NCBI RefSeq assembly: GCF_023278185.1
Contig: NZ_CP066356.1
Span: 6,812,001-6,876,000 of the forward strand
DNA length: 64,000 nt
From: Bradyrhizobium elkanii USDA 76
Lineage (GTDB): Bacteria; Pseudomonadota; Alphaproteobacteria; Rhizobiales; Xanthobacteraceae
Reading direction: 5' to 3'
Below the pieces are notes generated by a model. It searched no databases. It was not told the DNA's origin and saw only the letters and a list, made by a program, of their open reading frames with translations. This document shows positions 1 to 64,000 of the stretch, piece by piece. Each line of letters begins with the position of its first letter. Position 1 is the stretch's first letter. The translations under genes and the position numbers were made by a program.

Positions 1-469
1 CGGAGCGCACGATCGCGCGGGCGCACTGGAAATAGATTTCCTCCACATTCATGACGATCACCGTGCGCGGTGCCTTGCCTTCCATCGTGAAGGAGGCGAG
101 CAGCTCCGGCTCGGCCGTGACGTAGGCACGGCCGTTGACGCGCAGCGTGCTGCCCGAGCCCGGAATCAGGAACAGCAGCCCGACGCGGGGATCGCGGACG
201 ATGTTGCGCAGCGAATCACAGCGATTGTTGCCGCGGCGATCCGGCATCATCAGCGTCTTCGCATCATGGATGCGCACGAAGCCCGGCAGGTCGCCGCGCG
301 GCGAGCAATCGAGCCCTTCGGGGCCTGCGGTCGCAAGCGACACGAACGGCGACTTCTCGATGAGCACACGATAGAGCGGCGTCACGTGATCGGCGACCTT
401 CACGGTCGACGCGTCGTTCGGGAAGCCGTAGATCGCCTCAAGCTGCTCGACGGTTTCGATCACCGACAT
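1..469 (-). CDS. Pyridoxamine 5'-phosphate oxidase-family FMN-binding protein, partial
   Basis: The reverse strand reads from an ATG at 469 to the window edge, giving about 156 codons without a stop. The start is MSVIETVEQLEAIYGFP and a later stretch reads FVSLATAGPEGLDCSPRGD. This is the split-barrel flavin-binding fold of the PNPOx-like family, in the subgroup annotated MSMEG_1061-like. Such proteins bind FMN or F420 and are usually cytosolic oxidoreductases of unknown substrate. The C-terminus lies outside the window. It is on the same strand as phnN but separated from it by about 70 bp holding a dispersed repeat, so membership of the phn operon is doubtful. The family call is good; the function is unknown. 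Confidence 0.8.
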   Translation of the reverse strand, partial: MSVIETVEQLEAIYGFPNDASTVKVADHVTPLYRVLIEKSPFVSLATAGPEGLDCSPRGDLPGFVRIHDAKTLMMPDRRGNNRCDSLRNIVRDPRVGLLFLIPGSGSTLRVNGRAYVTAEPELLASFTMEGKAPRTVIVMNVEEIYFQCARAIVRS

Positions 470-491
470 TCGTGCCGTTCTCCTCTGCTTC

Positions 492-544
492 TTTGACGCA
501 TTTTCGTCACGCGAACCGGTATCCACTTCGCTCGAAAACGCTCT
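492..544. repeat. Dispersed palindromic repeat, copy A
   Basis: The reverse complement carries GCGTTTTCGAGCGAAG, then ACCGGTT, then GACGAAAATGCGTCAAA. The same arrangement recurs at 35636-35686 with few changes. The ends are partly self-complementary (GCGTTTTC against GAAAATGC). It overlaps the last bases of phnN and may serve as its transcript 3' end. Dispersed elements of this look are common between genes in Bradyrhizobium. Confidence 0.7.
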
Positions 545-1136
545 ATTCGTCCCAGCGTTCGCCCTTGATGATGCGGACAAGCTGTCGCGCATGATAGTCG
601 GCGGTGCCGGAATTGACGATGGTGAAATCGGGCGTCGACGTGCTCTCGTCGACGGTGCGGGCCAGCCGCTGCTCGAGAAGGCCGTCGCTGCTGCGCGCCC
701 GCATCGCGAGCCGCGCGGCCAGCACATCCGGCGGCGCCGTGACCAGCACCACGACAGCATTGGCATAGTTGCGGCGCGCCGCGGCGATCACGGTGCGCGA
801 GACGTTCGCGATCACGATGCGTCCTGCACCGATATCGTCGTTGATCGACCGCGACAGCGCATAGCGATGGCCGTGCGCTTCCCAGTGCATGGCGTAGTCA
901 CCGGCGGCTACCGCGCGCTGGAAGCTCTCCGCGCTGACCTCCTCATTGTCCTCCGACGCCGAGGCCTGGCGGGTAATCAGCCGACGGGGAAACACGACAT
1001 CGCGATCATCGCCACAGGCCGCTTTGGCGAACCCCAGCAGCGTATCCTTGCCGGCGCCGCTCGGGCCGACCACCAGGATCAGCCGCCCGGGACCGATTCC
1101 GGCGCGCCGATCGGCGACGACGGATGCATCGGTCAT
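543..1136 (-). CDS. phnN: Ribose 1,5-bisphosphate phosphokinase PhnN
   Basis: PhnN phosphorylates ribose 1,5-bisphosphate with ATP to give PRPP, the last step by which the C-P lyase pathway returns its ribose to metabolism. The 197-residue protein has a P-loop, GPSGAGKDT, at residues 24-32 and the guanylate-kinase-like fold typical of PhnN, with TRQAS and the DYAMHWEAHGHRYAL stretch in the middle. The length matches the family. Its ATG overlaps the phnM stop as ATGA, so it is translationally coupled as the last gene of phnGHIJKLMN. It should act in the cytosol. Confidence 0.93.
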   Translation of the reverse strand: MTDASVVADRRAGIGPGRLILVVGPSGAGKDTLLGFAKAACGDDRDVVFPRRLITRQASASEDNEEVSAESFQRAVAAGDYAMHWEAHGHRYALSRSINDDIGAGRIVIANVSRTVIAAARRNYANAVVVLVTAPPDVLAARLAMRARSSDGLLEQRLARTVDESTSTPDFTIVNSGTADYHARQLVRIIKGERWDE

Positions 1137-2287
1137 GCGACCCTCCCCCCTTCGCGCCAGACGCTGCGCACGACGGGCAGATCGCGCGCGACGTGCACGC
1201 GGATCAGGTCGGCGCGCCGGCCGACCGCGATCTCGCCGCGGTCGTTGAGCCCGACCGCTTCGGCCGGTGTCTTGGTCACGGTGCGCACGGCGGAAGCGAG
1301 ATCGATCGCCGGCACATGCCGCGGCAGTTGCAGCGCCGCCATCAACAGGCTGGACGGAATGTAGTCCGACGACAGGATATCGAGCATGCCCTCATTGGCG
1401 AGATCGACCGCCGCGATATTGCCGGAGTGCGAGCCGCCGCGCACCACATTCGGCGCGCCCATCAGGATGTCGATGCCGGCGGCGTGCAAGCCCCGCGCAG
1501 CTTCCATCGTGGTCGGGAACTCCGCCACCGCGACCCTGTCGTTGACGGCGTCGACCACGTTCTCGTCGGTGGTGTCGTCATGGCTCGCCAGCGGGATCCG
1601 GTATTCATGCGCCAGCGCGACGATCGCGCGGGTGTTCGCAACAGCATATTCCTTCTGATAGGCGAAGCGCCGTGCGAACAGCACGTCGAGTTGGGCGTCG
1701 GTCATGCCGCCGCCCTTGCCGCGATAATAGTCGCGCAGCTTCACCTCGTCGCGGAACTGGCGCTGACCCGGCGTGTGGTCCATCAGCGACATCAGCCGCA
1801 CGTCCGGCCGGTCGATCAGTTCCTTGGCCTCGGCAACCACGTCCGGCATCGGGACCTCGCAGCGCAAATGCAGGAAGTGATCGGCGCGCAGCAGATTCTC
1901 CTCGCGCGCCGCCGCGATCGCCGCCGCCAGCACGCCGGCGCGGCCGTCGACATCCTCGGCGCCGTCCTCGCGCCAGACCCGCAGCGAATCCAGCACCGTG
2001 GTGATGCCTGAGGTCGCGAGCTGCCCGTCATAGGAGATCACGGCCGCGACCGGATTCCAGAACACCTTCGGCCGCGGCACATAGTGCATCTCGAGATGGT
2101 CGGTGTGCAGCTCGATCAGCCCGGGCATCAGGAGGTCGCCGCCGGCATCCTCGGCGGCCTCGGGCGCCCTGCCCTCGCCGAACTCGGCGATCTTGCCGCC
2201 TGATATCGCGACCCAGCCCTGCTCGATCACGCGATCGGCGAGGACCAGCCGGGCGTTGCCGATGATGGTGTCTTGCTTGACGGTCAT
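1133..2287 (-). CDS. phnM: Alpha-D-ribose 1-methylphosphonate 5-triphosphate diphosphatase PhnM (canonical copy)
   Basis: PhnM removes pyrophosphate from ribose-1-alkylphosphonate 5-triphosphate, giving the 5-phosphate used by PhnJ. This 384-residue amidohydrolase has the metal-binding start motif LMPGLIELHTDHLE and PRPKV, later SHDDTT, and the C-terminal SSDYIPSSLL with a GRRADL end. The order of motifs and the length fit PhnM. It lies 13 bp after phnL and overlaps phnN by 4 bp in the core operon. A second, diverged PhnM-like gene lies at 12375-13547 on the other strand. This copy is the better match to the classical enzyme. Confidence 0.94.
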   Translation of the reverse strand: MTVKQDTIIGNARLVLADRVIEQGWVAISGGKIAEFGEGRAPEAAEDAGGDLLMPGLIELHTDHLEMHYVPRPKVFWNPVAAVISYDGQLATSGITTVLDSLRVWREDGAEDVDGRAGVLAAAIAAAREENLLRADHFLHLRCEVPMPDVVAEAKELIDRPDVRLMSLMDHTPGQRQFRDEVKLRDYYRGKGGGMTDAQLDVLFARRFAYQKEYAVANTRAIVALAHEYRIPLASHDDTTDENVVDAVNDRVAVAEFPTTMEAARGLHAAGIDILMGAPNVVRGGSHSGNIAAVDLANEGMLDILSSDYIPSSLLMAALQLPRHVPAIDLASAVRTVTKTPAEAVGLNDRGEIAVGRRADLIRVHVARDLPVVRSVWREGGRVA

Positions 2288-2300
2288 TTCAAACGGTCCT

Positions 2301-3011
2301 TCAGGCAGCAGCCGCGAACGAGGTCACATCGACGATGCGGTCAGCAATCAGATGACGGATTTCGTCGTCATGGACAATCGCGACCATCGCGACGCCCCTG
2401 GTTTTCTTCTCGGCGATCAGCTCGACCACCACGGCGCGATTCGCCGCATCGAGCGAAGCGGTCGGCTCGTCCAGCAGCAGGATCGGCAGGTCCGAGATGA
2501 AGCCGCGCGCGATGTTGACGCGCTGCTGCTCGCCGCCGGAAAAGGTCGAGGGCGGCAAGGTCCACAGCCGCTCCGGAATGTTGAGCCGGCGCAGCAGCTG
2601 GCCGGCGCGCGCGCGGGCCTCCTCGCGCGCCACGCCGTTGACGATCAAGGGCTCGGCAACGACGTCGATCGTCGCCACCCGCGGCACGGCGCGCAGGAAC
2701 TGGCTGACATAGCCGATGGTCGAGCGGCGGATGCTCAGCACTTGGCGCGGCTCGGCGGTGGCAAGGTCGACAACCTTGCCGTGATGGCGGATGCCAATCC
2801 GGCCGCTGTCGCAGCGGTAGTTGCCGAAGATCATTTTCAGGATCGAGGATTTGCCGGCGCCCGACGGGCCCGACAGCACCACGCACTCACCCGGATCGAC
2901 GTGGAACGAGACGCCGCGCACCACGGGCAGTTCGACGCCGCCCTGCAGGTGCATGGTGAAGGTCTTCTCGGCGTCGGCAAGTTCGATCATCGCGGTCATT
3001 GGCACGCTCAT
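2301..3011 (-). CDS. phnL: C-P lyase accessory ABC-type ATPase PhnL
   Basis: PhnL is an ABC-type ATPase of the C-P lyase system that is not a transporter subunit. It works with PhnG, PhnH, PhnI and PhnM in joining phosphonate to the ribose of a nucleoside triphosphate. The 236-residue protein has Walker A GPSGAGKSS near residue 48, the signature TFSGGEQQRV, and Walker B LLLDEPTASLD. Its start overlaps the phnK stop as ATGA. Position and sequence separate it from PhnK and from the importer ATPase PhnC. The protein is cytosolic. Confidence 0.92.
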   Translation of the reverse strand: MSVPMTAMIELADAEKTFTMHLQGGVELPVVRGVSFHVDPGECVVLSGPSGAGKSSILKMIFGNYRCDSGRIGIRHHGKVVDLATAEPRQVLSIRRSTIGYVSQFLRAVPRVATIDVVAEPLIVNGVAREEARARAGQLLRRLNIPERLWTLPPSTFSGGEQQRVNIARGFISDLPILLLDEPTASLDAANRAVVVELIAEKKTRGVAMVAIVHDDEIRHLIADRIVDVTSFAAAA

Positions 3012-3805
3012 GGCGGAAGAATCGAGGAAACGAGCAACTGCGTGTAAGGCTCGCGCGGATCGTCGAGCACCTGGTCGGTCAGGCCGGTCTCGATGACGCG
3101 GCCGCCCTTCATCACCATCACGCGATGCGAGAGCAAGCGCGCCACCGCCAGATCGTGGGTCACGACGATCGCGGCGAGCCCGAGCTCGCTGACGAGGTTG
3201 CGCATCAGGTCGAGCAAACGCGCCTGCACCGAGACGTCGAGGCCGCCGGTCGGCTCGTCCATGAACACCAGCCGCGGCTCGGTGACGAGGTTGCGAGCGA
3301 TCTGCAGCCGCTGCCGCATGCCGCCGGAGTAGGTCCTCGGCGCATCGTCGATGCGGCCGGTATCGATCTCGACCCGCTCCAGCCAGGTCGACGCGGTGTC
3401 ACGGATGCGGCCGTAATGATTCCAGCCGACCGCCATCAGCCGCTCGCCGACATTGGCGCCGGCCGACACGCCCATGCGCAGGCCCTGCGCCGGATCCTGG
3501 TGCACGAAGCCCCAGTCGGTGCGAAACAGGAAGCGCCGCTCGGCCTCGCCCAATTCGGCGAGATCGCGCAGCACGCCGTCGCGCATCCGGTAGGACACCC
3601 GGCCCGCGCTCGGCGCGAGCTGCGCCGAGAGCAGCTGCAGCAGCGTCGACTTGCCGGAGCCGGACTCGCCGACGATCGCCAGCACCTCGCCGGGATAGAG
3701 CGCGAACGAGACGTCGCGGCAGGCGGCAAGCCGGCCGTAATCCTTGGCAAGCCCCTCGGCCACCAGCAACGGCTCGTCGTTGTCGAGGCTCGATAGCTCA
3801 GACAT
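3008..3805 (-). CDS. phnK: C-P lyase complex ABC-type ATPase PhnK
   Basis: PhnK docks on PhnJ in the C-P lyase core complex and its ATPase activity is thought to open the complex. The 265-residue protein has Walker A GESGSGKST at residues 46-54, the signature TYSGGMRQRLQIAR and Walker B LVFMDEPTGGLD. It resembles oligopeptide-type ATPases, as PhnK does. Its first codons overlap the end of phnJ by 8 bp and its stop overlaps the phnL start. The cytosolic location follows from the family. Confidence 0.93.
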   Translation of the reverse strand: MSELSSLDNDEPLLVAEGLAKDYGRLAACRDVSFALYPGEVLAIVGESGSGKSTLLQLLSAQLAPSAGRVSYRMRDGVLRDLAELGEAERRFLFRTDWGFVHQDPAQGLRMGVSAGANVGERLMAVGWNHYGRIRDTASTWLERVEIDTGRIDDAPRTYSGGMRQRLQIARNLVTEPRLVFMDEPTGGLDVSVQARLLDLMRNLVSELGLAAIVVTHDLAVARLLSHRVMVMKGGRVIETGLTDQVLDDPREPYTQLLVSSILPP

Positions 3806-4682
3806 GCGCCTTCTCCTTGTGCGGCGCCGCGCTCTCGGTGCCGTGATGGCCGGCCGCCTGGCGCTGCTCGCAGAAGTCCGTGTCGGAGCAGACGAACATC
3901 CGCCCGCCCTTGTCGTCGGTGACGATCTCGTCGAGATAGGAATTGTCGGCGCCGCACAGCGCGCAGGGCGCGTTGAAGCGGTAGCGCGTGAACGGATGAT
4001 CCTCGAAGTCCAGCGACACCACCGTGGTGTAGGGTGGGATCGCGTAGATGCGCTTCTCGCGGCCGGCGCCGAACAGCTGCAGCGCCGCGCAATTGTCCAT
4101 CTTCGGATTGTCGAACTTCGGCGTCGGCGACGGGTCCATCACGTAGCGCGCGTTCACCTTCACCGGATAGGCGTAGGCGGTGGCGATATGGCCGAAGCGC
4201 GCGATGTCCTCGTAGAGCTTGACATGCATCAGCCCGTATTCGGCGAGCGCGTGCATGCGCCGCGTCTCGGTCTCGCGCGGCTCGAGGAAGCGCAACGGCT
4301 CGGGGATCGGCACCTGATAGACCAGCACCTGTCCGGCATGCAGCGACGCCTCGGGAATGCGATGCCGGGTCTGGATCACGGTCGCGTCCGTGGTCGAGGT
4401 CGTGGTCGCGACGCCAGCGGTCTTGCCGAAGAATTTGCGGATCGAGATCGCGTTGGTGGTGTCGTCCGAGCCCTGGTCGATCACCTTCAGCACGTCGTCG
4501 GGACCGAGGATCGCGGCCGTCACCTGCACGCCGCCGGTGCCCCAGCCATAGGGCATCGGCATCTCGCGGCTCGCAAACGGCACTTGGTAGCCAGGGATCG
4601 CGATCGCCTTGAGGATCGCGCGGCGGATCATCCGCTTGGTCTGCTCGTCGAGATAGGCGAAGTTGTACGTCGGCGCGTTCAT
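3798..4682 (-). CDS. phnJ: Carbon-phosphorus lyase, radical SAM subunit PhnJ
   Basis: PhnJ cleaves the C-P bond of ribose-1-alkylphosphonate 5-phosphate by radical SAM chemistry, releasing the alkane and the 1,2-cyclic phosphate. With the ATG at 4682 the protein is 294 residues. The four conserved cysteines of the iron-sulfur site are visible at 240, 243, 265 and 271 (CALC, then FVCSDTDFC). The glycine that carries the radical in E. coli PhnJ corresponds to G31 in PGYQVPFASREMPMPYGWG. The reading frame runs further upstream, but the chosen ATG overlaps the phnI stop as ATGA and gives the usual family length. All catalytic residues I can check are present. Confidence 0.96.
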   Translation of the reverse strand: MNAPTYNFAYLDEQTKRMIRRAILKAIAIPGYQVPFASREMPMPYGWGTGGVQVTAAILGPDDVLKVIDQGSDDTTNAISIRKFFGKTAGVATTTSTTDATVIQTRHRIPEASLHAGQVLVYQVPIPEPLRFLEPRETETRRMHALAEYGLMHVKLYEDIARFGHIATAYAYPVKVNARYVMDPSPTPKFDNPKMDNCAALQLFGAGREKRIYAIPPYTTVVSLDFEDHPFTRYRFNAPCALCGADNSYLDEIVTDDKGGRMFVCSDTDFCEQRQAAGHHGTESAAPHKEKAHV

Positions 4683-5782
4683 TCCGCGGCCTCCTGCATT
4701 TCCACGGCCGCGCTGGCTTCCGCAAACTCCTGCCGCAGCTTGCGCAACAGGCCGAGCTCGGACTGGAAGTCGACATAGTGAGGCAGCTTGAGATGCTCGA
4801 CGAAGCCGGTCGACTGGACATTGTCGGAGTGCGACATCACGAACTCCTCGTCCTGCGCCGGCGCCGCCGCCTCCTCGCCGAGCTCGCGCGCACGCAGCGC
4901 GCGATCGACCAGCGCCATCGACATGGTCTTGCGTTCGCTCTGCCCGAAGGCGAGGCCATAGCCGCGGGTAAAGCACGGCGCCTCGGTCGTCGAGCCCTTG
5001 AACTGGTTGACCATCTGGCACTCGGTCAATTCGATCCAGCCGAGCGGCACGGCAAAGCCCGCGTCCTCGGCGAAGAACTCGACCTCGACCTCGCCGAAGC
5101 GGATCTCGCCAGCGAAGGGGTGATTGCGGCCGTAGCCGCGTTGCGTCGAGTAGCCGAGCGCGAGCAGGAAGCCCTCGTCGCCGCGCGCCAGATTCTGCAG
5201 CCGCAGATCGCGATCAGCCGGAAAGCTCAGCGGCTCGCGCGTGAGGTCGCCGACCGGCGTGTCGCTATCTGCCTGCGGCGAGGGTTCGATCAGACCATCA
5301 CGGCCGAGAATGTCGGTGACCCGCGGCGTGGCGGCCTGCGAGGCTTCCGCGGTCGCCGGCTGCTCCGGCACAAAGCCTTCCGCGAGCTGCGGATCGAGCA
5401 GGCGATGGGTGTAGTCGAAGGTCGGCCCCAGGATCTGGCCGCCCGGAACGTCCTTGAACGTCGAAGAGATCCGCCGCCGCACCTGCATCTCGCCGGTGTT
5501 GACCGGCTCGGTGGCGCCAAAGCGCGGCAGCGTGGCGCGGAAGGCGCGGACCAGGAAGATCGCCTCGATCATGTCGCCGCGCGCTTGCTTGATCGCGAGC
5601 GCCGCGAGCTCGCGGTCGTAGAGCGAACCTTCGGTCATCACACGATCGACACCAAGCGCGAGCTGCTCGGAGATCTGTGCCAGCGTCACCTCGGGCACGT
5701 CGCGGTCGCCGCGCCGCTCATGCGCGAGCAGCCGATGAGCATTCTCGATGGCGCGCTCGCCTCCCTTGACGGCTACATACAT
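4679..5782 (-). CDS. phnI: C-P lyase core subunit PhnI
   Basis: PhnI is the nucleosidase-like subunit that, with PhnG, PhnH and PhnL, attaches the phosphonate to the ribose of ATP or GTP and releases the base. The 367-residue protein begins MYVAVKGGERAIENAHRLL, which is highly typical of PhnI, and contains the GYGRNHPFAGEIR stretch. The length fits the family. It starts 3 bp after the phnH stop and overlaps phnJ by 4 bp. It is a cytosolic member of the core complex. Confidence 0.95.
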   Translation of the reverse strand: MYVAVKGGERAIENAHRLLAHERRGDRDVPEVTLAQISEQLALGVDRVMTEGSLYDRELAALAIKQARGDMIEAIFLVRAFRATLPRFGATEPVNTGEMQVRRRISSTFKDVPGGQILGPTFDYTHRLLDPQLAEGFVPEQPATAEASQAATPRVTDILGRDGLIEPSPQADSDTPVGDLTREPLSFPADRDLRLQNLARGDEGFLLALGYSTQRGYGRNHPFAGEIRFGEVEVEFFAEDAGFAVPLGWIELTECQMVNQFKGSTTEAPCFTRGYGLAFGQSERKTMSMALVDRALRARELGEEAAAPAQDEEFVMSHSDNVQSTGFVEHLKLPHYVDFQSELGLLRKLRQEFAEASAAVEMQEAAE

Positions 5783-5785
5783 CGC

Positions 5786-6394
5786 TCACCCTCCGCTTGC
5801 GATCAGCCGCGTGGTGCGCGGGATCGCCACAATGGCATCGTCATGGACCAGCACGACATCGATGCCGCGCGGGAACAGGGCTTCGTTGATCGCAAGCCGC
5901 TGGAACAGGTCGCGTGGCTTGATCATCGCCTGCAACACGGCGCTGCCGTCGATGCCGGGCCCTTTCAGCTCGAAAGCCGGGCCCTGCGACAGGCTGTCGA
6001 CCTGCAGGATCAGCGTGGTCGACCGGTCAGGATATTCGCTGCTGCCGAATGTGAATCGATCGAGCGCCGGCAAGCTCGCGGCGTCGCCGACCAAAGCGAA
6101 GCTCGCGATCGAGGAATCGGTGATCACCGGCGCGCTGGCGTGAAACTTCAGCCAGCGGGCGACGTCCGGCGTCGCCGACATCGCAGCATCAAGCCAGATC
6201 GGCGTGTCGTGATCGAACAGCGTCAGCGCGATGGCGGCCGAGCCGCGCATCATGCCGGCCGGTGTTCCCACGCTCGCGGCGACGCGCTGCACGCTGCCCG
6301 GGCGCGCCATCGCATCCATCACGGAACGGAAAGTCGACTGCGCCGACAGCACCTTGTCGGCAAAGCCCGCGGGCATTTCGGCAATCGTCGTCAT
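5786..6394 (-). CDS. phnH: C-P lyase core subunit PhnH
   Basis: PhnH is a structural subunit of the C-P lyase core, with a fold related to PLP transferases but without PLP. I start it at the ATG at 6394 (MTTIAEMPAGFADKVL, 202 residues), because GAGGG lies about 8 bases upstream. A GTG at 6409 in the same frame would overlap phnG and lacks a clear ribosome site. The motif FRSVMDAMARPG near the N-terminus is typical. Its neighbours are phnG, 4 bp upstream, and phnI. Confidence 0.93.
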   Translation of the reverse strand: MTTIAEMPAGFADKVLSAQSTFRSVMDAMARPGSVQRVAASVGTPAGMMRGSAAIALTLFDHDTPIWLDAAMSATPDVARWLKFHASAPVITDSSIASFALVGDAASLPALDRFTFGSSEYPDRSTTLILQVDSLSQGPAFELKGPGIDGSAVLQAMIKPRDLFQRLAINEALFPRGIDVVLVHDDAIVAIPRTTRLIASGG

Positions 6395-6398
6395 TGCA

Positions 6399-6860
6399 TC
6401 ATCCCTCACCGCGCACCATCGTGTAGAAATCGACCCGCGTCGCCGCGGTTTCCGCTGCCTTGCGGCCTCGTTCAGCGTTCATGGCGACGCGCAGCGGCGC
6501 GATCACCTTGGCCTCCACCTCGCCGGACAGCTCCGCCGACTGCATCATGGCGTCGCACAGCGCGATCATCTGCGCCTTCCGCGCGTCGCGGCCGAGCGTG
6601 TAGCCGAAGCCGACCTCGCCGGTCGCAAGCCGCACCGCCGCGCGCGACACCGTCGCCTCGCCGAGATTGAACGGCGCACCGTCGCCGCCGATCCGCCCGC
6701 GCAGCATCACAAGGCCGTTTTCCGGCTCGCGCAGGTTCTCATGCGCGGGCACCGCGATCGCCGCCAGCCTGCCGGCGATATCCGCAGCGGCGGCGTGCGC
6801 CAGCACCGTCATCGCGGCCTTGCGCTGGGCCTGTTTGCTGTTTGGTCCGGTCGAACTCAT
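6399..6860 (-). CDS. phnG: C-P lyase core subunit PhnG
   Basis: PhnG is a small subunit of the C-P lyase core complex. From the ATG at 6860 it has 153 residues and contains QRKAAMTVLAHA and VMLRGRIGGDGAPFNLGE, the latter matching the conserved PhnG core. The frame is open back to a TTG at 6914, but that would run into the 32-bp palindrome and give an atypical N-terminus, so I reject it. phnG is the first gene of phnGHIJKLMN and is presumably controlled from the operator just upstream. Confidence 0.92.
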   Translation of the reverse strand: MSSTGPNSKQAQRKAAMTVLAHAAAADIAGRLAAIAVPAHENLREPENGLVMLRGRIGGDGAPFNLGEATVSRAAVRLATGEVGFGYTLGRDARKAQMIALCDAMMQSAELSGEVEAKVIAPLRVAMNAERGRKAAETAATRVDFYTMVRGEG

Positions 6861-6888
6861 GGGCAAACCTTTGGGCAACCTTGCTTGC

Positions 6889-6920
6889 ATCAAGTTGTCT
6901 ATGATACTAGACAACTTGAT
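6889..6920. promoter_or_regulatory. Candidate PhnF operator, 32-bp palindrome between phnG and phnF
   Basis: Two perfect 13-bp arms, ATCAAGTTGTCTA at 6889-6901 and TAGACAACTTGAT at 6908-6920, flank the 6-bp spacer TGATAC. The site lies 28 bp from the phnG start and 56 bp from the phnF start, so one dimeric regulator could control both directions. PhnF-type GntR/HutC proteins bind such inverted repeats, and phnF is adjacent. The assignment to PhnF is inference from position and symmetry. Confidence 0.8.
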
Positions 6921-6976
6921 AGCGGAGCGCCATGACTGTTTCGTGACAAACCAAAGATTTCTGGTATCACCGCGCC

Positions 6977-7702
6977 ATGAGCATGCAGGAAAGTTCCGGC
7001 GTCGCCTTGTGGCGGCAGGTCGCCGACGGCATCGAGCGCGGCATCGCTGACGGCCGCTTTGCCGCCGGCGAAAAGCTGCCCGGCGAGATGGAGATCGCCG
7101 AGACGTACCGGGTCAACCGGCACACCGTGCGGCGGGCGCTCGCCGCATTGGCCGAGCGCGGCCTGGTGCGCGCCGAGCGCGGCAGCGGCACCTATGTCGA
7201 AGCCCAGCGCCTCGCCTATCCCCTGCGCTCACGCACGCGATTTTCCGAGATCGTCGGCGCCGGCGGTCACGAGCCGCGCGGCCAGTTGATCGAGGCAGGC
7301 GACGACGTTGCCAATCGCGAGATCGCACGCGAACTGGGCCTGAAGATCGGTGCGCCACTGATCCGGATCGAAGCGGTGCGCCTCGCCGACCGGACGCCGA
7401 TCTGCGTTTCCACCACCTGGCTGTCGGCCGAGCGGTTTCCCGATGCCGGCAGCGTATTCGCCAACGTTCGCTCGATGACCAAGTTGCTCGGACATTACGG
7501 CGTCAAGGACTACCACCGCGCCTCGACCCGGATCACCGCGGCGATCGTCGATGCGACCGACGCCGCGCGGCTCGACCTGCCGCTGGGACGACCCGTGCTG
7601 GTGGTCGACGCCACCGACGTCGACATGCTGGACCAGCCGCTGGTGACCAAGCGCTCGCGCTTCGCCGCCGAGCGCGTCGAGTTTCTGGTCGAGAACGGCT
7701 GA
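6977..7702 (+). CDS. phnF: Phosphonate regulator PhnF (GntR family, HutC subfamily)
   Basis: This is a transcriptional regulator of phosphonate genes. The 241-residue protein has an N-terminal winged helix (LWRQVADGIERGIADGRF, then VNRHTVRRALAALAERGLV) and a C-terminal UTRA ligand-binding domain beginning near residue 80 (PLRSRTRFSEIV). The layout and length match PhnF. It is divergent from phnG with the large palindrome between them and convergent with phnE. It probably represses the phn operon and itself until a phosphonate or pathway intermediate binds. The ligand is not visible in the sequence. Confidence 0.9.
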   Translation: MSMQESSGVALWRQVADGIERGIADGRFAAGEKLPGEMEIAETYRVNRHTVRRALAALAERGLVRAERGSGTYVEAQRLAYPLRSRTRFSEIVGAGGHEPRGQLIEAGDDVANREIARELGLKIGAPLIRIEAVRLADRTPICVSTTWLSAERFPDAGSVFANVRSMTKLLGHYGVKDYHRASTRITAAIVDATDAARLDLPLGRPVLVVDATDVDMLDQPLVTKRSRFAAERVEFLVENG

Positions 7703-7714
7703 CGTGCTTCTGCT

Positions 7715-7862
7715 CCCTCGCCCCGCTCTTGCGGGGAAAGGGTTGGGGTGAGGGGCTGTCTCCGCGACTTCGAAAGCTTTGAGTGTGCGGAGAGTCCCCC
7801 TCACCCGGAATTTGCGCTGCGCGAAAATTCCGGCCTCTGCCCGCACGCGGGGAGAGGCGAAG
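7715..7862. repeat. Dispersed intergenic repeat between convergent phnF and phnE
   Basis: The stretch has several nested hairpins, including CCCCGC at 7721-7726 with GCGGGG at 7731-7736, then CCCTCACCCGGAATTTGCGC and a GCGGGGAGAGG end. A related set of modules occurs at 39093-39230 in the opposite orientation. It lies between two convergent genes and could end both transcripts. Confidence 0.65.
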
Positions 7863-7868
7863 AAGAAG

Positions 7869-8717
7869 CTACACCACCGCCCTTTGCCCGATGATCGCAA
7901 AGCGCAGCTTGCTGGAGATGAAATCGATCGCGGCAACCGCGATCAGGATCATCAGGATCAGGAACGACACCTTCTGCCATTCCAGCACGCGGATCTGCTC
8001 GGCGAGTTGCAAGCCGATGCCGCCGGCGCCGACGATGCCGATGATGGTCGCCGAACGGGTGTTGGACTCGATGAAGTAGAGCACCTGCCCGGCGATCACG
8101 GGCAGCACCTGCGGCAGCAGGCCGAAGCGGATCTCGTGCAGCGGGTTGCCGCCGGAGGCGCGGATGCCCTCGACCTGCTTGCGATCCGCCGCCTCGATCG
8201 CCTCCGAGAACAGCTTTCCGAACGCGCCGAAGTCGGACACCATGATCGCGAGCACGCCGGCGAACGGGCCGAGGCCGACGACGTTGATCCAGACCAGCGC
8301 CCAGATCAGCGTGTCGACGCCGCGGATCGAATCGAGGAAGCGGCGCACCGGAAAGCGGATCAGGTTGGAGGGGATGATATTGCGCGCCGCCAGCAGGCTG
8401 ACCGGCAGCGCCAGCAGCGCGGCAAGCGTGGTGCCGAGCAGCGCGATCGACAGCGTCTCGCCGAGCGCCTGCATGTAGAGCGGGAACGACGAGCCCGGAT
8501 TCGGCGGGATCATCAGCATGGTGATCCAGCCGAGCTGGCTGAGGCCCGCGATCAGCCTGGACGGCGAGAAGTCGAGATCGACCAGGCCGAACACGAAGAT
8601 CGCAAACGCCGCCACGATCATCGCCGGCAGCGCCAGCCGCGCCGAGGCGGGCCGGTCGAAGGCGTCGGGATATTTCGCGCGCAGCTCGGGCGTATCCGGC
8701 TTCGGCAGCTGGCTCAT
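7869..8717 (-). CDS. phnE: Phosphonate ABC transporter permease PhnE (second copy)
   Basis: This inner-membrane subunit of the phosphonate importer has 282 residues. It has a hydrophobic segment near residues 28-50, a GTTLAALLALPVSLLAARN stretch and the permease loop EAIEAADRKQVEGIRASGGNP, which contacts the ATPase. It follows the first phnE with an ATGA overlap. Two tandem phnE genes after phnD are frequent in alphaproteobacteria, and the channel is then probably a heterodimer of the two. It is the last gene of phnCDEE. Confidence 0.92.
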   Translation of the reverse strand: MSQLPKPDTPELRAKYPDAFDRPASARLALPAMIVAAFAIFVFGLVDLDFSPSRLIAGLSQLGWITMLMIPPNPGSSFPLYMQALGETLSIALLGTTLAALLALPVSLLAARNIIPSNLIRFPVRRFLDSIRGVDTLIWALVWINVVGLGPFAGVLAIMVSDFGAFGKLFSEAIEAADRKQVEGIRASGGNPLHEIRFGLLPQVLPVIAGQVLYFIESNTRSATIIGIVGAGGIGLQLAEQIRVLEWQKVSFLILMILIAVAAIDFISSKLRFAIIGQRAVV

Positions 8718-9598
8718 CGCCGGGTCTCCTTACCGAATAGCCGGCCGCGCAGCCAGCCGGTCGAGATATCGATGATGAAGACCGTGATGATGATGGTGAC
8801 GAGGATGGCGCTGACGTCGGAATAATAGAACTTGCGGATCGCGACCACGAGTTCCTGGCCGATGCCGCCGGCGCCGACAAAACCCATCACCGAGGCTTCG
8901 CGGACATTGATCTCGAAGCGCAGCAGCGCGTAGCTTGCATAGCCGGCCGAAACCTGCGGCAGCACGGCAAAGCGCATGCAGGACAGCCAGCTCGCGCCGG
9001 TGGAGCGGATGCCCTCGACCGGCTTCATGTCGGCATTCTCGACGATCTCGGCGAACAGCTTGCCGAGCGCGCCGGTCGAGTGAATCGCGATCGCCAGCAC
9101 GCCGGCCATCGGCCCGAGGCCGAACGCGATCACGAAGATCAGCGCAAACACGATGCCGGGCACCGTGCGGGCGAATTCCAGCAGGCGGCGCACCACAAAG
9201 CGCAGCCACGGTCCCGGCGAGGTGTTCTGGGCCGCGAAGAAATTCAGCGCAAAGGCGAACACCGCGCCGGTCAGCGTGCCGACATAGCTGATCAGCAGAG
9301 TCTCGCCGAGCATCTTCAGCCACTTCTTCCAGCCCCAGAACCATTCAGGAAGATCGGTCCAGACCCGCGCGCCCGAATCAAGCGTCAGGATGCGGTCGAA
9401 ATAGCTGACGAAGTTGCCGAAATAGGTGAACAGCGTGCGCAGGTTCACCTCCGCGCCGAACGCGGCGATCACCAGCACCGCACAGAACGCGGCCACCGCC
9501 AGCGCAGCCTTGAGCCGCTTGCGTGCGACGGACCTGCGGTAAGCGTCTTCCAGCGTGGCCAGTTGCTGCGCCGGAAGAATGGATACGGCGGTCGCCAT
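8714..9598 (-). CDS. phnE: Phosphonate ABC transporter permease PhnE (first copy)
   Basis: This 294-residue membrane permease of the phosphonate importer has a cytosolic N-terminal leader, a first membrane span around residues 32-50, a GTLTGAVFAFALNFFAAQN span, and the coupling loop EIVENADMKPVEGIRSTGAS. It shares its architecture with the next gene but diverges clearly from it, so the pair is an old duplication. It lies 74 bp after phnD and overlaps the second phnE by 4 bp. Confidence 0.92.
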   Translation of the reverse strand: MATAVSILPAQQLATLEDAYRRSVARKRLKAALAVAAFCAVLVIAAFGAEVNLRTLFTYFGNFVSYFDRILTLDSGARVWTDLPEWFWGWKKWLKMLGETLLISYVGTLTGAVFAFALNFFAAQNTSPGPWLRFVVRRLLEFARTVPGIVFALIFVIAFGLGPMAGVLAIAIHSTGALGKLFAEIVENADMKPVEGIRSTGASWLSCMRFAVLPQVSAGYASYALLRFEINVREASVMGFVGAGGIGQELVVAIRKFYYSDVSAILVTIIITVFIIDISTGWLRGRLFGKETRR

Positions 9599-9672
9599 CG
9601 ACGCGTGCCAGTCCGGTTCGAGTTGAGCAGAAAGGGCCGGGCTGTCGAGCCCGGCCCTCGTGATTCAGGCGA

Positions 9673-10608
9673 TCAGCTCGCCTTCTTCTTGCGCAGATTG
9701 TCGACGAACTTGATCAGCTCGATGGTGCCGTCCCAATCCTTGGTGGTGGCGGGATGGAAGCCCTTCTTCTGGCCGTCGGAGAGACGGTCGAAAGCGGCCT
9801 TGTCCTTGGTCGGGGCGTCGAAGAAGGCCTTCGCGATCGCGGCCTTCAGATCTTCCGGCAGATCGGCGTTGTAGGCATAGGGACCGTTGATGATCGGCGC
9901 CGACTTGTGGATGATGCGAAAATCGTCCTTCTTCATCGCCGAGCCGTCGGCGTTCTTCAGCATGCCCTTGTGCAGCATCTGGGCCAGCGTGGAGTCGTCG
10001 TCGCTGGTCCACTGATTGGCCGCCATATCGACGGTGCCCTGCGCCAGCGCCAAGACGGCGTTCTCGTGGCTGCCGGTGAACACGACCTTGCCGAAATAGG
10101 TATCCGCATCGTGGATGCCCATCTTGTCGAGCTCGAAGCGCGGCACGTTGTTGCCCGACGTCGAGTTCGGATCGACCAGGCCGAGATTCTTGCCCTTCAG
10201 GTCATCGACGCTCTTGGAGGGGCTCGACGCCTTGACGAAGAATACCGAGTAATAGCCGGTCGAACCGTCCGCGTTGATGTCGTTGGCGAAGGCGTCGGTC
10301 TTGACGCCGGTCAGGCGGGCGCGCGCGAACGAGGCCGAGCCGTAGCTGGCGATCTGGATGTTGCCGGCGCGCTGACCTTCGATAACGGCCGCGTAGTCGT
10401 TGGCGATGCGCAGCGTGACCTTCACGCCGAGTTCCTTCGACAGGTACGCCACGAACGGCGTCCAGCGCTCGGTGACGCCGGAGGCGTTCTCGGCCGGCAC
10501 CACCGCGAAGGTGAGCTCCGGATATTTTGCTTTCCAGTCCTGCGCGAATGCCGAACCGGTGAACGCCAGCACGGCGGCGCCGGCCAGAACGATGCGACGA
10601 GTGATCAT
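9673..10608 (-). CDS. phnD: Phosphonate ABC transporter periplasmic binding protein PhnD
   Basis: PhnD captures phosphonates in the periplasm and delivers them to PhnE. From the ATG at 10608 the protein has 311 residues with a signal peptide (MITRRIVLAGAAVLAFTGSAFA, likely cut before QDW). The mature part contains FAVVPAENASGVTERWTPFV and the SGNNVPRF ligand-pocket stretch. A strong GAGGGG site precedes this ATG, so the longer upstream frame is not used. It lies between phnC and the two phnE genes. Confidence 0.93.
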   Translation of the reverse strand: MITRRIVLAGAAVLAFTGSAFAQDWKAKYPELTFAVVPAENASGVTERWTPFVAYLSKELGVKVTLRIANDYAAVIEGQRAGNIQIASYGSASFARARLTGVKTDAFANDINADGSTGYYSVFFVKASSPSKSVDDLKGKNLGLVDPNSTSGNNVPRFELDKMGIHDADTYFGKVVFTGSHENAVLALAQGTVDMAANQWTSDDDSTLAQMLHKGMLKNADGSAMKKDDFRIIHKSAPIINGPYAYNADLPEDLKAAIAKAFFDAPTKDKAAFDRLSDGQKKGFHPATTKDWDGTIELIKFVDNLRKKKAS

Positions 10609-10684
10609 GACTACCCCTCTTTTGTGGTTACACCTGTTGGCCGGGCAAAACGCCCAGCCTCGCAGATTGAAAAATGCGCGACGC

Positions 10685-11500
10685 TCAGGCCGCGGCTGCG
10701 GTGCCGAGCGCCGGAGCCGTTGCGCCGTCGGGCGCAGGCAGCGGTGCTGCGCCGATGACGTCATTGGCCTCGAGATCGTAAAGCTCGCGGGCGATATGGT
10801 CGGTCAGCGCCGCCGGGGCGCCGTCGAATACCACCCGCCCCGCCGCCATGCCGACCAGGCGATCGCAATAGGTCCGTGCCAGGTCGAGCGAGTGCAGGTT
10901 GCAGAGCACCGTGATGCCGAAATGCTTGTTGATGCGCAGCAGTGCATCCATCACGATCTTGGTGTTGCGCGGATCGAGCGAGGCGATCGGCTCGTCGGCA
11001 AGAATGATGTCGGGCTCCTGCACCAGCGCGCGGGCGATCGCAACGCGCTGCTGCTGGCCACCGGAGAGCTGGTCGGCGCGCTGCGCCGCGAGCGGGGCGA
11101 TATCGAACTGATCGAGCGCGGACATCGCCAGCGCCCTGTCCTGCTCCGGCCAGGCCTGCGCCAGCGAGCGCCAGGACGGAATCTGGGCCAGCCGGCCCAT
11201 CAGCACATTGGTCAGCACGTCAAGGCGGCCGACCAGATTGAACTGCTGAAAGATCATCGCCGAGCGCGCCCGCCATCGCCGCAGCGCCCTGCCGCGCAGG
11301 GCGGTGACGTCGGTGCCTTCGAACAGGATACGGCCCGAGGTCGGATCGGCGAGACGGTTGATCATCCGCAGCAGGGTCGACTTGCCGGCGCCGGAACGAC
11401 CGATCACGCCGACAAAGCTGCCCGGCGCGATCGAAAAGGACGCGTTGTCGACTGCGGCTTTCGTGCCGAACCGGCACGTCAAACCTTCCACCACCAGCAT
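10685..11500 (-). CDS. phnC: Phosphonate ABC transporter ATPase PhnC
   Basis: This is the ATPase subunit that powers phosphonate import through PhnE. From the ATG at 11500, preceded by TTGGAG, it has 271 residues. Walker A is GRSGAGKST, the signature is [13 protein letters not shown] and Walker B is [12 protein letters not shown], all in normal order. It is the first gene of phnCDEE. The upstream region is shared with the divergent acetyltransferase operon and contains Pho-box-like repeats. Confidence 0.93.
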
Positions 11501-11546
11501 GTAATGCTCCAACCGCGCCTCGTTGGGCCATCGCTATCCCCGGCGC

Positions 11547-11564
11547 TTTACAGTTATGTGACGA
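11547..11564 (-). promoter_or_regulatory. Weak Pho-box-like site upstream of phnC
   Basis: On the minus strand the sequence reads TCGTCAC, ATAA, CTGTAAA, which has the 7-4-7 spacing of a Pho box (CTGTCAT-N4-CTGTCAT). It ends about 47 bp before the phnC ATG. The match is 4 of 7 and 5 of 7 positions, so this is only a candidate. Confidence 0.35.
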
Positions 11565-11614
11565 CAGCGCTGCGGTGCGGCGATCGTCCACACCCCTCCC
11601 TTGTCGCTCCCTTG

Positions 11615-11643
11615 CCGTCATCGCAACGTCATGATGTTGTCAT
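11615..11643 (+). promoter_or_regulatory. Candidate Pho box with three half-sites
   Basis: Three units, CCGTCAT (11615-11621), ACGTCAT (11626-11632) and TTGTCAT (11637-11643), are each separated by 4 bp, giving an exact 11-bp period. This is the layout of PhoB operators. The direction of the units points to the operon starting at 11713, 69 bp downstream. Control by phosphate starvation is inferred from known Pho regulons that contain phn genes. Confidence 0.78.
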
Positions 11644-11712
11644 CAAGCATCCCGATGACGAGCGCGCATCTCCCCGGAAGCCCAAGATTCTTGAAGATTT
11701 GCGGAGGCCCTG

Positions 11713-12378
11713 ATGGCCGGAAAAACACTCTCGGTTGTGCCGACCGTCGACCCGACCGCGTCGGTCCGTGAGAGCAAGCTCGGCAAATACACCGAGGTCG
11801 GCGCGCGCACGATCCTGCTTGAAGTGAGCATGGATGACTACTCCTACGTCGTGAACGACAGCCAGATCACCTACAGCTCGATCGGCAAGTTCTGCTCGAT
11901 CGCGGCGATGACCCGCATCAATCCCGGCAACCACCCGATGCATCGCGCTAGTCAGGCGCATTTCACCTACCGCGCCAGCGCGTATTTTCCCGGAGAGAGC
12001 GACGACACCGACTTCTTCAACTGGCGACGTGCGCATCACGTGCATATCGGCCATGACGTCTGGATCGGGCATGGCGCGATCCTGTTACCGGGCCGGAACA
12101 TCGGAACCGGCGCTGTGGTCGCCGCCGGCGCGATCGTGACCAAGGATGTGCCCGCCTACACCATCGTTGCCGGTAATCCGGCGCGGCCGGTGAAGCGGCG
12201 CTTCTCCGAGACGATCGCCGACCGCCTCGCCGCGCTCGCGTGGTGGGACTGGGATCACGAAACACTTCGGCGTGTCCTGCCCGACTTTCGCAAACTCGCG
12301 GTCGAGGAATTCCTCGACAAGCATGAGGCCGAGGCCGTATCCCAATCGCAAGCCAAACAACGGAGCGCCGCATCGTGA
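11713..12378 (+). CDS. Phosphonate-cluster hexapeptide-repeat acetyltransferase
   Basis: This is a left-handed beta-helix acyltransferase of 221 residues. The hexapeptide turns are visible from [18 protein letters not shown] to [17 protein letters not shown] strands, followed by the loop [16 protein letters not shown] and [19 protein letters not shown], the xenobiotic acetyltransferase signature. A family of such proteins is found only in phn clusters (TIGR03308-like). It starts an operon with a phnM paralogue (GTGA overlap) and a DUF1045 gene. It may acetylate aminoalkylphosphonates, the job of the unrelated GNAT PhnO elsewhere; that is inference. Confidence 0.85.
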
Positions 12379-13547
12379 CGGACATTTTCATCGAGGGCGG
12401 GCGCACGCTGGTTGACGGCGCCCTGGTCGAGACCTCGCTGCGGACCGCGGGCCGCGACATCGGCGCGCTCGACGCCGAGCAGGGTCGCGCCGCGCTTCAC
12501 ATCGATGTCAGTGGCCTGCTGGTGCTGCCCGGCATCATCGATCTGCACGGCGATGCGTTCGAGCGGCAGATGATGCCGCGCCCAAGCGTCGACTTCCCGA
12601 CCGACGTGGCGTTGATCGACAGCGACCGGCAGGCGATCGCCAACGGCATCACCACCGTGTTCCATGGCACGACCTGGTCGTGGGAGCCCGGCCTGCGCAG
12701 CGCGGAGAATGCGCGGAAACTGCTCGACGCGATCGAGGCGCTGCGGCCGCAGCTCGCCGCCGACACCCGCTTCCACCTGCGTCACGAGACCCACAATCTC
12801 GAGGCCGAGGCCGAGATCATTCAATGGCTCGCCGAAGGCCGCATCGACCTGTTCGCCTTCAACGACCACAGCAACGTCAAGCCGAAGAAGCGCAACCAGC
12901 TGGCCGAGCGCACCGGGCTCTCCGTCGAGGCCGTCAACGACATGCTCGACCGGGTCGTGGCGCGCCGCCCCGAAGTGCCCGCCTCGATCGCGCGACTGGC
13001 AGCGGCTGCGCGCGCGGCCGATATCCGCATGCTGTCGCATGACGACAACAGCCCGGCGATGCGCCAGGAGTTTCGTGCGCTCGGCGCCGTGATCGCCGAA
13101 TTCCCTGTCAACGAGGAGACCGCGCGCGACGCCGCTGATGCGGGCGACTTCATCGTGTTCGGCGCGCCCAATGTGGTGCGTGGCGGCAGTCACACCGGCT
13201 GGACCAAGGCATCCGACATGATCGCACAGGGCCTCTGCTCGGTGCTGGCGTCGGACTACTACTATCCGGCGCAGCTGCTCGCGGCGTTCCGCCTCGTCGC
13301 CGATGGCATCCTGCCGCTCGCCAGGGCCTGGGACCTGATCTCGTCGGCACCGGCGCGCGCGGCAGGGCTCGCCGACCGCGGCGAGCTCGCCGCGGGCCGC
13401 CGTGCCGACATCATCGTCGTCGACGACAAGGTGCCGCTGCGGCCGCGCATCGTCGCCGTGATAGCGGCCGGACGGCTGGTGCACCTGGCGGACGCGAGCT
13501 GCCTCGTTCATTCGCTCGCACCGCGCAAGACGGTTGCGGCGGCATAG
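12375..13547 (+). CDS. phnM: Second PhnM-like amidohydrolase of the phosphonate cluster
   Basis: This 390-residue amidohydrolase has PhnM layout: [23 protein letters not shown] near residue 50, [30 protein letters not shown] and [12 protein letters not shown]. It differs from the canonical PhnM in the first motif, with HGDAFER where the other has HTDHLE, and it carries a [10 protein letters not shown] insert absent from the other copy. The start is a GTG overlapping the preceding stop. It sits between the acetyltransferase and DUF1045 genes. It probably acts on a related ribosyl phosphonate or another phosphoanhydride, but the exact substrate cannot be told. Confidence 0.85.
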
Positions 13548-13556
13548 TCCGGTCCC

Positions 13557-14249
13557 ATGGCCAGCACTCCGCGCTACGCGATCTATTATGCGCCGTCACC
13601 CGACAGCGCCCTGCACCGCTTCGGTTCGACGCTGCTCGGCTACGATGCCGTTTCGGGCGACGACCTGCCGTTTCCCGATGGCGTCACGCCCGACTGGCGC
13701 GAGGTCACCGAAGATCCGCGCAAGTATGGATTCCACGCCACGCTGAAGGCGCCCACCGCGCTCGCCGCCGGTCGGAGCGAGGCCGAGCTTCTCGATGCCT
13801 GTGCCGCCTTCGCCGGCCGCGCGCGGCGCATTCCGGTGATCGAACCGGTGGTCGATGCGATCAGCGGCTTCATCGCGGTGATTCCGGCCGGCCGCTCGGA
13901 CGAGCTGCAACAGCTTGCCGCCGATTGCGTCGCGGAATTCGACGCGTTCCGTGCCCCGCTGACGGCCGCGGATCGCGCGCGGCGCAAGCCCGAGCGGCTC
14001 ACCGCGCGGCAGTGCGACTATCTCGATCGCTGGGGCTATCCCTACGTCATGGAGGAGTTCCGCTTCCACATGACGCTGACGGGGCGGCTGAGCGACGAGC
14101 GGCGCGGCCCGATCGTGGCCCAGCTGCGCGAGCGGTTCGCGGCGATCGAGCTTGCGACGCTGGCCATCGACCGCATCGCGCTGCTCAAGCAGGCCGATGG
14201 CGCATCCCGCTTCCGCATCATCGGCAGCTGGCAACTGCGGGCGAGCTAA
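13557..14249 (+). CDS. DUF1045 2H-type phosphoesterase of the phosphonate cluster
   Basis: This 230-residue cytosolic protein has the two HxT motifs of 2H phosphoesterases: H60-A-T62 in YGFHATLKAP and H171-M-T173 in FRFHMTLTG. It belongs to the DUF1045 (TIGR03223) family that occurs in C-P lyase clusters. 2H enzymes open cyclic phosphates of ribose. The C-P lyase product is 5-phosphoribosyl 1,2-cyclic phosphate, and no PhnP gene is seen in the window, so it may replace PhnP. Its stop overlaps the convergent LysR stop. The family is certain; the reaction is inferred. Confidence 0.88.
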   Translation: MASTPRYAIYYAPSPDSALHRFGSTLLGYDAVSGDDLPFPDGVTPDWREVTEDPRKYGFHATLKAPTALAAGRSEAELLDACAAFAGRARRIPVIEPVVDAISGFIAVIPAGRSDELQQLAADCVAEFDAFRAPLTAADRARRKPERLTARQCDYLDRWGYPYVMEEFRFHMTLTGRLSDERRGPIVAQLRERFAAIELATLAIDRIALLKQADGASRFRIIGSWQLRAS

Positions 14250-15196
14250 TTTGGCTTCGCGAGCTCGGCCAGCAGCCACTTCTTGAATGTCTGCAGCGCG
14301 CGACTGCGCTGCGCGCCCGGCGGATGAACCAGCCAATAGCTGCCGGTGACGTGGCCGACCGGCAGGAGCCGGCGAATCGCGCCGCGCCGCTCGCTTTCCC
14401 CGATAAAGGGTTCGAGCGCGAGCGCGACACCGGCACCGCGCTCGGCAGCCTGCAGCGCCGCCACAAAACTGTCGACCGAGATCGCGCGCGTTGCGGGCGG
14501 CGCGGGCTCGCCGGCATGCTTGAACCAGAGCGGCCAGGCTGCGGGGAATGTCGTCACATGGATCAGGACGCCGCGGCCGAGATCGGCAGCGGTGCGCAGC
14601 TTCAACCGCCGGGTCAGCGCCGGCGCGCCGACCGGAACGGTCCTCACCTCCATCAAGCGATGCGCGACGACGCCTTCGGGCTTGTCGGGCCCGAAGCTGA
14701 TGCCGGCATCGAATGTCTCGGCGTCGAAATCGACATTGCGGTTCGAGGTCTCGATCGCAAGATCGAGCTCGGAATGCCGGGTGAGGAACGAGGATAGCCG
14801 CGGGATTAGCCAAGCCGACGCGAACTGCGGCAGCACCTTGAGCCGTAGCCGGCGCTGGCCGGCCGCCTCGACCGCCGATTCCGCCTGCGCCAGCAGTGCA
14901 AACGCGCGACCGGTCGCGGCGGCCAGCTTCTCACCGGCAGGAGACGGCCGAACCACGCGATGGGTACGGTGAAACAGCGCGACGCCAAGATGGATTTCGA
15001 GATTGCGAATGCGATGGCTGATCGCCGAGGCGCTGACATTCAGCACGCCCGCGGCCTCCTTGAAGCTGCCGAGCCTGACTGCGACATCGAACGCCTGCAA
15101 TGCCAGCAGATGCGCCGGCCGGAGGCTTGCAGCAGCGAGGTCTTCCCTCCCTTGCGACAGCGACCGGCGCCCCGGCCTTGGGTTGTTCCTGCTCAT
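14246..15196 (-). CDS. LysR-family transcriptional regulator
   Basis: This 316-residue regulator has an N-terminal winged helix (LLALQAFDVAVRLGSFKEAA, then VSASAISHRIRNLEIHLGVALF) and a C-terminal effector domain. The helix is of the GcvA/AmpR-like type. It is divergent from the Rieske oxygenase gene with 170 bp between the starts, the usual layout for a regulator and its target, and a T-N11-A palindrome lies there. Its stop codon overlaps that of DUF1045 on the other strand. The effector is unknown, perhaps the oxygenase substrate. Confidence 0.9.
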   Translation of the reverse strand: MSRNNPRPGRRSLSQGREDLAAASLRPAHLLALQAFDVAVRLGSFKEAAGVLNVSASAISHRIRNLEIHLGVALFHRTHRVVRPSPAGEKLAAATGRAFALLAQAESAVEAAGQRRLRLKVLPQFASAWLIPRLSSFLTRHSELDLAIETSNRNVDFDAETFDAGISFGPDKPEGVVAHRLMEVRTVPVGAPALTRRLKLRTAADLGRGVLIHVTTFPAAWPLWFKHAGEPAPPATRAISVDSFVAALQAAERGAGVALALEPFIGESERRGAIRRLLPVGHVTGSYWLVHPPGAQRSRALQTFKKWLLAELAKPN

Positions 15197-15249
15197 CAGC
15201 CGATACTAGCGGCCGGGCCCCGTCGATGTCGCGCGGAAAAATTGTTCGC

Positions 15250-15264
15250 ATGAATTTCATTCAT
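15250..15264. promoter_or_regulatory. Candidate LysR operator
   Basis: ATGAAT (15250-15255) and ATTCAT (15259-15264) form a perfect inverted repeat with a 3-bp spacer, and the core reads T-N11-A (15251-15263), the LysR box pattern. It lies between the divergent LysR and Rieske oxygenase genes, 54 bp from the former start and 103 bp from the latter. Confidence 0.6.
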
Positions 15265-15366
15265 CCGAACCCGGCTCGTTTCGCTTGTCGCCTGCAGGGC
15301 AATGGGCGAATCTGCCCCTCGAAACAGACCGGCGGCAAGCCCGGCCAGCAGAGCGGGAGAACGGCG

Positions 15367-16497
15367 ATGACGGCACAGCTCGCGGACGAAGCATCCATCG
15401 TCGACCGCATCCTCAGGCATATCGATGCCAAATCGACCGATCTCAGCGACGGCATCTGGCACGAACCCGTCGCGCATTATCTGGCGCAGGATCGCTTCGC
15501 GGCCGAGATCGAACACGTATTCCGCCGCACGCTGACGCCGTTCTGTCCGTCGGCCGCGCTCGCCGAGATCGGCGCCTATGTCGCGCGGGACGCGGCGCTG
15601 ACGCCTGTTGTCGCGATCCGTGGCGCGGACGGCGTCGCGCGCGCCTTCCGCAATGCGTGCCGGCACCGCGGCGTGCAACTCGTCGACGGGGCCGGCTGCA
15701 AGAAGGCGCTCACCTGCCGCTATCACGGCTGGACCTACGGTCTCGACGGCCGGCTGCGCCGCATCCCCGACGATTACGGCTTTCCCGGCCTCGACAAGGA
15801 CACGCATGGGCTCGTGCCGGTCACCTGCATCGAGCGCGACGGCCTGGTGTTCGTCTCGCAGGACGATCCCGCCGCGACATCAGAGGCCGGCGGCATGCCG
15901 ACGCTGTTCGGTGACGACTGGAAGCTGTACGCGACCACCGCGCAGGAGGTCGAGGCCAACTGGAAGATCGTCGCTGAAGGGTTCCTCGAAGGCTATCATA
16001 TCCGATCGACGCATCAGGACACGTTCTATCCGCTGCAGTACGACAATCTCAATGTGATCGAGCCGTTCGGCCGCAACAGCCGGATCAGCTTCCCCTATCG
16101 GCGCATCGAGAAGCTGCGCAACGTACCGCCGGGCGAGCGCAGGACGGCCGGCATGCTGACGCATGTCTATCATTTGTTTCCGAACGTGATGCTCTCGACC
16201 TTCCCGACCAATCGGCTGATGACCGTGCTCGAGCCGCTGGCGGTGGACCGCACCCGGCTCGTCACCTACACGCTGTCGAACCAGATCGCCGCGGAAGATG
16301 GCCGCACCGCGGTCGCCCAAGGACGCGATTTCGTCACCGCGGGCGCGGCCGAGGACCGTGAGATGGCCTGCGCCGCGCAGCGCGGGCTCGCAACCCGGGC
16401 AAATGCCCAATTCACCTTCGGCCTGTTCGAAGGCGCGATCAGGCATTTTCACCAGAACCTGGCCGCGATCATCGAGAGCCGTACTGGCGCACGTTGA
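15367..16497 (+). CDS. Rieske non-heme iron ring-hydroxylating oxygenase, alpha subunit
   Basis: This is the terminal oxygenase component that hydroxylates or demethylates an organic substrate with electrons from a reductase. The 376-residue protein has the Rieske ligands C98, H100, C117 and H120 (CRHRG, then CRYHGW), and the mononuclear iron ligands H211 and H216 in EGYHIRSTHQDTF. I start at the ATG at 15367 because GGGAGA precedes it and MTAQLADEASIVDRIL gives a normal N-terminus. No beta subunit or reductase lies next to it, so the electron donor must come from elsewhere. The substrate is unknown. Confidence 0.9.
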   Translation: MTAQLADEASIVDRILRHIDAKSTDLSDGIWHEPVAHYLAQDRFAAEIEHVFRRTLTPFCPSAALAEIGAYVARDAALTPVVAIRGADGVARAFRNACRHRGVQLVDGAGCKKALTCRYHGWTYGLDGRLRRIPDDYGFPGLDKDTHGLVPVTCIERDGLVFVSQDDPAATSEAGGMPTLFGDDWKLYATTAQEVEANWKIVAEGFLEGYHIRSTHQDTFYPLQYDNLNVIEPFGRNSRISFPYRRIEKLRNVPPGERRTAGMLTHVYHLFPNVMLSTFPTNRLMTVLEPLAVDRTRLVTYTLSNQIAAEDGRTAVAQGRDFVTAGAAEDREMACAAQRGLATRANAQFTFGLFEGAIRHFHQNLAAIIESRTGAR

Positions 16498-16523
16498 TCC
16501 GACCACACTGCTGAGGACCGAAC

Positions 16524-17312
16524 ATGCTGGACCACCCGACCGTCAAATACCGAACCGAGCAGGCCGTCGCGATCGTGACCATCGATCGCTATGACGAGGC
16601 GCGCAATGCGGTCAATCCGGAGACCGCGCAGGGGCTGGCGCAGGCGTTCCGCGCCTTCGATCGCGATCCGTCGCTGTCGGTCGCGATCCTGACCGGCGCG
16701 GGCGGCGCGTTCTGCGCCGGCTTCGACCTCAAGCGCACCGCGGCCGGCCATCGCGGCCACCGCGTCGAGAACGGCGACGGCCCGATGGGCCCGACGCGGA
16801 TGAAGCTGTCGAAGCCGGTGATCGCCGCCGTCGAGGGCCCCGCCGTGGCGGGCGGCCTCGAGCTTGCGATCTGGTGCGATCTTAGGGTCGTCGCGCGTGA
16901 CGCCACCTTCGGCATTTATTGCCGGCGCTTCGGCGTACCGTTGATGGATCTCGGCACCGTGCGCCTGCCGCGGCTGATCGGACACAGCCGCGCGATGGAC
17001 ATGATCCTCACCGGACGCGGCGTCTCCGGCGAGGAGGCCGGACGAATCGGGCTCGCCAACCGCGTCGTCGCACCCGGAACGGCGCTCACCGAAGCGCGGA
17101 GCCTCGCCCACGATCTGTGCCGCCTGCCGCAGGCGGCGTTGCGCAGCGACCGGCTCTCCGCGATCGAGCAATGGGGGCTCGGCTGGGAGCAGGCTACGCT
17201 GAACGAGTTTCGCCTCGGGCTTGCGACGGTTGCGAGCGGCGAGACCGAGGCCGGCGCACGCCGCTTCGCGGCGGGCAAAGGCCGGCACGGCGATTTCGCC
17301 GACATCGCCTGA
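16524..17312 (+). CDS. Crotonase-family protein (enoyl-CoA hydratase/isomerase)
   Basis: This 262-residue protein has the CoA oxyanion-hole segments GAFCAGFDLK and VEGPAVAGGLELA. The first catalytic glutamate of enoyl-CoA hydratase is present (E113 in GGLE). The position of the second one, normally in a GxPE motif, is C133 (FGIYCRRFGVP). This CRRFGVPLMD pattern marks a distinct crotonase subgroup that may not be a true hydratase. It lies 26 bp after the Rieske oxygenase gene, so both probably serve one catabolic route. It acts in the cytosol. Confidence 0.85.
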   Translation: MLDHPTVKYRTEQAVAIVTIDRYDEARNAVNPETAQGLAQAFRAFDRDPSLSVAILTGAGGAFCAGFDLKRTAAGHRGHRVENGDGPMGPTRMKLSKPVIAAVEGPAVAGGLELAIWCDLRVVARDATFGIYCRRFGVPLMDLGTVRLPRLIGHSRAMDMILTGRGVSGEEAGRIGLANRVVAPGTALTEARSLAHDLCRLPQAALRSDRLSAIEQWGLGWEQATLNEFRLGLATVASGETEAGARRFAAGKGRHGDFADIA

Positions 17313-17334
17313 GAAACCGATTGCAGCGGCGGCG

Positions 17335-18348
17335 CTACTCGTCCACCCGGGTTCGGTCGATGATCTCGGCGGCGCCCTTCGCGAGCAGTTCCATGCCGAC
17401 GGCGCGGCCGAGTTCGCGCGGACGATCCGCGGGCCCGCGCCGCGTCACCTCAATGAAGCCGGCGCCGGCCTCGTCGAGCACCGAGGCGCGCAGCGTCATC
17501 TCGCTGCCCGCGAGCGTGGCGTGGCCGGCGATCGGCGAATTGCAATGGCCGTTGAGCACCCACAGCACCTCGCGCTCGGCCTCGGCGGTAAGCCGCGACG
17601 GCGCGTTGTCGATCCCGGCCAGCCGGCCCCGCGTCGTCCAGTCGGTCTCCACGCATTCCACCGCGACAATGCCCTGGCCGACCGCCGGCAGCATCTCGCC
17701 GACCGAGAAATCGTGCGCGATGCGCGCGGTCATGCCGATGCGCTCGAGGCCCGAGCGCGCCATCACCAGCGCATCCGCCGGCCCGACCTCGCCGCCATCG
17801 GGCAGCCGCTGCTTGTCGCCCCGATCGAGTTTTGCAACTCGCGTGTCGGCGGCGCCGCGATAATGGATCACGGTCGCTTCCGGAAACAGCCGGCGCAGAT
17901 AGGCGGCGCGGCGCACGGCGTTGGTGCCGATCATGAAGCCCTTGCCGCGCGCGGCGCGGAGGGTGTCGAGCGACAGGCCGGGACGCAGCACGAGGCTGTC
18001 ATTGGCGGCATCGCGCGCCAGCATCGCCGCGAGGACGAGACCCGGCGTCTCCTCATTGCCCGGCACGTCCTTCAGCGAATGCATCGCCGCCTGCAAGGTG
18101 CCGGCACGCATGGCTTCGCGGATCTCGGCGACGAAGGCGCCGCCCTTGCCGCCATGGCGCAACAGCTTGCTGGTCTGGTCCTGGTCGCCGCGGGTCTCGA
18201 ACTTGACGATGTCGACGGCAAGGTCCGGCGCCGAAGCGCGCAGCAGCCGCGCGACCTCATCCGTCTGCGCGAGCGCCATCGCGCTCTTGCGCGTCCCAAT
18301 CCGCAAAACCTGTCCCGACACGAAAGCTCCGCTGCGCGTGATCATCAA
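17335..18348 (-). CDS. hemC: Hydroxymethylbilane synthase (porphobilinogen deaminase) HemC, divergent
   Basis: HemC polymerises four porphobilinogens into hydroxymethylbilane. The 337-residue protein keeps the catalytic aspartate (D94 in MHSLKDVP) and the cysteine that carries the dipyrromethane cofactor (C269 in LNGHCNSPIAG). Other hallmarks have drifted: GTNAVRR where GTSSLRR is usual, and RGAADTRVAKLD where RGNVxTRLxKLD is usual. It follows nicotinamidase on the same strand after 62 bp, an odd place for a tetrapyrrole gene. It could be a second copy with a special role; the genome would have to be searched for the main one. Confidence 0.85.
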   Translation of the reverse strand: MMITRSGAFVSGQVLRIGTRKSAMALAQTDEVARLLRASAPDLAVDIVKFETRGDQDQTSKLLRHGGKGGAFVAEIREAMRAGTLQAAMHSLKDVPGNEETPGLVLAAMLARDAANDSLVLRPGLSLDTLRAARGKGFMIGTNAVRRAAYLRRLFPEATVIHYRGAADTRVAKLDRGDKQRLPDGGEVGPADALVMARSGLERIGMTARIAHDFSVGEMLPAVGQGIVAVECVETDWTTRGRLAGIDNAPSRLTAEAEREVLWVLNGHCNSPIAGHATLAGSEMTLRASVLDEAGAGFIEVTRRGPADRPRELGRAVGMELLAKGAAEIIDRTRVDE

Positions 18349-18410
18349 CGGCTGGGGATTAGAACAAAAAGCCAGTCAAAACAACGGTTTTTGCCCCTCT
18401 TTGGCCACGC

Positions 18411-19034
18411 TCAGACGAGCTCCTCGACAAGCTGCACCCCGGCCGCGCGCATCGCCGCGGTCGCGACGGCAAGCGAACCGCCGAGATCGATGGCGCGGCA
18501 GCCTGCCAGCACCACCGTGGTCTCGAAACCGAGCCGCCGCGCATCGAGCGCCGAATACTGCACGCAGAAATCCGTCGCCAGCCCGGCCATCACGACGCGC
18601 CTGAGGCCGCGCTCGCGCAGATAGCCGGCGAGCCCGGTCGGCGTCTTGCGGTCGTTCTCGAAGAATGCCGAGTAGGAATCGATCGCGACGCGGAAGCCCT
18701 TGCGGATCACGAGCTCGGCCCGGTCGATCGCAAGGTCGGGATGAAACGCCGCGCCCGCGCTGCCCTGGATGCAATGATCCGGCCACAGCGTCTGCCGCCC
18801 ATACGGCATGGCGATCTCGGAGAACGGCGCCGCGCCCGGATGCGAGGTCGCAAACGAGCTGTGGCCGGCCGGGTGCCAGTCCTGGGTCAGCACGACATGG
18901 TCGAACCGCGCGGCGAGCCGGTTGACGACCGGCACGACGGCATCGCCGTCCGCGACCGCCAGCGCACCGCCGGGGCAGAAATCGTTCTGCACGTCGATGA
19001 CCAGCAACAGATCGTCGGGCGCAATCTTCATCAT
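18411..19034 (-). CDS. pncA: Nicotinamidase PncA
   Basis: PncA hydrolyses nicotinamide to nicotinate for NAD salvage. The 207-residue protein has the catalytic triad D14 (VIDVQNDF), K112 (IRKGF) and C157 (ATDFCVQYSALDA), and the metal ligands D52, H54 and H58 (DWHPAGHSSF). The length fits. The start chosen overlaps the stop of the upstream dehydrogenase gene as ATGA; an ATG one codon later is possible. Next to aspartate dehydrogenase it suggests a small NAD supply module. It is cytosolic. Confidence 0.93.
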   Translation of the reverse strand: MMKIAPDDLLLVIDVQNDFCPGGALAVADGDAVVPVVNRLAARFDHVVLTQDWHPAGHSSFATSHPGAAPFSEIAMPYGRQTLWPDHCIQGSAGAAFHPDLAIDRAELVIRKGFRVAIDSYSAFFENDRKTPTGLAGYLRERGLRRVVMAGLATDFCVQYSALDARRLGFETTVVLAGCRAIDLGGSLAVATAAMRAAGVQLVEELV

Positions 19035-19852
19035 GTGCCGATCCGCAATGACGCGCGCAGCTTGCGCAGGCAGGCGATCACCGACAGCGCGGTGATGCGG
19101 CCGGTCTTCGGGTTCTCCGAAGGAATGTTCTCGATCATCATCGAGAACCGCGCGGAATCGGAATCGACCTCGATCCGGTGGGTGTTGCGGGTCACGGTCG
19201 GATCCGCCCAGATCTCGACCCTTGTGCGGTCGGGGCCGATGCCGGCCAGCGACAGCGCCACCGCGACGTTGAGGTTGGCCGGAAAGCCCTTGGCGGCGTC
19301 GCGCGCACTGCCCTCGAAGATGCGCAGCGGCTCGGTGATGCCTTCGATCTGGATGTTGTTCTCGGCCAGATGCGGCGCACCGACCAGGCCCGCGACCGGC
19401 TTGCGCGTCACGAGCTTGGCCGAATGAATGGTCCCGACGGCCGCCGCGGTCACGGCATCGAGCCCGATCAGCGCGCCGGTCGGCACGATGATCTGGCCGC
19501 CATGGGCTCTCGCGAGATCGACGAGGTCCTCGTTCTGCAGCAGCGCACCGACGCTGAGCACGACCGCGGTCTTGCCGCGCTCGACCACCGGCGCCACGAT
19601 CGAACGGACCAGCTTGCTCGGCGCGCACTCGACCACGATGTCGGCGACCTCCGCCAGTTGCTCGATCGGCACCAGCTTCGGCGCCGACTTGAGCTCCGCC
19701 ACCCATCCGCGGTGCTTGTCCGGGCTGTTCGCCGACACCGCGACCAGCGTCAGGCCCTCGATGCCCTGATCGAGCGCCTTGGCGACGTCGGTGCCGATCG
19801 CGCCGAGGCCGGCGACCGCAACCCGTGTCTTTGCCTTGCTGTCAGCCATCAT
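19031..19852 (-). CDS. nadX: L-aspartate dehydrogenase (NadX family)
   Basis: This family oxidises L-aspartate to iminoaspartate with NAD(P), which can feed quinolinate and NAD synthesis. The 273-residue protein has the Rossmann motif AVAGLGAIGTDVA, the central PTGALIGLDAV segment, the conserved KGFPANLNVAVALSLAG, and the NTHRIEVDSD motif with the catalytic histidine. These match NadX well. Both ends overlap neighbours by 4 bp: the secreted M20 hydrolase upstream and pncA downstream. An alternative reading is a dehydrogenase of another amino acid in a catabolic operon. Confidence 0.87.
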   Translation of the reverse strand: MMADSKAKTRVAVAGLGAIGTDVAKALDQGIEGLTLVAVSANSPDKHRGWVAELKSAPKLVPIEQLAEVADIVVECAPSKLVRSIVAPVVERGKTAVVLSVGALLQNEDLVDLARAHGGQIIVPTGALIGLDAVTAAAVGTIHSAKLVTRKPVAGLVGAPHLAENNIQIEGITEPLRIFEGSARDAAKGFPANLNVAVALSLAGIGPDRTRVEIWADPTVTRNTHRIEVDSDSARFSMMIENIPSENPKTGRITALSVIACLRKLRASLRIGT

Positions 19853-21270
19853 TTCCCGCCGGCGAGCATCTTGACCAGGCGATAGAGATACTCCTCGCCC
19901 TCGTAGAATGACTTGACGAGCACGCGCTCGTCCTTGCCATGGATACGGTTGTCGTCGACATCGGCGGCCAGCCCGGAATGACCATAGGTCGGAATCCCCG
20001 CGTTACGCAGATAGCTGCCGTCGGTCGCGCCGGTGCTCATGACCGGAACGATCGACGCATCCGGCCAGAACTCCTTCGACAGCCTCTCGATCGAACCCAT
20101 GATCTCCTCGTTGAGGGGCGACGGCGGGCTCAGCACGGCCTTGCCGGTCGGAGCCACCGCGATCTCCTTGTCGGCGAGCACGCGCTCGATCGTCGCCTGC
20201 ACGCCCTCGACCGGCTCGCCGGGCAGGATCCGGCAGTTCACCTTGGCGGTCGCCAGCTGCGGCAGCGCGTTGATGGCGTGGCCGCCCTCCAGCATGGTCG
20301 CGACGCAGGTGGTGCGGAGCTGCGCATTGTAGCCCGGATTCTCCGACAATCGCGCCAGCGCCGCCGGATCGGGCTGCGGCGCCAGGATCGCTTTGATGTC
20401 GTCGGCATGCGACGTATCGACCTCGGCGGTCTTGCTGAAATAGATCCGGGTGGTCTCGTTGAGGTTCATCGGGAAGCTGTAATTGGAGAGCCGCACCAGG
20501 CCTCCAGCGAGGTGATAGATCGCATTGTCCTTGCGTGGCAGCGAGGAATGGCCGCCGCGATCCTTCACCGTGAGCTGGTAGCCGATCGAGACCTTCTCGC
20601 TGGTCTGCACGCTGTTGCGGATCGCCTTGCCGCTCTTGAGACCGACGCCGCCGCCTTCATTGAGCGCGAACTCGGCGTCGATCAGGTCGCGGTGGTTCTT
20701 GATCAGCCACTGCATGCCGAGACCGTTGGCATCGAGGATCTCCTCGTCGGTCTCGAGCGCCACGATGATGTCGCGGTCGGGCTTGTAGCCCTCCTTCCTG
20801 TAGCGGATCAGATTGGTGATGAAGGCGGACGCCATGTATTTGTCGTCGCCGGAGCCGCGGCCATAGAAATAGCCGTCCTGCTCGGTGAGCTTGAACGGAT
20901 CGACCGTCCAGTCCTCGCGAAGCGCAGGGACGACGTCGATATGGGCGACCAGGAGGATCGGCTTGCGCGCGCCGGAGCCGTGCAGCCGCGCCACCAGATT
21001 GCCCTTGTGCGGCGCCGGCGAGAACACGTGCACGTCGGCCTCGGGGAAGCCCGCCGCGCGGAGCCGCGCGCCCATCGCCTCCGCCGCCTTCTGGGTATCG
21101 CCGGTCGCGGTGGTCGTGTTGATCTCGACCAGTTCCTGGTAGATGCCGCGGGCGAATTGCTGCTGCTCGGTCAGCCCCTGCGCCGCGGCGCCGGTTGCGA
21201 GCAGCGCCGGACCGAGCGCTGCCGCGAACCGCAGCGATCGAACGGTGTCTCTAGCCTTGTGCGACATCAT
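19849..21270 (-). CDS. Secreted M20-family zinc metallohydrolase
   Basis: M20 enzymes cleave peptide or amide bonds with two zinc ions. I start at the ATG at 21270, with GGGAG 5 bp upstream, giving 473 residues and a signal peptide (ALGPALLATGAAAQG end), so the enzyme is periplasmic. Metal-binding motifs are LLVAHIDVVPA, GRGSGDDK and ETDEEIL, followed by NEGGG, and GHSSLP marks the dimerisation domain. It overlaps nadX by 4 bp and lies 126 bp after the secreted RidA-like gene. The substrate is unknown; a dipeptide or N-acyl amino acid is likely. Confidence 0.88.
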   Translation of the reverse strand: MMSHKARDTVRSLRFAAALGPALLATGAAAQGLTEQQQFARGIYQELVEINTTTATGDTQKAAEAMGARLRAAGFPEADVHVFSPAPHKGNLVARLHGSGARKPILLVAHIDVVPALREDWTVDPFKLTEQDGYFYGRGSGDDKYMASAFITNLIRYRKEGYKPDRDIIVALETDEEILDANGLGMQWLIKNHRDLIDAEFALNEGGGVGLKSGKAIRNSVQTSEKVSIGYQLTVKDRGGHSSLPRKDNAIYHLAGGLVRLSNYSFPMNLNETTRIYFSKTAEVDTSHADDIKAILAPQPDPAALARLSENPGYNAQLRTTCVATMLEGGHAINALPQLATAKVNCRILPGEPVEGVQATIERVLADKEIAVAPTGKAVLSPPSPLNEEIMGSIERLSKEFWPDASIVPVMSTGATDGSYLRNAGIPTYGHSGLAADVDDNRIHGKDERVLVKSFYEGEEYLYRLVKMLAGGK

Positions 21271-21396
21271 GCTCTCCCGGAATTCCGCCACCTGATTGGA
21301 GCGAATTCAGACAGGCGACACGCGCTTTGGCAAGACGGCAAGCCCTTCAATTTCCGCGCGCATGCTCCGCAGTTTCGCGCACGCTATTTGCAGTCC

Positions 21397-21900
21397 TTAT
21401 TTCGAATCCTTGTTGGTATCCTTGGCCGCGATCACCTCGATCTCGACCAGGAATCCGGGATTGGCGAGCGCTGCGACGCCGACCACCGAGCGCGCCGGCA
21501 GGTTCGGCTGGCTGCCGCCGAAGAACTGGGTGTAGCCCTCCATGAAGGCCTTGAAGTCCATCGGCGCGGATGCGTTGTGCACCAGGAATACCTGCATCTT
21601 GACGACGTCGCCCATGCCAAGGCCCTGGCCTTCCAGAATGGTCTTGATGCGGTTGAGCACGCCGACGGTCTGCGTCTTGGTATCGCCATAGGCCGGCGGG
21701 CTCGACGGATCGGCGTCCTTGTTGATCACCGGCGGCACCTGGCCGCTGACATAGACGGTCGTGGTGTTGCCGGTGACGGTCACGGCCTGTGCGATCGGGA
21801 ATGTCGAGTTGGGAATCGGATGCCTGACCACGTCAGCCGAGGCAGCGGTCGCCATCGCCGACAACGCGGCACCCAGTGCGATACCGATGAATTTCATCAA
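21397..21900 (-). CDS. Secreted RidA-family (YjgF/UK114) protein
   Basis: RidA proteins hydrolyse reactive enamines and imines made by amino acid and amine enzymes. This 167-residue member has a clear signal peptide (MMKFIGIALGAALSAMATAASA), which is unusual because most RidA proteins are cytosolic. The core keeps the arginine of the active site (NLPARSVVGVAALANPG) and the end LVEIEVIAAK. It is 20 bp after the cytochrome c gene and follows an exported amine oxidase, which fits a role on the imine product in the periplasm. Confidence 0.88.
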   Translation of the reverse strand: MMKFIGIALGAALSAMATAASADVVRHPIPNSTFPIAQAVTVTGNTTTVYVSGQVPPVINKDADPSSPPAYGDTKTQTVGVLNRIKTILEGQGLGMGDVVKMQVFLVHNASAPMDFKAFMEGYTQFFGGSQPNLPARSVVGVAALANPGFLVEIEVIAAKDTNKDSK

Positions 21901-21920
21901 ACTCTCCCCGAGTGTTTTTG

Positions 21921-22326
21921 TCAGCGGCGGGCGTCCTGGACATCCTTGGTCGTCACCGCGTCCTCATAGTTATTGCTGAAGTGCGTCCGCAGATAATTCA
22001 CAACGGCGGCGATCTGACCATCGGTCATCATGTCGCCGAACGCCGGCATGCCGCGGCGGCCATTGATGACCAGGAAGACCGGATAGCTGCCGGCCTCGAG
22101 ATTCTTGTTGCCGGCCAGCGACGGGTACGTGCCCGCCCCGGTCGCGCCCGTCGCATCCGGCATGTGGCAGCCTTGGCACATTGGCGAACAGCTCCTCGCC
22201 GGTCATCTCGACGAAGCGATACCCCGAAGAGAAGGTGCGCTTGCCCACGCCGCTGTCCTGTCCAAGGGCTGCCGTCGCCGACAGCAGCGCCAGTGCAGCG
22301 GCGACGGATGTTGCGGTCCGCATCAT
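21921..22326 (-). pseudogene. Class I cytochrome c with an apparent frameshift
   Basis: One frame from the ATG at 22326 gives a signal peptide (MMRTATSVAAALALLSATA) and GYRFVEMTGEELFANV. The heme motif CQGCH and the rest (PSLAGN, LVINGRRGMPAFGDMMTDGQ, with the likely axial methionine) are in another frame from about 22181 to the stop at 21921. The span of 406 bases is one more than a multiple of three, so one extra or two missing bases near 22180 would repair it. Joined, it is a normal small cytochrome c of about 134 residues. It is either a real mutation or a sequence error. The gene overlaps the amine oxidase stop by 1 bp. Confidence 0.82.
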
Positions 22327-23918
22327 CACGTTTTCACCACGCGTTCGTGCAGCCGGGAGATGACGTCGAGCGCGGACAGGATCGCGCCCTCCTGCCAGGC
22401 CGGCAGCTGCGAGGCGTGCTCGCCCGCCAGCACGATACGGCCGTCGATCTGGCAGAGATTGCGGTAATGCTGCGCGCGGGCTGCTTCGGTCCATTCGCCG
22501 GCGCAGCCGAGCGTGAACGGCACGCGATGCCAGGCCACCGCGACGCCGTTCTCGAATTCGCTTCTGTACTGCGGATGGATTGCGGCGCCGAACTCGACCG
22601 CGCTGGCGACCCGCTCGGCCGGCGTCATCGCGGTGAACTCGAAGGAATTGGCACCGCCATACATGTAGGCGCCGAGCAGGATGCCGCGGCCGCCGCGGTT
22701 GAAGCCATAGTTCGGATAGGCGATCTGCCGGATCGGCAGGTCGGTGTAGCTGATGCCGCCATAGATCGCGTCATCCTCCTCCCAGAACCGCCGCTTGAAC
22801 TGCAGGCCGATCTTCACCGAGGCGGCATACGGCACGGAGTCGATCGCACTCTTCATCGGCGCGCTGACATCGACCGGCAACTGGCTCAGGATCGGCAACG
22901 GGATGGTGCAGATGCACCAGTCGGCGGTCGCCTGCTGCACCGTGGATGGACTGGCGGTGTCGACATAGCTGACGGTGACGCCGGAGCCGTTCTGCTGGAT
23001 CTGCGTCACCTTGGCGCCATAGCGGATGAGATCGCCGACCTCGCGCGCGAACGCCTTGCCGATCATGTCCATGCCGCCGACCGGCTGGAACATGGTGGTC
23101 TGGAAATCGTAGCGCGCGAAGGTCTGCAGATAGCGCCACATCCGCGACCGCAGCAGCTCCTGCAGCGGGATCGGGTCGCTGGGCAGCGGATCGCCCATCA
23201 AGCCGCCGCCGGGATCGCGCGCATAACCGCGGAACTCGGCCGACACGAGGTTGGCGTTGTACTTGTAGTCGCGATCCAGCGCGCCCCAGTCGCGCAGCGA
23301 CTGCAGCAGGATCTCCTGATCTTCCTTGCCGACGGTCTCGTCGAGCCGGCCCTGCTGGGTGATCTTTGCGAGCAGCTCCGAAACCCCGCCCTGGAAATCC
23401 GCCTTGATGCTGCGAAAGCGCTGCGGCTTGCCGCCGAATGCACGCGTCGCGTGCAGATAGGCGTTGTGGTTGAGCTGGATGAAGGGTTCCAGCGTCACAT
23501 TGAGCCGGCGGCAGTAATCGAGCAGCGCACGGTGATGATAGGGAATCCGCCACGGGCCGGGATTGAGATAGAGCCCCTGCTCGAACTGGCTGGTCTGCCT
23601 GAAGCCGCCGAGCTCGACAAAACTGTCGCCGCCGCGGATCGACCAGTTGCGGCCGCCCGCGCGGCTGTTGAATTCGAGGATCTGGACCTTGTAGCCGGCC
23701 TTGCGCAGCTCCAGCGCTGCGGTCATTCCGGCAAGCCCTGCGCCGAGAATCAGCACCGAGGCGCCCTTCACGTCGCCTGCGAGCTTCAGCGGCCCCTTGT
23801 AGGCGGATTCCGACGCGAAGCCGAGGCTCGTCATCGCGTGATACATCGCCGAACTGCCGGCAATGGTGCCGATCAGCGCCAGCAGATCCCGCCGCCTGAT
23901 TACAGATTCGTTCTGCAC
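22326..23918 (-). CDS. Tat-exported FAD-dependent amine oxidase
   Basis: This 530-residue flavin monoamine oxidase family protein has a twin-arginine leader (IRRRDLLALIGTIAG), then the FAD-binding ILGAGLAGMTAALELRKAGY (G59, G61, G64), the LEFNSRAGGRNWSIRGG motif, and the C-terminal FAD contact IVLAGEHASQLPAWQEGAI. It should oxidise an amine to an imine in the periplasm. The next genes encode a secreted cytochrome c and a secreted RidA, which suggests electrons go to the cytochrome, as in NicA2-type enzymes, and that RidA handles the imine. The substrate is unknown. Confidence 0.88.
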   Translation of the reverse strand: MQNESVIRRRDLLALIGTIAGSSAMYHAMTSLGFASESAYKGPLKLAGDVKGASVLILGAGLAGMTAALELRKAGYKVQILEFNSRAGGRNWSIRGGDSFVELGGFRQTSQFEQGLYLNPGPWRIPYHHRALLDYCRRLNVTLEPFIQLNHNAYLHATRAFGGKPQRFRSIKADFQGGVSELLAKITQQGRLDETVGKEDQEILLQSLRDWGALDRDYKYNANLVSAEFRGYARDPGGGLMGDPLPSDPIPLQELLRSRMWRYLQTFARYDFQTTMFQPVGGMDMIGKAFAREVGDLIRYGAKVTQIQQNGSGVTVSYVDTASPSTVQQATADWCICTIPLPILSQLPVDVSAPMKSAIDSVPYAASVKIGLQFKRRFWEEDDAIYGGISYTDLPIRQIAYPNYGFNRGGRGILLGAYMYGGANSFEFTAMTPAERVASAVEFGAAIHPQYRSEFENGVAVAWHRVPFTLGCAGEWTEAARAQHYRNLCQIDGRIVLAGEHASQLPAWQEGAILSALDVISRLHERVVKT

Positions 23919-24042
23919 CCGCGCTCACCCAGCCGCTGACGTCGATGGCGAAGGGAAACGGTTGACGCGATCCGTGTCAAGAAAGGGCGCACGCTTCCAC
24001 ATGCACCCACACGCGCTTTTGATGCATCACGCGACCGACACA

Positions 24043-24795
24043 TCACACCACGCGTTCGCGATGCACGCGCCGGCAATCCATTTCGAAGTCGAGCCCAACC
24101 ACCGGCGGCCGGTCGAAATGCCAGGTCAAGCCGTTGCGAAGCACGCCGCGGCGGCCGAGCTCGCTTTCCAGCACCGGATAGGCGTCGTGCACCGTGTAGA
24201 GCTGCACCGCGGTGGTGTCCTGCCAACGGCCGCCGAACGCGCTCATCCGGCGTTCCATCTCGTCAGCCACGAATTTCGCCTTCGCCAGGAGGCCGGCCGG
24301 GCTGGTGTCGCCGAGGGCGACGGTGTGATCCCGATAATTGGCCTTGCCCTCGACCGACTCGCCGCTGCCGGCGACGACAAAGCTGGTTGGTGCGTCCTTG
24401 GCGGCCGGCACCGTGTAGCAGAAGGCGTGGAAGCTCGGCTCGCCGGGTGGATCGAGCTTCGGACAGACATTGCTGCGCGCCACCGGATTGACGCCGTCCC
24501 GCATCACGCCCCAGGCCACCAGCGTCTTGATGTAGATTTCGTTGAAGGCCCTGAAGCCGTCCTCGGTGAACGGCGCCGGGGAACGCAGCTCGCAGGCGCC
24601 GAACGCCGTCAGCGGACGACCCACCGCTTTGATGATGTCGGCAATCCTTGCAAAACCGGCGCGCAAGGGCACCGGTTCAGAGAAGCTGACGCGCTCGATG
24701 GCAAAGCCGGGCAGCGTACCGATGCCGCAGGAATACTGACTGACGCCGGGCATGAAGCGGTAGCCGCCGTCGGAAGCCTCGATGGTGTTGGTCAT
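24043..24795 (-). CDS. Conserved protein, possibly CnbZ-like deaminase
   Basis: This 250-residue soluble protein starts at the ATG at 24795, with GAGG upstream. It begins MTNTIEASDGGYRFMPGVSQY and contains FGACELRSPAPFTEDGF and NVCPKLDPPGEPSFHAFCY. The pattern resembles proteins annotated as 2-amino-5-chloromuconate deaminase CnbZ, related in fold to RidA; I am not certain of that match. It has no signal peptide. It lies 124 bp upstream of the amine oxidase on the same strand, so it may share the operon and act on an enamine or imine intermediate. Confidence 0.6.
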   Translation of the reverse strand: MTNTIEASDGGYRFMPGVSQYSCGIGTLPGFAIERVSFSEPVPLRAGFARIADIIKAVGRPLTAFGACELRSPAPFTEDGFRAFNEIYIKTLVAWGVMRDGVNPVARSNVCPKLDPPGEPSFHAFCYTVPAAKDAPTSFVVAGSGESVEGKANYRDHTVALGDTSPAGLLAKAKFVADEMERRMSAFGGRWQDTTAVQLYTVHDAYPVLESELGRRGVLRNGLTWHFDRPPVVGLDFEMDCRRVHRERVV

Positions 24796-24858
24796 GGTGC
24801 CTCGTGAACACGGTGATGTGGCCGTCGCGATGACGTCCTGCTTGATTTCACCACAGCT

Positions 24859-24886
24859 GTCGTCCCTGCGAAAGCAGGGACCCATA
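24859..24886 (+). repeat. Left arm of a palindromic repeat interrupted by the insertion sequence
   Basis: The 28-bp arm starts GTCGTCCCTGCGAAAGC and ends GGGACCCATA. Its inverted partner, 27 of 28 identical, lies at 26321-26348 on the other side of the IS. Together with 24887-24953 they would form one palindromic element of roughly 120 bp without the insertion. Confidence 0.8.
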
Positions 24887-25028
24887 CTCCGCGGCGGTTG
24901 TTGTGGAGGGGACTTGCGGTTGCAGCACTGCTCAACAATGGCCATCGGTGGTTGATGGTGTGGACGGCCCCCTACGGCATCAGTGTGCCAGAATGAGGTT
25001 GTCTAGATCTCATACATGGGAGCCGTCC

Positions 25029-26066
25029 GTGAACCAGATTATCCGCATTGGGATTGATACGTCGAAGTATATTTTTGTGCTGCATGGGGTTGATGCGGCG
25101 GAGCAGGTGGTGCTGCGCAAGAAGCTGTCGCGCAAACAGGTGCTGGAGTTCTTCGCCAAATTGCCGCCGACCGTGATCGGGATGGAGGCCTGCGGGGCTT
25201 CGCAACATTGGGCGCGGGAGCTTTCCAAGCTCGGTCACGAAGTGAAGCTGATGGCACCGCAATTGGTTAAACCCTACGTGATGCGGAACAAGAATGACGG
25301 GCGGGATGCAGAAGGTCTGTGTGAAGCGATGAGCCGGCGGAGCATGCGCTTCGTGCCGGTGAAGACGGCCGAGCAGCAGGCTGCGCTGATGCTGATGGGC
25401 GTCCGCGACGGATTGATCGTCCGGCGCACCCAGCTGACCAATACGATCCGCGGCCATGCGGCGGAGTATGGCCTGATCGCACCCAAAGGACTGGACGCGA
25501 TCGAGCCACTGCTGGCGCGGATTGCGCAGGACGAGACGCTTCCCGCCCTGGCACGCGAGCTGTTTGTGGTGCTGGGCCGGGAGCGCGCCAGGCTCGAGGG
25601 TGAGTTGAAGGCGGTTGAGGCCAAGCTGATGGCCTGGCACCGCGGCGATGCCACGGGCCGGCGCCTGGCTGAGATCCCCTCGGTCGGTCCGATCGTTGCA
25701 ACCGCGCTGGTGATGAAGACACCTGATCCGCACGCGTTCCGTTCTGGTCGTCATTTTGCGGCCTGGCTGGGATTGACACCCAAGGACCACTCTACCGCCG
25801 GCAGGACCAGGCTTGGCAAGATCACGCGGGCGGGCGATGAGGACCTGCGCCGTCTGCTGGTCATCGGGGCCACGGCGGTGATCCAGCAGGCCAGGCGCGG
25901 ACGCGGTCATCACTCGCGCTGGCTGCTGGCCCTGATCCAGCGCAAGCCGCCGAAGCTTGCGGCCGTGGCGCTTGCCAACAAAGTAGCCCGTATCGCCTGG
26001 AAGTTGATGGCGACGGGCGAGAGTTACGAGGCGGCACGGATCAAGCCCATGACAGCCGCCGCCTAA
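25029..26066 (+). CDS. IS110-family transposase (RNA-guided recombinase family)
   Basis: This 345-residue transposase starts at a GTG. The N-terminal RuvC-like DEDD domain has D10 (RIGIDTSK), E53 (GMEACGAS), D90 and D93 (NDGRDAEGL). The C-terminal domain has IPSVGPIVATALV and HAFRSGRHFAAWLGLTP, where S239 is the likely catalytic serine. No internal stop or truncation is seen, so the enzyme could be active. IS110 proteins use an element-encoded bridge RNA to pick target and donor sites. The frame is open further upstream, but translation there would run through the inverted repeat. Confidence 0.93.
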   Translation: MNQIIRIGIDTSKYIFVLHGVDAAEQVVLRKKLSRKQVLEFFAKLPPTVIGMEACGASQHWARELSKLGHEVKLMAPQLVKPYVMRNKNDGRDAEGLCEAMSRRSMRFVPVKTAEQQAALMLMGVRDGLIVRRTQLTNTIRGHAAEYGLIAPKGLDAIEPLLARIAQDETLPALARELFVVLGRERARLEGELKAVEAKLMAWHRGDATGRRLAEIPSVGPIVATALVMKTPDPHAFRSGRHFAAWLGLTPKDHSTAGRTRLGKITRAGDEDLRRLLVIGATAVIQQARRGRGHHSRWLLALIQRKPPKLAAVALANKVARIAWKLMATGESYEAARIKPMTAAA

Positions 26067-26306
26067 TCGATTGGCCGGCCGGCGGGCTCGCTCGCCGGTC
26101 GACCCGGAGCTGCAGGAGCAGATGGAGCGATCGATCGAGCAACGATGCGAGACAATCCGTGAGACCCATCGGCCGTCAACAGGTCGCCTGGTTGTTTGGA
26201 ACTCGCATCGCGCAACCCATCTTGGCCAGCGATCGACCGATCGCACTCAACAGGCCGGACATATGGATGCAAGCGATCCGATCTCACCAAAAAGCTCTTG
26301 TGCCAC
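26067..26306 (+). ncRNA. Probable bridge RNA region in the right end of the IS
   Basis: This 240-bp non-coding stretch runs between the transposase stop and the right inverted repeat. In IS1111-group elements the bridge RNA is encoded at this end. It contains short self-complementary segments such as GGCCGGCCGGCGGGC and CGATCGATCG. The segment CCATCGG near 26167 also occurs in the left flank of the insertion (24942-24948), as a target-binding loop might. The boundaries and fold of the RNA are not determined here. Confidence 0.45.
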
Positions 26307-26320
26307 GGGGGCCGTCCACA

Positions 26321-26348
26321 TATGGGTCCCCGCTTTCGCAGGGACGAC
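26321..26348 (-). repeat. Right arm of the interrupted palindromic repeat
   Basis: Read on the minus strand it begins GTCGTCCCTGCGAAAGC and ends GGGACCCATA, matching the left arm at 24859-24886 except for one base. It starts at the base after the right inverted repeat of the IS. Confidence 0.8.
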
Positions 26349-26449
26349 ACCGAACTTGTTGCACGATCACCGGCGGAAGGGTTCACCTCCCTCTCACCTC
26401 TCACGGTCGTCCCGCGACTAGCCGGGCGGTCGTCGGCCGACAGCGATCG

Positions 26450-26875
26450 TCAGTCGGCCGGGATGAAGCGGAGTGTGCCTGCCCGGCGCGTCGGCTTGCC
26501 GGTGTCGTTCGTATGATTGACGCCGTCCATCACAGGCACCTCGGGGAAATCGAACGGGCTTACGCCGTCGAGGCAAGCCACGTTGACGGCATACAGGTTC
26601 TGGTTCGATCGCCGTTGATGATGGGTGTAGATTCCGCAGCGCGAACAGAAGAAGTGCTGCACCGATCCGGTATGGAAGCGGTAGCTTGTCAACGTATCCT
26701 CGCCATGCAGGACCTTGATCCCGCCCATTTCAGCCATGGCAACGACGGCGCCCCGCATCCGGCAGTAAGAGCAGGTGCAGCGGCGGATTGAATTGAAGTC
26801 GTCGCTGAGCGTCACCTCGAAACGCACTGCGCCGCAATGGCACTGGCCAGCCCGAACACCCGTGTCGCCCGTCAT
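26450..26875 (-). CDS. GFA-family (CENP-V fold) zinc protein
   Basis: This 141-residue protein of the glutathione-dependent formaldehyde-activating enzyme family has two zinc sites: CHCGAV with CSYC, and FFCSRCGIYTHH. The start MTGDTGVRAGQ at 26875 gives the normal length; GGAG lies about 13 bp upstream. Few GFA proteins have a proven function, and many bind thiol adducts. It stands alone beside the insertion sequence, and its neighbours give no hint about its role. It should be cytosolic. Confidence 0.88.
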   Translation of the reverse strand: MTGDTGVRAGQCHCGAVRFEVTLSDDFNSIRRCTCSYCRMRGAVVAMAEMGGIKVLHGEDTLTSYRFHTGSVQHFFCSRCGIYTHHQRRSNQNLYAVNVACLDGVSPFDFPEVPVMDGVNHTNDTGKPTRRAGTLRFIPAD

Positions 26876-27078
26876 GTTGCTGCGTCTCCTGTCCAGATCG
26901 CCCAGCGAGGTCAACGCGCCGCACGCAGTGCGCTCGGAACCGCGCAGGAGCATGATCTGCCGACTGAGACCGATCTCAATCCGAACGTATCGTCAGGATC
27001 AGCGCCGGACAATCGATCAAAACTCGCGCATGATAGGAGAAAAACTCACGCGAAGGCTCGATGCAAATTTTGACGAGG

Positions 27079-28299
27079 CTAGTGCGATTTGGCGACATAA
27101 GGGCAGCCGCCTTCATCAAGCGGGCGGAAGGCCTGATCGCCCGGCACCGTCGCGAGATACTCGTAGAGGTCCCATTTGCTCTTGGACTCCTCCGGCTTCT
27201 TGATGCGCATCAGATACATGTCATGCACCATCCGGCCGTCCTCGCGCACGAGGCCATTCTGGGCAAAGAAATCATTGACCGGGGTCTTGCGCATCTGCCC
27301 GATCACGGTTTCCGAATCGACCGAGTTGGTGGCGGCGACCGCCTTGAAATAGTGCCGGAGCGCCGAGTTGACGCCGGCCTGGTAGGCGGTCGGCATCGCG
27401 CCATGACGCTTGAAGAACTCCTGGGCGAAGACGCGTGTCTCCGGCGTGCGATCCCAATAGAAGGAATCGGTGAACAGCAGATCGTGCGCATGCGCGAGGC
27501 CAAGCGCAGGCACGTCGGTGAGCGTCACCTGCAGCGCGACGAGTTGCATGCTGGCGCGGATGTTGAACTCGTCGGCCTGCGACACCGCGTTGCGGAAGTC
27601 GGAACCGGCATTGGCGAGCGCCAGGATCTTGGCGCCGGAGGACTGGGCCTGCAGCAGGAAGGACGAGAAATCGGCGGTGTCGAAGGGGTGGCGAACCGCG
27701 CCGAGCACCTTGCCGCCGGCCGATGTCACGGCCTTGCTCGCATCGCGCTCCAGCGCCTGGCCGAACGCATAATCCGCCGTGAGGAAAAACCAGGGCGTGC
27801 CGCCGCGGGCCACCACGGCCTTCGCCGTCGCGTTCGAGGAGGCATAGGTGTCATAGGTCCACTGCACGCTGGTCGGCGAGCATTGCTTGCCGGTGAGGTC
27901 GGACGAGCCGGAGCCCGAGATCAGGAACAGCTTCTTGCGTTCGCGCGTCACCGTCTGGATCGCGAGCGCCACCGCGGAATTGACGCCTTCGGCGACCACG
28001 TCGACACCCTTGTTGTCGATCCAGTTGCGCACGATGCCGGTCGCCACGTCAGGCTTGTTCTGGTGATCGGCCGAAATGATCTCGATCTTGCGTCCGGCGA
28101 CCGTGCCGCCGATTTCCTCCGCCGCCATTTGTGCCGCGATCACCGATCCCGGGCCATTGCCGTCGGAATATTGCCCGCTCATGTCGGTGATGATGCCGAC
28201 CCGCAGCACGCCATCCTCCGCTCGGGCAGCGCCGGCCGCAAATGAGAGACACATGGCGGCCATTGCGATCAGGAGATACGAGCGTTTCGTGATGGACAT
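27079..28299 (-). CDS. Branched-chain-type ABC transporter substrate-binding protein
   Basis: This periplasmic binding protein of the LivJ/UrtA-like type has 406 residues with a signal peptide (SYLLIAMAAMCLSFAAGAARA). The mature part begins DGVLRVGIITDMSGQYSDG, with the usual NWIDNKGVDVVAEGVNS and AVVARGGTPWFFLTADYAFG segments. It is the last gene of the GntR-amidase-amidase run. No permeases or ATPases lie next to it, so it must share a transporter encoded elsewhere or be an orphan. Its ligand may be an amide that the amidases hydrolyse. Confidence 0.9.
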   Translation of the reverse strand: MSITKRSYLLIAMAAMCLSFAAGAARAEDGVLRVGIITDMSGQYSDGNGPGSVIAAQMAAEEIGGTVAGRKIEIISADHQNKPDVATGIVRNWIDNKGVDVVAEGVNSAVALAIQTVTRERKKLFLISGSGSSDLTGKQCSPTSVQWTYDTYASSNATAKAVVARGGTPWFFLTADYAFGQALERDASKAVTSAGGKVLGAVRHPFDTADFSSFLLQAQSSGAKILALANAGSDFRNAVSQADEFNIRASMQLVALQVTLTDVPALGLAHAHDLLFTDSFYWDRTPETRVFAQEFFKRHGAMPTAYQAGVNSALRHYFKAVAATNSVDSETVIGQMRKTPVNDFFAQNGLVREDGRMVHDMYLMRIKKPEESKSKWDLYEYLATVPGDQAFRPLDEGGCPYVAKSH

Positions 28300-28531
28300 T
28301 TCGTTCCCGGGTGTTTCGACGTTTCGGACGATCTCCTGAAGCAATCAGGGATCGCCGACAACCCCGTCGCCGGCATGGCGCCCTGCGATTCCGTTGAGAA
28401 ATTCCGGGAGGAGGAACACAGCCATTGCGTCGACACACGCGAGGCCGATCATGCGAACGCCGCGACGAAATTTCGCCGCGGCGTGCACTGAATCATACCA
28501 ATGGATCATGCGCTGTGGCGTGGAGATCGAC

Positions 28532-29977
28532 TCAGCGCCGCTGCCACAATTGCCGCACCAGAATGCCGGCCTTGCGCTCGATCGCCTCGGCGGCGTCAAG
28601 ACACATGTCCTCGCGATAGCGCGAGCCGACGATCTGGACGCCGACCGGCAATCCCTCATCGAGGCCGACCGGCACCACGGCCGCCGGCAGCCCCAGCACG
28701 TTCATCGACGAAATGAAGCGCAGGTCGTTCCAGAACAAATCCTTGACGCGCTGATCGCCGCCGAGATCGGCATTGACCTCCGGCGTCTTGCGCACCGTGG
28801 TCGGCATCACGACCAGTGGATACTGCTCGAGGAAGGTCATCCAGTTCCTGATGTGGCGCGAGCGCTCGGCGATCGCCTTCATGTAGCCGGCCTGATCGAG
28901 CTGATTGGCCAGCGCGATGAAGCCGCGGAACGTCTTCTGGAAGTCGGCGCTGGTGGTCGCCAGCATCTGGTCCTGCTGCAGCACGCGAACCTCGGTCATG
29001 ATCAGGTCGCACCAGAGCTGCCAGACCTTGTTGAGATCGGGCACCTCCACCTCGCTGACCGCGTAACCCGCATCCGCCAGATGATCCGCCGCCTTGCGCT
29101 GGAGCGCGATGACGCCGCGATCGGTCGCCATGTCCTCGGGGATCTTTGCGAGCGCGACCTTGATCGGCCCGGCCGGCTTCGGCCTCGTCAGCGGCGCCGG
29201 CACATACCAGGGATCGCGCGGATCGCGCTGCGCCATCACCTCGAGGCCGAGGCGCACGTCGGCGACGTGTCGCGCCAGCGGCCCTTGCGACGACATGAAC
29301 TGCGCCATCAGCGGCCGCTCCGCCGTGGCGCTGGGATTGAACGCGGGAATGCGGCCCTGGGTCGGCTTGATGGTGGCAATGCCGTTGCAATGCGCCGGCC
29401 AACGCAGCGAGCCGCCGATGTCGTTGCCGTGTGCGATGGTGCCGATGCCGGCGGCGATCGACGCGCCGGCGCCGCCCGAGGATCCGCCGCAGGTCACGTC
29501 GGCATTCCAGGGATTGCGCGTCAGGCCGTGCAGCGGGTTGTCGGTGAAGCCGCGCAGCGAGAACTCCGGCGTGTTGGTGAGGCCGATGATGATTGCGCCG
29601 GCCTTCTTGAGATTGGCCGTCACCGGCGAGTCGCCCGGCGCGATGTTGTCCTTGAATGCCACCACGCCGTTCGAATTGGCCTGGCCCTCGACGTCGATGT
29701 TGATCTTGATCGTGACCGGCACGCCGTGCAGCGGTCCGACGGCGCCGCCTCCGCGCTTGCTCGCGGCCAACGCCTCGTCCGCAGCCTTGGCGGCCTGCAT
29801 CGCTGACGCGCCGAGATCGACCACGACGGCGTTGAGCGCCGGATTGGCTTCCTGCATGCGGTCGAGATGGGCGCGGACCACCTCCTCCGACGTCACTTGG
29901 TTGTTTCGGATCGCCGCGGCCGTGTCGACGGCGGACCATTGCCAGATCGGTGCGTTCGTCACGTGATGTTCTCCCAT
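28532..29977 (-). CDS. Amidase signature family enzyme (first paralogue)
   Basis: Amidase signature enzymes hydrolyse amides with a Ser-cisSer-Lys triad. Here K91 (PVTIK), S166/S167 (GGSSGGAG) and S192 (GNDIGGSLR) are all present in a 481-residue protein. No signal peptide is seen. It lies 24 bp after a second amidase that shares its layout (WSAVD start, PLHGVPVTIK, NPSAT and QGPLAR segments), a tandem duplication that has since diverged. Both are probably controlled by the FCD-type GntR regulator at the head of the run. The substrate is unknown. Confidence 0.9.
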   Translation of the reverse strand: MGEHHVTNAPIWQWSAVDTAAAIRNNQVTSEEVVRAHLDRMQEANPALNAVVVDLGASAMQAAKAADEALAASKRGGGAVGPLHGVPVTIKINIDVEGQANSNGVVAFKDNIAPGDSPVTANLKKAGAIIIGLTNTPEFSLRGFTDNPLHGLTRNPWNADVTCGGSSGGAGASIAAGIGTIAHGNDIGGSLRWPAHCNGIATIKPTQGRIPAFNPSATAERPLMAQFMSSQGPLARHVADVRLGLEVMAQRDPRDPWYVPAPLTRPKPAGPIKVALAKIPEDMATDRGVIALQRKAADHLADAGYAVSEVEVPDLNKVWQLWCDLIMTEVRVLQQDQMLATTSADFQKTFRGFIALANQLDQAGYMKAIAERSRHIRNWMTFLEQYPLVVMPTTVRKTPEVNADLGGDQRVKDLFWNDLRFISSMNVLGLPAAVVPVGLDEGLPVGVQIVGSRYREDMCLDAAEAIERKAGILVRQLWQRR

Positions 29978-30001
29978 GATGTTCAGTGCCTTGTTGTTGG
30001 T

Positions 30002-31420
30002 TCAATCTCGCGGGTCGATCGGCGTCAGCCTTGATGCACGCGCCTCGATCAGCTCGGCCGCTGCGAGACAGACGTCTTCCCGGAAGCGGCCGGCGATCAC
30101 CTGCACGCCGACCGGCGCGCCGCCGGCGGTCCCGGTCGGCACGACGACCGACGGAAAGCCGAGCGCGGGCACCGCCAGCAGCGGCCGCTGCGCATCGAGC
30201 AGCGCGCGCACGACGTTCGCGTCTTCCTGATCCTGATCGAAACGGAACGGCAGTTGCGCCGAGACCGGCAGGATGATGACGGGACAGCGCTCCTGGAACA
30301 GCTGCCAGGCCCGCACCATCGCCAGCCGCTGCTCGAAACAGGCGAGCACCTGATCGCCGTCGAGCTCGGGCGCGTAGGCGATATGGCACTCGAGGTTGTA
30401 GCGGCTCCGATCGTCGCCGAACTTGCGGATCATCGGCGCCAGCACGCGCCGCTCCTCATTGATGACGAGGCGATGCCAGAGATCGGCGGCCTCCGCGAGC
30501 CGCGGCGGCACGGTCTCCTCCACGGCAAAGCCGGCCTCCGCGAGCCAGCGCCCGGCGGCGCGCACCGCCGCGCTCACCTCGCCCGCCTCGTCGCCGAACG
30601 GCGCGGGCGCGATCGCGACGCCGATCGGACGCTTGAGCGGCGCGCCTTGCAGGGGCACCGGCAGCCATGTGCCGTCGCGCGCGTCCGCCTGGGCCATGGC
30701 GGCAAGGCCGATGCGCAAGTCGGCGACCGAGCGGGCAAGCGGCCCCTGCACCGACATCATCTGCGCGGTGATCGGACGGTCGCTGGTTGCCGACGGATTG
30801 AACGCGGGGATCCGCCCCGGCGTCGGACGCAGGCCGGCGACGCCGCAGGCGTAAGCCGGATAGCGGATCGAGCCGCCGAAATCATTGCCGTGCGCGATCG
30901 CGCCCATGCCGGAGGCAACGGCCGATGCGGCGCCACCGCTGGAGCCGCCCGGCGTCAGCCGACGGCTCCACGGATTGTAGGTCGCGCCGTGCAGATCGTT
31001 GTTGGTGAACCAGCGGTGCGAGAAGGCCGGCGTGTTGGTGCGGCCGACAATGACGGCGCCCGCCTTGCGAAGATTCGCGACCACCGGGCTGTCCTCGGTG
31101 GCGATCACGTCGCGGAACGCGACGACGCCGTTGGTGGTGGCGCAGCCGCGCTGGTCGACATTGACCTTGATGGTGACGGGGACGCCATGCAGCACGCCGA
31201 GTTCCGCGCCTGATTTCACCGCGACGTCCGCCGCGTCCGCGGCGGCCAGCGCTTCGTCGGCGAGCACAGCGACAATGGCGTTCAATGCCGGATTGACCTC
31301 GGCGATGCGATCGAGACTGGATTGCACGGCTTCCCGGCTGGAAATCGCGCGCGTCGCGATCGCACGCGCCAGATCGACGGCCGACCAGCTCCACAACTCA
31401 TTCTCGCGCCGCGTGTCCAT
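30002..31420 (-). CDS. Amidase signature family enzyme (second paralogue)
   Basis: From the ATG at 31420, preceded by GGAGA, this enzyme has 472 residues. The triad is K85 (PVTIK), S160/S161 (GGSSGGAA) and S184 (GNDFGGSIR). It has no signal peptide. It lies 44 bp after the GntR gene and 24 bp before the other amidase. The two differ most in the C-terminal half, where substrate contacts lie, so they may act on different amides or in successive steps. A longer frame upstream is open but overlaps the regulator. Confidence 0.9.
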   Translation of the reverse strand: MDTRRENELWSWSAVDLARAIATRAISSREAVQSSLDRIAEVNPALNAIVAVLADEALAAADAADVAVKSGAELGVLHGVPVTIKVNVDQRGCATTNGVVAFRDVIATEDSPVVANLRKAGAVIVGRTNTPAFSHRWFTNNDLHGATYNPWSRRLTPGGSSGGAASAVASGMGAIAHGNDFGGSIRYPAYACGVAGLRPTPGRIPAFNPSATSDRPITAQMMSVQGPLARSVADLRIGLAAMAQADARDGTWLPVPLQGAPLKRPIGVAIAPAPFGDEAGEVSAAVRAAGRWLAEAGFAVEETVPPRLAEAADLWHRLVINEERRVLAPMIRKFGDDRSRYNLECHIAYAPELDGDQVLACFEQRLAMVRAWQLFQERCPVIILPVSAQLPFRFDQDQEDANVVRALLDAQRPLLAVPALGFPSVVVPTGTAGGAPVGVQVIAGRFREDVCLAAAELIEARASRLTPIDPRD

Positions 31421-31464
31421 TGTCGTTTTCTCCAGGGCGTGATGCAGCAGTCGGCCGATGCGGT

Positions 31465-32259
31465 TCAATCGAGCCGCAACGGCTGGTGAAACACGGGCAG
31501 ATCGATGCGCCGGTCTTCCGCGGGAACGACCACCGCTTCGGCGCTCAGCACATGATCGAGCATCACGCGCCGGGCGCGCGCGGCATTGCCGGAGCGGAAC
31601 GCAGCCAGCAGACGCTTGTGAAACTCGATGTTCTCGCAGGTGAAGCTGGATGCGAATTCCTGGACGCCGAGCTTGCCGATCAGATGACGGATCGCCTCGT
31701 TGACGAACCGGCACATCAGGCCGAGCAGCGGGTTGGGACAGGCCTCGATCAGGATGTCGTGGAAATCGATCTCGGCGTGGCGATGATGTTCCCAATCGGC
31801 ATCGCCGTCGGGATGATGCTCCTGGACCGCGATCGCCTTTTCCAGTGCGGCGAAATGCGCTGCCGTGAGGTGGCCGACCACGCTGAAGGCGAGCTCCGGC
31901 TCGATCAGCCGGCGGATCTGGTAGATCTGCGCGGTGCTGGTCGACTGGAAATAGAAATAGTTGCTGAGCAGGCCGACGATCCGGTTGATCGACACCGGCG
32001 CCACCCGCGCGCCGCCGCCGGGGCCGGTGGTGTTCTGCACCAGCCCCTGCACTTCCAGCGATTTGAGCGCCTCGCGGATGGTGGAGCGGCTGCAGCCGAA
32101 CATCTCGATCAGCTCCCCCTCCTGCGGCAGCCGGTCGCTCGGCTGCAAGCCGGCCTGGAAGATGTGGCTGCGGATCAGGTCGGCGACGGCGTCCGAGCGC
32201 TTGCGCTTGATCGAGGCGCGGCGCGAAGGGTCGAGGGACGGGAGAGCCGATTTATCCAT
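31465..32259 (-). CDS. GntR-family regulator of the FCD/FadR type
   Basis: This 264-residue regulator has an N-terminal winged helix (IRSHIFQAGLQPSDRLPQEGEL, then CSRSTIREALKSLEVQGLV) and a C-terminal all-helical FCD ligand domain with metal-type residues (HAEIDFHDIL, and EFHKRLLAAF near the end). I start at the ATG at 32259; a TTG at 32295 would add 12 residues. A 14-bp palindrome begins one base upstream of this ATG. It heads the amidase operon and is probably autoregulated. The effector is unknown. Confidence 0.88.
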   Translation of the reverse strand: MDKSALPSLDPSRRASIKRKRSDAVADLIRSHIFQAGLQPSDRLPQEGELIEMFGCSRSTIREALKSLEVQGLVQNTTGPGGGARVAPVSINRIVGLLSNYFYFQSTSTAQIYQIRRLIEPELAFSVVGHLTAAHFAALEKAIAVQEHHPDGDADWEHHRHAEIDFHDILIEACPNPLLGLMCRFVNEAIRHLIGKLGVQEFASSFTCENIEFHKRLLAAFRSGNAARARRVMLDHVLSAEAVVVPAEDRRIDLPVFHQPLRLD

Positions 32260-32273
32260 TTTATGATCATAAA
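32260..32273. promoter_or_regulatory. Candidate GntR operator
   Basis: TTTATGATCATAAA is a perfect 14-bp palindrome directly upstream of the regulator ATG at 32259. FadR-type GntR proteins bind AT-rich palindromes of this size. Binding here would block the ribosome-site region and the promoter of the amidase operon. The neighbouring bases are GC-rich, so it stands out. Confidence 0.65.
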
Positions 32274-32439
32274 TAGGATCGCGATCACTTTGCAAGCCGG
32301 TTGAAGCGGCCCTTCTCCGGACCTCACGATGCCGAACCCGCCATGCGACCGGGGGCGAAGCGCCTACGCGGTCAAAGGACCGACCGGATGCGGGGAGATG
32401 GTGATGAGAGGAGTCTGCGGAGCCGAGGCGGCGTCTCGC

Positions 32440-32949
32440 TTAAAGCGGACTATGGTTCACGGTGTGGCGCATCTGGCGACAAAACCCTTCGACGAACTGA
32501 GCAAGCGCCTCGAAATTGACCAGCAGCCTTTCGGCCTGCTCCCGGTCAGCCGAACCGGGTGCAAACGAATCCGACAAACGCCGTTGACGATCTGCACGAT
32601 CCCGGCACGTCGCGGCCCTGCTCTCGGCAAACTCCAGTTGCTCGCGTCGCCGGCCAAGCTTGTCTTCTTCCTCGAGCAGCCGCTTGTTGAGCATCGATCT
32701 CGTGTTGGTTGGAACGTCCGGGCGCTTCAGCAGATCCAGGTAGTGGTCGATGTTTGCGCGCGCGGTATACTCGTTCACGTATGTGCCTCCGGCCAGTCGC
32801 AGTCTCGGTCGGCGAGGCTTGGCTTCAACACTCAGGAGCTGCTCGATCTCAGCCAGGAGTTGGCGAAGCTCATCGGTCGAAAACCCTTGCAGGGCATCGT
32901 GGACCTGGCTTCGGGTGCTTTCCGGATCGACGGCGTTGTCTTCGGCCAT
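32440..32949 (-). CDS. Hypothetical helical protein
   Basis: I do not recognise this 169-residue protein. From MAEDNAVDPESTRSQVHDAL at 32949 it has a predicted helical part (LRQLLAEIEQLLS), a middle with TYVNEYTARANIDHYLDLL, and a long charged helix (MLNKRLLEEEDKLGRRREQL) that could form a coiled coil. There is no signal peptide or membrane span. The frame is open further upstream, but this start gives the more protein-like N-terminus. No ribosome site is obvious. It may be real but is not certain. Confidence 0.5.
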   Translation of the reverse strand: MAEDNAVDPESTRSQVHDALQGFSTDELRQLLAEIEQLLSVEAKPRRPRLRLAGGTYVNEYTARANIDHYLDLLKRPDVPTNTRSMLNKRLLEEEDKLGRRREQLEFAESRAATCRDRADRQRRLSDSFAPGSADREQAERLLVNFEALAQFVEGFCRQMRHTVNHSPL

Positions 32950-33282
32950 TGGCGTACGGCAAAAATCAAAAAGTAAAGCCCTGTCAGGCACACACCAAAT
33001 CAACAAATCAACGGCAGCTCGAACGATGCCCACGCGAACAATGATTCTGTCATCGCGCGCGCTCGCGAATCCAATGGCGTTCAAGATAAGTTACGGGTGG
33101 AACATCGCCTAGTGCACTCTGTGCCAGCCGCGCCTTTGCGCCAACCATCGGCGAAGTCTTGGTTGCCGCATCGTTAAGGCCAGAGCAGGCCGCTCCAAAA
33201 ATCAAAGCAGACGGCGACGGATGCGAACAGGCCGGCACTGAGGTGCGGCATGTGACGGCAAGCGACGGAGAATCCGGATCGC
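32950..33282. other. Intergenic stretch with no recognised gene
   Basis: This 333-bp stretch lies between the hypothetical gene and the permease stop. Short frames exist in it, but none has a good start, ribosome site or protein-like composition. I see no strong hairpin or repeat. Confidence 0.5.
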
Positions 33283-34404
33283 TCAGCCGTGCGCGCGCTG
33301 CGCCTCGAGGCCGCGGCTGTAGCGCGACATCGCAAAGCAGAACACGAAGTAGATCACGCCGACGAACACATAGACCTCGACGCTGAAGGCCTGCCAGGCC
33401 GGATCGACGATCGCGGTCTTGGCGGTGGTCAAGAGATCGAAGATGCCGATGATCAGCACCAGGCTGGTGTCCTTGAAGAAGGCGATGAAGGTGTTGACCA
33501 GCGGCGGGATGACGTGGCGGATCGCCTGCGGCAGCACGATCAGCGCGTTCTTCTCCCAGTAGGACAGCCCGAGCGCGTCGGCGGCCTCATATTGTCCGCG
33601 CGGCACCGCCTGCAGACCGCCGCGCACCACTTCCGCAAGATAGGCGCCGGCATAGAGGATGAAGGCGATCTGGGCGCGCAGCAATTTGTCGATGTTGACG
33701 CCGTCCGGCATGAACAGCGGGAACATGACGCTCGCCATGAACAACAGGCTGATCAGCGGCACGCCGCGGATCAGTTCGACATAGAGCACGCAGAGCGAGC
33801 GGATCGCCGGCAATTTCGAGCGGCGGCCGAGCGCCACCAAAATTCCGAGCGGGAAGCCAAACGCCAATCCGAAGGTCGCGAGGATCAGCGTCACCGGCAG
33901 CCCGCCCCAGCGGTCCTGCGTGACAAAGGACATGCCGAGAAAGCCGCCCCACATCAGGCATCCGATCGCGATCAAGGAAGCGGCCCACAGCAGGAACAGC
34001 TCCTTGCGCCAGAAGCTGCGGCGGCTCGACACCACGAACAGCGCGATAAAGATCACGACCGCGAGCGCCGGCCGCCACTGTTCGCTGAACGGATAGGTGC
34101 CGAACAGGATGAAGCGGTACTTCTCGGGGATCACCGCCCAGCAGGCGCCGACGCCGCGCAGCGCGCGGCAGGCGCTGGTGTCGTTGCCTGAGACGATCCA
34201 AATCGCGTTGGCGATGCCCCATTGCCAGAGGCCGATGCAGGCCTTGGCGAGCACGAACAGCAGCAGCAGCGTCATGATGCTCGACGTCACGGACGCGAAC
34301 AGGTTGGCGCGCAGCCAGGCCACGATCTGGCCGCCGAGCGTGCGCTGCGCGCGGCGCCGGCCGATCGGCAGCGGATCCTGCGGGAGATGTGCGACCGAGC
34401 TCAT
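33283..34404 (-). CDS. aapM: General L-amino acid ABC transporter permease AapM-like
   Basis: This 373-residue inner-membrane permease of the polar amino acid type has an N-terminal extension with extra spans, a periplasmic loop with cysteines (SACRALRGVGACWAVIPEKYRF) as in AapM, and the conserved coupling loop EVVRGGLQAVPRGQYEAADALGLS. It starts 1 bp after the aapQ-like stop. The usual ATPase AapP does not follow it here. It should pair with the AapQ-like protein and the binding protein at 38073-39083. Confidence 0.87.
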   Translation of the reverse strand: MSSVAHLPQDPLPIGRRRAQRTLGGQIVAWLRANLFASVTSSIMTLLLLFVLAKACIGLWQWGIANAIWIVSGNDTSACRALRGVGACWAVIPEKYRFILFGTYPFSEQWRPALAVVIFIALFVVSSRRSFWRKELFLLWAASLIAIGCLMWGGFLGMSFVTQDRWGGLPVTLILATFGLAFGFPLGILVALGRRSKLPAIRSLCVLYVELIRGVPLISLLFMASVMFPLFMPDGVNIDKLLRAQIAFILYAGAYLAEVVRGGLQAVPRGQYEAADALGLSYWEKNALIVLPQAIRHVIPPLVNTFIAFFKDTSLVLIIGIFDLLTTAKTAIVDPAWQAFSVEVYVFVGVIYFVFCFAMSRYSRGLEAQRAHG

Positions 34405-34405
34405 G

Positions 34406-35593
34406 TCAGCGCTCCACCAGCGCGATCCGCGCATTGTACCAGTTCATGAACAGGCTGATGCCGAGGCTGATGGTGAGGAACACCATCATGATCAGCGCGA
34501 TCGACTCGATCGCCTGCCCGGTCTGGTTCAGCGTGGTGTTGGCGATCGAGACGATGTCCTGGTAGCCGACCGCGACCGCGAGCGAGGAATTCTTGGTCAG
34601 GTTCAGATACTGGCTGGTCATCGGCGGGATGATGACGCGCAGCGCCTGCGGCAGCACGATGTGCTGCAGCACGAAGCTGCGCTTCAGTCCGAGCGCCTTG
34701 GCAGCGTCCGACTGGCCGCGCGGCACCGCCTGGATGCCGCTGCGCACGATCTCGGCGATGAACGCCGACGTATACGTGACGAGCGCGATCAGCAGCGCGA
34801 AGTATTCCGGCGCCAGGGTCAGCCCGCCGACGAAATTGAATCCGCGCAGTTCGGGCAGCATGACACTCCAGCTCGCACCCAGAAGCCACGACACCAGCGC
34901 CGGCAGCGCGATGATGAGGCCGAGCGCGTAGGGCCAGGCCGGCCGCGCCTTGCCATCGAGCATCTGCTGCGCGATCAGGCGGCGCCTGACGATGATGAAG
35001 ACGATCACGCCGACGACCAGCGCAACGAGCGTCCAGCCATTGGCCTCATGCAGCGGCACCGACGGCAGCACCAGGCCGCGGTTGGACAGATAGACTCCGT
35101 CGACCGGCTTCCAGGCCTGGCGCGCGGCCGGCAGACCCTGCATCAGCACGTACCAGAACAACAGCTGCAGCAGCAGCGGCAGGTCGCGCAGCACCTCGAC
35201 ATAGACGGCGGCGAGCCGTGCCAGCAGCCAGTTCGACGACAGCCGCGCGATGCCGACCAGCGTGCCGATCACGGTCGCCAGCACGATGCCGATGACCGCG
35301 ACGCGCAGCGTGTTGACGACGCCGACGATGAAGGCGCGCAGATAAGTGTTCTTCGGCGTGTAGTCGATCCAGCTGTCGGCGATCGGCATGCCGGCTTCAC
35401 GGCCGAGGAAGGCAAAGCCGGTCGAGATGCGCCGCACCGAGAGGTTATGGACCGCGTTCGACCACAGCCAGGCGACGACGGCGACCGCGATGGCGACCAC
35501 CAGTATCTGCCAGAACAGGCCCGCGACGCGGGGATCGCTGAGCGAAAGCCGCCAGGGCCGGGCGGGAGGGCGTTTCGGCGTCGATGTCGTCAC
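34406..35593 (-). CDS. aapQ: General L-amino acid ABC transporter permease AapQ-like
   Basis: This 395-residue permease has AapQ features: a first span around residues 29-45, the segment FGLAFLGREAG-like ISTGFAFLGREAGMPI, a long insert before the last core spans, and the coupling loop EIVRSGIQAVPRGQSDAAKALGLK. It forms the membrane channel with the next gene. It is divergent from the RpiR regulator gene, with about 150 bp holding a dispersed repeat and the operator. No ATPase gene accompanies the pair, so energy supply must come from elsewhere in the genome. Confidence 0.87.
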   Translation of the reverse strand: MTTSTPKRPPARPWRLSLSDPRVAGLFWQILVVAIAVAVVAWLWSNAVHNLSVRRISTGFAFLGREAGMPIADSWIDYTPKNTYLRAFIVGVVNTLRVAVIGIVLATVIGTLVGIARLSSNWLLARLAAVYVEVLRDLPLLLQLLFWYVLMQGLPAARQAWKPVDGVYLSNRGLVLPSVPLHEANGWTLVALVVGVIVFIIVRRRLIAQQMLDGKARPAWPYALGLIIALPALVSWLLGASWSVMLPELRGFNFVGGLTLAPEYFALLIALVTYTSAFIAEIVRSGIQAVPRGQSDAAKALGLKRSFVLQHIVLPQALRVIIPPMTSQYLNLTKNSSLAVAVGYQDIVSIANTTLNQTGQAIESIALIMMVFLTISLGISLFMNWYNARIALVER

Positions 35594-35635
35594 AGCACAA
35601 GGACCCCAGTGAGAAGCGATCTTCTGCCATGCGCA

Positions 35636-35686
35636 AGAGCGTTTTCGAGCGAAGCCGACACCGGTTGGCGTGAAGAAAACGCGTCA
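35636..35686. repeat. Dispersed palindromic repeat, copy B
   Basis: It reads GCGTTTTCGAGCGAAG, then ACCGGTT, then GAAGAAAACGCGTCA, and closely matches the inverted copy at 492-544. The ends GCGTTTTC and GAAAACGC are perfect complements. It lies between aapQ and the RpiR operator. Confidence 0.7.
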
Positions 35687-35706
35687 GCCTCAAATCCTGC
35701 GCGCGT

Positions 35707-35743
35707 CATATGTTGCACCAAATCAATATTTGTGCAACATATG
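35707..35743. promoter_or_regulatory. Candidate RpiR operator
   Basis: Perfect 12-bp arms CATATGTTGCAC (35707-35718) and GTGCAACATATG (35732-35743) flank a 13-bp AT-rich spacer. The site ends 4 bp before the RpiR-family start codon and lies 113 bp upstream of aapQ, so the regulator could control itself, the aminotransferase and the permeases together. Confidence 0.78.
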
Positions 35744-35747
35744 TTTC

Positions 35748-36623
35748 ATGGCCCAGGCCCAGCCGAAACCATCGCCCCTCAACGAATTGTGCAGCGCACT
35801 GCCGTCGCTGCCGATGCGCTTGCAGGAGGTCGGCCGGTTCGTCGCCGCCAATGACTATGACGCCACCACCCGCTCGATGCGCGAGCTCGCCTCCGTCGCC
35901 GGCGCCGATCCTGCCTCATTCACCCGTCTTGCCAAGGCACTCGGCTATTCCGGCTGGGACGAATTGCGCGCCGCGCTCACCGAGGCGCGCCGGCCGGCAC
36001 AGGGCTCGCCGTTCTCCGGCCGCGCCAGGAGCCGCCGCGCCGGGCCGAATGCCGATGTCAAACTGGTGCACGACAAATTGGAGGCCGAGGCCGCGGGCCT
36101 TGCGCGGATTTCAGCGAGCGCGATCGCGGAAGCCGCGCGTGCGCTGCACTCGGCTGACCGGATCTGGATATCGGGGTTTCGCAGCTGCCGCAGCGTCGCG
36201 GAACTCTTGACCTATCAGCTTCGCCTGTTCCGCCCCGATGCCGTGCAATTGGTCGGCGGCTCCGGCCCGTTCGATCTCGACCACGGCGCCTTCCGCTCGG
36301 GCGACGCCGTGGTCGTGATCGGCTTTGCGCCCTACACTCTGGTCAGCGTCGAGACGGCGCGCGCCGCGCATCAGGCGCGTGCTGCGCTGATCGCGATCGC
36401 CGACACCATCAGCGCGCCGATGGCCGAGGGCGCCGATCATCTGCTGCTGTTCGAGGCCGCCTCTTCCCCCGGCTTCTTCCCGAGCCTCACCGGCGCGATC
36501 GCGGTGGCGCAGTCGCTTGCCGCCGTCGCCTTCACGCTGGGCGGCGCCGGGGCAAAGCGCAAGCTGGAGGAGACCGAGGGCCGGCTTGCCGAGATGTCGC
36601 AATATTTTGTCGAGAAAGGATGA
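35748..36623 (+). CDS. MurR/RpiR-family transcriptional regulator
   Basis: This 291-residue regulator starts at the ATG at 35748, just after the palindromic operator. It has an RpiR helix-turn-helix (YDATTRSMRELASVAGADPASFTRLAKALGYSGWDELR region) and a C-terminal SIS domain from about residue 120 (IWISGFRSCRSVAELLTYQL, then GDAVVVIGFAPYT). SIS domains usually bind sugar phosphates, but similar regulators also stand beside amino acid genes. It overlaps the aminotransferase start by 4 bp, so the two are co-expressed. Confidence 0.9.
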   Translation: MAQAQPKPSPLNELCSALPSLPMRLQEVGRFVAANDYDATTRSMRELASVAGADPASFTRLAKALGYSGWDELRAALTEARRPAQGSPFSGRARSRRAGPNADVKLVHDKLEAEAAGLARISASAIAEAARALHSADRIWISGFRSCRSVAELLTYQLRLFRPDAVQLVGGSGPFDLDHGAFRSGDAVVVIGFAPYTLVSVETARAAHQARAALIAIADTISAPMAEGADHLLLFEAASSPGFFPSLTGAIAVAQSLAAVAFTLGGAGAKRKLEETEGRLAEMSQYFVEKG

Positions 36624-37984
36624 GTGTCATGGCCGCCAACAAGAGCCGCGTGATGCATCGCAGCCTGCGCGAGACCCCGCCGAAGGCGGTTGGCGGCGAC
36701 GGCGTCTGGCTGATCGCGGAGGATGGCCACCGCATTCTGGACTCCTCCGGTGGCGCCGCGGTGTCGTGCCTCGGCCATCAGCATCCGCGGATCCTTGCCG
36801 CGATCGGCAAGCAGGCCTCGAAGATCGCCTATGCGCATACCGGCTTCTTCTCCTCCGAGCCTGCGGAAGAGCTCGCCGAGCGGCTGGTCGGCCACGAGCC
36901 CGGCGGCCTCGGCTATGTCTATTTCGTCAGCGGCGGGTCGGAGGCGATCGAGGCGTCGATCAAGCTGGCGCGACAATATTTCATCGAGCGCGGCGAGCCG
37001 AAGCGCGCGCGCTTCATCGCACGCCGCCAGAGCTATCACGGCAACACGCTCGGCGCGCTGTCGGCCGGCGGCAATGCCTGGCGCCGCGCGCCCTACGCGC
37101 CGTTGCTGTCGCCCTCGTTCAGCCATGTCACGCCAGCCTTCGCCTATCACGAGAAGCGCGACGATGAATCGGAGGCGGCGTTCGTGGCGCGCCTTGCCGC
37201 CGAGCTCGAGGCCGAATTCCAGCGGCTCGGCCCCGATACGGTCGCGGCGTTCATCGCCGAGCCCGTGGTCGGCGCCACCGCCGGCTGCGTGCCTGCGCCG
37301 GAGGGTTACTTCAAGGCGGTGCGCGAGATCTGCAACCGCCACGGCGCGCTCCTGATCCTCGACGAGGTGATGTGCGGCATGGGCCGCACCGGCACGCTGC
37401 ACGCCTGGGAGCAGGAAGGCATCTCGCCCGACATCCAGGCGGTCGCCAAGGGCCTCGGCGGCGGCTATCAGCCGATCGGCGCGATGCTGGCCAGCGGCAC
37501 GATCGTCGACACGGTGCGCAATGGCTCCGGCGCGTTCCAGCACGGCCACACTTATCTCGCGCATCCGCTCGCCTGCGCTGCCGCGCTCGAGGTGCAGAAG
37601 GTGATCAGCGAGGAGAAGCTGCTCGACCAGGTCAAGGAGCGCGGCCGTCAGCTCGAGCAGCGGCTGACCGAACGGTTCGGCAATCACCGCCATGTCGGCG
37701 ACATCAGGGGCCGCGGCCTGTTTTGGGGTATCGAGCTGGTCGCCGACCGTGCCACGCGGCAGCCATTCGATCCCAGGCTGAAGCTGCATCAGCGGATCAA
37801 GTCCGCGGCCTTCGCCGGCGGGCTCGGCTGCTATCCGTCGGGCGGCACCGCCGACGGCCAGCGCGGCGATCACGTGCTGCTCGCCCCGCCCTATATCGCG
37901 ACATCGGGCGACATCGACATGATCGTCGAAAGACTAGGCGCTGCGGTCGACAGCGCGCTGAAGGATGTTGGTCACGGAGCATGA
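36620..37984 (+). CDS. Class III PLP-dependent aminotransferase
   Basis: This 454-residue omega-type aminotransferase moves an amino group between an amine or amino acid and a keto acid. It shows the substrate end motif GGAAVSCLGHQHP, the PLP phosphate site SGGSEAIEASIKLAR, LLILDEVMCGMGRTG with the PLP aspartate, and the lysine in AVAKGLGGGYQPIG. It overlaps the RpiR gene and precedes an amino acid binding protein, so it probably processes what the transporter imports. Its stop codon lies inside the left arm of a palindromic repeat. Confidence 0.9.
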   Translation: MSVMAANKSRVMHRSLRETPPKAVGGDGVWLIAEDGHRILDSSGGAAVSCLGHQHPRILAAIGKQASKIAYAHTGFFSSEPAEELAERLVGHEPGGLGYVYFVSGGSEAIEASIKLARQYFIERGEPKRARFIARRQSYHGNTLGALSAGGNAWRRAPYAPLLSPSFSHVTPAFAYHEKRDDESEAAFVARLAAELEAEFQRLGPDTVAAFIAEPVVGATAGCVPAPEGYFKAVREICNRHGALLILDEVMCGMGRTGTLHAWEQEGISPDIQAVAKGLGGGYQPIGAMLASGTIVDTVRNGSGAFQHGHTYLAHPLACAAALEVQKVISEEKLLDQVKERGRQLEQRLTERFGNHRHVGDIRGRGLFWGIELVADRATRQPFDPRLKLHQRIKSAAFAGGLGCYPSGGTADGQRGDHVLLAPPYIATSGDIDMIVERLGAAVDSALKDVGHGA

Positions 37985-38047
37985 TCCGGAAAAGTAGGCA
38001 CCGGTTTCCCGCGACAGACGCGAAGCGTTTTGCGCAGGGATCATGTT
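37978..38047. repeat. Palindromic repeat between aminotransferase and binding protein genes
   Basis: AGCATGATCC (37978-37987) pairs with GGATCATGTT (38038-38047) at 9 of 10 positions. The inside holds GGAAAAGT and CACCGGTTT, as in dispersed elements of related genomes. The stop codon of the aminotransferase is part of the left arm. It may act as a processing or attenuation site inside the operon. Confidence 0.6.
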
Positions 38048-38072
38048 CAAACATGAGGAGGAGGAGGAAAAC

Positions 38073-39083
38073 ATGCTGAGGGGTATCATTACTCTAACCG
38101 TTCTCGCCGCAGGCATTGCGGGCGCAAGCGCGGCGACGCTCGACACCGTCAAGCAGCGCGGCACGCTGGTGTGCGGCGTCTCGACCGGCTTTGCCGGTTT
38201 CTCGGCGCCGGACTCGCAAGGCAACTTCAAGGGCCTCGACGTCGACTATTGCCGCGCGCTTGCCGCCGGCGTGCTCGGCGATCCCGCCAAGGTGCGCTAC
38301 GTCGCGCTGACCGCGCAGAACCGCTTCACCGCGCTGCAGTCGGGCGAGATCGACGTGCTCTACCGCAACTCGACGCAGACCTTTCTGCGCGGCACCACGC
38401 TTGGGCTGCGGCAGGGACCGGTCAATTTCTACGACGGTCAGGGCTTTGTCGTGAAGAAGGACCTCGGCGTCAAGGAGCTGAAGGACCTCAAGGGCGCCAC
38501 GGTGTGCGTCGCCCAGGGCACCACGCATGAAGTGACGCTCGGCGACTACGGCCGCGCCAACGGCATCGACTGGAAGCCGCTGGTGTTCGACCGCGTCGAC
38601 ACCATGTACCAGACCTTCTTCGGCGGCCGCTGCGATGCCATGACCCAGGATGCTTCCGCGCTCGCCGGCGCGGTCGCGACCGCAGCCCCAAAGGCGGATG
38701 ATTATGTCGTGCTGCCGCAGACCATCAGCAAGGAGCCGCTCGGCCCGTTCACCCGCAACGGCGATGAAGTGTGGAGCGACATCATCACCTGGCTGCATTA
38801 CGGCCTGATCGAGGCCGAAGAGCTCGGCGTCACCCAGGCCAATACCGACGAGATGGCGAAGTCGCAGGTCCCGGCGATCCAGCGCCTGCTCGGCGCGTCG
38901 GGCGATCTCGGTTCGCGCCTCGGCCTCGACAACAAATGGCTGGTCGCCGCGATCAAGGCCGGCGGCAATTACGGCGAGATCTTCGAGCGCAATGTCGGCA
39001 AGGCAAGTCCGCTGAAGCTCGAGCGCGGCCTCAACGCCACCTGGAGCAAGGGTGGGTTGATGTACGCGATTCCGTTCAAGTAA
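38073..39083 (+). CDS. aapJ: Amino acid ABC transporter substrate-binding protein AapJ-like
   Basis: This periplasmic binding protein of the general amino acid uptake type has 336 residues with a signal peptide (MLRGIITLTVLAAGIAGASA). The mature part, TLDTVKQRGTLVCGVSTGFAGFS, the segment AALTAQNRFTALQSGEIDVL-like VALTAQNRFTALQSGEIDVL, and GGRCDAMTQDASALA are typical of AapJ. A strong GAGGAGGAGGA site precedes the ATG. It lies after the aminotransferase, separated from its probable permeases by the regulator. Confidence 0.9.
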   Translation: MLRGIITLTVLAAGIAGASAATLDTVKQRGTLVCGVSTGFAGFSAPDSQGNFKGLDVDYCRALAAGVLGDPAKVRYVALTAQNRFTALQSGEIDVLYRNSTQTFLRGTTLGLRQGPVNFYDGQGFVVKKDLGVKELKDLKGATVCVAQGTTHEVTLGDYGRANGIDWKPLVFDRVDTMYQTFFGGRCDAMTQDASALAGAVATAAPKADDYVVLPQTISKEPLGPFTRNGDEVWSDIITWLHYGLIEAEELGVTQANTDEMAKSQVPAIQRLLGASGDLGSRLGLDNKWLVAAIKAGGNYGEIFERNVGKASPLKLERGLNATWSKGGLMYAIPFK

Positions 39084-39092
39084 CCGAAGTCA

Positions 39093-39230
39093 CCTCGCCC
39101 CGCCTGCGGGGAGCGGTCGGATTGCGAAGCAATCCGGGTAGGGGGAGTCTCCGCATACCCTCCTCTCACCTGTTACGACAATAGAGCCCCTCACCCCGAC
39201 CCTCTCCCCGCGAAAAGCGGGGAGAGGGAG
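39093..39230. repeat. Dispersed intergenic repeat with strong hairpins
   Basis: The best hairpin has a perfect 12-bp stem, CCCTCTCCCCGC at 39200-39211 with GCGGGGAGAGGG at 39217-39228, around a GAAAA loop. A smaller one, CCCCGC with GCGGGG, lies at 39098-39111. Modules shared with 7715-7862 appear in the opposite orientation. It sits between aapJ and the racemase-like gene and may end the former transcript. Confidence 0.7.
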
Positions 39231-39244
39231 AGCACGAAACATCC

Positions 39245-39880
39245 ATGCGCATCACCCTCATTCACGCCTTGAAGCACTCGATCGTGCCGATTGAAGCATC
39301 GTTCGCACGACATTGGCCGGACGCACGGCTGATGAACCTGCTCGACGACAGCCTGTCGGCCGATCTCGCGCACGACGGCAAGCTGACCGACCGCATGACC
39401 GAGCGCTTCCTCACCATGGGCCGCTATGCTGTCGGCACCGGCGCCAATGGCATTCTGTTCACCTGCTCGGCGTTCGGGCCGTGCATCGAGGCGGTGGCGC
39501 GCGAGCACGCGCCGATGCCGGTGCTGAAGCCGAACGAGGCGATGATCGAACAGGCGGTGGCGAAGGGCCAGCGGATCGGCCTGCTCTCGACCTTTCCGCC
39601 GACGCTGGTGTCGATGCCGCCGGAATTCCCGTCGCAGGTCACGTTGGTGCCGAAACTTGCCGAGGGGGCGCTGGCCGCGCTCGATCGCGGCGACCGCGCC
39701 GAGCATGACCGCATCGTGGTCGAGGCAGCCAGGGACTTGCGCGACTGCGACCTGATCGCGCTCGCGCAGTACAGCATGGCCCCGGCCGCCGAGCGCGTCG
39801 CCGAAGTCACTGGCCGCGAGGTGCTGACGACACCCGACAGCGCGGTCAAGAAGCTGAAGGCGATGCTGGGGATCAGCTAG
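39245..39880 (+). CDS. Asp/Glu racemase superfamily protein with one catalytic cysteine
   Basis: This 211-residue protein of the Asp/Glu racemase fold begins MRITLIHALKHSIVPIEASF. The first active-site cysteine is C74 in ILFTCSAFGPC. At the place of the second cysteine, usually in a CTHF-like motif, it has ALAQYSMAPAAERV with no cysteine. Such members may be decarboxylases or isomerases using one thiol, not true racemases. It follows the amino acid binding protein after a repeat, so it may take part in the same amino acid route. It is cytosolic. Confidence 0.83.
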   Translation: MRITLIHALKHSIVPIEASFARHWPDARLMNLLDDSLSADLAHDGKLTDRMTERFLTMGRYAVGTGANGILFTCSAFGPCIEAVAREHAPMPVLKPNEAMIEQAVAKGQRIGLLSTFPPTLVSMPPEFPSQVTLVPKLAEGALAALDRGDRAEHDRIVVEAARDLRDCDLIALAQYSMAPAAERVAEVTGREVLTTPDSAVKKLKAMLGIS

Positions 39881-40058
39881 GCGCGTCCATGATCGCCGGG
39901 TTCGGCGGTAGTGGCTTTTGGCCCGTAGCCGACAAACACGTCTATCGATAGTGTGCCGCGCGGCCTCGGCGGAGGCTCGTGTGACGTCACCTTCTGCCGT
40001 CACATAAGCTTTCCAGGCTGAGGCGGCCGACTTCCGGCCGAGACGAGGGCAACTCCCG

Positions 40059-41009
40059 ATGCGAAATACCCCTTTCCTTGCGATGGCCGCCATCGTTGCT
40101 TTCCTCGCACCTGCCGCCGCCCAACAGGCCCCGCCTGCGTCGTCGGCGAGCGCCTCCTCCGCGCAACTGACGCACAAGCTGAACGCCTATGTCGGGTGCA
40201 TCAACCGCCTCTCGGCGCGCTTGTATGAATCCCGCGAACGCTACTTTTCCTGGGCCGCCAAGAATGGTCCCACCGGCAAGGAGCGGATCATCTACGGAAC
40301 CTACACGATCTACGACACGTCCGACTGCAAGACGAGCGTCGCGGCTGCCAATGCAGCGGACCCGCACGACGCCGAGCTTGAAGCCGCCGCGAACGCGTAT
40401 GTTGCGGCCGTCACCACGCTTGAGCCGCTGTTGAAGGAGGCGGACGACTACTACACCCAGGAAAATTACAAGGACGACAAGATGGCCAAGGGCAAGGCGC
40501 TGCATCCGCGCCTGGTCGCGGCCTGGGATGCGTTTGCCGGCGCCGACAAGGCGCTGCGCGCCGGCGTCGAGGCCATCAATGACAAGCGCGCCGCCGAGCA
40601 CCTGGCCGCGATCGAGGCCAGCGAAGGCCGCAAGTCGCACTACTATGTCGAGGCCCTGATGATCCAGGCCAAACGCGTGCTTCGCGCGCAGCAGGCCGAC
40701 AAGCCCGACCTCAACGAGATAACCCAGGCGCTCAACGAGTATGAGGCCGCGGTGAAGGCAATGGACGAGGCCTCGGGCAAGGACGGCGACGCCAAGCTCG
40801 GCTCAATGTTCATCGGCAGCGCCAAATCATTCCTCACCACGGCAAAGCAGCTCATGCGCCGCGTTCGCGACAAGGTGCCTTACAGCTCCGGCGAGAAGAT
40901 GATGCTGAGCAACGCCGGAGCCGGCTGGATGGTGGAAGGATCGCCGGCACGGTTGATGCGCGACTACAATCAACTCGTCGACAGCTACAACCGCGGCGCC
41001 CGCATCTGA
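40059..41009 (+). CDS. DUF3829 (YiiG-like) exported protein
   Basis: This 316-residue protein has a signal peptide (MRNTPFLAMAAIVAFLAPAAAQ) and matches the DUF3829 family, whose E. coli member is the lipoprotein YiiG. The diagnostic stretch is EADDYYTQENYKDDKMAKG with ALHPRLVAAWDAF. It has no lipobox cysteine at the usual place, so it is probably soluble in the periplasm. The function of the family is unknown. It stands alone between the racemase-like gene and a convergent MFS gene. Confidence 0.82.
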   Translation: MRNTPFLAMAAIVAFLAPAAAQQAPPASSASASSAQLTHKLNAYVGCINRLSARLYESRERYFSWAAKNGPTGKERIIYGTYTIYDTSDCKTSVAAANAADPHDAELEAAANAYVAAVTTLEPLLKEADDYYTQENYKDDKMAKGKALHPRLVAAWDAFAGADKALRAGVEAINDKRAAEHLAAIEASEGRKSHYYVEALMIQAKRVLRAQQADKPDLNEITQALNEYEAAVKAMDEASGKDGDAKLGSMFIGSAKSFLTTAKQLMRRVRDKVPYSSGEKMMLSNAGAGWMVEGSPARLMRDYNQLVDSYNRGARI

Positions 41010-41111
41010 ATGACCGGGCCCGACAGTGCGGTGCTGCCAGCGGAAGCGTAATCCACCGCGACACAGGAACCGCGGCGGATGACGCCTTGCGGCTCATCCG
41101 CCGTGCCGCGC

Positions 41112-42446
41112 CTACGCTCCTGCGTCGTGCACGTTCAGATCGACGCCTTGCGGATCCCTGATCGTCGACACCGTGATCAGCGAGATCAGCGACAACACCG
41201 CGATGTAGACGCCGACGCGCCAGGACTGACCGTAGGTGCCGATGATCCACTGCGCGATCATCGGCGCGAAGGCGCCGCCGAAAATGGCGCCGAGCGCATA
41301 GCCGATCGAGACGCCGGAATAGCGCACCTTGGCCGGAAACAGCTCGGCATAGAGCGCCGCCTGCGGGCCGTAGGACAGGCCGAGCGCAATAGTGAGCCCG
41401 ACGGCGCTGGCTAAGAACAGCAAGGGGTTCTTGCTGTCGATCAAGAACCACATCGGCACCGCCCACAGCACCATCAGGGAGTAGCCGATCTGGAAGCAGC
41501 GCACGCGGCCTATTTTGTCGCCGAGGATGCCGCCGAGCAGCGTGAAGATGAACCAGCTCACGGCCGCGAGCGTGCCGATCAGCAGCAGCTGCTCGGACGG
41601 CATCTTCAGCGTGTTGGCGCCGTAGCTGATGATGAACGCGATCAGGATGTAGCCGGCCGCATTGTTGGCCATGAAGATCAGCGCGGTGCGCAAAATCTCC
41701 TTGCTGTGATTGCGCATCAGGTCCCGGAGCGGCGCTGAAGACTCCTTGTGCCGACGCTGCATCGCCTGGAACACCGGCGATTCCTCGACGGTGCGTCGGA
41801 TCACGATGCCGACGACGATCAGCACGATCGACAGCAGGAACGGAATCCGCCAGCCCCACTCGATCATCGCCTGCTTGCCGAACGTCGCGGTCAGCACCCA
41901 CAGCACGCCGGTCGCCAGGATCATGCCGAGCGGCGTGCCGATCTGCGGGAACGAGCCGAAGAAGCTGCGCTTGTCGACGGGCGCCGATTCCACCGACATC
42001 AGCGCCGCACCGCCCCACTCGCCGCCGGCCGAGAAGCCTTGCAGGATGCGCAGGAGAATGAGGAGCGCCGGCGCCCAGGCGCCGATCTGCGCGTAGGTCG
42101 GCAGCAGGCCGACCAGCGCGGTCGCCGCCCCCATCAACAGCAGCGTGACGACGAGCATGTTCTTGCGCCCGAAGCGGTCGCCGAGATGGCCGCAGACGAT
42201 GGCTCCTAACGGGCGGAACAGGAATGACAGGCCGAGCGTCGCGAACGACACGATCTGCGCCAGCAGCGGATTGTTCGCGTTCATCGGTGCGAAGAACAGC
42301 GCGCCGAACACCAGGCCCGCCGCCTGGGCGTAGACGAAGAAGTCGTACCACTCGATGGTGGTGCCGACGAGCGTTGCGGTGAGGACCTTGCGCTCCTCAT
42401 CCGACAGTTCAGCGCCGCGCGAGCGCGCGGACAGTTCGATGGACAT
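41112..42446 (-). CDS. MFS transporter of the metabolite:H+ symporter (MHS) family
   Basis: This 444-residue membrane transporter belongs to the ProP/ShiA-like MHS group. The start GTTIEWYDFFVYAQAAGLVFG, the loop GHLGDRFGRKNMLV, and ILQGFSAGGEWGGAALM are family hallmarks, and twelve spans can be followed. It imports organic acids, betaines or similar solutes with protons. It is a single gene convergent with the DUF3829 gene. A 283-bp stretch upstream, to the next divergent gene, holds no other recognised element. The substrate cannot be told. Confidence 0.9.
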   Translation of the reverse strand: MSIELSARSRGAELSDEERKVLTATLVGTTIEWYDFFVYAQAAGLVFGALFFAPMNANNPLLAQIVSFATLGLSFLFRPLGAIVCGHLGDRFGRKNMLVVTLLLMGAATALVGLLPTYAQIGAWAPALLILLRILQGFSAGGEWGGAALMSVESAPVDKRSFFGSFPQIGTPLGMILATGVLWVLTATFGKQAMIEWGWRIPFLLSIVLIVVGIVIRRTVEESPVFQAMQRRHKESSAPLRDLMRNHSKEILRTALIFMANNAAGYILIAFIISYGANTLKMPSEQLLLIGTLAAVSWFIFTLLGGILGDKIGRVRCFQIGYSLMVLWAVPMWFLIDSKNPLLFLASAVGLTIALGLSYGPQAALYAELFPAKVRYSGVSIGYALGAIFGGAFAPMIAQWIIGTYGQSWRVGVYIAVLSLISLITVSTIRDPQGVDLNVHDAGA

Positions 42447-42729
42447 GTCGCCTCCCCAAAACCCGTTCTTGAATCTGTTCTTGGCCGCGCGGACGTGGTC
42501 GGCGGCGATGCGCCCGCCCCGCTCGGATGCTGAGCCCGGGATTAGCAGAGGTTTCCGCGCCGCACGAGAAAAATAGTTGCAACCGCAACGATATTCGACC
42601 GAATTGTGACTTTTGGCCCGGTTCCCGACCCCGCTACCTCGACCGCGATCGGCGGGCAGCTATCCCGAAACGCCGATTGTGCATCGCAGCAAGCTCGCTA
42701 CGATGCAAGGATTCCCAAGAGGTTGCTAA
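42447..42729. other. Intergenic region between divergent MFS genes
   Basis: This 283-bp stretch presumably holds the promoters of both divergent transporters. I see no clear palindrome, repeat or small gene in it. Confidence 0.45.
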
Positions 42730-43977
42730 GTGTCTGATATTAATGCTGATGCCTGGGTTTCCTCAGGCCACCGCCCGATGGGCTTTCCCGAATTCGTCGT
42801 CGTCATCGCCTCGATCATGGCGCTGAACCCGCTGGCGATGGACATGATGCTGCCGGCGCTGCCGAACATCCGCTCCGCGTTCCAGATCGCCGACGCCAAC
42901 CGCCCGCAGATGGTGCTGTCGATCTTCCTGGTCGGCTTCGGCGTCGGCCAGTTCGTGATGGGCCCGCTGTCGGACCGCTTCGGCCGCCGCCCGGTGCTGC
43001 TCGGCGGCATGACCGTCTACACCATCGCCGGCCTGCTCGCGATCATGGCGCCCTCGTTCGAGACGCTGCTGCTGGCGCGCGCGCTGCAGGGCCTCGGCAC
43101 CGCGGCGACCCGCGTGATCGCGACCTCGATCGTGCGCGACTGCTACGCCGGACGCCGGATGGCGAGCGTGATGTCGCTTGCGATGATGGTGTTCATCGCG
43201 GTGCCGGTGATCGCGCCGTCATTCGGCCAGGCGGTGATGCTGCTGACGCATTGGCGCGGCATCTTCGTGCTGCTGATGATTTATGGCGTGATCGCGCTGG
43301 CCTGGAGTGCGATGCGGATGCCGGAGACGCTGCCCAGGGAGCTGCGCAAGTCGCTGGCGATCCCGGAGGTCTTGTCCGCGTTCCGCCAGACCGTCACCAA
43401 TCGCCAGACGCTCGGCTATGCGCTCGCCGCCGGCGGCGTGCAGGGCTCGCTGTTTGCCTTCGTGTTCTCCTCGCAGCAGATCTTCACCGAGATCTTCAAG
43501 CTCGGGCATTACTTCCCGGTCGCCTTCGCGGCCTGCGCGGTCGGCGTCGCGATCGCCGGCTTCCTCAATTCGCGCATCGTCGGCCGCATCGGCATGCGGG
43601 TGATCTCGCACGCCGCGCTGACCGGCTTTGCCGTCGTCGCCGGCGCGCTGTTCATAGCGGTGAAGACCGACACGCTGTCGCTGCCGCTGTTCATGGTGCT
43701 GTCGGGCCTGATGATGTTCGCGTTCGGGCTGATGATGGCGAATTTCACCGCGCTCGCGATGGAGCCGCAGGGCAAGATCGCTGGCACCGCCTCATCGCTG
43801 TATGGCACGATCACCACGTTGCTCGGGATCGGCGTCGGCACCACGATCGGCCAGGATTACGACGGCACCCTGCTGCCGTTCGCGACCGGCTTCTTCCTCT
43901 GCACGCTGGCCGCGCTCGCCGTGGTGCTGGTGACCGAGAAAGGCCGGATGTTCCGGCCCCATCACCATCCGATTTGA
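42730..43977 (+). CDS. Bcr/CflA-family multidrug efflux MFS transporter
   Basis: This 415-residue inner-membrane drug:proton antiporter of the Bcr/CflA type exports small toxic compounds. The start is a GTG with AAGAGG upstream. The first span contains MALNPLAMDMMLPALPNI, followed by the DHA motif MGPLSDRFGRRPVLL, ARALQGLGTAATRVIATSIVRD and later VPVIAPSFGQAV. Twelve spans are likely. It ends 4 bp before a strong palindromic repeat that separates it from the convergent DUF983 gene. Confidence 0.9.
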   Translation: MSDINADAWVSSGHRPMGFPEFVVVIASIMALNPLAMDMMLPALPNIRSAFQIADANRPQMVLSIFLVGFGVGQFVMGPLSDRFGRRPVLLGGMTVYTIAGLLAIMAPSFETLLLARALQGLGTAATRVIATSIVRDCYAGRRMASVMSLAMMVFIAVPVIAPSFGQAVMLLTHWRGIFVLLMIYGVIALAWSAMRMPETLPRELRKSLAIPEVLSAFRQTVTNRQTLGYALAAGGVQGSLFAFVFSSQQIFTEIFKLGHYFPVAFAACAVGVAIAGFLNSRIVGRIGMRVISHAALTGFAVVAGALFIAVKTDTLSLPLFMVLSGLMMFAFGLMMANFTALAMEPQGKIAGTASSLYGTITTLLGIGVGTTIGQDYDGTLLPFATGFFLCTLAALAVVLVTEKGRMFRPHHHPI

Positions 43978-43980
43978 TCT

Positions 43981-44069
43981 TCGTAGCCCGGATGAAGCGA
44001 AGCGTAATCCGGGGTTCGTTATGCGGGCGACAGGGTCCCGGATTACGCTTCGCTCGATCCGGGCTACGA
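43981..44069. repeat. REP-like palindrome between convergent genes
   Basis: Two 33-bp arms (43981-44013 and 44037-44069) are complementary at 31 of 33 positions. The outer parts read TCGTAGCCCGGAT and ATCCGGGCTACGA, a widespread bacterial REP motif. It lies between convergent stop codons and could serve as a two-way terminator or transcript end. Confidence 0.8.
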
Positions 44070-44082
44070 TTCTGAGATCGCG

Positions 44083-44496
44083 TCAGGCTTCGCGTGTCCG
44101 TCCGACCCGCGCCTGCGCCACTGCACGCCGCGTCGCCGCAAATCCCTCCATCCCGAGCTGCCACTGCAGGCCGACGATCGCGCCCTTGGTCGGCTGCAGC
44201 AGCGCGAGCGCACTGAACAACGTCACCGGCAGCCAGATCGCGAGTTGCAGCCAGGCCGGCGGCGCGTAGTTCATTTCGAGCCAGAGCAGCGCCGGCACCA
44301 CGACGTGACCGACCACGACGATCACGAGATAGGCCGGGAAATCGTCGGCGCGCTGCGGGGTGAAGTCCTCACCGCACGCTTCACAGTGATCGGCGACCTT
44401 GAGGAAGCGGCCGAACAGATGGCCGCGCCCGCAGTTCGGGCACTTCATGGTGAAGCCGCGCCACATCGCCTTTGACAGGGAAACCGTCTCGGTCAT
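44083..44496 (-). CDS. DUF983 zinc-ribbon membrane protein
   Basis: This 137-residue protein starts at the ATG at 44496, preceded by GGAAAG. It has an N-terminal zinc ribbon (MKCPNCGRGHLFGRFLK, then CEACGEDFTP) followed by two membrane spans (YLVIVVVGHVVVPALLWLEM and LQLAIWLPVTLFSALALL). This is the DUF983 layout common in alphaproteobacteria, of unknown function. It is divergent from the MocR gene. Confidence 0.88.
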   Translation of the reverse strand: MTETVSLSKAMWRGFTMKCPNCGRGHLFGRFLKVADHCEACGEDFTPQRADDFPAYLVIVVVGHVVVPALLWLEMNYAPPAWLQLAIWLPVTLFSALALLQPTKGAIVGLQWQLGMEGFAATRRAVAQARVGRTREA

Positions 44497-44548
44497 CGTC
44501 GCTTTCCTTCGGCCGTTGTCCTTGACCTGATCTGATGATCCATACAAT

Positions 44549-44593
44549 ATGCAATTGAACACCTACAATCAAAGACAAATCGCCAAATTGCAT
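44549..44593. promoter_or_regulatory. Candidate MocR operator
   Basis: ATGCAATT (44549-44556) and AATTGCAT (44586-44593) form an inverted repeat with a 29-bp spacer, and the right copy overlaps the MocR start codon at 44592. The stretch is AT-rich against its surroundings. A role in autoregulation is inferred. Confidence 0.4.
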
Positions 44594-45968
44594 GGATTGG
44601 ATCCCGACAGTTTCGGAATGGCACGGCCCGATGTTCCTGCGCATCGTCGATGCGCTGGCCGCCGACATCGCGAGCGGCCGGCTGGTGCGCGGCCAGCGGC
44701 TGCCGACCCACCGCGCGCTGGCCTCGGCGCTCGACATCGACCTGACCACGGTGACGCGGGCCTATGGCGAGGCGCGGCGGCGCGGACTGCTCGACGCCCG
44801 TGTCGGCCAGGGTACATTCGTCTCGGAGACCACCGCGCGCGCCGCCTCCGACCTGGCTGCGCCCGTCAACATCGACCTGTCGATGAACCTGCCGCCGCAG
44901 CCGGTCGAGGCCAATCTCGACCTGCGCATCGCGCAGGGACTTGCGACCATCCGCTCCGAGGCCGGGTTCTCCGCCTATCTCGGCTATGCGCGTCCCGGCG
45001 GTACCACTGAGGAGCGCGAGGCCGGCGCTGCGTGGCTCGCGCCGCGCGTGCCGCAGGCCTCGGCCGACCGCATCGTGATCTATCCGGGTTCGCAGGCGAT
45101 CATCTTCAACGCGCTGCTGGCGCTGACATCGCCCGGCGATGTCGTGGTGACGGAGGCGTTGACGTTTCCCGGCATCAAGGCCGCGGCGGCGCGGCTCGAC
45201 GTCCGCCTGGTCGGGGTTGCGATGGACGCCGAGGGCGCGCGGCCCGACGCGCTCGACGAGGCCTGCCGCAAGCACAAGCCGAAGGCGGTCTATCTGGTGC
45301 CGACACAGCAAAACCCGACCACGGCGACGATGAGCGCGATCAGACGCAAGGCGATCGCCGGTATCATCAGCAAGCGCGGCTGCGTCCTGATCGAGGACGA
45401 CGTCTACGGGCCGCTCGAACCGCAAATGGCGCCGATCGCAACCCTGATTCCGGAGCGCACCTACTACGCCGCGAGCATCGCAAAATGCATCGCGCCGGCC
45501 CTTCGCGTCGCCTATCTCCTGGCGCCCGATGCGAGCGCCGAGCAGCGCATGCGCGCCGGCCTGCAGGCCACCATGCAGATGCCGCCATCGCTGATGGTCG
45601 CGCTGGTCACACAATGGATGCGCTCCGGCGTCGCCGCCGATATCATCCGCGCCATCCGCAACGAGGCGGCGGCGCGCCAGCAGCTTGCGGCCCGCTTCCT
45701 CAAGGGCGTCACTTATGCGGCGCGGCCGGCGAGCCACCATCTCTGGATGCCGTTGCCGAAGCATTTCGACGGCACCGACCTGTTGTCGCATCTGATGCGC
45801 AACGGCCTCGCCGTGGTCGGCGAAGACGCCTTTGCGGCGGGCGAAGCCGCGCCGCGCGGCCTGCGCGTGTCGCTGGGCGCCGCGCGCAACCGCGCCGAAC
45901 TGAGCCAGGCGCTGCAGGTGCTGTCGAATGCGGTGCGCACGCCGGTCGGCGCCACCCAAATCGTATAA
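44592..45968 (+). CDS. MocR-family regulator (GntR helix-turn-helix fused to aminotransferase domain)
   Basis: This 458-residue regulator has a GntR winged helix in residues 10-80 (GRLVRGQRLPTHRALASALDID) and a fold-type I aminotransferase domain. The PLP-binding region reads YAASIAKCIAPALRVAYLL, with the lysine K in SIAK, so PLP is probably bound. MocR proteins control vitamin B6, GABA or other amine genes. The divergent neighbour is a DUF983 gene, which gives little hint about the target. It is cytosolic. Confidence 0.9.
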   Translation: MDWIPTVSEWHGPMFLRIVDALAADIASGRLVRGQRLPTHRALASALDIDLTTVTRAYGEARRRGLLDARVGQGTFVSETTARAASDLAAPVNIDLSMNLPPQPVEANLDLRIAQGLATIRSEAGFSAYLGYARPGGTTEEREAGAAWLAPRVPQASADRIVIYPGSQAIIFNALLALTSPGDVVVTEALTFPGIKAAAARLDVRLVGVAMDAEGARPDALDEACRKHKPKAVYLVPTQQNPTTATMSAIRRKAIAGIISKRGCVLIEDDVYGPLEPQMAPIATLIPERTYYAASIAKCIAPALRVAYLLAPDASAEQRMRAGLQATMQMPPSLMVALVTQWMRSGVAADIIRAIRNEAAARQQLAARFLKGVTYAARPASHHLWMPLPKHFDGTDLLSHLMRNGLAVVGEDAFAAGEAAPRGLRVSLGAARNRAELSQALQVLSNAVRTPVGATQIV

Positions 45969-46075
45969 TTCCGGCGATCGCCGGGAATAAACTCGCTCCA
46001 AAATGATTATGGTGCGCGGGGGCGCACGCCGTTAAAACTCTGCGCTCAGAGCATCAGGCAGGGGCAGGCTTTTCA

Positions 46076-47374
46076 ATGTCATGCGGATATGATCGGGCAG
46101 TCCATCGTGCTGTGCTGACGCTTCGCGGGGCAGTGACCGCGATCGGTTGTCTTGCAGTTGTCATATCAGGCGCGGCGCGCGCCTCCGATGCCCCTGCCCC
46201 GGTGCCGGAAAAACTCGAACGCATCACCTCATTTTTTGACAACGAGGTTGCGACAGGAAAAATTCCGGGCGCGGTCATCCTGATCCAGCAGCACGGCAAG
46301 CCGGTCTATCTGAAGACCTTCGGATATCGCGACGTCACGACCAAATCGCCGATGCGGCCGGACACGATGTTCGCGCTGCATTCGATGACCAAGCCGATCA
46401 CCAACACCGCCGCGATGATGCTGGTCGACGAGGGCAAATTGTCGCCGCAGGATCCGCTGTCGAAATACATCCCGGCCTTCGCCGACGTGAAGGTCGCCAT
46501 CGAACCGGATGGTGGAAACGATCCGGCCAAGGTGGAGCTGGTGCCGCCGATCCGGCCAGTGACCATTGAAGATATCATGCGGCACACCTCGGGCATCACC
46601 TACGAATATATCGGCGCCGACTGGATCCAGAAGATCTACCGCGCAGGCCACCTGTTCGACGGGAAGTTCGACAACAAGGAATTCGTGGCGCGGCTGGCCA
46701 AGCTGCCGCTGTCGCGGCAGCCCGGCACGCTGTGGCGTTACGGTCATTCCACCGACGTGCTCGGCCGGGTGATCGAGATCGTCTCGGGCAAGACGCTCTA
46801 TCAGTTCGAGAAGCAACGCATCTTCGATCCCCTGGGGATGAACGACACCGGATACGTGCTCGGCGCCGAGACCGAACGGACACGGCTGGCGGAGCCGCTG
46901 CCCTCGGACACGATCCTGATCGAAGGAGAGAACGACCGGCGCGCGCATCCGGAGTGGGAATCCGGCGGCGGCGGCCTGGTCTCGACCATCCTCGACTATG
47001 CACGCTTCGCGCAGATGCTGCTCAATGGCGGCGAGCTCGACGGCAAGCGCTATCTGAGCCCGGCCGCGTTCAAGACCATGACGACGGATCATATCGGGCC
47101 GGGCTCCGGCGTCGGCCGCGACTACTGGTACTTCCCCGGCGACGGCTTTGGTTATGGCTATGGCATTGCCGTGCGCACCGATCCCGGCATCGTCAAACCG
47201 CCGCCGCCGGGCTCGATCGGCGAGTTGAAGTGGGACAGCGGCAGCGGCACCTATTTCGGCGTCGATCCGAAGCTCGACATGATCTACATCATGCTCGAGC
47301 AGACCCAGAACGAGCGCCAGCGCATCACGCCCGCGTTCCGCAAGCTGGTCTACGACGCCTTCAGCCCGGACTGA
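46076..47374 (+). CDS. Exported serine hydrolase of the beta-lactamase class C fold
   Basis: This 432-residue protein has a long signal region (LRGAVTAIGCLAVVISGAARA). The SxxK motif is S103-M-T-K106 (LHSMTKPITN); the tyrosine motif reads YGHSTDVLG and the third motif is near WDSGSGTYF, so the KTG box is lost. It resembles esterase-like EstB proteins and D-aminopeptidases more than antibiotic hydrolases. It is a single gene after MocR. Location is the periplasm. The substrate is unknown. Confidence 0.85.
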   Translation: MSCGYDRAVHRAVLTLRGAVTAIGCLAVVISGAARASDAPAPVPEKLERITSFFDNEVATGKIPGAVILIQQHGKPVYLKTFGYRDVTTKSPMRPDTMFALHSMTKPITNTAAMMLVDEGKLSPQDPLSKYIPAFADVKVAIEPDGGNDPAKVELVPPIRPVTIEDIMRHTSGITYEYIGADWIQKIYRAGHLFDGKFDNKEFVARLAKLPLSRQPGTLWRYGHSTDVLGRVIEIVSGKTLYQFEKQRIFDPLGMNDTGYVLGAETERTRLAEPLPSDTILIEGENDRRAHPEWESGGGGLVSTILDYARFAQMLLNGGELDGKRYLSPAAFKTMTTDHIGPGSGVGRDYWYFPGDGFGYGYGIAVRTDPGIVKPPPPGSIGELKWDSGSGTYFGVDPKLDMIYIMLEQTQNERQRITPAFRKLVYDAFSPD

Positions 47375-47380
47375 GTTCCG

Positions 47381-47589
47381 TCACCCTCGTCTATTGCCGC
47401 GACCCGTTTCCTGCCTGCGCCGTGCTGCAGCCGCGATCAGGCTTGCGGTGCATTCGTTGCAGACGAACCCGCACTCATCCGTAACAGGCCGATCCGTACA
47501 TCGAGGCCGATCGCCTCATCGTCGACGATCTCCTCGATCATGCCACCGCAGCACACGCATTGGTGGCGCGACGCCAATTTCCGTTCCAT
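47381..47589 (-). pseudogene. Small cysteine-motif protein, apparently frameshifted
   Basis: The ATG at 47589, with GGAG upstream, opens a 50-residue frame with CVCCGGMIEEIVDD and GLDVRIGLL, which ends at 47437. Close to its end another frame continues in protein-like form: VTDECGFVCNECTASLIAAA, ending at 47381. A single missing G at about 47480 would join them into a 69-residue protein with two cysteine pairs, as in a zinc ribbon. I do not recognise the family. It may be a real lesion or a sequence error. Confidence 0.5.
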
Positions 47590-47638
47590 GACGCGCTCTC
47601 CAGCCGTCGCAGCTTGCTCTCTGCTGCTTCCCTCACGC

Positions 47639-47656
47639 TATATACTATCGTATATA
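47639..47656. promoter_or_regulatory. AT-rich inverted repeat, possible operator
   Basis: TATATAC (47639-47645) and GTATATA (47650-47656) form a perfect inverted repeat with a TATC spacer, in otherwise GC-rich DNA. It lies 126 bp upstream of the propeller protein gene and 50 bp upstream of the divergent small gene. PadR- and GntR-type regulators use such sites, but none is encoded nearby. Confidence 0.5.
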
Positions 47657-47781
47657 TCGAGACGACAAGGCAGGCGGGTGAACAATCCGGTCGGGAACCC
47701 TGCAGACAACAACCATCGACCGGAGACGATCGCCAAGAAAATCCTGCCTGGTCCAACCAGGTTCATTGAGGAAACGCGATC

Positions 47782-48786
47782 ATGATAAAGAACAATGGCG
47801 ACGCGGGACGTCCGCGCGCAACGGGAGAACTGCTCAAGATCCGCCGCGCATCGCTACCCAGCGCCTCGGCCATCGTCCTTGCGCTTGGCATAGCCGGCGC
47901 GGCGCGCGCCGAAACGGCTCCGGTCGGCGTTCCCGACAAGAGTTTTCCGGAGAGCGTGACCTCGACCTCCGACGGGACGCTTTATGTCGGCAGCTTCAAC
48001 CATGGCGGCGTGACCAAGATCTCGGGCGGCAAGGCCGAGCAACTGGTCAAGCCGGGCGCCGCCGACAGCCGCTCGACGCTCGGCGTGCTCGCCGACGAGA
48101 AGAGCGGCACGCTCTATGTCTGTTCCAACGACATCAGCGCGATGGGCGTCGCCGGGCCGAGCGACACCAAGGGCGCCTGGCTGAAAACCTTCGATCTCAA
48201 GAGCGGCGCGCCGAAGGGCAGCTTTGCCTTGAGCGATCCGAAATCGTTCTGCAACGACATCGTGGTCGGTGCCGACGGCACCGCCTATGTGAGCGATTCC
48301 TTCGCGCCGTTCGTCTACAGCCTGAAGCCGGGCGGCACGGCGCTGGCGACGTTCGCAACCGATCCGCAGCTGGCGCCCGCCAAGGACGGCGTCGGGCTCG
48401 ACGGCATCGCGATCGGCGCCGATGGCAATCTTTACGTCACGACCTTCATCCCGGCCAAGCTGTTCAGGATCGAGATGAAGGACGGCAAGGCCGGCGCCGT
48501 GACCGAGCTGAAGCCGTCGCAGCCGCTCGACCACGCCGACGCGCTGCGGGCCCATGGCGGCGGCTTCCTGCTGATTGAGGGCAACGGCAAGCTCGACAAG
48601 ATCACGGTGAAGGGCAGCGAGGCCACCATCGACACCATCAAGGATGGCCTCGCCGAACCGGTCTCGGTGACGCAGGTCGGCGATGTCGGCTGGGTCGCCG
48701 AAGGCAAGCTGTCCTACGTGATCGGCGACAACAAGGGCAAGGATCCCGGCCCGTTCAAGCTGACGCCGATCACGTTGCCGAAGTAA
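47782..48786 (+). CDS. Exported SMP-30/NHL-type beta-propeller protein
   Basis: This 334-residue protein has a signal peptide (PSASAIVLALGIAGAARA) and repeated propeller blades, for example ESVTSTSDGTLYVGSFNHGG, DIVVGADGTAYVSDSFAPF and GIAIGADGNLYVTTFIPA. This is the SMP-30/gluconolactonase-like fold. Members hydrolyse lactones or bind ligands in the periplasm. GAGGAAAC precedes the ATG. It stands as a single gene followed by a palindromic repeat. The exact function is unknown. Confidence 0.82.
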   Translation: MIKNNGDAGRPRATGELLKIRRASLPSASAIVLALGIAGAARAETAPVGVPDKSFPESVTSTSDGTLYVGSFNHGGVTKISGGKAEQLVKPGAADSRSTLGVLADEKSGTLYVCSNDISAMGVAGPSDTKGAWLKTFDLKSGAPKGSFALSDPKSFCNDIVVGADGTAYVSDSFAPFVYSLKPGGTALATFATDPQLAPAKDGVGLDGIAIGADGNLYVTTFIPAKLFRIEMKDGKAGAVTELKPSQPLDHADALRAHGGGFLLIEGNGKLDKITVKGSEATIDTIKDGLAEPVSVTQVGDVGWVAEGKLSYVIGDNKGKDPGPFKLTPITLPK

Positions 48787-48796
48787 ACGCGTGACT

Positions 48797-48881
48797 CGTC
48801 ATGGCCGGGCTCGCCCCGGCCATCCATGCTTCTCTTGCAGAAGACAAGACGTGGATGCCCGGGCCAAGCCCGGGCATGACG
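48797..48881. repeat. Palindromic repeat after the propeller gene
   Basis: CGTCATGGCCGGG begins the left arm (48797-48828) and CCCGGGCATGACG ends the right arm (48850-48881). Both arms also contain an inner GGATG/CATCC pair. It lies between convergent stop codons and probably marks the transcript ends. It is of the dispersed type common in Bradyrhizobium intergenic DNA. Confidence 0.75.
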
Positions 48882-48917
48882 GATGCGGAAACCTCCTGCG
48901 CCACGCCCCTTCATGCG

Positions 48918-50150
48918 CTAGATCACGTAAAACCCGTGCGTGCCGTCGCGGCGAAGCTGGTCGACGAGGCCGTACTCCCAATCGAGATAGGCCTGCATGG
49001 CCTTTTCCGCGACACCGGTGCCTTCATAGGGCCGCCGGTAGCGGTGCGCGGGATCGGGCCGCGGCACGACGCGCGGCGGCCCGACTTCGAGCGGGCCGCC
49101 GTAGCCGCCGTCGAGCACGTAGACCTCCCAGCCCATCTGCGCGAGCCAGGACGCCGTCATGTCGGCGCGGATGTTCTTGTCGTCGGTCAGCACGATGCGC
49201 GCGCCGCGCACGGGCGCGGCCATGTCGATTTCCTGCACCAGCTGGCCGCCGGCATAATGGCGGAAGCCGGCGAGATGACCGGCGGCATATTCCTCGACGT
49301 CGCGGACGTCGAAGCGATACAGCGTACGATGCGTGTCCTTTTCCAGCGCGGCGAGTTCAGCGGCGCCGATGTGACGGACGCCGGCGCGATAGGCGACGTC
49401 GCGGGCATTGTCGGCCGCGCCTTCGAACGGCCCGATGCCGCCGCGCTTGCCGGCGCCGTGCTCGAGATCGTGCTTCGCCAGCGTCCAGCCGATCGTGCCG
49501 TTGCGCAGCGCCCGCACCTTGTTGGGCAGTCCGGCATTGATCAGCGACTGCGTGCCGATGATCGAGCGGGTGCGGCCGGCGCAGTTGACGATGATGGTGG
49601 TGTCGGGATCCGGCGCCGCGCCGCCGGCGCGCAGCACCAGCTCGGCGCCGGGCACGCTGACCGAGCCCGGGATGTTCATGGTGGCATATTCGTCGAAGCG
49701 GCGGACGTCGAGGATCGCAATGTTGGCCTTGTCCGAGATCAGCGCGGCGACCTCATCGGCGCTGAGTGACGGCGTGTGCCTGCGCGACTCGACCAGCTCG
49801 CCAAAGGCCTTGGCGTAGGAATTGACGTCCTCGAACGCCTCGTAGCCGGCCGCCTTCCAGCCCTGCAAGCCGCCGGCAAGCGCCGCGACGTTGCTGTAGC
49901 CCAGGGTGCGCAACTCGGCAGCCGCGGCAGCGACCAGGCCCTCGCCATTGTCATAGAGCACGATCGGCACGTCCTTGCGCGGCAAGCGCAGTTCGGCTTC
50001 GAACGCGATCCGGTCCGCCGCCATGTTGGCGGCAAACAGCGGATGGCCGGTGGCGAATTCCGCCTCGTGCCTGACGTCAAGCAGCGCGATCTCCTGGCGC
50101 AGTAGAAGCGTTGCACGGATGTTCTGGGGCGTGATGGAAGAAACTGTCAT
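48918..50150 (-). CDS. Multi-domain rhodanese-like sulfurtransferase
   Basis: This 410-residue protein is built of three rhodanese domains. Domain 1 (residues 5-105) has D67 where the active cysteine should be (VLYDNGEG). Domain 2 (about 125-225) has an active-type C190 (IIVNCAGRTRS). Domain 3 (about 255-355) has VLTDDKNIRA without cysteine. So only the middle domain can carry a persulfide; the others may be structural or bind partners. It has no signal peptide. The gene stands alone. The sulfur acceptor is unknown. Confidence 0.88.
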   Translation of the reverse strand: MTVSSITPQNIRATLLLRQEIALLDVRHEAEFATGHPLFAANMAADRIAFEAELRLPRKDVPIVLYDNGEGLVAAAAAELRTLGYSNVAALAGGLQGWKAAGYEAFEDVNSYAKAFGELVESRRHTPSLSADEVAALISDKANIAILDVRRFDEYATMNIPGSVSVPGAELVLRAGGAAPDPDTTIIVNCAGRTRSIIGTQSLINAGLPNKVRALRNGTIGWTLAKHDLEHGAGKRGGIGPFEGAADNARDVAYRAGVRHIGAAELAALEKDTHRTLYRFDVRDVEEYAAGHLAGFRHYAGGQLVQEIDMAAPVRGARIVLTDDKNIRADMTASWLAQMGWEVYVLDGGYGGPLEVGPPRVVPRPDPAHRYRRPYEGTGVAEKAMQAYLDWEYGLVDQLRRDGTHGFYVI

Positions 50151-50405
50151 GAGATGCTGGCCTTTATGCTGGCCTTGGGCGGGACATGCGCAGCCTGCTC
50201 TAGGCCGAAATCGCGCGCCGTCATAGCCTTAACTCGCCCGCAACCCCGATCTTCACGGGAAGGGGTTGCGGGAACGAAAGTCTGTCATCCCGCTTTGCCC
50301 AACCGGGGCGCGCTTGCTACGTTCCATCGGCTCCGTTGGCGCCCGATCAGGCCTTCCGGACAAGAGAAGGCAGCGGGGCCAGCCTGAAGTTCTGGGAGGA
50401 TGACC

Positions 50406-51668
50406 ATGAGATCAGTCGGAAATGAACCATTGTCGCGTCACGCCCTCGCTTTCGTGCTGGCCGGCGGACGCGGCAGCAGACTTCAGGAGCTCACCGACAG
50501 GCGCGCCAAGCCGGCGGTGTATTTCGGCGGCAAGTCCCGCATCATCGATTTCGCGCTCTCCAATGCGGTGAACTCCGGCATCCGTCGCATCGCGGTGGCG
50601 ACCCAGTACAAGGCGCACAGCCTGATCCGGCATCTGCAGGGCGGCTGGAACTTCTTCCGCCCTGAGCGGAACGAGAGTTTCGATATCCTGCCCGCAAGCC
50701 AGCGCGTCTCCGAGACGATGTGGTATGTCGGCACGGCGGATGCGGTGTATCAGAACATCGACATCATCGAGGCGCACGGCACCAAGTACATTCTGGTGCT
50801 GGCCGGCGACCATGTCTACAAGATGGACTACGAGATCATGCTGAAGCAGCATGTCGAAAGCGGCGCCGACGTCACGGTCGGCTGCCTCGAGATGCCGCGC
50901 GCGGAATCCTCTGGCTTCGGCATCATGCATATCGACGAGACCGGCCTGATCCAGTCGTTCCTGGAGAAGCCGGCCGATCCGCCGCCGATGCCCGGCAAGC
51001 CCGACAAGTCGCTGGCCAGCATGGGTATCTATGTCTTCAATTCGGAATTCCTGTTCGACGAATTGCGCCGCGATGCCGCCGACCCGAACTCGGCGCACGA
51101 TTTCGGCAAGGACATCATCCCCTATATCGTCAAGCACGGCCGCGCGATCGCGCATCAGTTCAACGATTCCTGCGTCCGCTCCGGCGACGATCCGCGCGCC
51201 TACTGGCGCGATGCCGGCACCGTCGACGCCTATTGGGGCGCCAACATCGATCTCACCGACGTGGTGCCCGAGCTCGACCTCTACGATCGCTCGTGGCCGA
51301 TCTGGACCTATGCCGAGATCACACCGCCAGCCAAGTTCGTCCACGATGAGGAAGGCCGCCGCGGCCAGGCGGTCACCTCGCTGGTCTCGGGCGCCTGCAT
51401 CATCTCGGGCGCGTCGCTGCGACGCTCGCTGCTGTTCACCGGCGTCCACGTCAATTCCTACGCCAATGTCGAGAATGCGGTGATCATGCCCTATGTGAAT
51501 GTCGGCCGCGGCGCGCGGCTCAGAAACGTCGTGATCGATCGCGGCGTGCGGATTCCGGAAGGGCTCGTCGTCGGCGAGGATCCCGCATTCGACGGCAAGC
51601 GCTTCCGCACCACCGAGAACGGGATTACGCTGATCACGCAGGCGATGATCGACAGGCTCGAGACATGA
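50406..51668 (+). CDS. glgC: Glucose-1-phosphate adenylyltransferase GlgC
   Basis: GlgC makes ADP-glucose from ATP and glucose 1-phosphate, the committed step of glycogen synthesis. The protein has 420 residues from the ATG at 50406; an ATG two codons earlier directly touches the GGGAGG ribosome site, so the later one is better spaced. Motifs are [28 protein letters not shown], cut here as an N-terminal nucleotide site at residues 14-41, the [12 protein letters not shown] loop, GDHVYKMDY, and FLEKPADPP. The C-terminal part is the left-handed helix. It overlaps glgA by 4 bp. Confidence 0.95.
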
Positions 51669-53119
51669 CGCAACTGCGCGTCCTCGCGGTCGCTTCGGAA
51701 GTCTACCCGATCGTCAAGACCGGCGGCCTCGCCGACGTGGTCGGCGCGCTGCCGGCGGCGCTGCAGCGGCATGGCGTCACGACGCGAACGCTGGTGCCCG
51801 GCTATCCCGACGTGCTCAAGGCGCTGGCTTCGGCGGAGACGCTGCTGCACTGGCCGGAATTCTACGGCGGGCCGATCCGCGTGCTCGGCGGCGCGCGTGA
51901 CGGCCTCGATCTGTTCGCGCTCGACGCGCCGCATCTCTATGCGCGCCCCGGCAATCCCTATGTCGGTCCCGACGGACGCGACTGGCCGGACAACGGCATC
52001 CGCTTTGCCGCGCTGTCGCGGATGGCGGCGGAGATCGGCCAGGGCGCGATCACTTCCTTCGTCCCCGACATCGTACATGCGCATGACTGGCAGGCGGGCC
52101 TCGCACCGGCCCTCCTGCATTACGCCGGGCAACCGCGGCCGGGCACGGTGATGACCGTGCACAACCTCGCCTATCAAGGACAGTTCTCGCCGGACATGCT
52201 TGCCGCGTTCGGCCTGCCGGGCGAATCCTACGCGCTGCAAGGCGTCGAATATTACGGCACCATCAGCCTGTTGAAGGCCGGCCTGCAATTCGCCGACCGC
52301 ATCACCACGGTGTCGCCGACCTATGCGCGGGAGATTCAAAGCGACGAGGGCGGCATGGGGCTCGGCGGCCTGTTGCGCGAACGCGCCGACGTGCTGAGCG
52401 GCATCCTCAACGGCATCGACATATCAGTGTGGAATCCGGCCACCGATCCCGACATCGCGGCGCGCTTCAGCGCCGCGCAGCCGGCGGAGCGCGCGGTGAA
52501 CAAGGCGGCGCTGCAGCGGCGCTTCAGGCTTGATCCCGCGCCGGATGCGATGCTGCTCGGCGTCATCAGCCGGCTGTCATGGCAGAAGGGCCTCGACCTG
52601 CTGCTGGAGAACATCCCGACGCTGCTCGGCGAAGGCATTCAGCTTGCGCTGCTCGGCAGCGGCGACCGCGACCTGCAGGATCGCTACGCCGCGCTGGCGC
52701 ACGACAATCCCGGACGGATCGCGGTCGTGATCGGCTACGACGAGGCGCTGGCGCATCTGATCCAGGCCGGCGCCGACGCGCTCGCGGTGCCGTCGCGCTT
52801 CGAGCCGTGCGGCCTCACCCAGCTGTGCGCGCTGCGCTACGGCGCGGTTCCTGTTGTCGCCAATGTCGGTGGCCTTGCCGACACCGTGCTCGACTTCGAC
52901 GAAGTCGCGATCACCGGCGATGCGCCGACCGGCGTCAAGTTCGCACCCGTGACTTCCGATGCGCTCGCCCACGGCTTGCGCAAGGCGAACCTGCTGTTCA
53001 ACGACAAGGTGACCTGGCGCCGGCTGCAACAGGCCGGCATGGCCACCGATGTCTCCTGGCACAATCGCGCCGGCCGCTACGCCGCGCTCTATCGCGAGCT
53101 CGCGACGACGCGGCGCTAA
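51665..53119 (+). CDS. glgA: Glycogen synthase GlgA
   Basis: GlgA transfers glucose from ADP-glucose to growing glycogen. The 484-residue GT5 enzyme has the ADP-binding [18 protein letters not shown], the acceptor region [33 protein letters not shown], and the C-terminal catalytic [18 protein letters not shown]. The start overlaps glgC as ATGA. Branching enzyme, debranching enzyme and phosphorylase genes are not in the window, so the pair is detached from the rest of the glycogen genes, or these lie elsewhere. Confidence 0.95.
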
Positions 53120-53129
53120 GCCGCCGCGA

Positions 53130-53444
53130 TCAATTCAGCAGATCGCAGGACGCGACGCGGTTGATGTCCGCCAGGCGCCGGTCGGGATTTCCCTTGAGAT
53201 CAAGGCTTGCGACGAGATCGAGCAGCCGGCCATAGGCGCGGTCGGCGACTGCGACGGGCAGCGGCTCCTCGTCGAAAGTTTCGACGTAATTGCCGACGAG
53301 ACCGCTCAGCAACCGGCAAACGCCGCGCTGCTCCGGGTCGTCCCTGCTGAGGATCTCGAGTTTTTGCTGGAAAGTCCTGAAGGTTCGCAACCCGTGGGGC
53401 TGTTGCGAAAGCCAATTGTGCAAATCAGGATACAGATCGGTCAT
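53130..53444 (-). CDS. Hypothetical small protein
   Basis: I do not recognise this 104-residue protein. It begins MTDLYPDLHNWLSQQPHGL and appears mostly helical and acidic in the middle (NYVETFDEEPLPVAVADRAY), with no signal peptide, membrane span or metal motif. It is convergent with glgA, the stops being 10 bp apart. Amino acid make-up and third-position GC look like a real gene. A link to glycogen is not shown. Confidence 0.65.
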   Translation of the reverse strand: MTDLYPDLHNWLSQQPHGLRTFRTFQQKLEILSRDDPEQRGVCRLLSGLVGNYVETFDEEPLPVAVADRAYGRLLDLVASLDLKGNPDRRLADINRVASCDLLN

Positions 53445-53575
53445 ATCAGCCTCTTCAAAATGGAGAAGAAGCTACCGGCTTATACAGCCGATCATGGTTC
53501 CGCGCCATCGCGATTTTTGCATGCATCCCCTGCCCTGCCGCGCAGGCCATGTCATTGGACCGGCATGTCCGCCGA

Positions 53576-54706
53576 CTAAAGTCGCGCGAGCGCCGGCAAA
53601 ATTCTGTAGCGCGCGATCTCGTGCGGATAGTCGCCGCGATTGGCGAGCAGCACGATGCCGAGCCTGCGCGCCGGCACCAGCCCGACATAGGCTGAGGCGT
53701 TATTGAGACCGCCCGGCTTGTCGATCACGGTGACGCCGTCCAGCCGCACATGCTCCCACGCCATCGCCTGGCCGAACTTTTCGTCGACGCGAAAGCTCTC
53801 ATGTTCGGTCATCTGCAAGGCCGCGCGCAATTCGGGATCGATCACCGCGCCGTCGAGGCAGGCGCCCAGCAATATGCCGAGATCGCGCGCCGATGAGAAC
53901 ATCTGGCCGGTGCCCGGAAAATCATAATAGCGCTGCTGATTGCCGGGCTGACCGATCGCCGTGCCGTCGTGGGAGTAGCCCTGAACCACACGCCGCATCA
54001 TCTCGGGCGCCATCGTCGCACGGTCGTCCTCGCTGCGGTCCGGAACGAAGGTCGACGTCATGCCGAGCGGCTTGAGGATTCGGCTCCCGATCAACGTCGC
54101 GATCGGCATGTCATAGCGCCGCTCCAGCACCAGTTGCAGCAGCACATAGCCCGCATGGCTGTAGATGCGCTGCTTGCCCGGCTGTTCGCCCGCCGGTGGA
54201 GTCCATACATTGAGCATCGCGATGAACTGATCGCGGCTGAAGGTGCCGACCGGCCATGGCGGATGGTCGGTCGGCAGCAGCAGGCCTGACGTATGATTGA
54301 CGAGCTCGCCGATGGTGATGCGGCTGACGTAGTCGCCATGCAACTCGGGCAGATATTTCGTGACGGGATCGTCCAGCCGCAATTCACCACGCTCCGTGCC
54401 GAGCGCGACCAGCGTCGCCTCGAACAGCTTACGCAACGAGGCGAGGTTGAACAGCGTGTCCGGGGTAACCGGTCGCTTCGCCGCTGCGTCAGCGAAACCG
54501 TAGTTGAAGAAGGCGACCCGGCCGCCGGCATAGACCGCCGCGGCGAGACCGCCCGGGTCGGCCGCAGTCGCGGTCGGCGCGAGTTCCGTCGTGACGATAT
54601 CCCCGATCTGCGCATCCATGTCGGAATCCGCACGCGCGATGCCAAGCGCGCCAACAGCGACGACGAGCAGGACGGCCGCGATCCGGACGGTGAGCCATTG
54701 TCTCAT
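53576..54706 (-). CDS. Class C beta-lactamase-like serine hydrolase
   Basis: This 376-residue exported protein has a signal peptide (IAAVLLVVAVGALGIARA). The three class C motifs are altered but recognisable: S90-L-R-K93, Y182-S-H (in place of YxN), and KPGG (in place of KTG), followed by AYVGLVPARRLGIVLLANRG, which is close to the AmpC end. It could be a weak beta-lactamase, an esterase or a D,D-peptidase. No AmpR-type regulator is adjacent. Activity on antibiotics cannot be claimed from sequence alone. Confidence 0.83.
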   Translation of the reverse strand: MRQWLTVRIAAVLLVVAVGALGIARADSDMDAQIGDIVTTELAPTATAADPGGLAAAVYAGGRVAFFNYGFADAAAKRPVTPDTLFNLASLRKLFEATLVALGTERGELRLDDPVTKYLPELHGDYVSRITIGELVNHTSGLLLPTDHPPWPVGTFSRDQFIAMLNVWTPPAGEQPGKQRIYSHAGYVLLQLVLERRYDMPIATLIGSRILKPLGMTSTFVPDRSEDDRATMAPEMMRRVVQGYSHDGTAIGQPGNQQRYYDFPGTGQMFSSARDLGILLGACLDGAVIDPELRAALQMTEHESFRVDEKFGQAMAWEHVRLDGVTVIDKPGGLNNASAYVGLVPARRLGIVLLANRGDYPHEIARYRILPALARL

Positions 54707-55225
54707 GGAGAATGAAATCGGTGTTGCGATGTGACCCGCGGGCGGGTCTGTTCACCATCGCGAGATGGCAACATCACGATCCTAGCGGTGGAACCAATGC
54801 GTCCGAATTCACGATTACGCGTCTTGCGCCGTTACCATCCCGGCCGGGAAGGGGCGGCCCGATCGCTGTTCCGGTGGTCACTTCCGGAAGCCGCGATCGC
54901 GACCGCCCTCCCACTCCAGCCACGGTGCGGGAACTGCAATCGAACAAACAAATGCGGGACGTTTGAAAATGACGGGAGTGGGCTTCGACGAAACGGCGAG
55001 ATCGGCGCTTGCCGATCGGGCCAAGGATATTTCTGACTTCGTCACATTCCGCTCCCAACCGGGGACGTTTCTTTCTAGCAACAATTCGTCAATCGAAGGT
55101 TGCATAAGCCGATTGGATTCGATTTTCAAGACACGGTCGTCCGCGACGTTTTGTCCCGTTCCAGATGCCGGATACGCGCGATGGCTGCTTAAGCATCGGT
55201 TAACCATCGATGCGCGGCGCGAGAC
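54707..55225. other. Intergenic region without a supported gene
   Basis: This 519-bp stretch precedes the beta-lactamase-like gene and follows the stop of the RclC-like gene. A plus-strand frame at 54963-55286 (MKMTGVGFDETARSALADRA start) is open but overlaps the RclC-like gene and has no family resemblance I can see. Base composition is less GC-rich near 54950-55200 than in the flanking genes. I see no repeat. Confidence 0.5.
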
Positions 55226-55714
55226 CTATGTGGCGCGCGAGCGGACGATCGACCGCGGCAACGACGCCAATAGCAGCACGAGATAGACGCAGAGCAGCAC
55301 GATGTCCTTGAACAGGAACTCGCCGGCCAGGTTCCAGGCCATCGGATCGGTCGACAGGCTCCATTTGACCACCCCGGGAGTCGTGAAGAAGAACGACCAC
55401 GTCACCGCGAAGGTGATGACACCCATCAGCGAGCCGATCGCTGAGAGAAGCGGGCTGAACGCGCCGGCGGCGAGCAGCACCGCAATGCCGAACTCGGTGA
55501 CCCCGAGCACATAGGCCTCGCCCCGGAGGCCGAACATCGACAGCCACGAGACGAAAGGACTGTTGCTGATGAACTGCGCGATGCCTTGCGCCGATTGCAG
55601 TGTGAATTTCTGCATGCCGAACGACACGAAGATCACGACCATGACCCAGCGCAGGATCGCGAGCGGACGATAAGGCCCCTCGCCCTGTTCGGCGATGTTG
55701 AACGACAGATTCAT
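55226..55714 (-). CDS. DUF417 (RclC/YkgB-like) inner-membrane protein
   Basis: This 162-residue protein has four probable membrane spans. The N-terminal ILRWVMVVIFVSFGMQKFT, the loop AQFISNSPFVSWLSMFG and EFGIAVLLAAGAFSP are typical of DUF417. The E. coli member RclC (YkgB) belongs to the reactive chlorine resistance genes. No rclA or rclR partner is adjacent; the upstream neighbour on the same strand is a TetR gene 193 bp away. A role in stress is possible by family only. Confidence 0.85.
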   Translation of the reverse strand: MNLSFNIAEQGEGPYRPLAILRWVMVVIFVSFGMQKFTLQSAQGIAQFISNSPFVSWLSMFGLRGEAYVLGVTEFGIAVLLAAGAFSPLLSAIGSLMGVITFAVTWSFFFTTPGVVKWSLSTDPMAWNLAGEFLFKDIVLLCVYLVLLLASLPRSIVRSRAT

Positions 55715-55907
55715 GCTGATGTTTCTTCCCTCGCTGCGATGCCACCATCGGCCGTCGTTACGGCGTTCGTGGCAGGACTACGCAGCGCACGCCGCGCGCG
55801 TTACGCGCGGGACAACGTCTCGCCTTCACGATGATGTGCGGATGAGATGAGGAATAGTCGCTGCGAGAGATGTCTTCGGCGAAGCCGCAGAGCGCGCCGC
55901 GCCGGCC

Positions 55908-56543
55908 TCAGGCGCGCTGGCGCAGCGGCCGCGCGGCGTCCTTTGCCGGCACTGGCATGGTGAAGCCGTACAGGAACAGGTCCACCACCATGTCGGCGAA
56001 CTCCCCTGGATCGATCCCGCCCTTCGGGTCGTACCAGGTGTGGCTGAAGTTCAGGATGCCGAACAGCATCATGCTGTAGATCTTCTTGGTCCGCTTGACG
56101 ATCTTGCCTTCCTTGTCGAGCTTGACCAGAAGATCCGAGACCGTGTCGACGAGCTGGCGCTCCAGCGCCTTGATCGCATCCTGCTCGGTCTCGCCGAGGA
56201 ACGAGAGGTCGTTGAGGATCACGCGCTGCTCGTCGCTCGAGCGCGCATTCAGCGCGACGATGGCCTGGATCGCGGCGCGGAACTGTTCCAGCGTCGTCGC
56301 CTTTTCAACCATCGCGGCCTCGACGTCGGCGATCATCTCGCGGATATGGGCGTCGAGGATCGCGAACAGGATCGCTTCCTTGGAATCGAAATAGTGGTAC
56401 AGCGCGCCGCGCGACAGCTTGCAGGCATCCGCAAGGTCGGCGATCGAGGCACGCATATAGCCCTGCCGCGCGAACAGGCCGCAGGCGGTGGTGAGAATGC
56501 CCTGCTGAATCTCGTCGTAATTCTCTGAGCGCGTCCGCGCCAT
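55908..56543 (-). CDS. TetR-family transcriptional regulator
   Basis: This 211-residue repressor has the TetR helix-turn-helix in residues 12-60 (ARQGYMRASIADLADACKLSRGALYHYFDSKEAIL in two halves), and a helical ligand domain. It is divergent from the FAD oxidoreductase-Liv operon with 247 bp between the starts and a TetR-type palindrome in between. Regulators of this kind often sense an acyl-CoA, which fits the acyl-CoA ligase in the operon. The effector is not shown. Confidence 0.9.
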   Translation of the reverse strand: MARTRSENYDEIQQGILTTACGLFARQGYMRASIADLADACKLSRGALYHYFDSKEAILFAILDAHIREMIADVEAAMVEKATTLEQFRAAIQAIVALNARSSDEQRVILNDLSFLGETEQDAIKALERQLVDTVSDLLVKLDKEGKIVKRTKKIYSMMLFGILNFSHTWYDPKGGIDPGEFADMVVDLFLYGFTMPVPAKDAARPLRQRA

Positions 56544-56701
56544 TGCCGTCTCTCTCGTGCACCATCGGCGCCGCCGGAATCGGGCGACTGCCGTCTCTCT
56601 ATACTACCGCCGCCCACGCTCTCCTCCCCTTTGCGGGCACCATCCACCAGAACTCTTCGATCGCCCACGATGACGCGACCTGCGTCAAAAAATAATTTGA
56701 A

Positions 56702-56711
56702 CGACCGGTCG
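56702..56711. promoter_or_regulatory. Candidate TetR operator
   Basis: CGACCGGTCG is a perfect 10-bp palindrome set in AT-rich flanks (TTTGAA before, GATTATATT after). Cores of ACCGGT type are common operators for TetR proteins of acyl-CoA pathways. It lies 80 bp before the oxidoreductase start and 158 bp before tetR. A TATATT at 56715-56720 may be the promoter -10 box. Confidence 0.55.
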
Positions 56712-56790
56712 GATTATATTAGACTGCCGTCCATCAAGCAAGCGGATTGCGCACGCCGGGACCAACCCGGGGCATCGCGGGAGGTTGCGC

Positions 56791-58101
56791 GTGGATTCTC
56801 AGAGGATCGATGCTGTCGTGATCGGAGCCGGTGCCGGCGGGCTGTGCGCCGCGGCGCGCCTTGCCCATGGCGGGCTGCATACGCTCGTCGTCGACGACAA
56901 GGACCGGCTCGGTGGGCGCGCCTCGACCGAGGAGATCGACGGCTTCAAGGTCAATATCGGGGCGATCGCGATCGAGTTCGGTGGCGTGTTCGAGGAAACC
57001 TTCCACACCGTCGGCGCCCCGCTCGACATCCGCGCGCCGGAGCCCGCGAGTTCGTTCTTCATCGACGGCAAGGTGATCGATGTCGGCCGCGGCGGCTGGT
57101 CGCTGCTGCTCGGCCAGCTGACCAAGCAGGCCTCGCGCATCCTGGAGAAATTCGCCGACGCCCGCTCCGGCAATCTGCCTGACGGGCGGCAATCGACCGA
57201 AGACTGGCTGAAGGGCTACACCAGCAATGCCACGGTGCACGCGCTGTTCCGCAATCTCTGCGCGGCGATCTTCGCCTGCAACGCCGCCGAGCTGCCAGCC
57301 CGCGCCTTCCTCACTTATTTCACCAGCAAGGGCGCCTTCAAGAAGTTCGGCTTCTGCCCGCAGGGCACGATCGGCGTCTGGAACAGTCTCGGCAACGCTG
57401 TCAGGCGCAATGGCGACATCTGGCTCGGAACGCCGGCGACGACGATCCACACTGCCAACGGCAAGGTTGAAGGCGTCACCGTGCTCAGGAACGGCGAGCG
57501 GGTGCGGATCGACACCGATCTCGTCATCAGCAATGCCGGACCAAAGGCCACGGTCGCGCTTGCCGGCGGCGAGGCGTTCCCGGCGGACTACATCGCCAAG
57601 GTGAAGAACGACCTTCGCCCGGCCGCCAACATCGTCATCAATGTCGCGAGCCGCGAGCCGCTGATCAATCATCCCGGCATCGTCACCTTCGGCAAGACGC
57701 GCCGGCTCTGCAACATGGCTAACCTCAGCGCCACCTGTCCGGAGCTCGCTCCATCAGGCTGGCATCTCTATGTCGCCTACGCGGTTCCGGTGCCGGCGCT
57801 CGGCGATTTCGACTCCAATGCGGAGGTCGCGCTCGCGCTCGAGGATCTTCGCGAGCAGTTCGCGAATTTCGACCAGGCCAGGATCCTGTCGATCCGGGTG
57901 ATGCGCGACGACTGGCCGGCGCAACGCAGCTGCGCCGGCTACGATCTGCCGCGCGAGACCGGCATCGAGGGCCTGTGGTGCGTCGGCGACGCGGTGAAGC
58001 AATATGGCAATGGCGGCACCCAGGCCTGCGCCGAGACCGCGAAGCTCGTCACCGATGCGATCCTCGCCGCGCGTCCGCGCTTATCGGCCAGCCGGATCTG
58101 A
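56791..58101 (+). CDS. Phytoene desaturase-like NAD(P)/FAD-dependent oxidoreductase
   Basis: This 436-residue flavoprotein starts at a GTG six bases after GGGAGG; a TTG two codons earlier is possible. The FAD site is AVVIGAGAGGLCAAARLAHGG, followed by DKDRLGGRASTEEIDGF, and the C-terminal FAD contact is GLWCVGDAVKQYGNGGTQACAETA. The fold is that of carotenoid desaturases and amine oxidases. It heads an operon with Liv transporter genes and an acyl-CoA ligase, so it probably oxidises the imported compound or its CoA ester. No carotenoid genes are nearby. Confidence 0.85.
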   Translation: MDSQRIDAVVIGAGAGGLCAAARLAHGGLHTLVVDDKDRLGGRASTEEIDGFKVNIGAIAIEFGGVFEETFHTVGAPLDIRAPEPASSFFIDGKVIDVGRGGWSLLLGQLTKQASRILEKFADARSGNLPDGRQSTEDWLKGYTSNATVHALFRNLCAAIFACNAAELPARAFLTYFTSKGAFKKFGFCPQGTIGVWNSLGNAVRRNGDIWLGTPATTIHTANGKVEGVTVLRNGERVRIDTDLVISNAGPKATVALAGGEAFPADYIAKVKNDLRPAANIVINVASREPLINHPGIVTFGKTRRLCNMANLSATCPELAPSGWHLYVAYAVPVPALGDFDSNAEVALALEDLREQFANFDQARILSIRVMRDDWPAQRSCAGYDLPRETGIEGLWCVGDAVKQYGNGGTQACAETAKLVTDAILAARPRLSASRI

Positions 58102-58106
58102 GCACG

Positions 58107-58961
58107 ATGCCGACGACCATCCCGCATCCGACACCGCAACGAGCGCCAGTCGCCGTGCCACAGCGGCAGGGCCTGCTCGAATTCCGCAACATCCGGATCG
58201 TCTACGACAATGCGATCGAGGCGATCCGCGACGTCTCGATCGCGGTGCCCGAGGGTCGCATCGTCGCCCTGCTCGGCTCCAACGGCGCCGGCAAATCGAC
58301 GCTGCTGAAGGCGATGTCCGGCATCCTCTATACCGAGGAAGGCGTGATCGAGAACGGCAGCATCCGCTTCCGCAATGACGAGGTGCATCGCCTTGCGCCG
58401 GACGAACTGGTCCGCCGCGGCATCGTGCAGGTGCCGGAGGGCCGCCGCGTGTTCGCGGCACTCACCATCGACGAGAACCTGCAAATGGGCGGCTACACGA
58501 GGACCAGCGCCGAGGCGCGCGAGCGCCGCGACAAGGTGTTTGCGCTGTTTCCGCGGCTATATGAGCGGCGCGACCAGATCGCCGGCTACATGTCCGGCGG
58601 CGAACAGCAGATGCTCGCGATCGGCCGCGCGTTGATGACCGATCCCGTGCTGCTGGCGCTCGACGAGCCGTCGCTCGGCCTCGCGCCGCTGATCATCGAC
58701 CGCATCTATGAGGTGATCGCCCGGCTGCGCGACGAACTGAAGATGACGGTGCTGCTGGTCGAGCAGAACGCGCAGCGCGCACTCGATATCGCCGACTACG
58801 GCTACATCCTGGAGACCGGCCGCGTCGTGCTCGACGGCACAGCAGCGAGGCTCACCGCCAACGAGGACGTCCAGGAATTCTATCTCGGCGTCTCCTCCAC
58901 GGGTCGCAAGAGCCTGCGCGACGTCAAGCACTACAAGCGCCGCAAGCGGTGGTTGTCGTGA
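58107..58961 (+). CDS. livF: Branched-chain-type ABC transporter ATPase LivF-like
   Basis: This is an ATPase of a Liv-type importer. The 284-residue protein has Walker A GSNGAGKST, the LivF-type IVQVPEGRRVFAALTIDENL, the signature YMSGGEQQMLAIGRAL, and Walker B LLALDEPSLGLAPL. The N-terminal leader is rich in proline, and the C-terminus has a basic tail (KHYKRRKRWLS) longer than in classical LivF. It starts 5 bp after the oxidoreductase and overlaps the livG-like gene. Confidence 0.9.
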   Translation: MPTTIPHPTPQRAPVAVPQRQGLLEFRNIRIVYDNAIEAIRDVSIAVPEGRIVALLGSNGAGKSTLLKAMSGILYTEEGVIENGSIRFRNDEVHRLAPDELVRRGIVQVPEGRRVFAALTIDENLQMGGYTRTSAEARERRDKVFALFPRLYERRDQIAGYMSGGEQQMLAIGRALMTDPVLLALDEPSLGLAPLIIDRIYEVIARLRDELKMTVLLVEQNAQRALDIADYGYILETGRVVLDGTAARLTANEDVQEFYLGVSSTGRKSLRDVKHYKRRKRWLS

Positions 58962-59752
58962 CCGCGCTGCTCACGGTCGAAAATCTGTCAAAGCGCTTCG
59001 GCGGCCTGCAGGCGGTCGCCGATGTCAGCCTGCGCGTCGCGCCCGGCGAGATCTGCAGCGTGATCGGTCCGAACGGCGCCGGCAAGACCACGCTGTTCAA
59101 CATGATCTCGGGCGTGCTGCGGCCAAGCGGCGGCCGCATCAGCTTCGACGGCATCGACCTCTCGACGATCTCGCCGTGGAAATTCGCCGCGGTCGGCATC
59201 GGCCGCACCTTCCAGAATCTCGCGCTGTTCAAGCACGGCACCGTGGTCGAGAACATCCTGACCGGCCGCCACACCCATCTGCGCTCGACCGTGCTCGATG
59301 CGGTGTGGTTTTACGGGCGTACCCGCAAGGAAGAGATCGCGGCACGGCAGCGTGTCGAACACATCATCGAATTCCTCGAGATCGAGCATATCAGGGACGC
59401 CGTGGTCGGCACGCTGTCCTACGGCCAGCAAAAGCGCGTCGAGCTCGCCCGCGCGCTCGCCTGCGAGCCGAAGCTATTGCTGCTGGACGAGATGGTCTCC
59501 GGCATGAACCAGGAGGAGACCGAGGACATCGCGCGCTTCGTGCTCGACATCCGCGACGAGCTCGGCATCACCGTCGTGATGATCGAGCACGAGATGCGCA
59601 TCGTGATGGACATCTCCGACCGCATCCATGTGCTGAACTTCGGCCGCAAGATCGCCGAAGGCACGCCCGGCGAGATCAGGCGCGATCCGGCGGTCGCGGA
59701 GGCCTATCTCGGCAGCCAGCGCGCTGACGCGATGGCGAAGGCGGGCGCTTGA
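58958..59752 (+). CDS. livG: Branched-chain-type ABC transporter ATPase LivG-like
   Basis: This is the second ATPase of the Liv-type importer. I start at the GTG at 58958, whose GTGA overlaps the livF stop; a GTG at 58949 is also possible. The 264-residue protein has Walker A GPNGAGKTT, the LivG-type GIGRTFQNLALFKHGTVVENIL, the signature LSYGQQKRVELARAL, and Walker B LLLLDEMVSGMNQ. MxxGMN here replaces the usual PAAGLN. It overlaps the ligase start by 1 bp. Confidence 0.9.
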   Translation: MTALLTVENLSKRFGGLQAVADVSLRVAPGEICSVIGPNGAGKTTLFNMISGVLRPSGGRISFDGIDLSTISPWKFAAVGIGRTFQNLALFKHGTVVENILTGRHTHLRSTVLDAVWFYGRTRKEEIAARQRVEHIIEFLEIEHIRDAVVGTLSYGQQKRVELARALACEPKLLLLDEMVSGMNQEETEDIARFVLDIRDELGITVVMIEHEMRIVMDISDRIHVLNFGRKIAEGTPGEIRRDPAVAEAYLGSQRADAMAKAGA

Positions 59753-61686
59753 TGTCGACGCTGGACAGCCTGCGCACCGCTCATCCGCCGCTGCAAGCGA
59801 GCGCGCCGCGCAACCCGCCGGCGACCGGCGCCGACGCGTTGCAGGCTGCGCTTGCGGATGCCGCCATCACCATCCCGCAACTGCTGCGACAGCGCGCCAC
59901 CATGCACGGCGAGGCGATGGCGCTGCGCGAGAAGGACTACGGCATCTGGAATCCCTATTCCTGGCGGCACTATTACGACACCGCGCGCGCGGTGGCGCTC
60001 GGCCTGCTCTCGCTCGGCATCAAGCCGGGCGACCGGATCGCCATCGCCGGCGAGAACACGCCGGAATGGTTTTACGCCGATCTTGGTGCGCAGATGATCG
60101 GCGCGGTCGCGGTCGGCATCTATCCGACCAATCCCTGGGTCGAGCTGCAATATATCGTCAAGCATTCGGGCGCCCGCATCGTCGTCACCGGCGACCAGGA
60201 GCAGACCGACAAGGTGCTGGATGCGATGGCGGGCAACGGCGGCCTGCCGGATCTGGAGGCCATCGTCTGCATCGACATGAAGGGCCTACGGCATTACCGG
60301 CAATCGGAGCTGATGTCGTTCGCCGCATTGTGCGAGCGCGGCAGGGCCTACGCGCAGCAGAACCCGGAGGCCGACGCCACGCTCGACCGCCTGATCAGCC
60401 AGGGCGCGCCCGACGACGTCTGCATCCTCGTCTACACCTCGGGCACGACGGGTCCGCCCAAGGGCGCGATGCTGACCCATCGCAATCTCGTCTACGCCGC
60501 CCATGCCTACGCCAGGACCGTCGGCATTGCCGACAAGCCGTTCGAGGCGGTGAGCTATCTGCCGCTGTGCCACGTCGCGGAGCGCTGCTACGGCACCGTG
60601 ACGCATCTCGTACTCGGCGGCACCGTCTCGTTCGCCGAATCGATCGACACGGTCGCAATCAACATCCGCGAGATCGCGCCGACCTTCTTCGTCGGCGTGC
60701 CCCGCATCTATGAGAAGCTGCAGCAGGGCTTTCTGTTCCGCCTCGGCGAGAGCGGCCGGCTGCGCCAGAGCTTCACCAGGGCCTGTCTCGCCTGGGGCCG
60801 CACGCTGTCCGACCGTCGACAGACCGGCAACGACAATTGGCTCGATCGTGCCGCCTACGGGCTGCTTTATCTCCTGATGTTCCGCAATTTGCAGCGCCAT
60901 CTCGGCTTCGCCCACAGCCGGCACCGGCTCTGCGCCGGCGCCTCGATCTCGCCGGAGACGCTGCGCTTCTTCGACATCATCGGCCGCCCGGTGTCGCAAG
61001 GCTATGGGCTCACCGAGAGCGGCGGCGTCGCCTTCATCCAGACTGAAAGCCATCATCGGATCGGCGGCTGCGGCGTACCGCTGCCGCAGACCGAATGGAA
61101 GTGTGACACCGACGGCGAGATCCTGCTGCGCAACCCGGGCGTCTTCAAGGGCTACTTCCTCGACGAGAACGCCTCGACCGCCTCGCTGGAACAAGGCGGC
61201 TGGCTGCGCACCGGCGACATCATCGAGATATTGGACAATGGCGAGATCGCCGTGGTCGACCGCAAGAAGGCGATCATCATCACCGCCGGCGGCAAGAACA
61301 TCGCGCCGTCCGAGATCGAGAACGCGCTGAAGGATTCCGAGTTCATCAAGGAAGCGATCGTGGTCGGCGAGGCCAAGAAGTATCTCGGCGCCATCATCCA
61401 GGTCGATTACGACAATGTCGGCCGTTGGGCACGCGACCGGGCGCTCGCTTACACCAACTACAAATCGCTGTCGCAGCTTCCCGAAGTGAATGAGCTGGTC
61501 GAGCGCGTCGTCAACGAGACCAACAAGCGGTTCGCGCGGGTCGAGAACATCAGGCGGTTCGCCATCTTGGAAAAGGAGCTCGACCATGACGACGGCGAGC
61601 TGACCGCCACGCAGAAGGTACGTCGCGCCATGATCGAGAAGAAGTTCGCCCGCGAGCTCGCGATCATCTACCGGGCGGAGGGCTGA
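59752..61686 (+). CDS. AMP-dependent acyl-CoA synthetase/ligase
   Basis: This 644-residue ANL-family ligase activates a carboxylic acid as acyl-AMP and then acyl-CoA. The AMP-binding P-loop is YTSGTTGPPKGAMLTH, followed by VSQGYGLTESGGVAF, the GWLRTGDIIEILDNGEIAVVDRKK hinge and KNIAPSEIENALKDS. Length and the long middle insert fit long-chain acyl-CoA ligases (FadD15-like). It sits between the ATPase and permease genes of one importer, with TGATG coupling on the left and its stop directly before the next ATG. This suggests uptake and activation of the same substrate. Confidence 0.9.
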   Translation: MSTLDSLRTAHPPLQASAPRNPPATGADALQAALADAAITIPQLLRQRATMHGEAMALREKDYGIWNPYSWRHYYDTARAVALGLLSLGIKPGDRIAIAGENTPEWFYADLGAQMIGAVAVGIYPTNPWVELQYIVKHSGARIVVTGDQEQTDKVLDAMAGNGGLPDLEAIVCIDMKGLRHYRQSELMSFAALCERGRAYAQQNPEADATLDRLISQGAPDDVCILVYTSGTTGPPKGAMLTHRNLVYAAHAYARTVGIADKPFEAVSYLPLCHVAERCYGTVTHLVLGGTVSFAESIDTVAINIREIAPTFFVGVPRIYEKLQQGFLFRLGESGRLRQSFTRACLAWGRTLSDRRQTGNDNWLDRAAYGLLYLLMFRNLQRHLGFAHSRHRLCAGASISPETLRFFDIIGRPVSQGYGLTESGGVAFIQTESHHRIGGCGVPLPQTEWKCDTDGEILLRNPGVFKGYFLDENASTASLEQGGWLRTGDIIEILDNGEIAVVDRKKAIIITAGGKNIAPSEIENALKDSEFIKEAIVVGEAKKYLGAIIQVDYDNVGRWARDRALAYTNYKSLSQLPEVNELVERVVNETNKRFARVENIRRFAILEKELDHDDGELTATQKVRRAMIEKKFARELAIIYRAEG

Positions 61687-62559
61687 ATGCAGTATCTGAT
61701 CCAGCTGCTGATCTCGGGGCTCGCGATCGGCGCGATCTACGGCCTGATCGCGATGGGCTTCGCGGTGATCTACAAGTCGACCGGGCTGGTGAATTTCGCC
61801 CAGGGCGAGATGACCATGATCACCGCCTATATCGCCTGGACGATCTCGACCACGGTCAGCGGCAATGTGTTCGTCGTCGCGGTGGGCGCGATTCTCGCCG
61901 CTGTTCTGCTCGGGCTCATCATCGAGCGGCTCGTGATGCGGCCGATGCTGGGCGAGCCGGTATTCGCGACCGTGATGGTCACGATCGGGCTCGCCGTGAT
62001 CCTGCGCTCCGCCATCAACTTCATCTGGGACGCCTATCCGCACGGCCTCGATATCGGCATGGGCCGCGGCATCGTGCATCTCGGCGGCATCGGCGTGCGC
62101 GCCGGGCAGATTGCCGTGATCGCGACGCTGCTTCTGCTGCTCGCCGCGATCTGGGCGTTCTTCCGCTACAGCAAGGTCGGCGTTGCGATGCGCGCGGTCG
62201 CGGCCGATGATCGCACCGCGCTGTTGATGGGCATCAGCGCAACAAGAGTTCATGCGCTGGCCTGGGCCGCGTCTTCGGTGATCGCCGGCATCGGCGGGGT
62301 GTTCTTCGCGCTGTCCTATGATCTATCGCCGGCGATGTTCCAGCTCGGGCTGAAGGCGTTTCCGGCCACCATCCTGGGCGGCCTCGACGCCGTGCTCGGC
62401 TCCGGCGTCGGCGGCCTCCTGATCGGCATCACCGAAAACCTGGCCGGCGGCTATATCGGCTCCGGCATGAAGGAGGTCGCGGGCTTTGCCATGATCATCA
62501 TCGTGCTGATGATCCGCCCGTTCGGCATCTTCGGCGAACGCGACATCGAGAGGGTGTGA
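61687..62559 (+). CDS. livH: Branched-chain-type ABC transporter permease LivH-like
   Basis: This 290-residue inner-membrane permease begins QYLIQLLISGLAIGAIYGLIA, has GFAVIYKSTGLVNFAQGEM as in LivH, and the C-terminal coupling part FPATILGGLDAVLGSGVGGLLIGITENLAG. About eight spans can be followed. The ATG follows the ligase stop with no gap. With the LivM-like protein it forms the channel. The substrate is likely an organic or aromatic acid, not necessarily an amino acid. Confidence 0.92.
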   Translation: MQYLIQLLISGLAIGAIYGLIAMGFAVIYKSTGLVNFAQGEMTMITAYIAWTISTTVSGNVFVVAVGAILAAVLLGLIIERLVMRPMLGEPVFATVMVTIGLAVILRSAINFIWDAYPHGLDIGMGRGIVHLGGIGVRAGQIAVIATLLLLLAAIWAFFRYSKVGVAMRAVAADDRTALLMGISATRVHALAWAASSVIAGIGGVFFALSYDLSPAMFQLGLKAFPATILGGLDAVLGSGVGGLLIGITENLAGGYIGSGMKEVAGFAMIIIVLMIRPFGIFGERDIERV

Positions 62560-63605
62560 TGCGGACCGGCGATTACAAGCAGAGCTATGGCGAACTGGTC
62601 GCGCTGATCGATTCCCCGCCGGTGTGGCTATGGTCGGCGGTGCTGCTGCTGGCGCTGATCGCGGCACCTCACCTGTTGAACTCCTACGCGCTGTCGTTCC
62701 TGATGATCATCCTGATCACGGTGACCGGCGCGCTCGGACTCAACATCCTGACCGGCTACACCGGCCTGATCTCGCTCGGCCATGTCGGCTTCCTCGTCAC
62801 CGGCGCCTATGCCTATGCGGTGCTGGTGTCGAAATATCACATGCCGCCGTCGGTCGGTTTCCTCGGCGCCGGCGTAGTGCCGGCGCTGGCGAGCCTGATC
62901 GTCGGCGCGCCGTCGCTGCGGCTCAAGGGACTTTACCTCGCCATCACTACGCTCGCCTTCTCCTTCATCATCAACACCGTGATCCTGGAGATGCGCTGGC
63001 TCACCAACGGCGCGCGCGGCATCCAGGTGCAAAGGCCGGAGATCTTCGGCATCAGCTTCGACGGCGATGCCGCCTTCACCTATCTCTGCCTCGGCATCGC
63101 GGGGCTGACGCTGTTCGCCACCCTCAACATCCGCCGCAGCCGGATCGGCCGCGCCTTTGTCGCGATCAGGGACAACGACACCGCGGCCCGCGTCATGGGC
63201 ATCAACCTGCATGCCTACAAGCTGTTCGCCTTCATCACCTCGGCGTTCATCACCGGCATCGCCGGCGCGCTCTACGGCATCTATCTGTCCTTCGTCAGCG
63301 TCGAGGGCTTTCCGTTCCTGCTCTCGATCGAGGCGCTGGCGATCCTGATCGTCGGCGGGCTCGGCTCGGCGCTCGGCGCGGTGCTCGGCACCATCCTGAT
63401 CGTGCTGTTGCCGGAGGCGACACGGATCGTGTTCAGCCTGTTCAGCGCACAGATGGACGCGACCTTCACGACCGGCGCGCAGGAGCTGAAGAGCATGCTC
63501 TACGGCCTCGTCATCATCCTGTTCCTGCGCTTCCAGCCGAGGGGGCTGGTCGGCGCCTGGCACGACATCAGGCGGACCTGGGTGCACTGGCCGCTGCGCT
63601 ACTAA
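62559..63605 (+). CDS. livM: Branched-chain-type ABC transporter permease LivM-like
   Basis: This 348-residue second channel subunit starts at the ATG overlapping the livH stop (TGATG), with GAGAGGG upstream; a GTG one codon earlier is also open. It shows the LivM motif GLNILTGYTGLISLGHVGFL, the loop SLRLKGLYLAITTLAFSFI, and RSRIGRAFVAIRDNDTAARVMGI near the coupling site. It precedes the binding-protein gene by 31 bp. Confidence 0.92.
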   Translation: MRTGDYKQSYGELVALIDSPPVWLWSAVLLLALIAAPHLLNSYALSFLMIILITVTGALGLNILTGYTGLISLGHVGFLVTGAYAYAVLVSKYHMPPSVGFLGAGVVPALASLIVGAPSLRLKGLYLAITTLAFSFIINTVILEMRWLTNGARGIQVQRPEIFGISFDGDAAFTYLCLGIAGLTLFATLNIRRSRIGRAFVAIRDNDTAARVMGINLHAYKLFAFITSAFITGIAGALYGIYLSFVSVEGFPFLLSIEALAILIVGGLGSALGAVLGTILIVLLPEATRIVFSLFSAQMDATFTTGAQELKSMLYGLVIILFLRFQPRGLVGAWHDIRRTWVHWPLRY

Positions 63606-63636
63606 CAAAAAAACGCAACACCATGAGGAGGAGACA

Positions 63637-64000
63637 ATGATCAAACACCTGGCAGCGGCCTCGCTGCTGCTTTCCGCGGCCTGTCTTGCGATCAGTCCCG
63701 CTGCTGCCGCCGACCCCGGGATCACCGACAGCGAGATCCTGATCGGCGACGTGGAGCCGCTGACCGGCCCGCCGGCGCTGCTCGGCGTCGCCGCCTCGAT
63801 CGGCCACAAGATCGCGATCGCCGAAGCCAACGCCGCCGGCGGCATCAACGGCCGCAAGATCAAATATGTGCTGGAGGACGACGGCTACGTCACCGCGCGC
63901 ACCATCCAGGGCGTCAAGAAGGTGATCGACGTCGACAAGGTCTTCGCGATGCTCGGCATCTCCGGCTCGGGCCAGTCGATCGCGGTGATGCCGGTGCTGG
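63637..64000 (+). CDS. livK: Branched-chain-type ABC transporter substrate-binding protein, partial
   Basis: The gene runs off the right edge after about 121 codons. A GAGGAGGAGA site precedes the ATG. A signal peptide (LAAASLLLSAACLAISPAAAA) leads into DPGITDSEILIGDVEPLTGP and NAAGGINGRKIKYVLEDDGY, the normal start of Liv-type periplasmic binding proteins. It is the last visible gene of the operon and should supply the ligand for the channel encoded just upstream. Confidence 0.9.
   Translation, partial: MIKHLAAASLLLSAACLAISPAAAADPGITDSEILIGDVEPLTGPPALLGVAASIGHKIAIAEANAAGGINGRKIKYVLEDDGYVTARTIQGVKKVIDVDKVFAMLGISGSGQSIAVMPVL

Follow-up and report, generated by a model that had tools for sequence, protein, structure and literature searches.

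The window analyzed here, a 64,000-nucleotide stretch of contig NZ_CP066356.1 of Bradyrhizobium elkanii USDA 76, carries a C-P lyase gene cluster (Table 1). The genes phnG, H, I, J, K, L, M, N, F, C, and D and two copies of phnE all lie within positions 543–11512. The minus strand contains phnGHIJKLMN (6914 to 543) and phnCDEE (11512 to 7869), while phnF and a row of three genes, encoding a hexapeptide-repeat transferase (hexT), a second PhnM (phnM2), and a DUF1045 protein, are located on the plus strand. The preliminary description of this DNA had listed phnG to phnN as all present, and profile matches were indeed obtained for phnG, H, I, J, K, L, M, and N, so that a complete C-P lyase pathway (phnGHIJKLM and phnN) is encoded. 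The DUF1045 gene is associated with phosphonate genes, namely, phnFGHIJKLMN, phnCDEE, hexT, and phnM2. The presence of two phnM copies and the position of DUF1045 in line with phnM2 and hexT were absent from that description.

Table 1. Genes and sequence features of the C-P lyase cluster in the window
Feature	Positions	Strand	Basis
phnN, ribose 1,5-bisphosphokinase	543..1136	-	TIGR02322, 202.5 bits
phnM1	1133..2287	-	PRK15446.1-4, 620 bits
phnL	2301..3011	-	profile match
phnK	3008..3805	-	profile match
phnJ	3798..4682	-	PF06007, 492 bits
phnI	4679..5782	-	PF05861, 546 bits
phnH	5786..6409	-	profile match
phnG	6399..6914	-	profile match
Pho-box-like site between phnG and phnF	6932..6949	-	3 mismatches to the consensus
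phnF, GntR/UTRA regulator	6977..7702	+	TIGR02325
phnE permease	7869..8717	-	profile match
second phnE permease	8714..9598	-	profile match
phnD, longest ORF	9673..10764	-	profile match from residue 55
phnC	10685..11512	-	profile match
triple direct repeat GTCAT, 11-bp spacing, Pho-box-like	11617..11643	+	single match in 64 kb, none in 100 shuffled windows
phosphonate-associated hexapeptide-repeat transferase (hexT), first in hexT-phnM2-DUF1045 line	11713..12378	+	TIGR03308, 338 bits
phnM2, second phnM paralogue	12375..13547	+	NCBIfam PRK15446.2-1, 674 bits
DUF1045/TIGR03223 ("RcsF") 2H phosphoesterase, proposed phosphoribosyl cyclic phosphodiesterase	13557..14249	+	profiles, motifs, predicted fold

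The two PhnM proteins belong to separate subfamilies, and the conserved His, Asp, Glu, and Arg positions are kept in both. Second phnM copies are described outside C-P lyase operons in PMC9381506. The HexT model TIGR03308 is a hypothetical equivalog, and this protein is possibly an acetyltransferase acting in place of PhnO. The true start of phnD is probably downstream of that of the longest ORF, since the profile match does not begin at the N terminus. A gene for a GcvA-like LysR regulator (14246–15196) is convergent with DUF1045, the two overlapping by 4 bases at their stop codons. The GTCAT triple repeat is located in the 200 bp separating phnC from the hexT-phnM2-DUF1045 row and is presumably a Pho box, as judged from the consensus. 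Sites of the grade seen between phnG and phnF number eight in the window versus 3.1 expected.

The DUF1045 gene is a 230-amino-acid reading frame with an ATG start, a TAA end, and no internal stops. Its product matched TIGR03223 ("putative phosphonate metabolism protein") with 271.8 bits against a cut-off of 248.95, covering residues 6–227, and Pfam DUF1045 (PF06299) with 193.5 bits. TIGR03223 was the sole NCBIfam model matching the protein at E ≤ 1, and the PhnP model (TIGR03307) did not match. Re-reading of the sequence located both HxT motifs where they had been described, as H60-A-T62 and H171-M-T173. Two such motifs about 110 residues apart are characteristic of the 2H phosphoesterase superfamily, and the four His and Thr positions were conserved without exception among diverse DUF1045 proteins (27 of 27, and 28 of 28 in a further comparison). 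Named Bradyrhizobium proteins share 93% identity with the protein, and both DUF1045 and PhnJ are single-copy in the 9.5-Mb genome. The possibility that the gene is a remnant was rejected, as the ORF is intact and the motif residues are retained.

The predicted structure of the protein has the 2H fold. Its second match in the PDB was the plant ADP-ribose 1'',2''-cyclic phosphate (Appr>p) phosphodiesterase; the Arabidopsis enzyme (1jh6, 1fsi) shares 14% identity with the DUF1045 protein, and its own substrate, unlike that proposed below, has ADP attached to the 5-phosphate. LigT, Usb1, and AKAP18 matched at nearly equal Z, so the fold alone leaves the substrate unfixed. A sequence search for a relative with a solved structure yielded a single irrelevant match (E 0.46).

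The preliminary description had noted that the cluster lacks PhnP, the metallo-beta-lactamase-type enzyme of this pathway, and had suggested that the DUF1045 protein performs its step. A search with the PhnP model found no PhnP in the cluster, nor was one found in the 9.5-Mb genome as a whole, where the 13 matches at E ≤ 1 were all weak and the best scored 33.5 bits, the cut-off being 272. This best protein is RNase-Z-like, scoring 108 bits with RNase Z models, below their cut-off, versus 37 bits for PhnP, and a cryptic PhnP elsewhere in the genome was therefore rejected.

The distribution of the two enzymes was then determined across Pseudomonadota. Among 297 genomes of the same order, PhnJ was found in 177, DUF1045 in 220, and PhnP in one; PhnP was counted from matches at E ≤ 1e-25 with eight candidates scored per genome, so weaker relatives are not included. 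DUF1045 was present in 176 of the 177 PhnJ-containing genomes (the G176 copy, a fragment where a contig ends, was entered as present), and the remaining one, G287, was the PhnP carrier. In a sample of 299 genomes of the phylum, PhnJ was found in 75, comprising 29 already in the order sample, 24 of the same class, and 22 more distant. All 24 class-level genomes contained DUF1045 and none had PhnP above the cut-off, while six encoded a PhnP-like metallo-beta-lactamase of 63–86 bits (cut-off 272) away from phnJ. One of the more distant genomes, G332, was excluded (its PhnJ match was a 19-bit fragment with stops), and the remaining 21 carried PhnP in 17 cases and DUF1045 in four; weak DUF1045 matches in G434 and G480 (38 and 30 bits) were left out of the counts. 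Thus, the count across genomes proposed in the preliminary description gave 204 genomes with DUF1045, 18 with PhnP, none with both, and none with neither among 222 PhnJ-containing Pseudomonadota, a ratio that is not a census because sampling was denser in the order than elsewhere. When 66 sequences were placed on a PhnJ tree, the DUF1045/PhnP label required only two changes, which means that the exclusion pattern rests on few independent swaps. Both states occur within one family, f75 (G456 and G552).

DUF1045 was also found in genomes without PhnJ, a status defined by a genome-wide search for PhnJ alone and not for PhnI, PhnG, or PhnH. It was present in 44 of the 120 such genomes of the order, spread over 15 families, and in five more of the phylum. 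PhnM was encoded in 34 of these 49 genomes (31 above the cut-off) and PhnN in 17 (36 kinase candidates scored per genome), versus 0 and 0 of 31 control genomes lacking both PhnJ and DUF1045 (Fisher p = 4e-11 and 1e-4, respectively). The controls were every second of the 76 such genomes of the order, up to G222. In the 24 loci that were read from PhnJ-less genomes with DUF1045, phnM adjoined DUF1045 in 17 (on the other strand in L044 and L097) and phnN was in the same row in eight, the genes often overlapping by one to four bases. For example, locus L042, from a 4.8-Mb single-contig genome, is a DUF1045-phnM-phnN row with all three proteins above their cut-offs, and the stand-alone DUF1045 proteins of L093, L097, and L098 scored 214–243 bits, just below the cut-off of 249. 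Among the best 80 of 593 named loci, 31 had neither phnI nor phnJ nearby; PhnJ was encoded elsewhere in 22 of these genomes and was not found in nine, including three Martelella species, Hoeflea halophila, Shinella zoogloeoides PQ7, and Neorhizobium sp. SOG26. Seven of these nine have the three-gene row, one has DUF1045-phnM, and one has DUF1045-phnN; two are metagenome bins, and completeness figures are given for none. Among the genomes listed, all four of g37 and 11 of 12 of g32 contained DUF1045 without PhnJ, while members carrying neither of them may sit among those not listed.

Six pairs of stand-alone copies from the order gave dN/dS values of 0.10–0.44; in two additional pairs, taken from the class, dS was saturated. 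A tree was built by a quick search from 120 DUF1045 sequences, 33 of them from PhnJ-less genomes. On it, stand-alone copies were interspersed with C-P-lyase-linked ones, and the PhnJ label required 18 changes, seven of them forced by supported branches. This is consistent with the lyase having been lost several times and the remaining genes retained. In an initial scan for Pho boxes, two phnG controls from outside the window scored low as well, and the scan was repeated with larger controls. A score of at least 11 of 14 was found upstream of one of 32 stand-alone operons, compared with 17 of 51 phnG genes, 29 of 101 phnC-like genes, and 23 of 1,500 random stretches (L046 was omitted owing to its short upstream stretch). 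The phnC set was composed of any match at E 1e-10 and so includes ordinary ABC ATPases and phnJ-less loci; at the stricter score of at least 12, it did not differ from the stand-alone operons (8 of 101 versus 1 of 32, p = 0.69).

The proposal that DUF1045 substitutes for PhnP is already in print, and the suggestion in the preliminary description is an independent re-derivation of it. PMC3840354 (Martinez 2013) describes RcsF as a 2H protein of phnP-less clusters that likely fills the PhnP role, a proposal repeated in PMC8235418, PMC10574752, PMC5649143, and PMC6981132. In the same work, a Rhodobacteraceae fosmid carrying rcsF but lacking phnP restored growth of E. coli BW16787, a phnHIJKLMNOP deletion strain, on methylphosphonate, ethylphosphonate, 2-aminoethylphosphonate, 3-phosphonopropionate, and 3-aminopropylphosphonate; the section describing this gives no result for the fosmid minus rcsF. 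The C-P lyase cluster of this fosmid, B3_TF_MPn_2 from marine Rhodobacteraceae, resembles that of the window in having rcsF for phnP, a second phnM, a second phnE, and a hexapeptide transferase. It differs in its origin from a marine metagenome, in carrying an additional GNAT acetyltransferase, and in having been shown to be functional in E. coli. The window protein shares its family, neighborhood, motifs, and proposed role with other "RcsF" proteins (TIGR03223/PF06299) of phosphonate operons; its gene is in line with phnM2 rather than with phnM1 and phnN, and nothing essential differs. A survey quoted in PMC10574752 counted phnP in 27 of 54 operons and rcsF in 16 without phnP, and the present analysis enlarges this small-sample proposal to 222 PhnJ-containing genomes. 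Outside Pseudomonadota, T. erythraeum is reported in PMC10574752 to be devoid of PhnNOP. In the Pseudomonadota sampled, ring opening in the C-P lyase pathway goes with one of two unrelated enzymes, of which DUF1045 is the commoner in this sample weighted to the order of the window, and surveys counting phnP as a marker gene would miss it. Enzyme assays of DUF1045/RcsF and reports of a stand-alone DUF1045-PhnM-PhnN row were not found in the literature searched, which covered few subscription papers.

The DUF1045 protein of the window probably (at a probability of about 0.87) serves the C-P lyase pathway as its phosphoribosyl cyclic phosphodiesterase, a 2H enzyme in the place of PhnP. The suggestion made in the preliminary description is supported by the gene and its motifs, the predicted 2H fold, the genome search without a detectable PhnP, the occurrence of one or the other enzyme in 222 of 222 genomes, and the published fosmid genetics. 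The substrate, the bond cut, metal independence, and the roles of individual residues are what we infer from this evidence. PhnJ would form 5-phosphoribosyl 1,2-cyclic phosphate, which would enter the 2H cleft, where one motif histidine (H60 or H171) could activate water and the other protonate the 2-oxygen, while T62 and T173 would hold the phosphate. The product would be ribose 1,5-bisphosphate, which PhnN of the cluster could convert to PRPP. PhnP of E. coli (TIGR03307), encoded next to phnN, has the same proposed reaction and place in the pathway but belongs to the unrelated metallo-beta-lactamase family. Phosphate starvation may control the hexT-phnM2-DUF1045 row via the Pho-box-like repeat in front of it.

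Another unrelated replacement of PhnP is PhnPP of Eggerthella lenta, a PHP superfamily enzyme with its own fold, which hydrolyzes the substrate in two steps and removes the phosphate completely. An unlinked metallo-beta-lactamase or an enzyme of the PhnPP kind might perform the PhnP step in B. elkanii, leaving DUF1045 to act on a by-product, for instance 2',3'-cyclic nucleotides or ribosyl 1,2-cyclic phosphate. The versatility of 2H enzymes, the weak PhnP-model matches in this genome, and the PhnP-like proteins in six DUF1045-containing genomes of the class speak for this, but it is very unlikely, given that the best match in the genome is RNase-Z-like, that DUF1045 and PhnP never occurred together and one of them was always present, and that the rcsF cluster is functional in a phnP-less E. 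coli (PMC3840354). It is about as unlikely that ring opening by DUF1045 goes in the opposite direction, or that the protein strips the phosphate fully, like PhnPP, so that PhnN would not act next. In 14 of the 44 PhnJ-less genomes of the order, DUF1045 and PhnM were indeed found with no PhnN match among the 36 kinase candidates scored per genome; nevertheless, phnN is present in the window cluster and in or beside the DUF1045 row at many loci, and the Arabidopsis structural neighbor is reported to yield the 1''-phosphate.

Opening the cyclic phosphate for C-P lyase may not be the whole role of DUF1045, since it occurs in 49 genomes without PhnJ, and this persistence hints at a second job. PhnM, DUF1045, and PhnN would catalyze three steps in which the C-P bond is not broken, which suggests a separable salvage module. 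At odds somewhat below even, the three proteins form a self-standing module that salvages or repairs 5-phosphoribosyl cyclic phosphate or another 5'-triphosphoribosyl compound, is used by C-P lyase clusters, and outlives the lyase; it would convert 5-phosphoribosyl 1,2-cyclic phosphate of non-phosphonate origin to PRPP. This tentative view is compatible with the PhnP-substitute role in the window, while altering what the DUF1045 family is for. 5-Phosphoribosyl cyclic phosphate can form by PRPP decay, and ADP-ribose 1'',2''-cyclic phosphate arises from RNA 2'-phosphate removal; either could feed the module. Such a module agrees with the spread of stand-alone DUF1045 over families, its enrichment with PhnM and PhnN relative to the controls, the adjoining gene rows, the named genomes and the g37 and g32 members without detected PhnJ, the dN/dS values, the repeated label changes on the tree, and the rarity of Pho-box-like sites at the threshold of 11. 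On the other side, 14 of the 44 genomes of the order have DUF1045 but neither PhnM nor PhnN, most of them with divergent DUF1045 copies, and the Pho-box difference from the phnC set vanishes at the stricter score. Without PhnI, PhnM would need another feed, the genome-wide absence concerns PhnJ only, and the named genomes include metagenome bins. In addition, another Shinella zoogloeoides strain carries the full cluster on a plasmid, so some core losses are perhaps recent and some PhnJ absences may be strain variation. The stand-alone DUF1045-PhnM(-PhnN) row deserves to be followed up, and it raises the testable question of other bacterial sources of ribosyl cyclic phosphates and of a repair route to PRPP.

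Loci with DUF1045, mostly with phnM and sometimes with phnN, from genomes without a detected PhnJ were L041–L056, L059, L060, L093–L098, L101, L102, L109, L145, L151, L157, L161, L162, and L167. Divergent DUF1045 proteins (E 1e-25 to 1e-40) were encoded in 11 genomes of families f27 and f28 (G026, G027, G063, G064, G094, G095, G118, G119, G140, G159, and G270), in which PhnJ, PhnM, and PhnN were not found. An additional partner of the stand-alone row common to several families was not seen in the loci read. In six f29 loci (L049–L051, L053, L056, and L059), phnM-DUF1045 is preceded by a gene related to gamma-glutamyltransferases, as named from L051 only, with a score below the cut-off of that model. 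Some genomes carry several PhnJ copies: G114 encodes PhnJ and DUF1045 three times each, with two of the pairs within 4 kb, G204 has three PhnJ with additional DUF1045 copies in pieces, and G074 has five PhnJ matches but one DUF1045.
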